44,251 nucleotides of DNA from a gamma proteobacterium symbiont of Ctena orbiculata (lineage in GTDB: Bacteria; Pseudomonadota; Gammaproteobacteria; Chromatiales; Chromatiaceae), in NCBI GenBank assembly GCA_003094555.1, contig NATW01000130.1, positions 1-44,251 on the forward strand. Direction: 5' to 3'. Shown here one piece after another: positions 1-44,251 of this stretch (positions within the stretch are counted from its first letter, which is position 1; each line of letters begins with the position of its first letter). A model generated the notes under the pieces. The model made no database searches, was not told where the DNA came from, and saw only the letters and a list, made by a program, of their open reading frames with translations. A program made the translations under genes and the position numbers.

Positions 1-1
1 C

Positions 2-2029
2 TTGCTTGGTGGAGAACCTACACCTTCTCATGCGGATTTGGTTGAAGCGATCCAGGAAGTGCAGGAAAGCGAAGTCAGCGAGCAATTGGAAAAGATAGAG
101 ACTGTTGAATCGGCAACAGTGCTACCGTTCAACGAAGAGATTGCAAAGCTGCTCGAACCGGACAAGAAAGAGGAAGAGGAGAGTTTTAAGCCCACCAAGG
201 AGCAGGTGCGTGTTAATGCGGATCTCATGGATCGCCTGGTTAATCATGCGGGTGAAGTGAGTATCTACAGGGCAAGACTGGAACAACAGAACAGTGTGCT
301 TGGATTCAACCTATCAGAGTTGGAACAGACGGTATCTCGATTGCATACTCAATTGAGAAACCTGGAAATCGAAACCGAGGCACAGATCATCTACCGCTGG
401 GAACGCGAGCATGAAGATGATCGCGAAAAGACCGAGTTCGACCCACTCGAACTGGATAGATTTTCTACCATGCAGCAGCTCTCAAGGGCCTTGATGGAGA
501 CGGTCAATGACCTAGGGAACATCAATGAATCACTGCGAGACCTGCAGCGTGAAACAGACACACTTCTGCTGCAACAGTCGCGCATCTCCACCGATCTCCA
601 GGATGGTCTGCTGCGTACCCGTATGGTGCCGTTCGCACAATTGGTACCGAGAATGCAGCGTCTGGTCCGTCAGACCGCCGGTCAATTGGGCAAGAAGGCC
701 AATCTTGAGTGTTTTGGCGTTGAAGGTGAATTGGATCGAAGTATCCTTAATCGAATGGTGCCGGTGCTTGAACATCTGTTGCGTAATTCGGTTTCGCACG
801 GTGTCGAATTTCCTGAGGATAGACAGAAGGCCGGGAAACAGGAGGTAGGCAGGGTTTCCCTGTATCTCGATCGCGAGGCGACCGATGTACTGATCACTCT
901 TTCCGATGATGGAAGAGGATTGGATATCGAAGCGATCCGCAAGCGTGCGTTGGAACAGAACATGATCGATGCCAACGCCGAGATTAGCGACGATGACCTG
1001 ATTCAATGTGTATTGCTGCCAGGGTTCAGTACCGCCAAAGAGGTTACTCAGATCTCGGGGCGTGGTGTCGGCCTTGATGTGGTGACCAGTGAGGTTAAAC
1101 AGCTGGGTGGATCTCTGGAGATCGATTCCCAACCTGGTCGCGGTACCAGTTTTATCATTAGGTTGCCACTAACCCTGGCAATCTCGGACGCCCTGCTGGT
1201 GCGTGCCGGGGAAGAGATCTATGCGGTTCCCCATGGCAGCATTTCGGGTGTGGTGAGGATTCGCCGTCAAGAGCTGCTGGCATGTTACGAGGGAGGGGGT
1301 AAAGGTTTTAATTACGGCGCTAAGAACTACAAGGTGAGTTACCTTGGCAGTATGATGGGGATGGGTAAGCATGATATACCTGAAACGACACGCTGGCTGC
1401 CTCTATTGTTATTGCAAACAGGCGATCATCAGGCAGCATTACAGGTCGACGAACTGCTTGGAAGCAGACAGGTCGTAGTCAAGTCGCTGGGTAAACAGGT
1501 TGGTAGTGTACGCTGGATTACCGGCGGCACTATTCTTGCCGATGGCAGGGTTGCCCTGATTCTTGATCTCGCTGCCCTGGTGCGTATGGATGCTACCCAC
1601 GCAACATCTCCGCTCAGCCTGGTCAGCGAGAAACCTGAGAAGCGGGTTGAGGATCAATTGCGGGTTATGGTGGTGGATGACTCCATCACCGTGCGTAAAG
1701 TCACCAGCCGCTTGCTTGAACGGCATGATATGGAAGTGGTTACCGCAAAGGATGGTGTTGAAGCCGTTGCGCTATTACAGGAACAGATACCAGATATAAT
1801 GTTGCTGGATATCGAGATGCCGCGCATGGATGGCTTCGAGTTGGCGCGCCATATTAACAACTCTGTCGATTACTATGGCTTACCGATCATCATGATCTCC
1901 TCTCGAGTGGGTGATAAGCACCGTAAACGGGCAGTGGATCTGGGCGTCAAGCGCTGCCTTGGAAAACCCTACCAAGAGAGCGAGTTGCTGGATAATATCA
2001 ACGAAGTCCTGGCGGAAAGCAGATCATGA
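2..2029 (+). CDS. chpA: Chemosensory hybrid histidine kinase, ChpA/PilL type (5' end outside window)
   Basis: C-terminal 675 residues of a CheA-family kinase with a fused receiver; the frame is open to the left edge, so the HPt domains and true start lie upstream. Visible in order (residues of this fragment): dimerization segment about 65-205, HATPase about 240-390 with N-box EHLLRNSVSHG (257-267), G1 DDGRGLD (302-308) and G2 GRGVGLD (353-359), CheW-like domain about 392-530, and receiver about 554-670 with DD at 559-560, phospho-acceptor D603 in LLDIEMPRMDG and K655. Such kinases receive methyl-accepting receptor signals and phosphorylate CheY-like regulators; ChpA/PilL members control type IV pilus twitching. 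The stop overlaps the start of a CheW-like gene (ATGA), as expected for one transcript. Assignment to Chp rather than another hybrid CheA rests on the receiver and on the adjacent CheW-like gene; the rest of the cluster is not in view. Confidence 0.85.
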   Translation: MLGGEPTPSHADLVEAIQEVQESEVSEQLEKIETVESATVLPFNEEIAKLLEPDKKEEEESFKPTKEQVRVNADLMDRLVNHAGEVSIYRARLEQQNSVLGFNLSELEQTVSRLHTQLRNLEIETEAQIIYRWEREHEDDREKTEFDPLELDRFSTMQQLSRALMETVNDLGNINESLRDLQRETDTLLLQQSRISTDLQDGLLRTRMVPFAQLVPRMQRLVRQTAGQLGKKANLECFGVEGELDRSILNRMVPVLEHLLRNSVSHGVEFPEDRQKAGKQEVGRVSLYLDREATDVLITLSDDGRGLDIEAIRKRALEQNMIDANAEISDDDLIQCVLLPGFSTAKEVTQISGRGVGLDVVTSEVKQLGGSLEIDSQPGRGTSFIIRLPLTLAISDALLVRAGEEIYAVPHGSISGVVRIRRQELLACYEGGGKGFNYGAKNYKVSYLGSMMGMGKHDIPETTRWLPLLLLQTGDHQAALQVDELLGSRQVVVKSLGKQVGSVRWITGGTILADGRVALILDLAALVRMDATHATSPLSLVSEKPEKRVEDQLRVMVVDDSITVRKVTSRLLERHDMEVVTAKDGVEAVALLQEQIPDIMLLDIEMPRMDGFELARHINNSVDYYGLPIIMISSRVGDKHRKRAVDLGVKRCLGKPYQESELLDNINEVLAESRS

Positions 2030-2493
2030 GCGAAGCCGCTGTCAAGGAGGTCAGAAGTGTCCTCATTCCACTCCATGAGCGACAACTCCTATTGCCCAAT
2101 GCGGTGATTGCCGAAGTGATTGGATTTCAGCAACCGGAACCGCCAGAAGCGGAAAGGCCGGATTGGTTCGTGGGGAGTTTTGTCTGGCGGGGTGTGGTCA
2201 TTCCAATCGTCTCTTTCGAGGGTATGCTTGGAGACCGGGTGGTTATACCCGGGAATCGTGGCAGAATCATGGTCATGAATACGCTGGGCCAGCATGAAAG
2301 GATTACCCATATAGGTCTACTGGTTCAGGCCATTCCAAGCCTTGTCAGAGTGGGTGCCAACAACGTCACGCCGGTCAGTCCCGAAGATGATCTTGATCCG
2401 CTGATTAAACAACAGGTTGAGTTGGACCTGAGTCCGGCAATGATACCTGACCTTGATGAGATCGAGCGACAAGTTATTGATGTCGCAACCTGA
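2026..2493 (+). CDS. CheW-like coupling protein (ChpC-like)
   Basis: 155 residues covering a single CheW fold: an N-terminal strand RSVLIPLHERQLLLPNA, then the segment WFVGSFVWRGVVIPIVSFEG (about 47-66), typical of the chemotaxis adaptor core. CheW proteins bridge receptors and CheA-type kinases in the cytoplasm. It starts within the stop of the kinase gene (ATGA overlap), which suggests translational coupling and shared function. In Pseudomonas a CheW-like chpC lies downstream of chpA, which fits this order. The acidic C-terminal tail (about 120-150) is longer than in a minimal CheW. Family is fairly certain; the ChpC orthology is inferred from position. Confidence 0.8.
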   Translation: MSEAAVKEVRSVLIPLHERQLLLPNAVIAEVIGFQQPEPPEAERPDWFVGSFVWRGVVIPIVSFEGMLGDRVVIPGNRGRIMVMNTLGQHERITHIGLLVQAIPSLVRVGANNVTPVSPEDDLDPLIKQQVELDLSPAMIPDLDEIERQVIDVAT

Positions 2494-2516
2494 TACCTGC
2501 CTCCTATTCATTCCCC

Positions 2517-3590
2517 TTGTCTCTTCATCGACGCTACACAGAGCAGCTGCAAAAAAACGGTTTTAAACCTGACTCCCATCAGGAGGCTGTAGTCACCGCC
2601 TTCGATCGGCTCGCAAGGGAGTTGCAGCGGAAAAAAAGAACCCGTGGTTGGTTTTGGCAAAAGCGGGAGATAGCTGTAGAGGGTATCTATCTCTGGGGAG
2701 GCGTGGGCCGGGGTAAAACCTGGTTGATGGATCTGTTCTATACACACCACAGGGAAGTCGGTATCGAGCGCCACCACTTCCACAGCTTTATGCGGCAAAT
2801 TCATAAAAGGTTGCAGCAACTCGAGGGTGAAAGCGCGCCACTGGAATCAATCGCTGATGAAATGGCGCAACGCATGCGGGTGCTGTGTTTCGATGAGTTC
2901 AACGTTATCGATATCGGCGACGCGATGTTGATGCGAGGCCTGCTGGAAGCATTGGAAAAATCGGCCATAACCCTGGTAACGACCTCCAATCGACATCCCG
3001 ATGATCTCTACCCCGGGGGTATACAGCGGGATAGTTTTCTGCCCGCCATCGATATCCTGAAACGCAACAATCATGTGATTGAGTTGATGGGAGACGATGA
3101 TTACCGACTGCAGTTGTTCGAGGAGTCAACCGTCTACCATACGCCATTAGGCGACAACGCTGCGCAAAAGATGAGTCGGGAGTTCGGGCGTCTGGTAAGT
3201 GGTGAGATAGTGAGCAGGGAGCGTTTTTCCGTCCCGGGTCGGCCGATCCGGTTTATCAAGCGAGCGAACGGTGTTATCTGGTGTGACTTCAATGCCTTGT
3301 GTGGCCCGCCACGCTGGCAGAATGACTACCTTGAGTTGGCACGTTGTCACCATACGGTGTTCATCTCGGATATTCCCTATCTCGATGGCACCTGGGATGA
3401 TCGCACGCGACGTTTTATCAATCTGGTGGATGTTTTTTATGACCAGAAGGTCAATCTGGTTCTGAGTGCGGAGGATCAGCCGGAAAGACTCTATACAGGT
3501 ACCCGCCTGACATTTGAGTTCAAGCGTACGGCGAGCCGTTTGAAAGAGATGCAATCAGCCGCTTACCTGGAGACACCGCATATCGGTTGA
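2517..3590 (+). CDS. zapE: Cell division protein ZapE (AFG1-like ATPase)
   Basis: 357 residues, normal for the AFG1/ZapE family of P-loop ATPases; in E. coli ZapE associates with the division ring and is needed under low oxygen or heat. Walker A is GGVGRGKT (61-68) and the Walker B region is VLCFDEFNVID (about 122-132); the arginine-rich C-terminal part FEFKRTASRLKEMQS is also typical. The start is a TTG: the frame is closed by a TGA at 2478-2480 and no ATG or GTG occurs before the conserved N-terminus SLHRRYTEQLQ. No clear Shine-Dalgarno precedes it, and the CheW-like gene ends only 23 bases upstream, so translation may be weak or coupled. It converges on rsmE with a three-base gap. Confidence 0.93.
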   Translation: MSLHRRYTEQLQKNGFKPDSHQEAVVTAFDRLARELQRKKRTRGWFWQKREIAVEGIYLWGGVGRGKTWLMDLFYTHHREVGIERHHFHSFMRQIHKRLQQLEGESAPLESIADEMAQRMRVLCFDEFNVIDIGDAMLMRGLLEALEKSAITLVTTSNRHPDDLYPGGIQRDSFLPAIDILKRNNHVIELMGDDDYRLQLFEESTVYHTPLGDNAAQKMSREFGRLVSGEIVSRERFSVPGRPIRFIKRANGVIWCDFNALCGPPRWQNDYLELARCHHTVFISDIPYLDGTWDDRTRRFINLVDVFYDQKVNLVLSAEDQPERLYTGTRLTFEFKRTASRLKEMQSAAYLETPHIG

Positions 3591-3593
3591 GCT

Positions 3594-4328
3594 TCAGTTG
3601 GTGAAATCACCCCAAAGCGTTTGTGCGGCGGCTATGCTTGCCAGTGGCGCTGTTTCGGTACGCATGATCCGCGGGCCCAGGCGAATCCCGATAAAATCCC
3701 GCTGCAGCGCGAATTGGCGCTCCCCACTGGTCAGTCCTCCTTCGGGACCAATGAGGATGCAGAGATTGGCTTGGGGAGGTTCGATCTGATGCAGAGTCAA
3801 TTGGCTGCGGTGATCGAGTAAAATAGAGGTTCCGGCCTCGGTATGGCTCAATGCATCCCCATACTCCAACGCTTTATCGATGACGGGTATGCGGCAGCGT
3901 CCCGACTGCTCACAGGCATTGATAATGATGCGGCGCCAATGCATCAGTCGGCTGGCGCTCTTTTTTTCATTCAACTTGACCACGCAGCGTTCGGTTAAGA
4001 GCGGTGTTATTCGACTCACCCCCAGTTCGGTTGCCTTCTGGATGGCGAAATCCATGCGCTCGCTGCGAGATAAGCCAAGCAGGAGGTGAATCGCCAACCT
4101 GCTCTCCGCTTCATGCCGGAGTGCTTCACCGATACTGGCCACTACCTGTTGTTTGCTGACCTGAATAAGGGTAGCGGCATGCTCATCGCCATTCGCGTTG
4201 AACAGGACAACATCATCTCCAGAGCGAAGTCTCAATACCTGGTGAATATGGTGTGACGGGTCCTCCTCAAGGGTAATCTGCGAATCCCTCTGCAGATTTT
4301 GAGAAGTGAAGAATCGATGCACTCGCAT
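3594..4328 (-). CDS. rsmE: 16S rRNA (uracil-1498-N3)-methyltransferase RsmE
   Basis: 244 residues from the start chosen at MRVHRFF; the frame allows five more residues, but MRVHRFF matches the family N-terminus. The protein methylates N3 of U1498 in 16S rRNA with S-adenosylmethionine. The N-terminal PUA-like part is followed by a SPOUT methyltransferase with the trefoil-knot signatures LCILIGPEGGLTSGE and IRLGPRIMRTETA near the C-terminus. It lies 27 bases after rnfE on the same strand, so it is probably the last gene of the rnf transcript. In E. coli nth follows the rnf (rsx) cluster instead. No terminator is visible in the three-base gap to zapE. Confidence 0.95.
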   Translation of the reverse strand: MRVHRFFTSQNLQRDSQITLEEDPSHHIHQVLRLRSGDDVVLFNANGDEHAATLIQVSKQQVVASIGEALRHEAESRLAIHLLLGLSRSERMDFAIQKATELGVSRITPLLTERCVVKLNEKKSASRLMHWRRIIINACEQSGRCRIPVIDKALEYGDALSHTEAGTSILLDHRSQLTLHQIEPPQANLCILIGPEGGLTSGERQFALQRDFIGIRLGPRIMRTETAPLASIAAAQTLWGDFTN

Positions 4329-4355
4329 GTTGCGGCCTGACAAAGTTTAAAGGTG

Positions 4356-5051
4356 CTATGTATTTGCTATGCCTTCGGCGCCTTCGGGATAGTCTGATTT
4401 CTCAACCGCCCTGGCGGCGAGGCGTTGGTCGATCAGGTTCTTGAACATGATCAACAGTCCCAGTCCGATAAACGCGCCAGGGGGAAGTATCGCTATCAGC
4501 ATACCTGGAAAATTTTCAATCCTGATGGTGAGGCCATGTGCAGCCTCACCAAACATCAGGTGCGCCTGATCGAATAGGGTTCCCTGCCCAATCAGTTCTC
4601 GCATCGCACCTAGGGTAAGCAGTACCAATGTGAAACCGATACCGATACTGATGCCGTCCACCAGTGAGCGGGAGAGATTGTTTTTGGATGCAAAGGCCTC
4701 GGCTCGGCCGATGATGATGCAGTTGGTGACGATCAATGGGATGAAGATACCGAGTATCTTGTGCAACTCATGGAAATAGGCATTCATAGCCAATTCTATG
4801 GCGGTGACGAATGAGGCTATTACCAGGACAAACACAGGCAGGCGCACTTCCGGACGTACGAAATTACGTATCAGAGAGACAGTGGTATTTGAAGCAACCA
4901 GGACCGCTGTGGTCGCAAGCCCCAAGCCAAAGCCATTGATGGCTGTATTGCTCACGGCCAGGAGTGGGCACAGGCCAAGCAGAGCGACAAGTGCCTGGTT
5001 GTTGTGCCACAGTCCTTCGTTGATAAGGTCACGGTATCTTATTTCGGCCAT
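4356..5051 (-). CDS. rnfE: Rnf electron transport complex subunit E
   Basis: 231 residues, an integral membrane subunit of the RnfABCDGE complex, which couples ferredoxin:NAD+ electron transfer to Na+ or H+ movement; in E. coli the related Rsx complex resets SoxR. Several hydrophobic segments are seen, including [20 protein letters not shown] near the N-terminus and [20 protein letters not shown] near the C-terminus. The [10 protein letters not shown] stretch parallels [10 protein letters not shown] in RnfA, reflecting the homology of RnfA and RnfE and carrying the conserved cysteine of the membrane [2Fe-2S] site. It starts three bases after rnfG and is followed by rsmE. Confidence 0.95.
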
Positions 5052-5054
5052 CGC

Positions 5055-5693
5055 TTACCCCTCTTGCTGAATCGCTGCGGAACGATCATAGAGTGCATCT
5101 TTGTGGTCTTTCACATATAACAGCGTCTGTTTCACCGCTTTGACAATGGCGCGTGGCGTCACTGTGGCGCCCGTGAATTGATCGAATACCCCGCCATCCC
5201 GTTTGACCCCCCATTTTTTCAATCCTGGATTTGTTAGTGATTTGCCGTTGAAGCTATATACCCAGTCGGAACGGGACTCTTCTATCTTGTCGCCCAGACC
5301 AGGGGTTTCCTTGTGGCTGATCACTCTTACGCCACCCAATGTGCCATCGTATCGGACTGCCACCAGCAGTTTGATCGGTCCGCTGTAACCGTTGGGTACG
5401 ATGGTGGTCAATACCGTGGCGACCGGCTGTTCCAGCTTGCGGCCCCGATAGACAGTCGTCGCATCTGAGCCGAGCAGATCATGCGCGCTTACCGTGATCA
5501 CATCAGCGATCATGTCGTTGTCGATGCTTTCCGACGGTACAAGGGCGTGTAGTGAACGCAATAGGGTTTCACGCTCGTTCAGTGCGATACGTTCCTTGGT
5601 GAAGGCATGGGTCAGGGTTACCAGCGATGTACCTAAGATGGCAAAGGATGCAAGTATTGCGGCCGCGATAAATATGGCATGTCGTTTATTCAC
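5055..5693 (-). CDS. rnfG: Rnf electron transport complex subunit G (covalent flavoprotein)
   Basis: 212 residues with an N-terminal membrane anchor (about 6-28) and a periplasmic FMN-binding domain. The flavinylation motif is TGATVTPRAI (174-183), so T177 is the expected FMN-phosphothreonine site; modification needs the ApbE flavin transferase, which is not in this window. The segment HKETPGLGDKIEES (127-140) is also family-typical. Its start overlaps the end of rnfD by eight bases and rnfE follows after three, so all three are co-translated in effect. It carries one of the redox cofactors linking membrane electron flow in the Rnf complex. Confidence 0.96.
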   Translation of the reverse strand: MNKRHAIFIAAAILASFAILGTSLVTLTHAFTKERIALNERETLLRSLHALVPSESIDNDMIADVITVSAHDLLGSDATTVYRGRKLEQPVATVLTTIVPNGYSGPIKLLVAVRYDGTLGGVRVISHKETPGLGDKIEESRSDWVYSFNGKSLTNPGLKKWGVKRDGGVFDQFTGATVTPRAIVKAVKQTLLYVKDHKDALYDRSAAIQQEG

Positions 5694-6729
5694 GCTTCAC
5701 CTCGCCATGCCCATAGGTTCGTGGGCGGGTATAGTAATCGATTGTCGGTGCTGCCATATTCATCAGCAGAACCGCAAAGGCCACGGCGTCCGGATACCCA
5801 CCCCAGGTACGAATGATATACACAAGCACCCCGATTGAGGCACCATAGATCAACTGACCGGCACGGGTGGTACAGGCGGTTACCGGGTCGGTTGCGATAA
5901 AGAAGGCGCCGAGAATGGCTCCGCCACTGAACAGATGAAACAGTGGAAATGGAAAGCTCTCGGCATCGAACAGCCAGAAGAGTGTGGCCATGCCGATCAG
6001 GCCGGAAAGAAACGCCAGGGGGATCTGCCAGGTGATGGTACGTTTATAGACCATCCAGATACCCCCCATAAGGAACCAGTTACCAACCCACTCCCAGCCC
6101 AGTCCGCCAAAATCTCCCCACAACGGGCTTTTCCGGATTTCACTGATCATATGGTTGAGGTCGAGATTGGTGCGCATCTGATCCAGTGGTGTGGCCATTG
6201 TGATGGCATCCAGCGTCACCTGCTGTGGGAGAACACCGCTAAACTTGTAAGCCAGGATTTGTGATGGATTGAGCGGTTGCTCAGCCAAAATGAAAGGTGG
6301 CAACCAACTGGTCATCTCCACTGGATAGGAGATCAGCAACATGACATAGGCTGCCATGGCGGGGTTGAAGGGGTTGTAACCCAGGCCACCATACATCTGT
6401 TTGACCATGATGATGGCGAAGGCCATGCCCAGAATTACCAGCCACCAGGGTAGCAGGGGAGGGATTGCAATGGCGAAAAGCAGCGCGGTGACAATTGCGC
6501 TTAGATCTGACAATACCGGCAATACGGGGCGTTTTCGCAGCTTGATTACCATCGCCTCGAAGGCGGTTGCGGCGAGGACAGCCAGTACGATATTGATCAG
6601 CACCCCCCAGCCGAAATAAAAGATCAAGGCAAGAATCCCCGGGATAAGTGCCAATACGACCTGCAGCATCACCTTATCGACCCGATTGATGTGCTTGGTG
6701 TGGGGTGAGCTGGTGGTATGGAATTCCAT
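5686..6729 (-). CDS. rnfD: Rnf electron transport complex subunit D
   Basis: 347 residues, a polytopic membrane subunit homologous to NqrB. The covalent FMN site is expected at T180 in TMATPLDQ (177-184). Other recognisable stretches are KQMYGGLGYNPFNPAMAAYV (110-129), and FFIATDPVTA with GASIGVLVYIIRTWGGYPD towards the C-terminus. The ATG shares its A with the rnfC TAA stop (TAATG overlap) and the 3' end overlaps rnfG by eight bases. With RnfA and RnfE it forms the ion-translocating membrane part. Confidence 0.96.
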   Translation of the reverse strand: MEFHTTSSPHTKHINRVDKVMLQVVLALIPGILALIFYFGWGVLINIVLAVLAATAFEAMVIKLRKRPVLPVLSDLSAIVTALLFAIAIPPLLPWWLVILGMAFAIIMVKQMYGGLGYNPFNPAMAAYVMLLISYPVEMTSWLPPFILAEQPLNPSQILAYKFSGVLPQQVTLDAITMATPLDQMRTNLDLNHMISEIRKSPLWGDFGGLGWEWVGNWFLMGGIWMVYKRTITWQIPLAFLSGLIGMATLFWLFDAESFPFPLFHLFSGGAILGAFFIATDPVTACTTRAGQLIYGASIGVLVYIIRTWGGYPDAVAFAVLLMNMAAPTIDYYTRPRTYGHGEVKRE

Positions 6730-8432
6730 TATTCAGGATGCTCCTGGTGTTGCTCACTCTCCTTGTTGGCAACCTTGCGTCTTTTATCTACCGCCTCTAT
6801 CTGCGCCTGTTGGGCAGATGTCAGGTTATCGGTGTTTTTTGGTGTATGTTGCTGCTTGGCCTTTTTCTCGGCCGCTCTTTTCATAGCTGCTTCGATTGCC
6901 GCTTGTTTGGCATCCTCTGCACTAGTCTCCTGCTTGGGTTTGTCACCCTTTTTGGCCGTAGGCTTAGGCTTAAGGTCCTGTTTCTTTTTACGCAATCTTG
7001 CTTTGCGCTCGGCTTCCAGTCGCTCCAGACGTGAGACCCGGAAGTCGTGCCGCTGTTTGGCGTGCTCGGATTTGCGCCGCTCCTTCTCCTGTGCCCAACT
7101 CTCCGCCTTGGCATAACGATAGTACTGGACCAGGGGTATATGGGATGGGCAGACATGGGAGCAACAGCCGCATTCGATACAGTCGAACAGGTTGTAATCC
7201 TGAACCTTGTCCAGATCCTTGGCACGGCTGTACCAATACATCTGCTGTGGCAACAGATTTGCCGGGCAGACGTCTGCACAGCGACCACAACGGATGCATG
7301 CCCTGGCCGGTTGCGGCGGAGGGCTCTCGTGGGCGGTCGGGCAGAGCAGGCAGTTGGCTCCCTTGGTTATCGGTACCTGATCAGTGGTCAAGTCGAATCC
7401 CATCATGGGACCACCCAGGATCAATTGCTGCGGCTGTTTTTCCATATAGCCGCCTGCCTGGGCGATCAGATCACCGGCGAGCATGCCCAGCGGGGTCTCA
7501 AAGTTGCCCGGTTCCCGGATCCCTTCCCCGGTGACCGTCACGATGCGGGATATCAATGGACTACCTTCGAGTACCGCATCCGCAACAGCTGCGGTTGTGG
7601 CGACATTGTGGCAAATCACACCCACCTGGGCGGGCAATCCGGATGTGGGGACCTCACGTCCGGTAAGGATCCTGATCAACTGTTTTTCACCACCGCTCGG
7701 GTAGAGGGTCGGGATCCGCACAACCTCTATATTCTCCTCTTCGCGCAACTCCTGGAACATGGCAAGGATCGCTTCGGGTTTATTGTCCTCGATGGCGATC
7801 AGACACTCTTCACTCTGCAGCATATGCTGCAGTATGCGTGCACCTGCCATGACCCGTTGTGCATAGTCCCGCATCAATCTGTCGTCGCAGGTGATATAGG
7901 GTTCGCACTCGGCGCCATTGATGATCAGGGTCTTGATCGGTCTGCCCGGATTGAGTTTGATCGCGGAAGGGAAAGTGGCGCCACCCATGCCCACGATGCC
8001 TGATTCGCGTATACGTTGGCGCAAAACCTGGCTGTCGGCGGATCGAAAATCGGTGATCGGGTCGGGTAGCTCCCCCCATGTGTCATTACCATCCGGTTCG
8101 ATGACGATGGATTGATCCACCAATCCAGAAGGATGAGGAACCCTATGTTCGCCGATATCAATCACCACACCCGAGGTGGATGCATGTAGGGGTGCGGAGA
8201 CAGGAGCTGTTGAGTTGGCAATGACCTGTCCCTTCAGCACCTTGTCTCCAACAGCAACCAGGGGTTGTGCCTGGACACCGATATGCTGTTGCAGAGGCAG
8301 TACCATTCGGTTCGGCAGGGTGGCGCGTTGCAACGGTTTTTGCAGTGAGATCTCTTTTTTATCCGCCAGGTGCAGACCGCCGTGAAATCGCCAAAGCTCC
8401 CTGGTCTTGCCTTTTTTCGATTCAACATACAT
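6729..8432 (-). CDS. rnfC: Rnf electron transport complex subunit C (NADH/ferredoxin-side Fe-S flavoprotein)
   Basis: 567 residues from MYVESKKGK; the open frame runs further upstream into rnfB, but this start sits five bases after the rnfB stop and leads straight into the conserved LWRFHGGLHL. The nucleotide/flavin-binding Rossmann-like core includes GMGGATFPSAIKL (148-160). Two [4Fe-4S] motifs follow: C379, C382, C385, C389 and C418, C421, C424, C428. The last 120 residues are a Lys/Glu/Ala/Gln-rich, probably helical tail, which is shorter than the long repeat tails of enterobacterial RsxC. RnfC is the peripheral NAD(H)-reacting subunit. Confidence 0.96.
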   Translation of the reverse strand: MYVESKKGKTRELWRFHGGLHLADKKEISLQKPLQRATLPNRMVLPLQQHIGVQAQPLVAVGDKVLKGQVIANSTAPVSAPLHASTSGVVIDIGEHRVPHPSGLVDQSIVIEPDGNDTWGELPDPITDFRSADSQVLRQRIRESGIVGMGGATFPSAIKLNPGRPIKTLIINGAECEPYITCDDRLMRDYAQRVMAGARILQHMLQSEECLIAIEDNKPEAILAMFQELREEENIEVVRIPTLYPSGGEKQLIRILTGREVPTSGLPAQVGVICHNVATTAAVADAVLEGSPLISRIVTVTGEGIREPGNFETPLGMLAGDLIAQAGGYMEKQPQQLILGGPMMGFDLTTDQVPITKGANCLLCPTAHESPPPQPARACIRCGRCADVCPANLLPQQMYWYSRAKDLDKVQDYNLFDCIECGCCSHVCPSHIPLVQYYRYAKAESWAQEKERRKSEHAKQRHDFRVSRLERLEAERKARLRKKKQDLKPKPTAKKGDKPKQETSAEDAKQAAIEAAMKRAAEKKAKQQHTPKNTDNLTSAQQAQIEAVDKRRKVANKESEQHQEHPE

Positions 8433-8437
8433 GGGAT

Positions 8438-9016
8438 TCAGCCCGCCTTCTCGAGCACTTCGGAGGTTGCGATCGCCTGCACACCGCTGTGTGGAAAGGG
8501 CCAGCGCCAGTTGCCTGTGCTTACTGGGATCGGCTCCATCACTATGCAGTCGACGGGGCAGGGGGGCAGGCAAAGCTCGCAACCGGTGCATTCATCGGTT
8601 ATGACAACATGCATCTGTTTAGCGGCGCCAATAATAGCGTCCACCGGACAAGCCTGTAGGCAGAGGGTGCAGCCGATACACTCCTGCTCCTTGATCAGGG
8701 CGATGGCTTTCGCTTTCTCTTGGGTAGTATCTGCGTCCAGGGGTACGGGATCCCGCCCCAGAAGGTCAGCCAGCGCAATCATGGTCGCTTCACCGCCTGG
8801 GGGACAGAGATTGATCTCTGATTCACCCCCGGCAATGGCCTCTGCATAGGGTCGGCAGCCGGCAAAGCCGCACTGACCGCACTGGGTCTGGGGTAACAGT
8901 TTTTCGATCTGATCGGTAATCGGGTCCCCTTCCACGTGAAAACGAATACTGGCATAACCCAGCAGCAGGCCGAACAGGGCGGCAAGGGCTGAGATGGTGA
9001 AGATGGCAACTAACAT
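8438..9016 (-). CDS. rnfB: Rnf electron transport complex subunit B (ferredoxin-like)
   Basis: 192 residues: a membrane anchor (about 3-24), then a four-cysteine Fe-S domain with CGQCGFAGC (46-54) and C71, then two [4Fe-4S] ferredoxin motifs, [12 protein letters not shown] (113-124) and [12 protein letters not shown] (143-154). RnfB is the entry or exit point for ferredoxin electrons on the cytoplasmic side. It starts 13 bases after rnfA and ends five bases before rnfC. Length and motif set are normal for the family. Confidence 0.96.
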
Positions 9017-9029
9017 CGATTGGTGTTCC

Positions 9030-9611
9030 TTACACGCTGACCAATCCCGCGAAGCCCATGAATGCCATGGACATCAATCCGGCAGTAATCAATGCGATTG
9101 CGTTGCCTTGCAAGGGTTCAGGGACATCCGCGACGGTAACCCGCTCGCGAACACCGGCAAAAAGTACCAGGACCAGAGAGAAGCCCACCGCGGCGCCAAA
9201 TCCGTAGAGTGCTGATTCGATGAAACCGTGTTGTTCCTGGGTATTGAGCAGGGCCACTCCAAGTACGGCACAATTGGTGGTTATCAGCGGCAGGAAGATA
9301 CCCAGAACCTGATACAGCATGGGACTGGTTTTGTGCATGGCCATCTCAGTGAACTGGACCACTACTGCGATTACCAGGATGAAGGCGATGGTGCGTAGGA
9401 ACTCCAAGCCCAGGGGAATCAGCAGATACTCGTTGACCAGATAGGAGCAGATGGCGGAGAGGGTGAGCACAAAAGTGGTGGCCAGGCCCATACCGGTCGC
9501 CGTTTCCAGCTTGCGCGAAACGCCCATGAATGGACACAATCCCAGAAATTTCACCAGGACAAAGTTATTCACCAGCACGGTGCTGATCAGGATTAGGGCG
9601 TACTCTTGCAT
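9030..9611 (-). CDS. rnfA: Rnf electron transport complex subunit A
   Basis: 193 residues, highly hydrophobic, first gene of the rnfABCDGE operon. [19 protein letters not shown] (14-32) is the family hallmark and holds the cysteine proposed, with that of RnfE, to bind a membrane [2Fe-2S] cluster; [12 protein letters not shown] is the second cysteine-containing segment. It is transcribed divergently from metY across about 300 bases, which must contain the promoter of the rnf operon. Confidence 0.97.
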
Positions 9612-9912
9612 AAAAAAGACCGAAAAATGCGTTATGGCGTAAGGATAAGCGGCTGTTGGAATCGTTACAACTCGTGTGTAATGGGTAATTTCACGCTACT
9701 ATGCGTATCTATGCCATATACCGCATTGATATGCCGCAAATGACGCGGAATGTGGTGAATAAAATTAGTGTTTCAGGCCCGAATTACAGGCCAGCACTCC
9801 CGCGAGGGGCGGAAAATTCAAAAATAAGACACTCTCCGGGGTGCATAATTCCATGCTCAACCGGGGTGATTAAAAGCAAGCCATTACCAAAGATTGAGGA
9901 TGAAGAGTAATC
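9612..9912. promoter_or_regulatory. Divergent rnfA/metY intergenic region
   Basis: About 300 bases without a supported gene; a short open frame on the plus strand here has no ribosome site or protein-like character. It must hold the promoters of rnfA and metY. Close to metY there are two copies of CCGGGGTG (about 9836-9843 and 9871-9878) flanking GCATAATTCCATGC (a 4-bp stem), which could be a leader structure. I could not fit it to a known S-adenosylmethionine riboswitch class, and no clear MetJ box is present. Confidence 0.35.
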
Positions 9913-11190
9913 ATGAAACTAGAATCATTGGCGCTACATGCCGGCTACGCATCGGAACCCACCACCAAGGCAGCTGCGGTTCCAATCTATCAGACCACCT
10001 CATATACCTTTGACGATACGCAACATGGTGCCGACCTGTTCGATCTGAAAGTGGCCGGCAACATCTACACCCGGATCATGAACCCTACCACGGCAGTGCT
10101 GGAGCAACGCCTGACCGAGATGGAGGGCGGGATAGGCTCATTGGCAGTGGCCTCGGGGATGGCGGCCATCACCTATGCCATCCAGTGCATCGCCATGAGC
10201 GGTGACAATATCGTCAGCACCAGCCAACTCTACGGCGGCACCTACAACCTCTTTGCCCACACCTTCCCGCGGCAGGGCATCGAGGTGCGCATGGCCTCCT
10301 TCGATGAATACGAGAAACTGGAGGGCCTGATTGATGACAGAACCCGGGCACTGTTCTGTGAATCCATCGGCAACCCGGCCGGTAATGTGGTGGACCTGGA
10401 GAGGTTGGCCGAGATCGCCCACCGCCATGGGGTGCCCCTGATCGTTGACAATACCGTGGCGACCCCCTATCTCTGCCGTGCCTTCGAACATGGGGCCGAC
10501 ATCATCGTCCACTCCCTGACCAAATATATCGGCGGCCACGGTACCTCTGTGGGCGGCATCATCGTCGACTCCGGCAAGTTCGACTGGGTGGCCAACAAGG
10601 AGCGCTTCCCCATGCTCAACGAGCCCGATCCCTCCTACCACGGGGTGGTCTACACCGAGGCCCTGGGAGAGGCGGCCTATATCGCCCGCTGTCGGGTGGT
10701 GCCCCTGCGCAATACCGGCTCGGCAATCTCGCCTCACAATGCCTTCCTCATCATGCAGGGCCTGGAGACCCTCGGCCTACGCATGGAACGCCACTGCGAG
10801 AACAGCCTTAAGGTGGCGGAGTATCTGAAACAGCAGCCCCAGGTGAAGTGGGTCAACTATGCCGCCCTGCCGGAGAGTCCCCACTATGAACGCTGCCGGA
10901 AGATCACCAAGGGTCAGGCCTCGGGCATCCTCAGCTTCGGCATCGAGGGGGGCATAGAGGCGGGCGCCCGTTTCATCGACGCCCTGCAGATGATCCTGCG
11001 CCTGGTGAATATCGGCGATGCCAAGTCCCTGGCCTGCCACCCGGCCTCCACCACCCACCGTCAGCTCAACGAAGAGGAGTTGGCGACCGCGGGGGTGAGT
11101 GCCGACATGGTACGGCTCTCCATCGGCATCGAGCATGTGGATGACATTATCGCCGATATCAGCCAGGCGCTGGATGCGGCAAAGGGGTGA
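9913..11190 (+). CDS. metY: O-acetylhomoserine aminocarboxypropyltransferase (sulfhydrylase) MetY
   Basis: 425 residues, the usual size of the MetY branch of the Cys/Met-metabolism PLP enzymes (cystathionine synthases are nearer 380-390). It makes homocysteine from O-acetylhomoserine and sulfide. The PLP lysine is K204 in [10 protein letters not shown] (201-210), with [12 protein letters not shown] (178-189) just before it; [18 protein letters not shown] (50-67) and [19 protein letters not shown] (near 365) are family signatures. The gene stands alone, divergent from rnf. A direct-sulfhydrylation enzyme suits an organism handling free sulfide. Ribosome site GAGGATGAAGAG precedes the ATG. Confidence 0.95.
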
Positions 11191-11314
11191 CGGGATAAGA
11201 AGGGGTGTCGGCTAAACAAACAACTAGAACGTTTTCGTTTCTATGCCATGATTATGGGGTTGCATTGTTCACATAAGTATTGGTAATGCTCAGCTAGGTA
11301 ACAGGAGTCTCAGT

Positions 11315-11347
11315 ATGTCTTTGCAAGGATGCGATCATGTTTGTTAA
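11315..11347 (+). CDS. Possible 10-residue leader peptide before the TIR gene
   Basis: A tiny frame MSLQGCDHVC ends 24 bases before the TIR gene. It is preceded by AGGAG (11303-11307) seven bases from its ATG, a far better ribosome site than the one in front of the TIR ATG (weak GAGAAG). It could be a leader peptide coupling translation to the TIR gene, or a chance frame. Nothing else supports it. Confidence 0.25.
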   Translation: MSLQGCDHVC

Positions 11348-11371
11348 GCCACACCCCGAGAAGACCGTCCG

Positions 11372-12745
11372 ATGACTGATGTCTTTATCTCCTACTCGCG
11401 AAGAGACCAGACCTTCGTTGAAGAGCTGAAGCAACGACTGCAGAGCCTTGAGTTGGACGTCTGGGTGGACATTGACGGTCTCTATGCTGGCGAGGAGTTC
11501 TGGCCGGAAGTCACCAGGGCGATAGACGCAGCCGCGGCATTCATCTTCGTCATTTCACCTTCCAGCGCGAATTCCCGCTTTTGCCACAAGGAAGCGGATT
11601 GGGCGGCGACCGGGGGTAAACGCATCGTACCTCTATGCCGTAAAGAGCCTGGTAGTGCGGATCTCCCCGAGCAGGTCGCGCAACGTCAGTGGGTGTTCTT
11701 AAGGGAAGGCGATGAGGCCGATGCTGCGATGGCGACCTTGCTATCGGCGATCAAGGCAGACTGGGCCGAGATACGGCAGCAGGCCCGAATTTACCGACGC
11801 GCGCGTGAATGGCAGGAGAAAAACGAAGACCCATCGTTACTGCTTCGCGGCAGGGACCTTGGCGATGCCGTCGATTGGCGGACACGCAACCAGGGTAAGG
11901 AAACCGGTGCGACCGAGTTGCACGGAAAATATATCGACACCAGTGTAGTCGCCGCAAAGCGGCGGCGTAATCGAATCGCGGGATCCGTTGCCGTCGCAGT
12001 CCTAACGATAGCGATCGTCTCCTGGTACGGCCTAGGTTACTGGATCGCAACCGTCAACAACCGGGGCGTGATCGATATCGAAAAGGGTGAGGCGGCGGCG
12101 ACCATTGCCAGCCTGGAACAGGCGCATAGCATTTGCGAATTTCTGCGACAGCGACCGGCCGCCTGCCGGGACCTGATCCTCGTTCTTGGGCACGGCTACG
12201 AGCAACTGGCGAGGTATGAAGAATCGACAACCCAGTACACACGCGTTATTGAAGCGACGGAAGGCGTTGGCGCCAGTGATGACCGCATTCTCGACCTTCG
12301 CGGCAATGCCTATCAAAGCAGGGCCTTCAGCCGCATCATGCACGCCGAATCGCTGCCCGATCGGGACGCGAGGCAGGCGCTCTACCGGCAGGCCGAAGCC
12401 GATGTCAAGCGGGCGATCGAGAGCTATCGACTGACCAAGGCTGGAATAGCCGGCAAGCCATTCGTTATATCGCAAGCGCGGATCCTCATCGGCTACGAGG
12501 ATTATGATGCTGCCATCGAGCACCTTGAGTTAGCAGCCACTATCGAGGGTCAGGCAGATATCAAACCGGAGATCGATCTTCTATACGCGGTGATCCATCA
12601 CTGCCTGGGCAACATGCCGGCCAGCCTGGAATACTTTCAAAAATTCGCAACGGGGCTCGGTGGCAAGTTAAAAGGCCCGCGGTGGAATCGCGCCGTCGCC
12701 TACTACAAGGGAGTGAAACAACGATGTCAGAACACAATCGGTTAG
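11372..12745 (+). CDS. TIR-domain membrane protein with C-terminal TPR-like region
   Basis: 457 residues in three parts. Residues 1-140 are a TIR domain: VFISYSRRD (4-12), VWVDIDGLYAGEEF (30-43), and SPSSANSRFCHKEADWA (62-78), in which E74 occupies the position of the catalytic glutamate of bacterial TIR NAD+ hydrolases. Residues 155-200 carry the LLLRGRDLGDAVDWR linker often seen after bacterial TIR domains, then KRRRNR and one transmembrane segment (about 203-221). Residues 235-450 are helical and TPR-like (for example HGYEQLARYEESTTQYTRVI). The positive-inside rule puts TIR in the cytoplasm and TPR outside. It overlaps the next gene by 22 bases, so they are probably one unit. Whether it hydrolyses NAD+, signals, or only scaffolds is unknown. 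Confidence 0.85.
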   Translation: MTDVFISYSRRDQTFVEELKQRLQSLELDVWVDIDGLYAGEEFWPEVTRAIDAAAAFIFVISPSSANSRFCHKEADWAATGGKRIVPLCRKEPGSADLPEQVAQRQWVFLREGDEADAAMATLLSAIKADWAEIRQQARIYRRAREWQEKNEDPSLLLRGRDLGDAVDWRTRNQGKETGATELHGKYIDTSVVAAKRRRNRIAGSVAVAVLTIAIVSWYGLGYWIATVNNRGVIDIEKGEAAATIASLEQAHSICEFLRQRPAACRDLILVLGHGYEQLARYEESTTQYTRVIEATEGVGASDDRILDLRGNAYQSRAFSRIMHAESLPDRDARQALYRQAEADVKRAIESYRLTKAGIAGKPFVISQARILIGYEDYDAAIEHLELAATIEGQADIKPEIDLLYAVIHHCLGNMPASLEYFQKFATGLGGKLKGPRWNRAVAYYKGVKQRCQNTIG

Positions 12746-14025
12746 CGTTGCCCGGTTTCCTCGTCATCCTGCTGATCGGCGTTTCCGCGCAAGCGGCAAC
12801 CGTTCATTTCGTGAGTGGGGAGGTCGTCGAACCGGAAGACTTGAACGAGGGCGAGAATCTGCGCACCGGGGACAGGGTGCGCACCGGTGCCGACGGAGTC
12901 GTCATGATCGAGTATCGCTGGCGTTCCGATGTGCAGGGTTTCGATTGCCAGCATCTGGAGATATTCGGTTATGGTGCGAGCCATACAGTCAGAGACATCG
13001 AGACGCCGGGGCAATGTGCAACGCGAGTCGCGGCCGTGCCGGATGAGGGGGTCTTCTCTACTGCTGCAACGCGATACGGTGACGCCTCATACGATGCGTT
13101 TGCCCCGGACAAGGTACAGAATTCCTGGGCACAAACACGCGGGCTCGATCGTTGGATGCAAAACGCAGCGCGGTCCTACACGGGCAAGGTCGAGTCCATC
13201 TCGAACCGGTACATCAAGGTCAAGGGCGCACGATCCACCGCGGCGAGGAGCTTTTCGCTGACCACGGCCGCGCTCAGCAGCCATTCGGATCGAGACGCAC
13301 TCGTCGGCAAGAACGTCCGTGTGACCTATCGACTCACCGCCACCGGGCTTGAGGCCATTCGAATCAAGGCACCGGACGTCGTGGTCGGTACCCAGCCATT
13401 CGTGGTGCTGCAGCCGGATCTGCAGGTTGTGCGGCCGGTCGAGGAGGCGACATCCGCCCCCCATCCCCAGCCGGTAACGAAACCGCAAGCATGGCGCTGC
13501 AAGGTTGATTTACACCAGGGCGATGTCGGGACTATCGAGTTGAGCCGCACAGGCGATAAGATTCGTGGCGTTATGCATATCAAGCGCATCGACGGCAAAC
13601 ATCCAATCAGAGGTACCTGGAAAGGCGATAGAATCGAGTTCCGGCGAAAGTTGTCGGCCTCCTCGGGACAGCCATTCAAGGGAACCGCGACTGAAACGTC
13701 GGACAACACAGTGGCAATGACGGGCCGGTTTGCGTACCAATATGCCGGTGTATGGAGTGCCGACTGTACCCGGGTGGGTTCCAGCACAGGCGCCGCAGTA
13801 GGGGCGGTAGGTCGATACGAGCTTGTCCTTACCGGCTACGAAGGCAGTAAGATAGCGGCCATCAAGGCTGTCAGGGAGGTCTCCGGCCTGGGACTGAGAG
13901 AGGCAAAGGACACGGTCGAACAACCCCCGTCAACCTTGCGCTCCAGTCTGTCGAAGCAGGAGGCTCGTCGCCTTGGCGAAATCCTCGAGGCGGCCGGTGT
14001 CAAAGTGAGACTTCAGGTAAGGTAG
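12724..14025 (+). CDS. Exported FecR-like protein with C-terminal ribosomal L7/L12-like domain
   Basis: 433 residues from ATG 12724; the frame opens earlier inside the TIR gene, but this start gives a clean signal peptide (about 1-25, cut near SAQA/AT). Residues 26-95 resemble a FecR-type beta domain (VHFVSGEV, GENLRTGDRVRTGADGVV). Residues 152-216 (GKVESISNRYIKVKG, GKNVRVTYRLTATGLEAIRI) look like the small beta-barrel of DUF5666-type proteins. Residues 257-350 form a further beta-rich unit. Residues 364-430 match the L7/L12 C-terminal domain, with KIAAIKAVREVSGLGLREAK (376-395). The 22-base overlap with the TIR gene argues for joint function. The role is unknown; an exported sensor or partner of the TPR region is an inference. 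Confidence 0.8.
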   Translation: MSEHNRLALPGFLVILLIGVSAQAATVHFVSGEVVEPEDLNEGENLRTGDRVRTGADGVVMIEYRWRSDVQGFDCQHLEIFGYGASHTVRDIETPGQCATRVAAVPDEGVFSTAATRYGDASYDAFAPDKVQNSWAQTRGLDRWMQNAARSYTGKVESISNRYIKVKGARSTAARSFSLTTAALSSHSDRDALVGKNVRVTYRLTATGLEAIRIKAPDVVVGTQPFVVLQPDLQVVRPVEEATSAPHPQPVTKPQAWRCKVDLHQGDVGTIELSRTGDKIRGVMHIKRIDGKHPIRGTWKGDRIEFRRKLSASSGQPFKGTATETSDNTVAMTGRFAYQYAGVWSADCTRVGSSTGAAVGAVGRYELVLTGYEGSKIAAIKAVREVSGLGLREAKDTVEQPPSTLRSSLSKQEARRLGEILEAAGVKVRLQVR

Positions 14026-14050
14026 TGGGTTGATACCCATTGATTTTTAC
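14026..14050 (+). terminator. Weak terminator-like hairpin after the TIR operon
   Basis: A short stem TGGGT/ACCCA (14026-14030 and 14035-14039) just after the stop is followed by TTGATTTTT. The 5-bp stem is too short to be convincing. Confidence 0.25.
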
Positions 14051-14171
14051 TGGCAATGATTCACTCGAATTTAGTTCCATCAAATACCCAATGCCAATGT
14101 AAATTTTAGGCAAAATTTCAAACTTGATATTTACACTATTGTGCCTACCAGGTTTTTGGTCAGTCGCATAG

Positions 14172-14201
14172 CATGAACTTGAAGTATTTTTTAAGTTCAT
14201 G
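14172..14201 (+). promoter_or_regulatory. Hairpin over the ribosome site of the vWA gene
   Basis: A perfect 9-bp inverted repeat (CATGAACTT at 14172-14180, AAGTTCATG at 14193-14201) with a 12-base loop ends at the first base of the GGAG ribosome site (14201-14204) of the vWA gene. Folded in mRNA, it would crowd the ribosome site and also hide an alternative ATG at 14199. It may control translation. Confidence 0.4.
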
Positions 14202-14210
14202 GAGATCGCT

Positions 14211-15434
14211 ATGCAATCTACAAGTCAATCCTTTCGCCATTATTCTTATTTGCCTTTTATTATCACAGCCCTGATTTCGGGCTCGGCGCTTGCTGCAAAT
14301 CCTGCTCAAGAAAACAATCTTCAAGATATTGTTAAGGAGGAAGCGCTCATTATCCCTGTTCAGGCTAACGTGAGTGCGCGCAGACCAAGAATCCAGTTGG
14401 CCATTCTATTGGATACCAGTAACAGTATGGATGGACTGATCGATCAAACCCGCAATCAACTATGGCAGATTGTCAACGAGTTCGCTGCAGCCAGGAAGGG
14501 CGGTGTCACCCCGATACTCGAGATTGCCCTGTTTGAATACGGCAATGACGCTCTTTCCATAGATAGCGGGTACATTCGTAAACTTACTGGTTTTACAAGG
14601 GAGCTGGATGCCGTCTCAGAAGGGCTCTTTTCGCTGACGACCAACGGTGGCAGTGAATATTGTGGCTATGCAATCAGAACAGCCATCAAAGACTTGCAGT
14701 GGAGCCAGTCCAATGCAGATGTTAAATCCATATTTATCGCGGGTAACGAGTCATTCGCCCAGGGTCCAGTCGACTATCGGAAGGTCATTAAACTTGCTGT
14801 TAAACAAGGTATTGAGATTAGCACAATCCATGCGGGAAGAGATCAAGAGGGTATCAATGGTGGCTGGGAAACGGGTGCCTTGCTGGCAGGTGGTGCATAT
14901 ATGAATATCGATGCCGACCAGAAGATTGTACATATCGAGGCGCCGCAGGATAAAAGGCTCGATGAGCTTAACGCCAAACTTAATTCAACCTACATACCCT
15001 ACGGCACAAAAGGTGCTGAAAAGGTCCAGCGACAACAGGAGCAGGATGCGATGAGTAGCCGGATTTCCGCTGGTTTACTGGCCAAGCGGGCCAAATCCAA
15101 GGCGTCATCTTTCTATCGCAATACCGAATGGGACCTGGTTGATGCCTTGGAAGAGGGCGAAATTGATGAGAAAGATCTGATAAAAATCGAAGAGAATGAT
15201 CTACCGAAGAGTATGAAAGGCATGTCTGACAAGGCGAAAGTGGACTATGTGCGTGAAAAAACAGATGAACGCAATAGGATTAAAGCGGAGATCGCAGAAC
15301 TCAGCCAATCGCGGAATGAGTATGTGTCAAAGTTGAAACGCGAACAGGCGGCCGTAGATCCAAGTCTGGGTGATGCATTGACAGAAGCCGTAAAGCAGCA
15401 GGCTGAAGAGAAGGATTTCGTGTTTGAAAAATAG
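14211..15434 (+). CDS. Exported von Willebrand factor A domain protein
   Basis: 407 residues from ATG 14211, chosen because GGAG lies six bases before it; an in-frame ATG at 14199 would add four residues. A signal peptide (cut near SALA/AN) is followed by a vWA domain of about 190 residues with the metal-site motif LLDTSNSMDG near residue 62 and the stretches LTTNGGSEYCGYAI and SIFIAGNESFAQGPVDYRKV. The last 150 residues are charged, Lys/Glu-rich and probably helical (coiled coil). The vWA type is a conserved exported family of unknown role. It is not tightly linked to the gene before it (185 bases) and is more A+T-rich than the TIR pair. Confidence 0.85.
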   Translation: MQSTSQSFRHYSYLPFIITALISGSALAANPAQENNLQDIVKEEALIIPVQANVSARRPRIQLAILLDTSNSMDGLIDQTRNQLWQIVNEFAAARKGGVTPILEIALFEYGNDALSIDSGYIRKLTGFTRELDAVSEGLFSLTTNGGSEYCGYAIRTAIKDLQWSQSNADVKSIFIAGNESFAQGPVDYRKVIKLAVKQGIEISTIHAGRDQEGINGGWETGALLAGGAYMNIDADQKIVHIEAPQDKRLDELNAKLNSTYIPYGTKGAEKVQRQQEQDAMSSRISAGLLAKRAKSKASSFYRNTEWDLVDALEEGEIDEKDLIKIEENDLPKSMKGMSDKAKVDYVREKTDERNRIKAEIAELSQSRNEYVSKLKREQAAVDPSLGDALTEAVKQQAEEKDFVFEK

Positions 15435-15469
15435 TATATAGCGGAAAATCGGCAGGCGTACGATTGAGT

Positions 15470-16282
15470 TCAATCGTACGGCATGCCCTTGCGCCTAACC
15501 ATTCCAATCAGACCTAGCAATCCTCTACCAAAAAGTAAGATTGCAGGTGGGATAGGTATCACTACAGGTGGTGTTTGTCCAAAACGAATATTATCAATAC
15601 CGATGTTATCATGCATGCCAATTGCCAGATTACCGTGATTAATCTGAACAAAAAGATCAGTCGCGCTTAAGGGCGCTGTAAAATCAAAGCGGATATGCAT
15701 CTCGCCACCGTCATTGGCACCCTGAACAAGTACATTGTCTTGAGAGAACAAGAGATCGGTGCCATCCGACACACTCACCGAGTTGATGGTGTAGTCTGCC
15801 TGGTTCCAACCGGCCAGGTCGAAGTGTTAGAGGTCGACAACGAAACCAGGATCGGCTGTGAGTTGAAAGTTGAGAGAAGCACCCGAGTCGTTGTTGCCAA
15901 AAGCGACATTGTTTAAATCACCGTATTCATTCGTCCATAACGACAAGTTAGTGCCATTGCCTGCAAAGAACTCAATTACAACATTAGGCGTAGAACCTTC
16001 ACCTCCATTGCCGTAGGTAAATTGACCACCAGGAACGTTCATCGGAGACCCGGTTATCCGGTCACCATAGTCATCTTCAAGATTGTTACCACTGCTTGTG
16101 GGCGAAACGACGCCACCTATTCGGATTTGGTCGAATGTCAGGATGCTGGCCTTGCAGGTAACAGTGTAGAGACTCAGTATGAGAAAGATTGTTATCCAGC
16201 TTCCAGTCCTATTTACAATCCCTTCAGAACGAATGCTGGTACTAATCGAGCAATGGTGTGTATATGTTGCTGCTGACTTCAT
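15470..16282 (-). pseudogene. PEP-CTERM (VPLPA-type) exported protein, broken by an in-frame stop
   Basis: One minus-strand frame runs from ATG 16282 (ribosome site GGAGGAG just upstream) to the stop at 15470 and is interrupted only by a TAA at 15827-15829. The first part has a hydrophobic N-terminus (WITIFLILSLYTVT) and a secreted beta-rich region. After the TAA the frame continues HFDLAGWNQADYTINSVSVS without a shift, up to a C-terminal sorting signal, PIPPAILLFGRGLLGLIGM followed by VRRK. That is a short proline motif, a hydrophobic helix and basic residues, as for proteins anchored by exosortase. No exosortase is in the window. A single base change, a sequencing error or readthrough are all possible. 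Confidence 0.75.
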
Positions 16283-16359
16283 GGTTACTCCTCCTATGAG
16301 TGCGCCATGAGATGGCATAACAAGAATTATTAGAATTGTTTGTTCAGTATTGCAGGGAA

Positions 16360-16476
16360 CTAGGGCCTGTTAACACTAATCCAATGCACACTGTTGTGCC
16401 TGAAAAAGCGCCAATCAAGGCGCACCCCAAGGGCACTTCCTTCGGGGCGCATTGGATTAGTGTTAACAGGCCCTAG
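16360..16476. mobile_element. MITE-like element with perfect 28-bp inverted ends
   Basis: Arms at 16360-16387 and 16449-16476 are exact reverse complements over 28 bases; the core is GGCCTGTTAACACTAATCC. The outermost CTAG on each side could be a 4-bp target duplication, since CTAG is its own complement. The 61-base centre contains further short inverted pieces (GCGCC/GGCGC) and no gene. Size, perfect ends and location between accessory genes fit a miniature inverted-repeat element mobilised by an IS5-like transposase elsewhere. It could also fold as a strong hairpin in RNA. Confidence 0.6.
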
Positions 16477-16937
16477 GATAATGCACGACAGACCCAGATC
16501 TGGAATTTTAGCGAGTAAGCAGGTGACGTATCACGATAATATTCCGCGATTGCAATCACCCCTGGTAGTGCGCTTAACCTCCAGGTCTAGCCATTAGCAT
16601 CATGTCTTCGGATACCCCAAATGTATCTTGTGAGATACCAGCTTGACCTCTGTATCGATGGCGTAGACTAGGTGATTACGCGCCAGTTCAACCGTGATAG
16701 GGGCGCTAAGTAGCCCAAGACTATCACTTTGGCTACGCCTTTAACGGCAGGGCTGGTAGCTAATAGTTCACCAAGCTAATATTATGGGACACCCCAGTAA
16801 TGGATGCATGCAATCACAGGAAATACATGCCAAGCCTTGGAGTTTCCTGGTGATACTTAGCAGTCAGCGGTCATTGTCCAAAAAATTGCAAAATCTGGCA
16901 ATATCTCACTATTCTAGCTGTCATGGAGTAATACTAC
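16477..16937. other. Gene-free stretch before the rhomboid gene
   Basis: No supported gene in about 460 bases. On the minus strand 16600-16740 is open and reads protein-like (for example ITVELARNHLVYAIDTEVKL), which may be the tail of a decayed gene, but it has no start and I do not recognise it. A promoter candidate for the rhomboid gene lies at the right end. Confidence 0.4.
16886..16915 (+). promoter_or_regulatory. Candidate sigma-70 promoter of the rhomboid gene
   Basis: TTGCAA (16886-16891), an 18-base spacer, and TATTCT (16910-16915), placing transcription start near 16922, about 16 bases before the GTG. Seen by eye only, in A+T-rich DNA where chance matches are common. Confidence 0.35.
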
Positions 16938-17864
16938 GTGTTCTTTTTGCCATATAAACTAGATTCAGAACTATATAAAATCCCATACGTTACACTGTTC
17001 ATATGTATTATTTGTATTTTTATCTATTGGAATCAATATCAAATAGATGGTCACTACCAAGAGTCTATTCAGACGTATTGCAATACAAATATCGAGCGAG
17101 GTGACCTGATTCTAATTAGGAAGATTACTCATCAGGAAAACGGAAATCAGTGTGAGCAACTCTTCGAGTCCATTCGTAAGGCGCATGTGCCTAAAGATAA
17201 GTTAGAAGCGTTGGCTTTAGAGTCAGATCCTATGGGTAGCTTTGCCACTGCTGAGGATGATTATAATTATAGGTTGAATCGGTTGCAGGAACTGTATAGA
17301 AACTTTGCTATGAGCGTTCCTGAGGATTTAACTGGTGCGTTAGCCTATGACCCTAAAAAGATAAATCTTGTGAATATGATAACCTCGACATTCTCCCACG
17401 CAGATGTCCTGCATTTACTAGGTAATTTGCTGTTTTTTTATATATTTTCCGCCTCGGTTGAGTTGATATTTGGTGGTTTTTTATACTTAGGGTTTATTCT
17501 TCTGGCAAGCCTGGGTACCAGTCTTGCTTACAGCTATGCCGTAATAGGTGTAGAGCAAGCTTTGCCAACTATCGGGCTATCCGGTGTGGTTATGGCTTCT
17601 GTGGCAGCGCTTGCTGTAATGCTGCCAACTGCGAGGATTCGTTGTTTTTTTTGGTTCATTGTTTTTTTTCGAATTATAAGAATTCCTGCCCTACTGCTTG
17701 CTGTCTGGTACATTGGGTGGGATTTCTACGAAATGAATCTCTACGGAGACGAATCCAATATAAACTATGTTGCTCATATTAGCGGTGCTGTTATAGGGGC
17801 AATTTTCGGCATTATCTACTATCTGTTTAGACGAGATAATATTCGCGCAACTGTTCAGCCTTAA
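16938..17864 (+). CDS. Rhomboid-family intramembrane serine protease
   Basis: 308 residues, starting at a GTG nine bases after GGAG (16925-16928). The first membrane helix (about 18-33) is followed by an unusually long soluble insert of about 110 residues, then the rhomboid core: STFSHADVLHLLGNLLFFYI (near 153-172), the nucleophile motif IGLSG and the paired histidine in NYVAHISGAVIGAIFG. Rhomboids cleave membrane-anchored substrates within the bilayer. DNA is clearly more A+T-rich than the flanking core genes and codon choice differs, which suggests acquisition. It converges with the FemAB-like gene. Catalytic residues are present, so the enzyme is probably active; the substrate is unknown. 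Confidence 0.88.
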   Translation: MFFLPYKLDSELYKIPYVTLFICIICIFIYWNQYQIDGHYQESIQTYCNTNIERGDLILIRKITHQENGNQCEQLFESIRKAHVPKDKLEALALESDPMGSFATAEDDYNYRLNRLQELYRNFAMSVPEDLTGALAYDPKKINLVNMITSTFSHADVLHLLGNLLFFYIFSASVELIFGGFLYLGFILLASLGTSLAYSYAVIGVEQALPTIGLSGVVMASVAALAVMLPTARIRCFFWFIVFFRIIRIPALLLAVWYIGWDFYEMNLYGDESNINYVAHISGAVIGAIFGIIYYLFRRDNIRATVQP

Positions 17865-18146
17865 TTAAGATAACAGCTACCCATATACACACTGAGGTAT
17901 CTTGTTCTCTAACGAAAAGCAATGAGTGTCACACAGCTAACTATTCATGCTGATTCTATAGATCTTAAGGCATGTAAAATCTTAAAGATTCCACTCAGTG
18001 TGGATGCGTAGTTTTTCTCAACAGCGTGCTTCATCATATTATCAAAATATGGTGGCTGCGGTAGTGGCGGTTCTTTCTGTTATGTTGAGATTCTAATGAC
18101 AGTGAGAAAGCATGACGATGATATTAACTATTACACATCGTGTGAT

Positions 18147-19217
18147 CTACTTATGCATTTTGCCTTTAATCAGATGCGTAACCAGTTTGGTGAAATAGAT
18201 GAACCCCTTAACGCTGATCGGGATAAACAGATAGGTGCCGAGTTGATGTTGTTTGATTGGTACCATAGACTGCCAACTCTCCTCACAGCCGAGGAATTCA
18301 TATCGTTCCAGCTTTTGTTCAGCAGCATAGATGATGGTTTCCATGGCCATTTGAAAACCGGGTGACATTTTATGGAAACGCTCGTCATGCCCGATTTTTA
18401 GTATCCAGAGTGCTGAGGCATGCTGGATGGTCAAATACATGGCGGCATCATCTTCACCCACCGTCAAGAAGAAGATTCTTACCTTGGATATGGCTGACAT
18501 GTCACGAGAGTAGTCCTGGAAAAATCGCTGCATTGATTTATTCGCCAACAGTGAACTGTTTTCCTTGCCTTTCCAGCTTGCGTGTTCCACTTTCATGAGT
18601 CTTTGATAGTGATGATCCAGATTGGACGTATCCGGATTGATCACTTCAATGTTTACTGTTCCGATTTTCTCCAGTTGCTTTCGAGTCCGCTTTAAATCGT
18701 TGCGACGGCTGGAAGATAACAGGGCCGATAATTCAGCACGAACATCTGTTTCTTCGGTCAGATCAGGTTCAAAATAATTTGCTGGGGTGGAGTGGCGATA
18801 AATGAACAGGCCTTTGTATCCTGGTACTTTTTCAAAGGCCTGTCTTACCGCTGAATCCTGAGGCATGCGTATAAGACTCACTGGCATTCCCAACTGAATG
18901 ACTTTGACGACAACCTGTCTTGCTGCATCTGCATTCTCATACAGCCAGTTTGTGGGTTCATAGAGATTCTTGGCGCCAATTATCTCAAGGGTCGGTACGG
19001 CCTTATGACGACTTATCACTAACGGTGCAATCGCAATGACTGCATTGTCTTCTTCGCAGATCGCAACAGCTATCTCTTCTTCAGGATGAAGTTCCATTGC
19101 AGCATGGTAGAACCATTCAAACCTCAGCAATGGACTCTTCATTTTATCCGCAAGTTGATTCCAGGTGTCCCGATAGGTAGGCAACTCCTGTTTGTTTGTT
19201 ATCAACTTAACTGGCAT
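18147..19217 (-). CDS. FemAB/CelD-like GNAT-fold acyltransferase
   Basis: 356 residues with the shape of the CelD/BcsL and FemAB-like acetyltransferases (Acetyltransf_6 type): an N-terminal domain with WNQLADKMKSPLLRFEWFY (19-37), a central LSSSRRNDLKRTRKQLEK segment, and a C-terminal GNAT fold in which LTIQHASALWILKIGHDERF and SPGFQMAMETIIYAAEQ resemble the acceptor and acyl-donor regions. Such enzymes transfer acyl or aminoacyl groups in polysaccharide, peptidoglycan or lipid modification. It starts 31 bases after the metG stop on the same strand, so it may be co-transcribed with metG. The substrate cannot be told from sequence. Confidence 0.8.
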   Translation of the reverse strand: MPVKLITNKQELPTYRDTWNQLADKMKSPLLRFEWFYHAAMELHPEEEIAVAICEEDNAVIAIAPLVISRHKAVPTLEIIGAKNLYEPTNWLYENADAARQVVVKVIQLGMPVSLIRMPQDSAVRQAFEKVPGYKGLFIYRHSTPANYFEPDLTEETDVRAELSALLSSSRRNDLKRTRKQLEKIGTVNIEVINPDTSNLDHHYQRLMKVEHASWKGKENSSLLANKSMQRFFQDYSRDMSAISKVRIFFLTVGEDDAAMYLTIQHASALWILKIGHDERFHKMSPGFQMAMETIIYAAEQKLERYEFLGCEESWQSMVPIKQHQLGTYLFIPISVKGFIYFTKLVTHLIKGKMHK

Positions 19218-19248
19218 TGTACTATCAGTTCAGGACTTATCTCGATCC

Positions 19249-21303
19249 CTACTTCACTCGCATTCCGGGCTGTGCCCCCTCGTCGGGATTGAGGATGAAC
19301 AGCTCTTTACCACCGGGTCCGGCCGCCAGCACCATGCCTTCGGATATGCCAAAGCGCATTTTGCGCGGCGCCAGGTTGGCCACCATCACGGTGAGCTTGC
19401 CTTCCAGGTCTTCAGGCGCATAGGCCGACTTGATGCCGGCAAAGACGTTGCGGGTCTCGCCACCCAAATCCAGGGTCAGTTGCAGCAGCTTATCCGCCCC
19501 TTCCACATGCTCCGCCTTGGCGATACGGGCTATGCGCAGGTCGAGCTTGGCGAAGTCGTCGAACTGGATGGTGTCGGTGATGGGGTCCCTGGCCAAGGGT
19601 GAATCGGCCGCCGGTTTGGCCGGCTTGTCCGGTACCTGTGCCGCCAGATCCCCTTTGGAATGCTCCAGCATGGCCTCGATATGCTTGGGGTCTACCCGGG
19701 TCATCAAAGGTTTGAATTTACCGATGCTATGGCCGGTCAGCGGTGTGTCCAGTTGATCCCAGGTCAGGGGTTCGATCTGCAGAAATGCCTCCGCCATCTC
19801 GGCGGTGCCAGGCAGGATTGGGCGCAGGTAGCCAATTAGCAAGCGGAAAAGGTTGAGACCGTCGCTACAGATCGCTTGTAGTTCGGCCTCTTTGCCATCC
19901 TCTTTCGCTACCACCCAGGGCTTTTGCTCATCGATGTACTGATTGGCGCGATCGGCCAGGGCCATGATCTCACGTACGGCGCGACTGAACTCCCGTTTTT
20001 CATAATGCCCTGCGATGGTCTCACCGGCGGTATTAAATTCATCGAACAGGGCCTGCTCGGTCACTTGGTCAGTCAGCTTGCCCTCAAATCTTTTAGTAAT
20101 GAATCCTGCGCACCGACTGGCGATGTTGACCACCTTGCCCACCAGGTCGCTGTTGACCCGCTGGGCGAAATCCTCCAGGTTGAGGTCGATGTCATCCACA
20201 CCTGATCCCAGCTTGGCGGCAAAGTAGTAGCGCAGGTATTCCGGATTGAGATGATCCAGGTAGGTGCGCGCCTTGATGAAGGTACCCCGGGACTTGGACA
20301 TCTTGGCCCCGTCCACGGTGAGAAAGCCGTGGGCATAGACTGCGCTGGGGGTGCGGAAGCCCGCACCGTGCAGCATCGCCGGCCAGAACAGGGTGTGGAA
20401 GTAGATGATGTCCTTGCCGATGAAGTGGTAGAGCTCGGTCTCGCTCCCCTTTGCCCAATACTCGTCGAAGTCGAGTCCCTCGGTCCTGTCGCAGAGGTTG
20501 CGGAAACTGGCCATATAACCGATGGGGGCGTCGAGCCAGACGTAGAAGTACTTGCCCGGATGGTCGGGGATCTCGAACCCGAAGTAGGGAGCGTCCCGGG
20601 AGATGTCCCACTCCTGCAGGCCTGCCTCGAACCACTCGTCCAGTTTGTTGGAGACCTCGTTCTGCACATGGCCGCCACCTGTCCACTCCTTGAGCATGGT
20701 TTCGAAGTCGGCCAGCTTGAAGAAGTAGTGGTCTGACTCACGCTGTTCGGGTACCGCACCGGAGATGGCGGAGACCGGGTTGATCAGCTCTGCCGGTGAG
20801 TAGCTGGAGCCACATACCTCGCAGTTATCGCCATACTGATCGTCGGCACCGCACTTGGGATTTGGACAGGTGCCCTTGATAAAGCGGTCGGGCAGGAACA
20901 TGTGTTCTACCGGATCGTAAGCCTGGGTGATGGTGCGCTTGGCGATATGGCCGGCGTCACGATTGCGTTCGTAGATGGTGTTGGCGCAGACCTGGTTCTC
21001 CGGTGAGTGGGTGGAGTGGTAGTTGTCAAAGCCGACGCGGAAATCGGCGAAGTCGGCCTGGTGCTCTTGCGCCACCCGGGCAATCAGGGTTTCAGGTTCG
21101 ATCCCCTCCTGGCGGGCGCGCAGCATGATCGGCGTGCCGTGGGCGTCGTCGGCGCAGACATAGAGACATTGGTGCCCGCGCATCTTCTGGAAGCGTGACC
21201 AGATATCGGTCTGGATATACTCCACCAGGTGGCCGATATGGATCGGTCCATTGGCGTAGGGCAGGGCGCTGGTGATCAGGATCTTGCGGGGTGACTGGCT
21301 CAT
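19249..21303 (-). CDS. metG: Methionyl-tRNA synthetase
   Basis: 684 residues from MSQSPRKIL, the usual start just before the catalytic fold; the frame could begin 18 residues earlier but those are not family-like. The class I signatures are HIGH in [13 protein letters not shown] (near the N-terminus) and KMSKS in [13 protein letters not shown] zinc site is formed by [20 protein letters not shown]. The C-terminal 110 residues (from [16 protein letters not shown]) form the OB-fold tRNA-binding and dimer domain of the long MetG type. It charges initiator and elongator tRNA-Met. The FemAB-like gene follows after 31 bases. Confidence 0.98.
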
Positions 21304-21409
21304 CTTTAGGTTCCAACCTGTCTGCTGGTCAGCGGAAAACCGAGAATTATCGCACAACAGGCAGGTAAATAAAGGTTCGTGGGGGGAAATGGAGATTAAA
21401 ATAAATGAG

Positions 21410-21600
21410 AAGTCCGCAAATGAACGCTAATAAACGCAAATATGATTAAGTTAAACAGGTAGGGTGGGGCCCTGCCCCACCGAGTACTATCTCAATAAAC
21501 GCGCGTTATATCTTTTCGAAAGTTATAGCTCGTACAATCCTTCGGCAAAACCCGGCAGGTCTTATACACATAAAATCCATTAGCGTTTATTTGCGGACTT
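21410..21600. repeat. Palindromic repeat element with inverted ends and a central GC hairpin
   Basis: Ends at 21410-21431 and 21579-21600 are reverse complements over 22 bases with one mismatch (core AAGTCCGCAAAT and AACGCTAAT). Between them is a hairpin with 8-bp stems GGTGGGGC/GCCCCACC at 21463-21481. The left arm also holds imperfect direct copies of the type AAACGC. This looks like a non-autonomous intergenic repeat family. It lies in the 472-base gap between metG and the acyltransferase; the rest of that gap holds no gene. Confidence 0.55.
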
Positions 21601-21776
21601 AATATCCTCTGTTTCAATGGGGCTTGTCACAGTTTCCCAGGCTGCGATTTTTTTGCTGCATATTCGGTTGTCATTGAAATATCATCCGGCTGCAGTCAAT
21701 TGCTCATCTGGCTGCAAATTCACCGTCATCTCGGTTGGTTATGCTTCCGATATTTTCAGGTTTAGGAGGCGCAGCA

Positions 21777-23492
21777 GTGCTGAATGTCGAGCAGGTATTA
21801 ATCGAGCGTTTCCCCGGCTTTTTCGACAACAAGCCACAACTCTTGACCAAACCGATGCTGACCCTGTTACGGATGTTGTTCCATGAGCGGGAGATCAACC
21901 GCTTTCTGGAAGTGAATCAGGGTTTACGGGGACTCGATTTTATCGAGAAAGTGCTGGAGTACTTCGATCTCGACTATCTGGTCTCAAACCGGGACATGGA
22001 GAATATTCCCCCCAGCGGGCGCGTGGTGGTGGTGGCGAATCATCCCTTGGGAGCCCTCGACGCCCTCAGCCTGATCCTGATGATCAGCCGGGTGCGTTCC
22101 GATATACGGGTGGTGGCCAACGATCTGCTTTCTGCCCTTGAGCCGTTGGGTGATCTGCTGCTGCCGGTGGATAATATGGGTGGCGGATCCAGTCGCAAGG
22201 GAATCAAACAGGTCTATGAGGCCCTGGATCGGGAAGAACTGGTGATCATCTTTCCTGCCGGGGAGGTCTCCAGGCTGCGTCCCAACGGGGTGCGCGACGT
22301 ACGCTGGAAAAACGGTTTTATTCAGTTTATCCGCCGCAGCGAAGCCCCCATGTTGCCGATTTTCATCGATGCCAAGAACTCCCCCCTGTTCTATGCCGTC
22401 TCCCTTCTCTACAAACCGATCGCTGCCCTGCTGTTGGTGGGCGAGATGTTCCGCCAGCGTTCCAATACCATTGGTTTCCGCATCGGTGAACTGGTGCCGG
22501 CAGACCATCTCAATGTGGATGGTATCCGCCCCAAGGCGCGGGTGCGCATGGTGCGCAAACACTTCTATCGGGTGGCCCAGCGCAAACCGGGTATCTTCAC
22601 CACAGAGCGCAGTATTGCCCATCCGGAATCGCGCCAGGCCTTGAAAAAGGAGCTCTCCAAAGGGCGCCTGTTGGGTGAGACCCGGGATGGCAAACAGATC
22701 ATTCTCATGGAGTGGGAACTTGGCTCCGCCTTGATACGTGAAATAGGTCGCCTGCGGGAGTTGAGTTTTCGCAAGGTAGGCGAGGGCACGGGCAGGCGTC
22801 GTGATATCGACAGGTATGATGCCCACTATCGACATCTGGTGCTGTGGGATGACAATGACCTGGAGGTGGTCGGGTCATACCGCATTGGTGAGGTGGGACC
22901 AATCATCAACGAGCAGGGAATGAAGGGGCTCTACACCACATCACTGTTCGATTTTGACGAGGCCTTCCGTCCCTATGCAGAACAGGCGATAGAGCTGGGG
23001 CGGAGTTTTGTTCAGCCCCGCTATTGGGGATCACGGGCATTGGATTATCTTTGGCAAGGCCTGGGGAGCTATCTGTGTCACCATCCGGAGATACACTATA
23101 TGTTCGGGCCGGTGAGTATCAGTGCACGCTATCCCAAGGCTGCCCGTGATCTGATGGTGGTATTCTACAAACACTACTATGGCTGCCAGCGTCGCCTGGG
23201 TGAGTCCAAAATTCCCTATCAGCTGGATAGGGCAAGCCAGGAGGAGTTCTCGAGACAATTCAGTGGAGATGATTTGGAAGGGGATCTAAAGGAGCTGAAA
23301 AATCAACTGGCCCTGTACAACATCACCATTCCAACCCTGTTCAAACAGTACACAGATCTGTGTGAATCAGGCGGTGTCTGTTTTCTCGATTTCGGCAAGG
23401 ATCCCGATTTCGCCGGTTGTACGGATGGTATGATCCTGGTCTCAGTGGATAAGGTGAAACCCGCCAAACGTAAACGTTATATTGGTGATTGA
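21777..23492 (+). CDS. OlsF-like bifunctional acyltransferase (PlsC-like plus GNAT-like)
   Basis: 571 residues from GTG 21777, chosen because AGGAGG (21764-21769) lies seven bases before it; upstream TTG/ATG starts lack a ribosome site. The N-terminal half is a lysophospholipid acyltransferase with the HX4D motif NHPLGALDAL and the second motif IIFPAGEVSR. The C-terminal half (from about 290) resembles the OlsB-type N-acyltransferase fold, with RELSFRKVGEGTGRRRDIDR and YDAHYRHLVLWDD. In Serratia such a fusion (OlsF) makes ornithine lipids in one protein; others are annotated as hemolysin-like or general acyltransferases. Ornithine-lipid synthesis is therefore likely but the amine acceptor is not proven by sequence. 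Converges with the lipoprotein gene six bases away. Confidence 0.85.
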   Translation: MLNVEQVLIERFPGFFDNKPQLLTKPMLTLLRMLFHEREINRFLEVNQGLRGLDFIEKVLEYFDLDYLVSNRDMENIPPSGRVVVVANHPLGALDALSLILMISRVRSDIRVVANDLLSALEPLGDLLLPVDNMGGGSSRKGIKQVYEALDREELVIIFPAGEVSRLRPNGVRDVRWKNGFIQFIRRSEAPMLPIFIDAKNSPLFYAVSLLYKPIAALLLVGEMFRQRSNTIGFRIGELVPADHLNVDGIRPKARVRMVRKHFYRVAQRKPGIFTTERSIAHPESRQALKKELSKGRLLGETRDGKQIILMEWELGSALIREIGRLRELSFRKVGEGTGRRRDIDRYDAHYRHLVLWDDNDLEVVGSYRIGEVGPIINEQGMKGLYTTSLFDFDEAFRPYAEQAIELGRSFVQPRYWGSRALDYLWQGLGSYLCHHPEIHYMFGPVSISARYPKAARDLMVVFYKHYYGCQRRLGESKIPYQLDRASQEEFSRQFSGDDLEGDLKELKNQLALYNITIPTLFKQYTDLCESGGVCFLDFGKDPDFAGCTDGMILVSVDKVKPAKRKRYIGD

Positions 23493-23498
23493 CAACAG

Positions 23499-23990
23499 CT
23501 ACAGCAGGCGTATCCGATGTGCCTCCGTGGCACAGTCAAAGGTGGTGCATGCCTCGATGATGATATACGCATCCATGGGTAAGCTGTCGACGATCTCATC
23601 AACGTCGTATTCGATGGTGTCATCCTGGTCACCACAGAACATCACCAGCTCATTGGTGAAATAGCACTCCTCGTCATTGCGGGTATCGTGGTCGCATGAT
23701 CCGAAGGCGTCACAATCGACAAACCCGAACAGAATGTCATTGGATGTGTCGAGATTACTGTTGACACTGAGAAAAAAACTGGCGGTATAGCCAAACGCGC
23801 CCTCATCGTCCACCTTCCAGATCAGATCGAATCTGCCGTCGTTGACGGCTGGATCGATAGGGGCGCGGCCTTCCTCCAGGTCTTCCACAGAGACACTGAC
23901 GTCAAATTCATTGATGTCGACCTCATTGTCACTACCGCAGCTCACGATAATCAGGCTTAACAAGGTCGTTAGGAGAAAATGCTTAATCAT
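23499..23990 (-). CDS. Small acidic lipoprotein, unknown function
   Basis: 163 residues with a lipoprotein signal: a basic and hydrophobic start and lipobox IVSC, lipidated cysteine near residue 18. The mature part is very acidic (Asp/Glu-rich), with six cysteines (for example VDCDAFGSCDHD, DEECYF, EACTTFDCATEAHR) that could pair in the periplasm. No family recognised. Its ATG overlaps, as ATGA, the stop of the decayed frame upstream, so the two were once translated together. Confidence 0.7.
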   Translation of the reverse strand: MIKHFLLTTLLSLIIVSCGSDNEVDINEFDVSVSVEDLEEGRAPIDPAVNDGRFDLIWKVDDEGAFGYTASFFLSVNSNLDTSNDILFGFVDCDAFGSCDHDTRNDEECYFTNELVMFCGDQDDTIEYDVDEIVDSLPMDAYIIIEACTTFDCATEAHRIRLL

Positions 23991-24488
23991 AATTGAACTC
24001 TTCTTCCATGCTCAGGTGGTGTTGTTCTGGTAGGCCGATATCTTTCCAAATTGGGTTTGCGGATATGATGATGTGACAATCTCTCTATCATGAATACACA
24101 ATTATAGATTAAGGTTTCTTGGTCCACTACCGGTAAGGTTAACCCTGCTTTATCGCCATTGGCTTCATAGGCCTTGTAGATCGGCTCGGCACAATCTAAT
24201 TCACTGTCGGTAAGAAAATCAACATTGAAATCCTAGGGTCTGCCGTTGTAGCGAAAGGCCCGCACATTCCCCATCCACTCGGAAACCCCTTTCTGGATCG
24301 GAAAGAGGGCCTTGAAACTGCTGTCCTTAACGATCTGAACACCTCCCCTTGCCATACTCCCGGATTTTTGGCCTGGTCACCGTTCAGATGAATGGAAGTG
24401 TTGTTTCGATAGGGGGTGTGACCGAAATCACCGGTTTGATTACCGCTGTGCTCAGCAATAGCGCCAAGAACAGAATTTCTTTGTTCAT
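23987..24488 (-). pseudogene. Decayed gene for an exported protein, formerly coupled to the lipoprotein gene
   Basis: From ATG 24488 the frame gives a convincing signal peptide (MNKEILFLALLLSTAVIKPV) but stops after 34 codons. A different frame then reads on: a protein-like stretch with VQIVKDSSFKALFPIQKGV and WMGNVRAFRYNGRP, a TAG at 24233-24235, and then DFNVDFLTDSELDCAEPIYK and about 60 more residues to a TGA at 23987-23989 that overlaps the lipoprotein ATG. So at least one frameshift (about 24350-24390) and one nonsense change are needed to restore it. The restored product would be an exported protein of about 165 residues of no recognised family. Confidence 0.65.
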
Positions 24489-24676
24489 GGATTCTCACCC
24501 TGATTTTGTAAACTCTCTTCTGACCATGCTTCTCTCAATTGATATTTGCCAAGACCAGTGTGTAGTATGATAGCGCTTATATTGCCATACCCATATATAT
24601 GTAGCCGTAGTTAAGGCGTTCCCTTTGTTTTGGGTAGTGGCGATCCCAGGAGAGGCCGAAGTAAGGAGACAATATC

Positions 24677-25057
24677 ATGGCAATGCATAGGAAAGTGCTA
24701 TATGCACAACGCACACCCGTTCAATATCAGCAGGCTCAAGGGACCGGTACCACAAAGCGGGTGCCGCTTAGTGGACAGTTATTCGAACAGCATACCATCA
24801 TTTTGGATAGGAACGCGTCAGCCGGGCTGTTAAACCCGAGGAATCTCGGTCCATGCAATTTGGTAATCATATCGCTGGATAGGAGCGGAAGGAGAATTGA
24901 AAGGGATCAGATGTTTCTGAGGCCGGGTGAGAAGAGTCCTTTCTACAAGCCACCGCCAGGTGTTGCCAAAATCGTCGCTGTTCCGACGACAAACCAGGAC
25001 CAGAGCTTTTGTGCAGCTGGTAGAGCGGTCCTCGAATACGATATCCCAGTCTTTTGA
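24677..25057 (+). CDS. Hypothetical protein, orphan
   Basis: 126 residues preceded by a strong ribosome site AAGGAG eight bases before the ATG, which is the main reason to accept it. No signal peptide or membrane segment. The centre (TIILDRNASAGLLNPRNLG, LVIISLDRSGRRIERDQMFL) and the motif RPGEKSPFYKPPPGVAKIV look like a small beta-sandwich protein. I recognise no family. It is flanked by decayed sequence on the left and converges with uppP on the right. Confidence 0.6.
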   Translation: MAMHRKVLYAQRTPVQYQQAQGTGTTKRVPLSGQLFEQHTIILDRNASAGLLNPRNLGPCNLVIISLDRSGRRIERDQMFLRPGEKSPFYKPPPGVAKIVAVPTTNQDQSFCAAGRAVLEYDIPVF

Positions 25058-25086
25058 GTCGTAGCCGGCAATCCTGATTGTTCCAA

Positions 25087-25887
25087 TCAGACCAGGAAGA
25101 GCAATATCAGACCACCTAGGATCAAACGGTAGATAACAAAGGGTAACATGCCCATTGTTTCGATAAAGCGAAGGAAGTAGTGGATGCAGAGGTAGGCCGT
25201 GATGAAGGCGAGCCCTGTCCCAAGGCTGAGGGAGAGCCAATCGGTGGGTGTGTCGCTGCTGATCAGATCCAGGGTCAACAGTCCGCCGGACATCAGAATG
25301 GTTGGTATCGAGATCAGAAAGGAGAAGCGGGACGCGGCCTTGCGCGTCAGCCCGAGAAAGAGTCCGCCGGTTATGGTAGCGCCGGAGCGGGAGGTGCCGG
25401 GTATGATGGCCAGGGCCTGAAACAGGCCGATCACCAATGCATCTTTGTAGCGGATTGCATATTCATCCCGCTGACGCTTGCCGGTGCGATCGGCGAGAAG
25501 TAACAGTAAGCCGAAACCAATGGTGGTGATGGCGATCACCAGGGGGGAGCGCAAATCGGTCTCCACCAGGGATTTCATGAGTATGCCGAACACGCCGACT
25601 GGCAGGGTGGCGATGATGATCATCCAGCCCAGGTGCGATTCTCTGGAACGGGCTGCGGGGTTGAACCAGGATCGGAAGAAATCACTGCTTATGCTGATAA
25701 TCTCGTGACGGAAATAGCCGACCACCGCCGCCAGCGTACCCAGGTGCACGGCTACATCGAAGGCCAGGCCCTGATCCTCGTAACCGGTTACCACGGGTGC
25801 CAGGATCAGGTGTGCTGAGCTTGAAATGGGCAGAAATTCGGTCAATCCCTGCAGCGTGGCAAGGAGAAAGATTTGCAGCAGTTCCAT
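25087..25887 (-). CDS. uppP: Undecaprenyl-diphosphatase UppP (BacA)
   Basis: 266 residues from MELLQIFLL; the longer frame enters galE and is not used. This membrane phosphatase recycles undecaprenyl diphosphate, the lipid carrier for peptidoglycan and other polysaccharides. The two family motifs are present: LQGLTEFLPISSSAHL (near 13-28) and PGTSRSGATITGGLFLGL (about 170-187). Eight or so hydrophobic helices follow the usual pattern. It starts 19 bases after galE, so the two are probably one operon tied to envelope sugar and carrier supply. Confidence 0.96.
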   Translation of the reverse strand: MELLQIFLLATLQGLTEFLPISSSAHLILAPVVTGYEDQGLAFDVAVHLGTLAAVVGYFRHEIISISSDFFRSWFNPAARSRESHLGWMIIIATLPVGVFGILMKSLVETDLRSPLVIAITTIGFGLLLLLADRTGKRQRDEYAIRYKDALVIGLFQALAIIPGTSRSGATITGGLFLGLTRKAASRFSFLISIPTILMSGGLLTLDLISSDTPTDWLSLSLGTGLAFITAYLCIHYFLRFIETMGMLPFVIYRLILGGLILLFLV

Positions 25888-25906
25888 GGTCAGTGATAGC
25901 GCGTTG

Positions 25907-26908
25907 TCAGCTATTGGACCAGGGTGAATCCAGTTGCTTCTTCTCCCAGGCGAGGGATGAACTGGCAATAACCAACAGGTCATCGTAGCGGGGCATCCAG
26001 CCCAGCACTTCACGTACCTTATCCGCACCGGCGACTAATTCCGGCGGATCACCCGCACGTCGTTCCGCCTCGATGATATTCAGTGCTGCGCCGTTGGCAT
26101 CCTCTACAGACTTGAGTAACTCTCGTACGGAGTAACCATGGCCGTATCCGCAGTTCAGGGTGGTAGATTCCCCCCCTTTGCGCAGGTAGGCAAGGGCCTT
26201 TACATGGGCGTCGGCCAGGTCTTCCACATGAATGTAATCGCGTACCCCGGTGCCGTCTTTGGTGGGGTAGTCGGTGCCGAAGATATACACCGCTTCACGT
26301 TTCCCCACCGCGGCTTCGCAGGCCACCTTAGTCAATAGTGTCGCCTTTGGTGTCGACTGGCCGATGCGGCTTTCAAGATCGCAACCTGCAACATTGAAAT
26401 AGCGTAATGCCACATAGCGCATGTCACTGGCAGCCGCTAGATCTCGCAGCATCATTTCCGACATCAGCTTGGAGGTGCCGTAGGGATTGATCGGGTTGGT
26501 GGGGGCCTCTTCATAGGCAACACCCGATTCGGGTGTACCATATACGGCTGCAGTGGATGAAAAAACGAAATTTTTCACCCCGGCCTCGGCACAGCAGGCC
26601 AGGAGGTTTCTGGTATTACAGGTATTGTTGGCGTAGTACTTGAGAGGATTCTCCACCGATTCCGGTACGATGGTGTGGGCAGCGAAATGGAGTACGGTAT
26701 CGATATCGTATTCTTTCAATATACGGCTCACCAACTCCGGGTCGCCGGTATTGCCTTCGACAAGCTCGCCATGAAGTACGGCTTGGCGAAACCCGGTGGA
26801 TAGATTGTCCAGGGTAACCAGCTTCTCGCCGGCCTCGCCCAACTGACGGGCTGTGTGGCTGCCGATATAGCCAGCACCGCCGGTAACGAGAATCCCTTTG
26901 TGAGACAT
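25907..26908 (-). CDS. galE: UDP-glucose 4-epimerase
   Basis: 333 residues of the extended short-chain dehydrogenase family. The NAD motif is GGAGYIGSH (10-18) and the catalytic pair YxxxK lies in YGTSKLMSE (about 143-151), with SSTAAVYG before it. TKDGTGVRDYIHVEDLADAH and LNCGYGHGYSVRELL are typical of GalE. It interconverts UDP-glucose and UDP-galactose for cell-surface polysaccharides. GGAGG precedes the ATG. uppP follows at once. Confidence 0.93.
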   Translation of the reverse strand: MSHKGILVTGGAGYIGSHTARQLGEAGEKLVTLDNLSTGFRQAVLHGELVEGNTGDPELVSRILKEYDIDTVLHFAAHTIVPESVENPLKYYANNTCNTRNLLACCAEAGVKNFVFSSTAAVYGTPESGVAYEEAPTNPINPYGTSKLMSEMMLRDLAAASDMRYVALRYFNVAGCDLESRIGQSTPKATLLTKVACEAAVGKREAVYIFGTDYPTKDGTGVRDYIHVEDLADAHVKALAYLRKGGESTTLNCGYGHGYSVRELLKSVEDANGAALNIIEAERRAGDPPELVAGADKVREVLGWMPRYDDLLVIASSSLAWEKKQLDSPWSNS

Positions 26909-27048
26909 ACCTTGCCCTCCTTCTTTCGATCATATGGTCATCGTTAGATTGAGGCACATGATAGCGGGGGTTTGGGCTGGAGTCATTTTTTGTCTGGTAG
27001 TTATACGTTGCGGCAAGCCGCACCAGGATCTGCTGTTCCCGGTTTACA

Positions 27049-27828
27049 CTAAGAGTCAATTCTAAAAAGCCGCCGAGTATTGTTTGCGGTTTGTTCTGCA
27101 ATCTGTTGCGGTGGCTGCTGTCGCAGCCGGGCAACTGCAGCGAGCACTTCAGGCAGATAGGCCGGTTCATTGCGTTGGCCTCGATGTTGGCTCCCGGGTT
27201 GGTCGGGTGAATCCGTTTCCAGCAGGATAGCGTCCAGTGGCAGCGATCTGATCAGGCGATGCAGACGTTTCGCCCGGTCATAGGTGATCGGGCCACCGAA
27301 ACTCAGATAGAACCCCATCTCGATCAGCTGCTGTGCCTGCTGTTCACTGCCGGAAAAGCTGTGCAGCATACCTTGTATTCCAGGATAGCGACGCAGGGTC
27401 TTGATCACCTCTTCCACCGATCTTCGTGCATGGATGATGACCGGTAATCCCTGTTCTGCAGCGATTTTCAGCTGCTGTTCAAAATAGTAGTGCTGCAGTT
27501 CCGGTTGCGGATCATCGATAAAAAAGTCAAGGCCGCATTCGCCGATGGCTACCGGCTGCTCTTTTTCGCACCATTCCCTTAGTGCCGCCAGGTGTTCCTC
27601 GAGGTGATCGGAGATAAACATCGGATGCAGGCCATAACTTGGATAGAGGCCGTTGGTCTGTTGGCAGAGTTGTTTTATCCTGGGCCACCAGGCCGTCTTG
27701 ATTGCGGGGATGATCTGTTCAAGCACGCCCGCTTCATGTGCCCGTTGCAGTGCCTGCTCGCGGTCAGGCTCGAAGCTGACATCATCAAAATGGCTGTGTG
27801 CATCGATCAGCCGCGGGTGAATACCCAT
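27049..27828 (-). CDS. TatD-family metal-dependent hydrolase
   Basis: 259 residues with the TatD signatures: the metal-binding DAHSHFDD (9-16), AIGECGLDF, the histidine in PVIIHARRS, and LLETDSPDQPG. These enzymes are (beta/alpha)8 metal-dependent nucleases of the TatD/YcfH/YjjV group; the member cannot be fixed here. The start overlaps the end of yaaA by 22 bases, suggesting joint transcription. Residues expected to hold two metals are all visible. Confidence 0.92.
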   Translation of the reverse strand: MGIHPRLIDAHSHFDDVSFEPDREQALQRAHEAGVLEQIIPAIKTAWWPRIKQLCQQTNGLYPSYGLHPMFISDHLEEHLAALREWCEKEQPVAIGECGLDFFIDDPQPELQHYYFEQQLKIAAEQGLPVIIHARRSVEEVIKTLRRYPGIQGMLHSFSGSEQQAQQLIEMGFYLSFGGPITYDRAKRLHRLIRSLPLDAILLETDSPDQPGSQHRGQRNEPAYLPEVLAAVARLRQQPPQQIAEQTANNTRRLFRIDS

Positions 27829-28574
27829 TGATCTTCCTTCGAGAGTCGCTTGTTGAAGCGGTAGCCATCCTGCTTGAAACCCTGTATATCCTTAGGGTCC
27901 TGCAGTTGGTTGTCGATGATGTAGCGGCTCATTTCACCACGGGCCCGCTTGGCAAAGACACTGATCATGCGATAGCTGCCGTTCTTTTTCTCTTTAAACT
28001 GCGGGGTGATGATCCGGCCCTTGATAGACTTCGGCTTGATCGCTTTGAAATACTCATTGGAGGCAAGATTGACCAGGACCTCATCGCCCTGGGCCTTGAG
28101 GTCTTTATTGAGTGCCTGGGTAATCTGTTCTCCCCAGAAGGCGTACAGATCCTTGCCTCGCTCATTGGCCAGCTTGGTCCCCATCTCCAGGCGGTAGGGC
28201 TGTATCAGATCGAGAGGTCTTAAGACACCATATAATCCGGAGAGAATTCGCAAGTGCTGTTGGGCAAAGTTGAATCCCGCCTCGTCCAGGGTTTCCGCAT
28301 CCAGCCCGGTATAGACATCCCCTTTCATCGCCAGGGCGGCCTGTTTCGCATTCTTCAGAGTAAAAGGAGTCTTCCAACTATGGAAACGATCGAAATTGAG
28401 TTCCGACAGTTTCATGCTCAACTTCATCAGTTCTGCCAGATCCAAGGCCGAGTAGTCGCGCAGGTTGTTGACCAATTGCCGCGACTGTTTCAGGAAGGCG
28501 GGTTTGCTATGGGTTGTGGTAACCGGAGGTGTCTCGTAATCGAGGGTCTTGGCGGGGGAGATCGTAATCAACAT
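27807..28574 (-). CDS. yaaA: Peroxide stress protein YaaA (UPF0246)
   Basis: 255 residues, matching YaaA throughout: MLITISPAKTLDYE at the start, FNFAQQHLRILSGLYGVLRP in the middle and VNLASNEYFKAIKPK later. In E. coli YaaA limits free iron and oxidative DNA damage after hydrogen peroxide. It is the first gene of a two-gene unit with the TatD-family nuclease, divergent from the small gene and xthA, so three oxidative-damage or nuclease functions cluster here. Confidence 0.95.
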   Translation of the reverse strand: MLITISPAKTLDYETPPVTTTHSKPAFLKQSRQLVNNLRDYSALDLAELMKLSMKLSELNFDRFHSWKTPFTLKNAKQAALAMKGDVYTGLDAETLDEAGFNFAQQHLRILSGLYGVLRPLDLIQPYRLEMGTKLANERGKDLYAFWGEQITQALNKDLKAQGDEVLVNLASNEYFKAIKPKSIKGRIITPQFKEKKNGSYRMISVFAKRARGEMSRYIIDNQLQDPKDIQGFKQDGYRFNKRLSKEDQWVFTRG

Positions 28575-28794
28575 CTAACTCTACTACCTGGATCATGGTC
28601 AATCTCTCAATGATCGCCAGAGTGAGGTTCAAATACAACCGTAACGTGCCCAGGGGAAAAGCCGCGAATAGGCTAGGCTAGCGCCGCCTTGATCAGACCC
28701 CGGGCAGGCTATGGGCCTATCGCTCAAGCCGGCTAGAGACGATATTGATCCCATGTTAGGCTTGCCTCCTGTTGCAAACAAGGCGCCATGCCAG

Positions 28795-29079
28795 ATGAGT
28801 GAGGATATATTTCAACGACTGTTGCAGGTAGTTCAGGATCTGTATGCGGAAACCGCATCATTAACAGAAAATGATAGTGAACTGCAGCTCTGGTACAACC
28901 GGGGTTATGCGGATGGCATGGTCGAGGCGATGCGCGCAGCGGGATTCGGGCCCCAGCTGGCTGCCGCCGGTGTGGCTTCTGATAAATCATTGATTAGCGG
29001 TCAGGAGTTTCTGCCTTGGGGAAAGGCCTATCGGCATGGATTTGAAATGGGTGAAAAAGAGACTGGTGAGGTCCTATAG
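28795..29079 (+). CDS. Small conserved-looking protein upstream of xthA
   Basis: About 94 residues from ATG 28795 (MSEDIFQRLLQVVQDLYAET); the frame is open back to 28711 and in-frame ATGs at 28711 and 28753 are alternatives. Soluble, with LWYNRGYADGMVEAMRAAG and a GKAYRHGFEMGEKETGE tail. The two G(Y/F)xxGMxx-like helices suggest a small helical repeat. It ends three bases before xthA, so it is very likely co-transcribed. Family not recognised. Confidence 0.65.
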   Translation: MSEDIFQRLLQVVQDLYAETASLTENDSELQLWYNRGYADGMVEAMRAAGFGPQLAAAGVASDKSLISGQEFLPWGKAYRHGFEMGEKETGEVL

Positions 29080-29082
29080 CTT

Positions 29083-29898
29083 ATGAAAGTCGTATCATTC
29101 AATACCAACGGGATTCGTGCACGTGAGCATCAACTGAGCCAGCTCAAGGCTGTCTATGATCCGGATATCATCGGTATCCAGGAGTCCAAGGTGCAGGATG
29201 CGGATTTTCCGCTTTCCATGATCGACAAGCTTGGCTATAAGGCTGGATTCCATGGTCAAAAGACCCACTATGGCGTGGCCCTGCTATCCAAGGCGGAGCC
29301 GATCGACATCGCCAAAGGCTTTCCCCATGATAGGGAGGACGCCCAGCGCAGATTGATTGTCGGCCGTTACGACTCACCCAAGGGTCAACCCGTGACTGTC
29401 ATCAACGGCTACTTTCCCCAGGGGGAGAGCCGTTCTCACGGGGTCAAGTTTCCTGCCAAACGTCGCTTCTATGCCGATCTGCTCGACTATCTGAATGAGG
29501 TACATGATCCGAATGAGGCACTCTTGCTGATCGGTGATATGAATGTGGCGCCCCTGGATAGGGACATCGGAATAGGTGAGGATAATGCCAAGCGATGGTT
29601 GAAGACGGGTAAGTGCAGTTTCCTCCCGGAGGAGCGCGAATGGCTCCAGGCATTGCATTCCTGGGGTCTGCATGACAGCTTCCGTACCCTGAAGCCTGAT
29701 GTGAGTGACCTTTTCAGCTGGTTTGATTACCGCAGCCGGGGGTTCGAGCGGGAACCCAAAAGAGGGCTTCGCATCGACCTGGTGTTGGCCACGACGCCGC
29801 TGATCGAATGCTGTACCGATGTGGGTATCGCCTATGATATCAGGTCGATGGAGAAACCCTCCGATCACTGCCCCATCTGGGCCGATTTCGATTATTGA
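29083..29898 (+). CDS. xthA: Exodeoxyribonuclease III
   Basis: 271 residues of the ExoIII/APE endonuclease-exonuclease-phosphatase family. Catalytic stretches: FNTNGIRAR (5-13), GIQESKVQD (31-39), [26 protein letters not shown] and the terminal [10 protein letters not shown]. It nicks DNA at abasic sites and degrades 3' ends in base-excision repair. Normal length. It starts three bases after a small gene of unknown role and is followed 30 bases on by a Mut7-C gene. Confidence 0.96.
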
Positions 29899-29928
29899 TT
29901 CCTGGATCCCCGGATTCAGGTGAGAGCC

Positions 29929-30681
29929 ATGCCAGAGGTCAGTCTGCGGTTCTATGAAGAGCTGAACGATTTCCTGCCACAGGCTTTGCGCAAGCACAGC
30001 TTTACCTGCAATTATACCCCGAAGCAACCTATCAAGCAGCTAATCGAGAATCATGGTGTGCCCCATACTGAAGTGGAGGTGATCCTCGTGAATGGCAAAT
30101 CCGTGGCTTTTGATTATCTCCTGCAGCCGGGTGACCGTATCAGCGTCTATCCTGTATTTGAGTCGATGGATGTCACCCCGCTGCTGCGCCTGCGACCCAA
30201 ACCCCTGCGTGCACTGCGTTTCATTGCCGATGCTCACCTGGGGAAACTGGCACGATACCTACGTCTTTTGGGTTTCGATTGTCTGTTTTTCAATGACGCC
30301 GGTGACAGCGAACTGGCGCGTATTTCAGTCGCACAGAGGCGGGTGCTGGTGACCCGTGATCGAGGCCTGCTGATGCATCGTGTCATCACCCATGGCTGTT
30401 TCGTGCATGCAACCGAGCCCAAACGGCAGTTGCTGGAGATTGTGAAGCGGCTGCAACTGGAAGGGGTGTACAATCCCTTTAGCCGCTGCATGGAGTGCAA
30501 TGGTCAATTAGCGGCAGTGGAAAAAAAACGGATCGAGGAACAGCTGCCACCGCGAGTCCGTGAACACCATTCTGACTTTTGGCGTTGTGATGCGTGCGGA
30601 CGAATCTACTGGAAGGGGAGTCACTACCGTGAAATGCGGTCTTTCATCGACTCCCTGGTCCTGTCTGAAACAAAACAGTAG
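29929..30681 (+). CDS. Ubiquitin-fold / Mut7-C PIN-type RNase domain protein
   Basis: 250 residues from ATG 29929 (a GTG three codons earlier is possible). Residues 1-80 form a ThiS/MoaD-like ubiquitin fold (VSLRFYEELNDFLP, VEVILVNGKSVAFDYLLQPG, RISVYPVFE). Residues 95-250 are a Mut7-C domain: FIADAHLGKLARYLRLLGFD and VLVTRDRGLL supply PIN-like acidic residues, then a zinc ribbon CMEC...CDAC. This fusion is a known uncharacterised family (Ub-Mut7C plus Mut7-C); RNase activity is inferred from the fold. The ubiquitin-like part lacks a C-terminal Gly-Gly tail, so it is likely a binding module. Confidence 0.88.
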   Translation: MPEVSLRFYEELNDFLPQALRKHSFTCNYTPKQPIKQLIENHGVPHTEVEVILVNGKSVAFDYLLQPGDRISVYPVFESMDVTPLLRLRPKPLRALRFIADAHLGKLARYLRLLGFDCLFFNDAGDSELARISVAQRRVLVTRDRGLLMHRVITHGCFVHATEPKRQLLEIVKRLQLEGVYNPFSRCMECNGQLAAVEKKRIEEQLPPRVREHHSDFWRCDACGRIYWKGSHYREMRSFIDSLVLSETKQ

Positions 30682-30685
30682 GGAG

Positions 30686-31237
30686 ATGATGGTGATACCA
30701 CAATGGATGATAGTGATCTTACTCAGCCTCACTAGCATGGTTCTTGCTGCCGAGGAGAGTAGCGATGGTTGCCTGAAACGGGTGTTTGGGCACTACTGCC
30801 TGGGGGGGAGCATGGCCCAGCTGTTACAGCAGCGTCCAGCCAAGATGGACCCTATCGTTAACGGTGATCGCAGCGGCATCATCTATACCAAGGGTCGTGA
30901 TCGGATCTATGTGATGGCCTATCAAGGCAGGATATACAAGGTGCTGCAGACTTATGAACCCTCGAGTCAGGTCACCCTGCAAAGGCTTCAGCGCACCCTG
31001 GGTAAAAAGTACGGCAAGCCTCAGGATATGAGCCATCTGCCGAATTATGTGCGCAACATGGCGGGAAAAATCGGTGCCGTGCGCAGGGGTGAAGGCGAAC
31101 TGAGGTATCGTTGGCAGCCCCCCGGTTCGCCCTGGCGGGTGGAGTTGGGTTGGACCCGCAAACTGGGAATATCCCTCGCCTATCTCGTGAATGGGTTGGA
31201 CAAGCAGCAGCGTGAGGCCGACGAAAGCAGTCTCTGA
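30686..31237 (+). CDS. Exported protein of unknown function
   Basis: About 184 residues. GGGAG (30681-30685) is followed by ATG at 30686, ATG at 30689 and GTG at 30692; the last has the best spacing but all give the same product within two residues. A signal peptide (MIVILLSLTSMVLA, cut near AAEE) precedes a basic mature domain with SGIIYTKGRDRIYVMAYQGR and VTLQRLQRTLGKKYGKP. It probably acts in the periplasm. The gene starts five bases after the Mut7-C stop, so it is likely in the same transcript. No family recognised. Confidence 0.7.
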   Translation: MMVIPQWMIVILLSLTSMVLAAEESSDGCLKRVFGHYCLGGSMAQLLQQRPAKMDPIVNGDRSGIIYTKGRDRIYVMAYQGRIYKVLQTYEPSSQVTLQRLQRTLGKKYGKPQDMSHLPNYVRNMAGKIGAVRRGEGELRYRWQPPGSPWRVELGWTRKLGISLAYLVNGLDKQQREADESSL

Positions 31238-31364
31238 GCCTGATCCAATTGTGATGTCATGCATAAAATGACGATTCGCTTTGATCATTATTCGGGCACT
31301 GTATCTTATTACCATATATAATGAGTGGAAATTTTTTAGGAGAGATGATAAAGGGTTTATTTTC

Positions 31365-32267
31365 ATGAATAACTTATCTATTCGTTTGATTTTCCTGCTT
31401 TTTTCAGTGCTGATGCTACAGGGATGCGGCGGTGGTGGTGGCGATGGTGGCGGATCCGGTTCGTCGAGCACCACCACCTATACGGGTTCCACTGCTGAAG
31501 CCACAATCGATGCAACCAATGCCAAGGATCTTGCCACAGGAGCGGCTTCGGGCACCCAACAGGCGGTAGCTTCCGATGCCCTATCCGGCGTTGCAATGCG
31601 TCCACAGGCCTCAGCCACTTCCAAGCTTACGGAGATGGCCCCAAGGATAGCCCAGTGGATAGGTCAACTGGAGAGTTCCACTGCCGCCAGAACCACCGAC
31701 TTGTCAGCGGATATATGCGATGCCGGCGGCAGTGCTATCGCGGATACCAATGACGCTGAGACCGAAGGCAGCATAACCTTCACCAACTGTGGCATGAGTG
31801 ATATGGAGGGTGGAACCCTGGTGATCAACGGTCCGGTGACATTCAATGCCAGTAGCAGTGCCGATAGTCTGCATATGGTATTCCGGGTGACGGTCTCCTA
31901 TATCGGTGAATCACATGCGATCAACATGACCCTTGCCTGCAGCAATATATCGACCCCCTCCATCTCCTGCAGCATCACCTCGGATTTCGCTGGTATAGAC
32001 GACAGGATCTATCGTATTGAAGATCTTTCGGTAAGCGGGAACGATGTCTCGGGTTACTATGTCAACATGACCTTCTATGATCCGGATCATGGACGGGTAG
32101 ATGTGACCACCAGCCAGGCGCTCACCTACAATTGCACGGAAGCTGTCCCCGGTACCGGCATGCTTACCCTGTATGGAGGGAGTGGTACCTTCGCCACGGC
32201 CAGTTTCGACAGCTGTAGTGCGTATACAATCACTGTTGATGGTGTGGGTACGACCTATAACTGGTGA
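31365..32267 (+). CDS. Glycine-rich-linker lipoprotein, unknown function
   Basis: 301 residues from ATG 31365; the frame could start 28 residues earlier but only this start gives a lipoprotein signal with lipobox LQGC (cysteine near residue 21). The cysteine is followed by a Gly/Ser/Asp-rich linker (about 22-40) and then a low-charge, Ser/Thr-rich domain with paired cysteines (ADICDAG, FTNCGM, LACSN, ISCSI, YNCTE, FDSCSA). Probably a beta-rich outer-membrane or surface lipoprotein. It is separated from the previous gene by 127 bases with a TATAAT-like box near 31316-31321, so it likely has its own promoter. Confidence 0.75.
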   Translation: MNNLSIRLIFLLFSVLMLQGCGGGGGDGGGSGSSSTTTYTGSTAEATIDATNAKDLATGAASGTQQAVASDALSGVAMRPQASATSKLTEMAPRIAQWIGQLESSTAARTTDLSADICDAGGSAIADTNDAETEGSITFTNCGMSDMEGGTLVINGPVTFNASSSADSLHMVFRVTVSYIGESHAINMTLACSNISTPSISCSITSDFAGIDDRIYRIEDLSVSGNDVSGYYVNMTFYDPDHGRVDVTTSQALTYNCTEAVPGTGMLTLYGGSGTFATASFDSCSAYTITVDGVGTTYNW

Positions 32268-32280
32268 GTCTGTGTCAATA

Positions 32281-32314
32281 GTCTGAACGCATCTTCGTGT
32301 GCGTTCAGACTTGC
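32281..32314. terminator. Bidirectional intrinsic terminator between the lipoprotein gene and mtaB
   Basis: A perfect 11-bp stem (GTCTGAACGCA at 32281-32291, TGCGTTCAGAC at 32300-32310) with an 8-base loop lies between convergent genes. The right arm includes the mtaB stop codon (32305-32307). A T-rich run follows on the plus strand (TTGCTTCTCT) and is weaker on the minus strand. Confidence 0.7.
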
Positions 32315-33627
32315 TTCTCTGTCGCTTGATTGCATGTGTGATGGATTGATTCTATGCTGTGGACCCTCCCCTGGAGTTGCCGCTCCGCATCGATTTCAGA
32401 TATCAAGACATCGACGATACGGTTCTTCAAATCGATCCCGGCGGGTCCTTTGGCCATTATGCGCAGGTAGTTGGGTGTATAGCCTCCCCAGCCAAACTCG
32501 TCACCAGCTTCAATCAATACTGGCAAAGTACGGCCGAGATAGGGCCGCAAGGTTTGCAGTTTCAACTGTTCAGCCAATCGATGCAGTGCCTGACTGCGCT
32601 GCCGCTTGACTTCCCGGCTGAGGGCCCCGGGCAGGCTCGCCGCCTTGGTGCCCTGGCGAGGGGAATAGGCGAAGATATGCAGATCACCGAAACCTGTCTC
32701 TTCGACGAATTTGAGGGTCTGTTGCCACTCCTCTTCGCTCTCGCCGGGGAAGCCGACAATGATATCGGTGGTGATATTGATGTCCGGGACCTGCTCCCTG
32801 GCCCGCTTGACCAGTTGCCGATATTCATCGCTACGACAGCGCCTGGCCATACGCCTCAGAACGCTGTCCGACCCACTCTGCAGTGGTAGGTGCAGATGGG
32901 GCATGAAGCGAAGATTGTCGAACAGTGACCAGAAATCCCCAGGTATGTCCCAGGGTTCGATGGATCCGATGCGCAGTCGGGGGATTTCCGTTTCCCGCAG
33001 AATCCGGCGGATCAAGTCGCTTATCGACGAGTCGATGTCGGATCCGTAACCCCCGATATGCACCCCGGTGAGCACTGCCTCCTGGATCCCCTGGGTTTGC
33101 AGATGGTTGATCTCGGCGATGATCTCCTCGGCGGGACGACTGTGCTCATCGCCCCGGGCCAGGGTGACGATGCAGAAGGTGCAACGATAGCGGCAACCAT
33201 CCTGGACCTTGATGAATGCCCGCTGGCGTCCGCGGGAGAGGAGGCCGGCCGCATCCCCTTCGATGGCACTCTGGGGCATAATGCTGAGATCGAGTTTTTC
33301 ACTGACGATCTCCACCAGACGTTCTTTGTCCCGGTTGTTCACTACCAGGTCCACCCCCTCGATCTCAGCGGTAGCGTCAGAGTTCAATGAGGCATAACAA
33401 CCGCTGACCACCAACCGGGCATGAGGATTCAGGCGGTTGCTGCGGCTCAGCAGCTTACGGGATTTTCGGACTGCCTCTTCGGTTACGGCGCAGGTGTTGA
33501 CTACCAGCAGATCAGCCTCTTCCACCTGTTGCGTCATGCGATGACCCCGGGCCTGAAAATCACGGCTCCAGGTCTCCATCTCCGCCTCGTTGAGACGACA
33601 ACCCAAGGTCTTGAGGTGTATGCGCAT
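32305..33627 (-). CDS. mtaB: tRNA t6A37 C2-methylthiotransferase MtaB
   Basis: 440 residues of the methylthiotransferase radical-SAM family. The N-terminal domain has the cysteines of the auxiliary [4Fe-4S] cluster (TLGCRLNEAE, VVNTCAVTE, VVSGCYAS); the radical-SAM cysteines are in CRYRCTFCIV. IGSIEPWDIPGDFW and LHLPLQSGSD are typical of MtaB rather than MiaB or RimO. It converts N6-threonylcarbamoyladenosine at position 37 to its 2-methylthio form in tRNAs reading ANN codons. The C-terminal TRAM-like part ends at a terminator shared with the convergent lipoprotein gene. Confidence 0.93.
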   Translation of the reverse strand: MRIHLKTLGCRLNEAEMETWSRDFQARGHRMTQQVEEADLLVVNTCAVTEEAVRKSRKLLSRSNRLNPHARLVVSGCYASLNSDATAEIEGVDLVVNNRDKERLVEIVSEKLDLSIMPQSAIEGDAAGLLSRGRQRAFIKVQDGCRYRCTFCIVTLARGDEHSRPAEEIIAEINHLQTQGIQEAVLTGVHIGGYGSDIDSSISDLIRRILRETEIPRLRIGSIEPWDIPGDFWSLFDNLRFMPHLHLPLQSGSDSVLRRMARRCRSDEYRQLVKRAREQVPDINITTDIIVGFPGESEEEWQQTLKFVEETGFGDLHIFAYSPRQGTKAASLPGALSREVKRQRSQALHRLAEQLKLQTLRPYLGRTLPVLIEAGDEFGWGGYTPNYLRIMAKGPAGIDLKNRIVDVLISEIDAERQLQGRVHSIESIHHTCNQATEKQV

Positions 33628-33775
33628 CTGCGATCAATCCTGAAGTAGGTGTATGGCGTATGACAGGTCGGCAAAGGTAATCTCTGCATCGGTTGGATGC
33701 AAGCACGGACTCAGGTTTTGAGTCACTGGATGGGGTATAGTTGGACCTGTCGATATTGATCTAATAGGCCTTGGC

Positions 33776-35347
33776 ATGGAATGGTTCACCCAAGCTTCAA
33801 CCCTGCTGCAGTTGTTGCTCATCCTTGGATTTGTCTGTCTGATACTGCTCGGTTGGGTGCTCTATTGGTTGGCTCGGCTGCTCGATACCCAGCAGCGTGA
33901 ACAGCGGGCCCGCATCCACCATCAGCAGTCGTTACAGGACTCCCTGCATGAGCAGGAGCGCCACTACACCCGGGAACAGAGCGAACTGCGCGATCTGATG
34001 ACCGAGCGCATCGCCCGGGGCACCCTGGCTCAGCAGCGCCTGCTGCACGGAATGCAGCAGACCCAGATGGAACGCTCGGACAAAATCTACCAGGGCATGG
34101 AGCGACGCTATGGTGAGATGCAGCAGCATCTCTCCGATGGTACGGGGCGATTGCGGCTTGATTTACTGGAACAGTTTGAGGGGTTGAAGAAAGCAGTCAC
34201 CGAGGGCCTGGGAGAGGGCAGGTTGCAGCAGCAGGAGAAGCTCGGGGAGTTGCGTGAATCCCTGGCCCAATCCCTGGTACGGCATCGAGAGGCCTTCGAT
34301 GAACGTCAGCTGGAGAGCATGCGAAAACAGCAAGAAGCCTTGCAGTCCGGTATGGGCGAGGTACGCAAACAGGTGGCTGAGGCGTTGACCCAGCATGCAG
34401 ACAACCTGGGTAAAAGGGTGCAGGGCCTGACCGAGACCACTGATCATCGCCTCAAGGAGATCAGCGGCCAGGTGGAGAAGCGCCTCAACGAGGGTTTTGA
34501 GAAGACCACTGAGACCTTCAACCAGGTGCTCACTCACCTGACCCGTATCGATGAGGCGCAGAAGAAGATCACTGAACTCTCCACCAATGTGGTCAGTCTG
34601 CAGGAGGTGCTTGCGGACAAGCGTTCCCGGGGTGCCTTCGGCGAAGTACAGTTGTCGGCGCTGGTGCGCAATGTGATGCCGGAATCGGGTTTTGCCCTGC
34701 AACACACCTTGAGTAACGGGCGACGGGCTGACTGTGTGCTGTTTCTACCCGATCCCACCGGCAATGTGGCGATCGATGCCAAGTTTCCCCTGGAGTCCTA
34801 TCAGCGAATGCTCGACGATCAGCTGGCCGAGTCGGAGCGTAGCCAGGCACAGCGGCAGTTCCGCAGCGATATCAAAAAACATATGGAGGATATCGCCAGC
34901 CGCTATATCATCCCCGGTGAAACCTCGGACGGCGCAGTGATGTTCATTCCGGCGGAGGCGGTGTTCGCTGAGATCCATGCCCACTTCCCCGACCTCGTGG
35001 AGGAGGCCTTCCGTAAGCGGGTATGGCTGGTATCGCCAACCACCATGATGGCGATTCTCACCACTGCCCGTGCTGTGCTCAAGGACGCGGCCACCCGGGA
35101 ACAGGTGCATATCATTCAGGAACATCTGCGTGCCTTGTCGAAAGACTTCGGTCGCTTTCAAAACCGTATGGACAACCTGGCGCGACATATCGGACAGGCA
35201 CACCAGGATGTCAGCGATGTGAATATCTCGGCGCGCAAGATCACCAATCGCTTCGATAAGATCGAGAAGGTGGAGCTGGACGAGGAGCAGAGCCCGGACC
35301 TGCCGGTGTTTCGCAAGGCGGCGCTACCCGACTCGGAGGATGAATGA
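33776..35347 (+). CDS. rmuC: DNA recombination protein RmuC
   Basis: 523 residues: an N-terminal membrane segment (about 10-36), a long Gln/Glu/Arg-rich coiled coil (about 45-270), then the RmuC nuclease-like domain with SRGAFGEVQLSALVRNVMPE, VAIDAKFPLESYQRML and GAVMFIPAEAVFAEI. RmuC limits inversion at short inverted repeats and is thought to be a nuclease. It is divergent from mtaB. The heptamer tract starts just after it. Confidence 0.95.
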   Translation: MEWFTQASTLLQLLLILGFVCLILLGWVLYWLARLLDTQQREQRARIHHQQSLQDSLHEQERHYTREQSELRDLMTERIARGTLAQQRLLHGMQQTQMERSDKIYQGMERRYGEMQQHLSDGTGRLRLDLLEQFEGLKKAVTEGLGEGRLQQQEKLGELRESLAQSLVRHREAFDERQLESMRKQQEALQSGMGEVRKQVAEALTQHADNLGKRVQGLTETTDHRLKEISGQVEKRLNEGFEKTTETFNQVLTHLTRIDEAQKKITELSTNVVSLQEVLADKRSRGAFGEVQLSALVRNVMPESGFALQHTLSNGRRADCVLFLPDPTGNVAIDAKFPLESYQRMLDDQLAESERSQAQRQFRSDIKKHMEDIASRYIIPGETSDGAVMFIPAEAVFAEIHAHFPDLVEEAFRKRVWLVSPTTMMAILTTARAVLKDAATREQVHIIQEHLRALSKDFGRFQNRMDNLARHIGQAHQDVSDVNISARKITNRFDKIEKVELDEEQSPDLPVFRKAALPDSEDE

Positions 35348-35406
35348 CACAAACGGTTTATTAAAAAGTTTTGAGTTTTGAGTTTTTGTTGGTTAGGGCA
35401 CAATCA

Positions 35407-35464
35407 CTAAAAACTAAAAACTAAAAACTAAAAACTAAAAACTAAAAACTAAAAACTAAAAACT
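35407..35464. repeat. Heptamer tandem repeat (CTAAAAA)8
   Basis: Eight exact 7-base copies of CTAAAAA at 35407-35462 followed by CT, between rmuC and the thioesterase gene. A looser complementary stretch (AGTTTTGAGTTTTGAG) occurs at about 35367-35385, so a weak hairpin could form. The tract is prone to copy-number change; no coding sequence crosses it. Confidence 0.9.
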
Positions 35465-35513
35465 CAAAGCACAAAGGGTGTTTTTGAAAGAATCGCAATC
35501 CGGTGAGTTTGTA

Positions 35514-35864
35514 TCATATCGGTTGTTTTTTCCCCTCGTCGTCCAGGCAGACATAGGTGATTGTGGTACTGAAGACACTCTCCTCCATACCGCTATCCGG
35601 ATCCTTTGCATAGACATTTGCCAGGTATTGCACTGATGTCACGCCTTTGTGGCTCTGCTGAATATCGAAGCGGAGAATGGTTCCCTTGCGTACACTGCGG
35701 TGAAACTCAACCCGGTCCATGCCGATGGTGGCAAAGCGTCGTCCGGGATAGTCTTGTACCGCGGCTATCCAGGCGTTTTCATCCACCCATCGCAGCAGGT
35801 TGCCGCCAAACAGATAGCCGTACTGGTTGAGATGTTGGGGCATCACCAGTTTGTGATTTTCCAT
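35514..35864 (-). CDS. Acyl-CoA thioesterase, hotdog fold
   Basis: 116 residues with the hotdog thioesterase pattern of the YciA/BACH group: HLNQYGYLFGGNLLRWVDEN (11-30) with the conserved N and D residues, then ATIGMDRVEFHRSVRKGTIL. Such enzymes cleave acyl-CoA thioesters in the cytoplasm. It starts at the stop of the NTF2-like gene (TAATG overlap), so the two are co-translated. Acyl-chain preference cannot be told from sequence. Confidence 0.88.
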   Translation of the reverse strand: MENHKLVMPQHLNQYGYLFGGNLLRWVDENAWIAAVQDYPGRRFATIGMDRVEFHRSVRKGTILRFDIQQSHKGVTSVQYLANVYAKDPDSGMEESVFSTTITYVCLDDEGKKQPI

Positions 35865-36280
35865 TACATCTCCATGCCCGGTATATGCAGCCCGGGAGGT
35901 GGTGGCGTGGGTGAGTTCTGATGCATCAGCAGTTTCCAGCCGAGTCCGCTTTTACGAAAGATATTGGTGGCATAGACAGGCTGCGCTTCGGTTTGACCTG
36001 GTCCTTTCACCAACTCCTCAACCAGGTGGATGGCGAGCTCGGGGGTTTCGATCCATGTCAGGTGCTTGGTCTGGATATCCAATCCGATATCGCTCTGCAT
36101 CAGGGGGTCCCACACCTTGCTGATCGCTTCCTTGCCTCTTTGTGCCGCCATCATCGGCAGTAGGCAGAGCACATCCTCGCTCTCATCCCAGACCGCCATC
36201 AATGCCTGCAGATCCTTCTCCTCTATGGCGTCGTAGTAGGCGTCTTCGGCATCTTGTGGCGTGGCAAATGGGTTGCTCAT
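35864..36280 (-). CDS. NTF2/SnoaL-like domain protein
   Basis: 138 residues with the cone-shaped alpha+beta NTF2-like pattern: an N-terminal helix pair (PQDAEDAYYDAIEEKDLQAL, 8-27), MAVWDESEDVLCLLP (28-42), and later WKLLMHQNSPTPPP. The family includes ketosteroid-isomerase-like and DUF4440 proteins, often of unknown substrate. Proline-rich tail. It overlaps the thioesterase start (TAATG), which implies a shared role in acyl or small-molecule metabolism, by inference only. Confidence 0.78.
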   Translation of the reverse strand: MSNPFATPQDAEDAYYDAIEEKDLQALMAVWDESEDVLCLLPMMAAQRGKEAISKVWDPLMQSDIGLDIQTKHLTWIETPELAIHLVEELVKGPGQTEAQPVYATNIFRKSGLGWKLLMHQNSPTPPPPGLHIPGMEM

Positions 36281-36431
36281 GATTTATCCCTTGTTGTGTT
36301 TATAGTGGAAGTCTAAGCGATTCTCGTGCCAGGCTAAAATCCGATCACCCTGTCGGTGTTGACTTGGTGGCTGAAACCCATTGATGGAAATCATGGCGGG
36401 GTGAGCAGAGCGATGATCAGATGCGCCTGAC

Positions 36432-37046
36432 ATGTGTATCACAATTCCTTCATCCGCCAATATAGATCGCAACCGGCAGTTGCCCCTCTGGCAATGGCTG
36501 ATTGATTCTCCCATCAGGTTGCTTTCGGCGGGTGGGGGGATCTCTATATGCCTGGGATTGTTGCATTGGCGGTACGGGATGTCTGTTGCGGATGGGTGGC
36601 TGAGCTTCAATCTGTTATATGGTGTTCTGCCCTTTTTTCTTTTCCCACAGTTGCTTGCCTATTTGCCGAGCCGACTGAAGGTCTCCCCCCTGCGTTATGT
36701 GGGCTATGGATCACTGTTTTTTCTGATGTTGGCCGCACAGCTGGTGTTTTACCTGTCGATCATCCTGGGCGACAGGCCGGGCATGACCTATCTGTTGCTG
36801 ACTCTCATGGCCTGGCTGTTTCTCCTCAGGGTAATCCTTAACTTCTTGAGGTCAAGCTATATGACGGGCCGGTTGTGGCATAGGGGCCTGCTCATATGGC
36901 TACTTTGGGGCGTTGCAAGTGGCTGTATGGCAGGGCTCTTTCTTATTTCAGGCTCGATCACGACAGCTCCACTGTCGTTGCTCGCAGGTGCCTCCTATAT
37001 TCTCCCGGCGTCACTGTTCTATTTGGTCCTGCGCTATTCCAACTGA
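36432..37046 (+). CDS. Multi-spanning membrane protein, possibly NnrS-related
   Basis: 204 residues with about six hydrophobic segments (for example GGISICLGLLHW, LLYGVLPFFLFPQLLAYLP, LFFLMLAAQLVFYLSIILG, YLLLTLMAWLFLLRVILNFL, LLIWLLWGVASGCMAGLFLI). The pattern recalls one half of the 12-helix NnrS family but I cannot confirm it. It is divergent from the NTF2-like gene and 136 bases before parC. Start uncertain, since no strong ribosome site is visible. Confidence 0.65.
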   Translation: MCITIPSSANIDRNRQLPLWQWLIDSPIRLLSAGGGISICLGLLHWRYGMSVADGWLSFNLLYGVLPFFLFPQLLAYLPSRLKVSPLRYVGYGSLFFLMLAAQLVFYLSIILGDRPGMTYLLLTLMAWLFLLRVILNFLRSSYMTGRLWHRGLLIWLLWGVASGCMAGLFLISGSITTAPLSLLAGASYILPASLFYLVLRYSN

Positions 37047-37182
37047 TTGTCATATCTGTTTGAGATCTTTGTATCCCACTTCCAATAGTCGTTATTGCGC
37101 TATTCCCTAACACCACGGCTTTCCGTATGATCTGGCCTCGTTCCAGGTCAGTGATCCGGATCCAGACAGAGCATGACTATTT

Positions 37183-39435
37183 ATGACTGACAGCATTGAT
37201 CAAAGCCTCGAGGGGATAGAACAGCAACCGCTGAGCCAGTTCACCGAGCAGGCCTATCTCAACTACGCCATGTACGTGATCCTCGATCGCGCCCTGCCCA
37301 ACATCGGTGATGGATTGAAACCGGTGCAGCGGCGCATCGTCTACGCCATGTCGGAGTTGGGGCTGAGCGCCACGGCGAAATTCAAGAAATCGGCGCGTAC
37401 CGTGGGTGACGTGCTGGGTAAGTTCCATCCCCATGGGGACACTGCCTGCTACGAGGCGATGGTGTTGATGGCCCAGGGTTTCTCCTATCGCTACCCCCTC
37501 ATCGATGGCCAGGGTAACTGGGGTTCCTCGGACGATCCCAAGTCGTTCGCCGCCATGCGCTATACCGAATCGCGATTGACCGCCTATGCCCAACTGTTGC
37601 TCTCGGAACTTGGTCAGGGGACTGTGGATTGGACCGCGAATTTCGATGGCACCCTCAGAGAGCCCTCGATCCTGCCCGCCAGGGTGCCCAATCTACTCCT
37701 TAATGGCACATCGGGTATTGCGGTGGGCATGGCAACCGATATTCCGCCCCACAATCTGCGCGAGGTGGTGAGTGCCTGCATCCATCTGCTGGAGTCGCCA
37801 AAGGCCAGTGTTGCTGAATTGATGACCCACATCCAGGGGCCCGACTATCCCACCGAAGCGGAGATTATCACCCCTGCGGATGAATTGCTTAAGATCTACG
37901 AAAGCGGCAGTGGTTCGATACGCATGCGCGGGCGCTACGAACGTGAGAATGGCGACATTCTCATCACCGCTCTGCCGCATCAGGTCTCCGGAGCCAAGAT
38001 ACTGGAGCAGATTGCCGCCCAGATGCAGGCGAAAAAACTGCCTCTGGTAGAGGATCTGCGGGATGAATCGGATCATGAAAACCCGACCCGTCTGGTGATT
38101 GTGCCACGCTCCAACCGGGTCGACATTGAACGGGTGATGTCGCACCTGTTCGCCTCCACCGATCTGGAGCGCACCTACCGGGTGAATATGAATCTGATCG
38201 GTATCGATGGCCGACCATCGGTCAAGGATCTGCGCACCCTGCTCAAGGAGTGGTTGCAGTTTCGCACCGAGACGGTACGCAGACGCCTGCAGTACCGATT
38301 GGACCAGGTGCTGGAACGTCTGCATATCCTCGAGGGCCTGATGATCGCCTACCTCAATATCGATGAGGTTATCGCCATTATCCGCCATGAAGAAGAGCCT
38401 AAGGCTGAGTTGATCAAAAGATTTTCTCTTTCGGAGGCCCAGGCAGAAGCGATTCTCAACCTGCGCCTGAGGCATCTGGCCAAACTGGAAGAGATCAAGA
38501 TTCGTACTGAGCAGGATGAGCTGGAAGAGGAGAGAAAGTCCCTGCAAAAGACCCTTGGTTCCAAACAGCGGTTACGTACCCTGATACGTAAGGAGCTACA
38601 GGCCGATGCGGAGCGGTATGGGGATGAACGTCGGTCGCCTATTGTGGAACGTGAGCCGGCGGAGGCACTGGCCGAGACCGACTTGACTCCGAGTGAGGCG
38701 GTTACGGTGGTGCTTTCCGAAAAGGGTTGGGCGCGTTCCGCCAAGGGGCATGAGATCGATCCGGCGACGCTAAACTATAGAGCAGGTGACAGCTTCCTCG
38801 CAGCAGCGCGCTTACGTAGTAATCAACAGGCGGTATTTATCGACTCGAATGGGCGTAGCTATTCCCTGCTGGCCCATACACTGCCTTCCGCCCGCAGCCA
38901 GGGGGAACCCCTGACCGGGCGTCTGTCGCCTGCTACCGGTGCGACCTTCAGGGCTGTTGTGGGAGGAGATCCGGATGGGGAGTATCTGCTCGCCTCCGAT
39001 GCGGGTTACGGTTTCCGTGTCAGACTTTCCGATATGTTGGCGAAGAATAAATCGGGTAAGGCCCTGTTATCACTGCCGAAGGGGGCTCGGGTCCTGCATC
39101 CTGCCCTGATAATGGATCATACCAATGATCGGGTCGTGGCCATATCCAATGAGGGCCGCATGCTGGTGTTCCCCGTTGCGGAATTGCCCCAGCTGGCCCG
39201 GGGCAAAGGCAACAAGATTATCGGTATTGCGGCGAAGCGGGTAGCTGCCAGGCAAGAGTTTGTGATCGCTCTGGCAGTGGTGCCCCAAGGGGCAAGCCTC
39301 ACTGCCCATGCAGGCAAGCGTTACATCGTCCTCAAGCCGTCGGACCTGGATGGCTATCAAGGAGAGCGTGGGCGTCGGGGGGGTAAACTTCCCCGGGGTT
39401 TTCAGCGTGTCGATCGGGTTGAGGTGAATAGTTAG
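37183..39435 (+). CDS. parC: DNA topoisomerase IV subunit A
   Basis: 750 residues, the length of ParC (GyrA is longer). The catalytic tyrosine is in [11 protein letters not shown]; the DNA-gate helix region is [20 protein letters not shown] (80-99). The position equal to E. coli S80 is T87 here, and E84 corresponds to E91. The C-terminal beta-propeller ends at VDRVEV. With ParE it unlinks daughter chromosomes; parE is not in this window. It probably has its own promoter in the 136-base gap upstream. Confidence 0.96.
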
Positions 39436-39536
39436 TCGCTCCGGGTCTCGAATGCTCGAGAGCTCAGCTTGCCTTAGCGGGGCGGCGTGATTTCAGCTGG
39501 GAAAAACGGATGAAGAGGGATTTGCAAGTAATTGGC

Positions 39537-39572
39537 TTGGAGAGTTCCGTTATTCATCGTTATAATGGCCCG
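39537..39572 (+). promoter_or_regulatory. Promoter of tRNA-Leu
   Basis: TTGGAG (39537-39542), an 18-base spacer, TATAAT (39561-39566) and then a G+C-rich discriminator GGCCCG, as in growth-rate-controlled stable RNA promoters. Transcription would start near 39573, about 47 bases before the tRNA. Confidence 0.65.
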
Positions 39573-39619
39573 TTCTCAGCAAGGCAATTGCGGTTTTTTT
39601 ACCCTGTCCAGGCTGGCGA

Positions 39620-39704
<85 letters not shown>

Positions 39705-39795
39705 ATTTTTCCTGCTAATTGCCAAGCGCAATTCCCAGGGTATTTCCTGTTTTTACAAAGAGATAATGGCAGATATGGCTGCCAGGAGAAGAACC

Positions 39796-41082
39796 ATGCA
39801 AGTTTCGGTGGAATCGGGTGAAGGGCTAGAGCGACGCGTAACGGTCGAATTGCCGGCAGAGCAGATCGAGGTGGAGGTCACCAAGCGTCTGAAGCAGATA
39901 GGTCGGACCGCCAAGTTGGATGGCTTTCGTCCTGGAAAGGTGCCTATGAATTTATTACGCCGTAACTACGGTGGGCAGGTGCTGCAGGAGGTGTATGGTC
40001 AAATGATCGAGAGCAGCTACCAGGAGGCGATTCAGCAGGAGAAGCTGCATCCTGCAGGGATGCCGAAGATCGAGCCCAAGGAGAGCACCGAGGAGGGGCT
40101 GTTCAGTTATGTGGCCACCCTGGAAGTGATGCCCGAAATTGAACTGGCCAAGCTCGAGGGAGAGATCAAGCGACCGGTTACCGAGATTACCGCAGAGGAT
40201 ATCGAGGATATGATTGAGAAGCTGCGTAAGCAGCGGGCTAGCTGGAACAGTGTCGATCGTGCCGCTGCTGAAGGCGATCAGGTGAAAATCAGTTTCAAGG
40301 GCATGGTCGATGGGGAGGCATTTGAAGGCGGCAGTGCCGAGAATGTGGACCTGGTGCTCGGTTCAAAGCGCATGATCGAAGGCTTTGAAACTGGTCTGGT
40401 GGGCATACTCAAGGAGGAAAAACGTACCATTGATCTGAAATTCCCCGAGGATTACCGGGTGGAAGAGCTGGCAGGAAAACCGGTAACGTTCGAGGTGGAA
40501 GTGAGTGAGGTGGCGGAAGAAGTCCTGCCCCAGCTGGATGATGAGTTTGCCAAGGAGTTTGGCGCCAGTGATGGCGTGGACAAGCTGAAACAGGATATCC
40601 AGGAAAACATGGAACGTGAACTTTCCCAGCGCATCAAGGCTCGGATAAAGAATCAGGCAATGGATCTTATCTTCGAACAGAATAAGATCGATATTCCCAA
40701 GGCGCTGATCGAGGAGGAGGTCGAGGCACTGCGCAAGCAGACCCGAGAGCAGATGGGTCAGGGCGCCGGCAGTTTCGAACTGCCTGCCGAGATGTTCGAG
40801 GAACAGGCCAGGAGACGTGTGAGCCTGGGCCTGTTAATCGGTGAGATCATTAAACAAAACGAGATTCAGGTCGATAATGATCGTGTACGCGAAACAATTG
40901 AGGAGTACGCGGCCAGCTATGAGCAGCCGGAAGAGGTAGTTAAGTTCTATTATGGCAATCAGCAGCAATTGGCTTCAGTACAGAATGTTGTGTTGGAAGA
41001 TCAGGTTGTCGACTGGGTTATTGATCAGGTAGGTGTTGTGGATGATAAGACCACATTCGCCGCATTGACGGAGCAGGGTTGA
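39796..41082 (+). CDS. tig: Trigger factor
   Basis: 428 residues from [15 protein letters not shown] lies just before it, while the frame's earlier ATG adds ten residues absent from the family. The N-terminal ribosome-binding domain has the signature [17 protein letters not shown] (near 43-59); a central FKBP-type isomerase domain (about 150-245: [20 protein letters not shown]) and a C-terminal chaperone domain follow. It binds nascent chains at the ribosome exit. First gene of the tig-clpP-clpX-lon set. Confidence 0.97.
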
Positions 41083-41101
41083 CCCTGAGGAAAAAACAGC
41101 T

Positions 41102-41740
41102 ATGAGTGAACAGTTTTCATCAGGTATGCCGGATGCACAAAGTCTTGGTCTGGTACCGATTGTCATCGAGCAGACCGCCAGAGGCGAGCGCTCCTTCGAT
41201 ATCTATTCAAGACTGCTCAAGGAGCGGGTTATTTTTCTGGTCGGGCCGGTGGAAGACCATATGGCCAACCTGGTTGTCGCCCAGCTGCTGTTTCTTGAAT
41301 CAGAGAACCCGGACAAGGATATCCACCTGTATATCAATTCACCCGGTGGGTCGGTCACGGCAGGACTCTCGATCTACGATACCATGCAGTTCGTGCGCCC
41401 CGATGTCAGTACCATGTGTATTGGTCAGGCGGCCAGTATGGGGGCTTTGCTGTTGACGGGAGGGGCCAAGGGTAAGCGGTATTGTCTACCGAATTCCCGT
41501 ATGATGATTCACCAACCCCTAGGTGGTTTCCAGGGACAGGCGACTGATATAGAGATCCATGCGAAAGAGATTCTGCTGCTGCGGGAGCGTTTGAATACCA
41601 TTCTGGCCCAACATACCGGGCAGAGCCTGGAAAAGATCGGAGAGGACACCGAACGCGATAATTTCATGGGTGGCAATGACTCGGTAGCCTATGGTCTGAT
41701 CGATTCTGTACTGAGTAATCGCGAAGGTGTTACAGGCTAA
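41102..41740 (+). CDS. clpP: ATP-dependent Clp protease proteolytic subunit
   Basis: 212 residues with the catalytic triad S112 ([11 protein letters not shown]), H137 (MMIHQPLGG) and D186 (DTERDNFM). The propeptide-like N-terminus before [20 protein letters not shown] is normal. Fourteen subunits form the chamber served by ClpX, whose gene follows. It starts 19 bases after tig with GAGG nearby. Confidence 0.98.
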
Positions 41741-41815
41741 AAAACCAGTCTCCGAGGGTGGTTGCCGGTGGCATGCTGGGCCTGATACACAGGTCAGGGT
41801 TTTGTGACGCTGACC

Positions 41816-41843
41816 TTGCCATCTATGCGCAGTTAGATATGAT
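41816..41843 (+). promoter_or_regulatory. Candidate promoter of clpX
   Basis: TTGCCA (41816-41821), a 16-base spacer and TATGAT (41838-41843) in the 144-base clpP-clpX gap. Just upstream is a 6-bp inverted repeat GGTCAG/CTGACC (41792-41815). Supports partly separate transcription of clpX. Confidence 0.45.
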
Positions 41844-41884
41844 TGAGTTAGAAGCGGGTTGATTTCGGTTCGAGGAGTTTAGAT

Positions 41885-43159
<1,275 letters not shown>

Positions 43160-43487
43160 TTCTACATCGCCTGACGATCAGACATTCCCACAAGTAGTAG
43201 TTTAACCCATTGGATTGTCTGATAAACGTGGGTATGTTCTTGAATTCATAAACTATCTGGCAGGCATATTCGTCATCTAAGGGTTTGTCTCCGCAATATA
43301 CATTGCATAATAGGCTTGAAACATCTAGCCTCCACCCTTATATATGTCCTTTATATAGTGTCAATCCGCATATATGGAAACGGATTGAACATATCATTAC
43401 CCGCCAGTATCAAATCCCAATACTGACTGTTATACCAAAGATTGAAGGTTTTTTAGGCAGAGAGAATGCCAAATAGAGGATAATTTA
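43160..43487. promoter_or_regulatory. clpX-lon intergenic region
   Basis: 328 bases, A+T-rich, with no supported gene; an open frame at 43285-43476 has no ribosome site. Besides the heat-shock promoter candidate listed separately, I see no clear terminator for clpX. Confidence 0.5.
43315..43343 (+). promoter_or_regulatory. Candidate sigma-32 heat-shock promoter of lon
   Basis: CTTGAAA (43315-43321), a 13-base spacer and CCCTTATAT (43335-43343) resemble the heat-shock consensus CTTGAAA / CCCATNT. It would give a leader of about 135 bases before lon, which is heat-inducible in E. coli. By eye only. Confidence 0.6.
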
Positions 43488-44251
43488 ATGGGCCACGAGT
43501 ATACAGATTCCACCAAGACGATCAGTCAGAACAACGTTGTTCCGGTTTTACCGCTGCGCGACGTGGTCGTCTATCCTCATATGGTTATCCCTCTGTTTGT
43601 GGGGCGTGAAAAATCCATCCAGGCGTTGGATTCTGCGATGCAGAGTAATAAACAGATTCTGCTGGCGGCGCAAAAGAGCGCTGATGTGGATGATCCGGAT
43701 GTGGTGGATATGTATGCCATCGGCACCCTGGCAAATATCCTCCAGCTGCTCAAATTACCTGATGGTACCGTGAAGGTGCTTGTCGAAGGTGGAGAAAGGG
43801 CGCGCATCACCGAATTCGTCGATACCGATGAGTTCTTTACCGCCAGGCTTGAGACCCTGACTGATACCATCGATGTGGCGGGTCGTGAGAGTGAAGTATT
43901 GATGCGTTCGGCCACCAACCTGTTTGATCAGTATGTCAAACTCAACAAGAAGGTACCTCCAGAGGTGCTTACCTCCCTTTCGAGCATTGATGAACCGAGC
44001 CGTCTTGCGGATACCATCGCGGCACATATGTCATTGAAGCTGGAAGAGAAACAACATGTGCTTGAGATTCCCAACGTACGTGAACGTCTGGAACATCTGA
44101 TGGGGCTGATGGAGGGTGAAAATGACATCCTGCAGATGGAAAAGCGCATCCGTGGCCGGGTGAAGCGGCAGATGGAGAAGAATCAGCGCGAGTACTATCT
44201 GAATGAACAGATGAAGGCGATTCAGAAAGAACTGGGAGAGATGGAGGATGC
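43488..44251 (+). CDS. lon: ATP-dependent protease Lon (3' end outside window)
   Basis: The first 254 codons are present; the frame is open at the right edge. The start ATG follows AGAGGA seven bases upstream. The N-terminal substrate-binding domain is clear: VVPVLPLRDVVVYPHMVIPL (17-36), FVGREKSIQALDSAM, LPDGTVKVLVEGGERARI. The helical part ends with EYYLNEQMKAIQKELGE, just before the ATPase. Lon degrades damaged and regulatory proteins. Position after clpX matches the usual gene order. Confidence 0.96.
   Translation, partial: MGHEYTDSTKTISQNNVVPVLPLRDVVVYPHMVIPLFVGREKSIQALDSAMQSNKQILLAAQKSADVDDPDVVDMYAIGTLANILQLLKLPDGTVKVLVEGGERARITEFVDTDEFFTARLETLTDTIDVAGRESEVLMRSATNLFDQYVKLNKKVPPEVLTSLSSIDEPSRLADTIAAHMSLKLEEKQHVLEIPNVRERLEHLMGLMEGENDILQMEKRIRGRVKRQMEKNQREYYLNEQMKAIQKELGEMED

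Follow-up and report, generated by a model that had tools for sequence, protein, structure and literature searches.

To our knowledge, the known bacterial TIR defence proteins, such as those of Thoeris, TIR-SAVED and TIR-pAgo systems, act on cytoplasmic signals. Large actinobacterial proteins with an N-terminal TIR domain and a C-terminal TPR region (group 6) have been described (PMC7075850), as have TIR-NBD-TPR/WD40 proteins and others in which a TIR domain accompanies short transmembrane regions (PMC9153377), and periplasm-facing sensors have been proposed for other conflict systems (PMC10907252). In the accessible portions of these three papers, no helix between TIR and TPR is described, and within the open-licence literature searched we recognised no description of TIR-linker-helix receptors with outside sensors. 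Two systems composed of neighbouring genes were also considered, each from the accessible part of its description. In a Burkholderia operon, an exported FecR-domain protein and a CHASE2 histidine kinase are encoded by overlapping or closely spaced genes (PMC5192318). EACC1 is a two-gene membrane conflict system in which the helix protein is small and constant and the effector is encoded by the other gene (PMC7159879).

The window analyzed here, a single stretch of 44,251 nucleotides from a relative of clam symbionts, contains two real overlapping genes, located exactly where the preliminary description had placed them (Table 1). Gene 1 and gene 2 were alike in base composition (GC/GC3 of 0.58/0.66 and 0.60/0.68) and unlike the next gene (0.47/0.49). 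Like the Burkholderia operon, the pair encodes an exported protein beside a membrane sensor protein, but the sensor carries a TIR domain instead of a histidine kinase, and FecR is unconfirmed in gene 2. With EACC1 it shares two adjacent genes, one of whose products has a single membrane helix and reaches both sides of the membrane, whereas the accessible EACC1 description includes no TIR-linker-helix-TPR protein (PMC7159879).

Table 1 Features of the gene pair and its surroundings, in window coordinates.
Feature	Position	Strand	Basis or remark
Accessory segment	11191..18142	.	6.95 kb; missing from same-species genome G163, which has 305 bp of other DNA instead
Gene 1 (TIR - linker - membrane helix - TPR-like protein)	11372..12745	+	457 aa
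TIR_2 domain, gene 1 residues 4-124	11381..11743	+	Pfam PF13676, E 2.6e-24
E74 codon, catalytic-type glutamate	11591..11593	+	invariant in 50/50 family members; aligns with SARM1 HKE Glu
Conserved linker, gene 1 about residues 125-196	11744..11959	+	motif R-x3-R-x2-E-W ... LLRG-x-DL ... YI-x2-S
Membrane helix, gene 1 residues 202-220, KRRRNR just before	11975..12031	+	predicted N-in, C-out
TPR-like helical C-terminal domain, gene 1 about residues 228-457, predicted periplasmic	12053..12742	+	weak Pfam TPR, model, Foldseek
AAGGGAG, Shine-Dalgarno-like site for gene 2, within gene 1	12707..12713	+	sequence read directly
Gene 1/gene 2 overlap	12724..12745	+	22 bases
Gene 2 (exported multidomain protein, L7/L12 C-terminal domain)	12724..14025	+	433 aa from ATG at 12724
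Signal peptide, gene 2 about residues 1-24 (AQA-AT)	12724..12795	+	sequence by eye
OB/DUF5666-like beta region, gene 2 residues 152-216	13177..13371	+	DUF5666 E 0.11, below cut-off; strands in low-confidence model
Beta domain, gene 2 residues 252-361, Cys259 and Cys348 near its ends	13477..13806	+	relative in G375
L7/L12 C-terminal domain, gene 2 residues 366-431	13819..14016	+	PF00542 E 5.9e-18, 65.4 bits vs cut-off 25.9
Terminator-like stem-loop, gene 2 end	14023..14042	+	weak: 2 in region vs 2.7 expected in shuffles

The N-terminal part of gene 1 belongs to a TIR-linker-membrane helix family that was defined in this analysis and scanned in 50 members. An N-terminal TIR_2 domain was present in all 50, and the C-terminus was WD40 in 36 of them; a common TIR-linker-helix with differing ends marks this unit as a widespread modular family. 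The WD40-ended members come from Candidatus Thiodiazotropha, Chloroflexi, Cyanobacteria and others, and the best matches are 35-42% identical to gene 1 over about residues 1-220. Ten of the 49 relatives run past a contig end, so that their C-termini are incomplete. Two plasmid-borne relatives are annotated simply as 'TIR domain-containing protein'. The TIR-linker-membrane helix-WD40 proteins have the same TIR domain, linker motif and Arg/Lys-flanked helix as gene 1 but end in WD40, where gene 1 has its TPR-like end. For 36 of the 49 relatives the downstream sequence could be read over 400 bp or more; none of these 36 has an overlapping exported gene, and in seven of them a possibly exported gene lies within 400 bp by a rough hydrophobicity test. 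The arrangement as a whole had been put forward as an unrecognised one. This view stands for what is unusual in the pair, namely the TPR-like end together with the overlapping exported L7/L12-type gene; it does not stand for the TIR-linker-helix-sensor plan, given the breadth of the family.

A TIR domain bearing an NADase-type glutamate had been proposed for gene 1, and the TIR_2 match and the alignment of E74 bear this out. E74 aligns with the Glu of the SARM1 'HKE' motif, which we take to be the catalytic Glu of SARM1. W31 and K83 were, like E74, invariant in all 50 family members, and together the three residues suggest that the active site has been kept. Another reading holds that the TIR domain has no NADase activity and serves as a scaffold or an adaptor, connecting sensing in the periplasm with further TIR or signalling proteins in the cytoplasm. 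In line with that reading, the residue four places ahead of E74, presumably Trp in SARM1, is V or I in 39 of the 50 members and F in the gene 1 product (P0001); the invariance of the three residues speaks against it, and we consider it improbable. The gene 1 TIR is judged slightly more likely to be enzymatically active than inactive, and would then probably be an NADase.

The linker matched no Pfam or NCBIfam family. Gene 1 carries the full family motif (R-x3-R-x2-E-W ... LLRG ... YI-x2-S), and the R..R..EW part is invariant in the family by selection, because the same pattern served as the search pattern. A PADLOC scan covered gene 1, gene 2, gene 3 and the rhomboid gene: gene 1 gave 13 profile matches, all inside residues 1-150, and the other three gave none. 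None of these matches spans a whole profile of an established TIR defence system (ThsB of Thoeris, TIR-SAVED or the TIR partner of pAgo), and no ThsA, SAVED or pAgo was found among the scanned genes.

The single membrane helix of the preliminary description was recovered as one hydrophobic stretch behind a basic cluster, and the orientation given to it there, with a cytoplasmic TIR and the C-terminus outside, agreed with two kinds of evidence. First, K+R numbered five before the helix and one after it in gene 1, and the excess before the helix recurred in 45 of the 50 family members, with five ties and no reversal. Second, the helix is followed by CHASE2 in three cyanobacterial relatives (L123 Kovacikia, L148 Lyngbya and L172 Leptolyngbyaceae) and by WD40 plus an M23 peptidase in L122; CHASE2 and M23 are extracytoplasmic domain types. 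On the strength of this charge rule and these domains, gene 1 is predicted, with high confidence, to hold its TIR inside and its TPR-like part outside. The TIR-CHASE2 receptors resemble gene 1 in having TIR and linker inside and an extracytoplasmic sensor past the helix, and differ from it in that CHASE2 replaces TPR and that L123 and L172 have three TIR copies. A DUF928 gene adjoins the TIR-CHASE2 gene of L123, and in L148 a gene with a signal-like N-terminus begins 11 bases after it. Were the hydrophobic stretch instead a buried or peripheral helix, gene 1 would be wholly cytoplasmic and its product could not meet the exported gene 2 product. The modest hydropathy of the helix (1.89, against 2-3 in most relatives) points that way, as does a TIR-WD40 relative in genome G019, located at the same chromosomal spot, which has no membrane helix and speaks against universality of the TIR-inside/sensor-outside layout. 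Set against the charge asymmetry and the domains after the helix in relatives, this alternative appears very unlikely.

The C-terminus of gene 1, to which a TPR-like domain had been assigned, gave TPR matches that fell short of the Pfam cut-offs. The best profile matches were TPR_12 (E 1.9e-4, 22.0 bits vs cut-off 30.1) and TPR_7 (E 4.4e-4, 20.6 bits vs cut-off 27.9). A single-sequence model of residues 221-457 was helical from residue 248 on, with a mean pLDDT of 65.6 and values mostly below 50 up to residue 286. TPR proteins headed the Foldseek list for this model, with a best E of 3.9e-3 and no match at or below 0.001.

Gene 2 begins with a signal-peptide-like stretch, as had been claimed, and its L7/L12-like character was likewise confirmed by a Pfam match above cut-off. 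Its description as FecR-like found no profile support: residues 25-144 hit nothing in Pfam, even at E values as high as 10, and inspection of the sequence shows only a GxxLxxGDxVxTG motif. The beta domain at residues 252-361 has a relative in an exported protein of genome G375 (E 1.5e-11), with the Cys pair common to both. Over 68 aa, the C-terminal domain shares 48.5% identity with the rplL product (bL12) of the same genome; gene 2 differs from bL12 in having a signal peptide and lacking the bL12 N-terminal domain, and it scored 61.7 against a cut-off of 84.4 bits for the full bL12 profile TIGR00855, matching profile positions 49-124 only. A second PF00542 match besides rplL at E ≤ 1e-5 occurred in four of 229 class genomes, the present one included; of the other three cases, one is a 292-aa frame in G407 in which inspection showed no signal peptide, and in the other two part of the domain is matched by small proteins whose C-terminal ends are hydrophobic. 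The structure model of gene 2 had a pLDDT of 45.4 and was left out of the fold search.

Further copies of the pair were searched for, and none was found; the pair is known from one genome. In the genomes and loci searched, neither the TPR part nor residues 1-251 of gene 2 had a clear relative. Gene 2 residues 1-357 gave 63 pattern matches and no relatives among genome contigs, using exact short patterns that find close relatives only, and among 369 genomes of the class they matched only their own genome and G375. Residues 26-357, searched against 210 genomes of the order, returned themselves and eight matches in seven genomes (E 6.6e-4 to 0.0082). All eight (L064-L071) proved to be short stretches or broken frames, one of them 43 aa long inside a large unrelated protein, and were judged to be chance; for L069, just a 13-aa stretch was recovered. 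The TPR part matched seven other genomes of the same 210 (E 0.003-0.0074); of the five matches read, four lie in other proteins with TPR-like repeats (L056, L058, L061 and L062) and one at a site with no clear gene (L057). By tblastn against 200 non-own loci, the best E values were 0.11 for the TPR part and 4.2e-4, again the 43-aa stretch, for gene 2 residues 1-251, and by phmmer against the proteins of the 49 relatives the TPR part reached 0.072 at best. Gene 1 gave 13 pattern matches and no relatives among viral contigs. For full gene 2 against plasmids and phages, the matches listed (the best 20 of 57 and 18 of 18, respectively) covered the L7/L12 part alone.

With the pair in one genome only, the evidence for a partnership consists of the overlap and the composition. 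Gene 2 could be an unrelated exported protein that came to share a transcription unit with a membrane TIR receptor by chance, the two products never meeting. Consistent with this are the lack of a second pair, the lack of an overlapping exported neighbour in the readable relatives, and the mixed content of the island, since G006, G019 and G214 have 52% identical VWA relatives and none of them is among the listed gene 2 or TPR-part matches. The overlap with its internal ribosome-binding-like site, the matched GC and GC3, and the predicted periplasmic location of both the TPR part and the gene 2 product argue the other way, and we regard the chance pairing as rather unlikely. That the gene 2 product is a functional partner of gene 1 is given an even chance.

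The pair sits in a variable chromosomal spot of Candidatus Thiodiazotropha. In 12 of 20 genomes of the genus metG was reached, and across these 12 the spot differs in content; in G019 it carries the TIR-WD40 gene. G163, which lacks the segment, is a complete genome of the same species. A VWA gene was considered as a third component and dropped: its GC is different, there is a 173-base gap, its 52% identical relatives lie in G006 and G019 on contigs other than the PLP-metG spot, and also in G214, and some VWA match was present in 63 of 204 genomes. No Rfam family reached its gathering score at positions 11000-18500. An accessory cassette in a variable spot fits a role in defence or stress.

Taken together, we infer that the pair is most likely an accessory TIR system for defence or stress that senses the envelope and has its partner in the periplasm, with both the partnership and the activity presumed. 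The gene 1 product would be a single-pass inner-membrane receptor with a cytoplasmic TIR and linker, a helix and a periplasmic TPR-like domain. Gene 2 would supply the exported partner, putatively by coupled translation of a shared message, and this partner may dock onto the TPR superhelix on the periplasmic side. When the envelope is disturbed, for instance by phage attachment or injection, occupancy of the TPR would change and the TIR domains would cluster, setting off NAD+ cleavage or nucleotide signalling, by which growth may be stopped or the cell warned. For this reading as a whole, a membrane TIR receptor with an exported partner and envelope-triggered TIR output, we estimate a probability of about 0.4. 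Defence or envelope stress as the output is put slightly below even.

In its predicted layout, the arrangement loosely resembles animal Toll receptors. Toll-like receptors, as is predicted for the gene 1 product, cross the membrane once and combine a TIR domain in the cytoplasm with a repeat domain on the far side. The layout of an extracellular LRR and a C-terminal TIR was not found in gene 1; the chain order is opposite, with the TIR of gene 1 N-terminal, the repeats are TPR-like instead of LRR, and the sensor parts are not homologous. A bolder and rather doubtful proposal is a bacterial Toll-like signalling in which a membrane TIR enzyme, its periplasmic TPR domain loaded by a dedicated exported co-receptor with a repurposed L7/L12 domain, would detect phage or other envelope attack before the cytoplasm is reached, as part of a large unnamed family with exchangeable outside sensors (WD40, CHASE2, WD40-M23 and TPR). 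If a widespread family does tie its TIR through the membrane to outside domains that can be exchanged, then bacteria, like animals, would also use TIR for transmembrane receptor signalling, and the gene 1/gene 2 pair would offer a compact two-gene test case.

Both overlapping open reading frames of the preliminary description were present. The start codon of gene 2 lies inside gene 1, giving an overlap of 22 bases, and is preceded at 10 bases by AAGGGAG. The two genes showed a gene-like codon-position GC pattern and were close to each other in GC (0.58 and 0.60) and in GC3 (0.66 and 0.68); the following gene differed, at 0.47 and 0.49 respectively. A terminator-like hairpin was located on the end of gene 2, hairpins in the region being no more frequent than in shuffled sequences.

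Features of the gene pair and the neighbouring accessory DNA (nucleotide positions refer to the window)
Feature	Position	Strand	Basis or remark
Gene 1	11372-12745	+	ORF, 457 aa
TIR_2 domain	gene 1 residues 4-124		E 2.6e-24
Conserved linker	gene 1 residues about 125-196		sequence conservation
Hydrophobic helix	gene 1 residues 202-220		KRRRNR before it
Gene 2	12724 (ATG)-14025	+	ORF, 433 aa
Signal peptide	gene 2 residues 1-24		by eye
Beta domain	gene 2 residues 252-361
L7/L12 C-terminal domain	gene 2 residues 366-431		E 5.9e-18
PEP-CTERM-type exported protein gene	15470-16318	-	in-frame stop near 15827 splits gene
Palindromic repeat	16355-16484		about 60-130 bp, REP- or MITE-like
Rhomboid protease gene	16938-17864		Pfam E 7.3e-20

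The closest solved sequences to the TIR domain of gene 1 were SARM1 TIR domains. The proposed catalytic-type glutamate was borne out, with E74 aligning to the glutamate of the SARM1 'HKE' motif, the catalytic residue of SARM1. The linker matched no named family in Pfam and NCBIfam searches. The C-terminal remainder is TPR-like, Pfam TPR models matching with scores below their cut-offs. A sequence-only model of residues 221-457 had a mean pLDDT of 65.6, with values mostly below 50 up to residue 286, and was helical from residue 248 onward; TPR proteins topped its Foldseek list with a best E of 3.9e-3, no match reaching 0.001.

The first 220 residues of gene 1 recur in other genomes. Counting its own genome, gene 1 had matches in 12 of 56 relatives' genomes (E ≤ 1e-5) and in 16 of 369 sampled genomes of the class (E ≤ 1e-9). 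When the linker alignment was searched against one genome per species, 70 pattern matches were obtained, of which 49 were relatives, from Chloroflexi, Cyanobacteria, Actinomycetota and Proteobacteria; the C-termini of ten were incomplete because the proteins ran off the contig end. Together with the gene 1 product these relatives form a family of 50, in which TIR_2 was found in all members and WD40 in 36. E74, W31 and K83 were invariant (50/50), as was an R..R..EW motif, which is however the search pattern used to collect the relatives. This membrane TIR family is thus widespread, and no description of it was found in the literature searched.

The preliminary description had placed the TIR domain inside and the TPR-like part outside. 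Lysines and arginines in the 15-residue stretch preceding the first helix outnumbered those in the 15 residues following it in 45 of the 50 proteins, equalled them in five and were fewer in none; by the same simple test, 42 proteins showed no second helix. At plasmid-borne locus L122 the helix leads into WD40 and an M23 peptidase, a type of peptidase that acts on peptidoglycan. The gene for this protein (L122:5956-8889) lies on an Agrobacterium plasmid, adjoining IS elements. CHASE2 follows the helix at loci L148, L172 and plasmid-borne L123, and is an extracellular sensor domain according to passages of PMC8195603 and PMC5192318. The charge counts and the CHASE2 and M23 domains therefore favour an inside TIR with an outside sensor. 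Against this, the gene 1 helix (1.89) is less hydrophobic than most relatives' helices, and a TIR-WD40 protein of comparison genome G019 lacks a membrane helix altogether. TIR inside and sensor outside remains the best reading of the predicted topology.

The gene 2 product is predicted to be exported. Its N-terminus was beta-rich in a low-confidence model, and one stretch weakly resembled DUF5666 (E 0.11, below cut-off). The earlier 'FecR-like' label has only a motif seen by eye behind it; no Pfam family matched there at E up to 10. The beta domain had a single relative, a protein of genome G375 (E 1.5e-11; 411 aa from the first Met) with a signal-like N-terminus and two cysteines near the domain ends in common with gene 2; no gene 1-like TIR occurred in the 13.5 kb read around it. 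The L7/L12 domain was 48.5% identical over 68 aa to the genome's own rplL product. A second PF00542 match was found in four of 229 class genomes, this one included, and of the four additional proteins the gene 2 product alone had a signal peptide by eye. Another non-ribosomal use of the domain appeared at L194 (genome G407), a 292-aa frame joining a zinc-ribbon-like N-terminus (by eye) to an L7/L12 C-terminal domain.

The complete same-species genome G163 aligned with window positions as far as 11190 (98%) and resumed at 18143 (96%); the 305 bases separating the two matches in G163 had no match over their length to window 9000-20000. The 6,952 bases of the window that lie in between, which carry the gene pair, a VWA gene, the PEP-CTERM-type gene, the rhomboid gene and the palindromic repeat, are therefore accessory. 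DNA beyond the PLP-enzyme gene was surveyed in 20 of the 21 other Candidatus Thiodiazotropha genomes (G015 left out); metG was reached in 12, in which the interval differed in its genes and measured between 96 bases and about 10 kb. The PLP-enzyme/metG interval (window 11190-18143, L102-L121) is a genus-wide variable spot. In G019 it holds the TIR-WD40 gene and, 15 bases on in the same strand, a Sel1-repeat gene lacking a signal peptide. An extra fragment of the PLP-enzyme gene 3' end (L103:7243-7431) adjoins this TIR-WD40 gene, and may be a relic of the way in which DNA enters the spot. Relatives of the VWA gene (52%) occurred in G006 and G019, on contigs other than the spot's, and in G214, so this gene is not tied to the pair. 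Among the matches listed, copies of the palindromic repeat, mostly >80% identical, were numerous in G163, G004 and G010, with a smaller number in G002. The split gene's product has a PEP-CTERM look at its C-terminus; the rhomboid encoded beside it weakly resembles rhombosortase (E 1.1e-6, below cut-off).

Across the genomes, contigs and loci searched, gene 2 residues 1-251 had no clear relative and the gene 1 TPR part none beyond general TPR similarity. Some gene 1 matches continued beyond the helix, reaching residue 305 in L132 and residue 269 in L141; residues 221-457 compared directly with the 49 relatives' proteins gave a best E of only 0.072. Downstream sequence of at least 400 bp could be read for 36 relatives: in none of them did an exported gene overlap, and in seven a rough hydrophobicity test pointed to a possibly exported gene no more than 400 bp away. 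No known TIR defence system was recognized, PADLOC matches being confined to the TIR part of gene 1 and its scan of three neighbours giving no match. The closest published parallel found, in a passage of PMC5192318, is a Burkholderia LysM-FecR exported protein encoded together with a CHASE2 histidine kinase. The TPR-like end and the overlapping gene for a putative exported L7/L12-type partner are what set the pair apart within the membrane TIR family. The gene 2 product may bind the TPR part of gene 1, whose TIR domain may be active, and the putative output of the pair would be defence or envelope stress.
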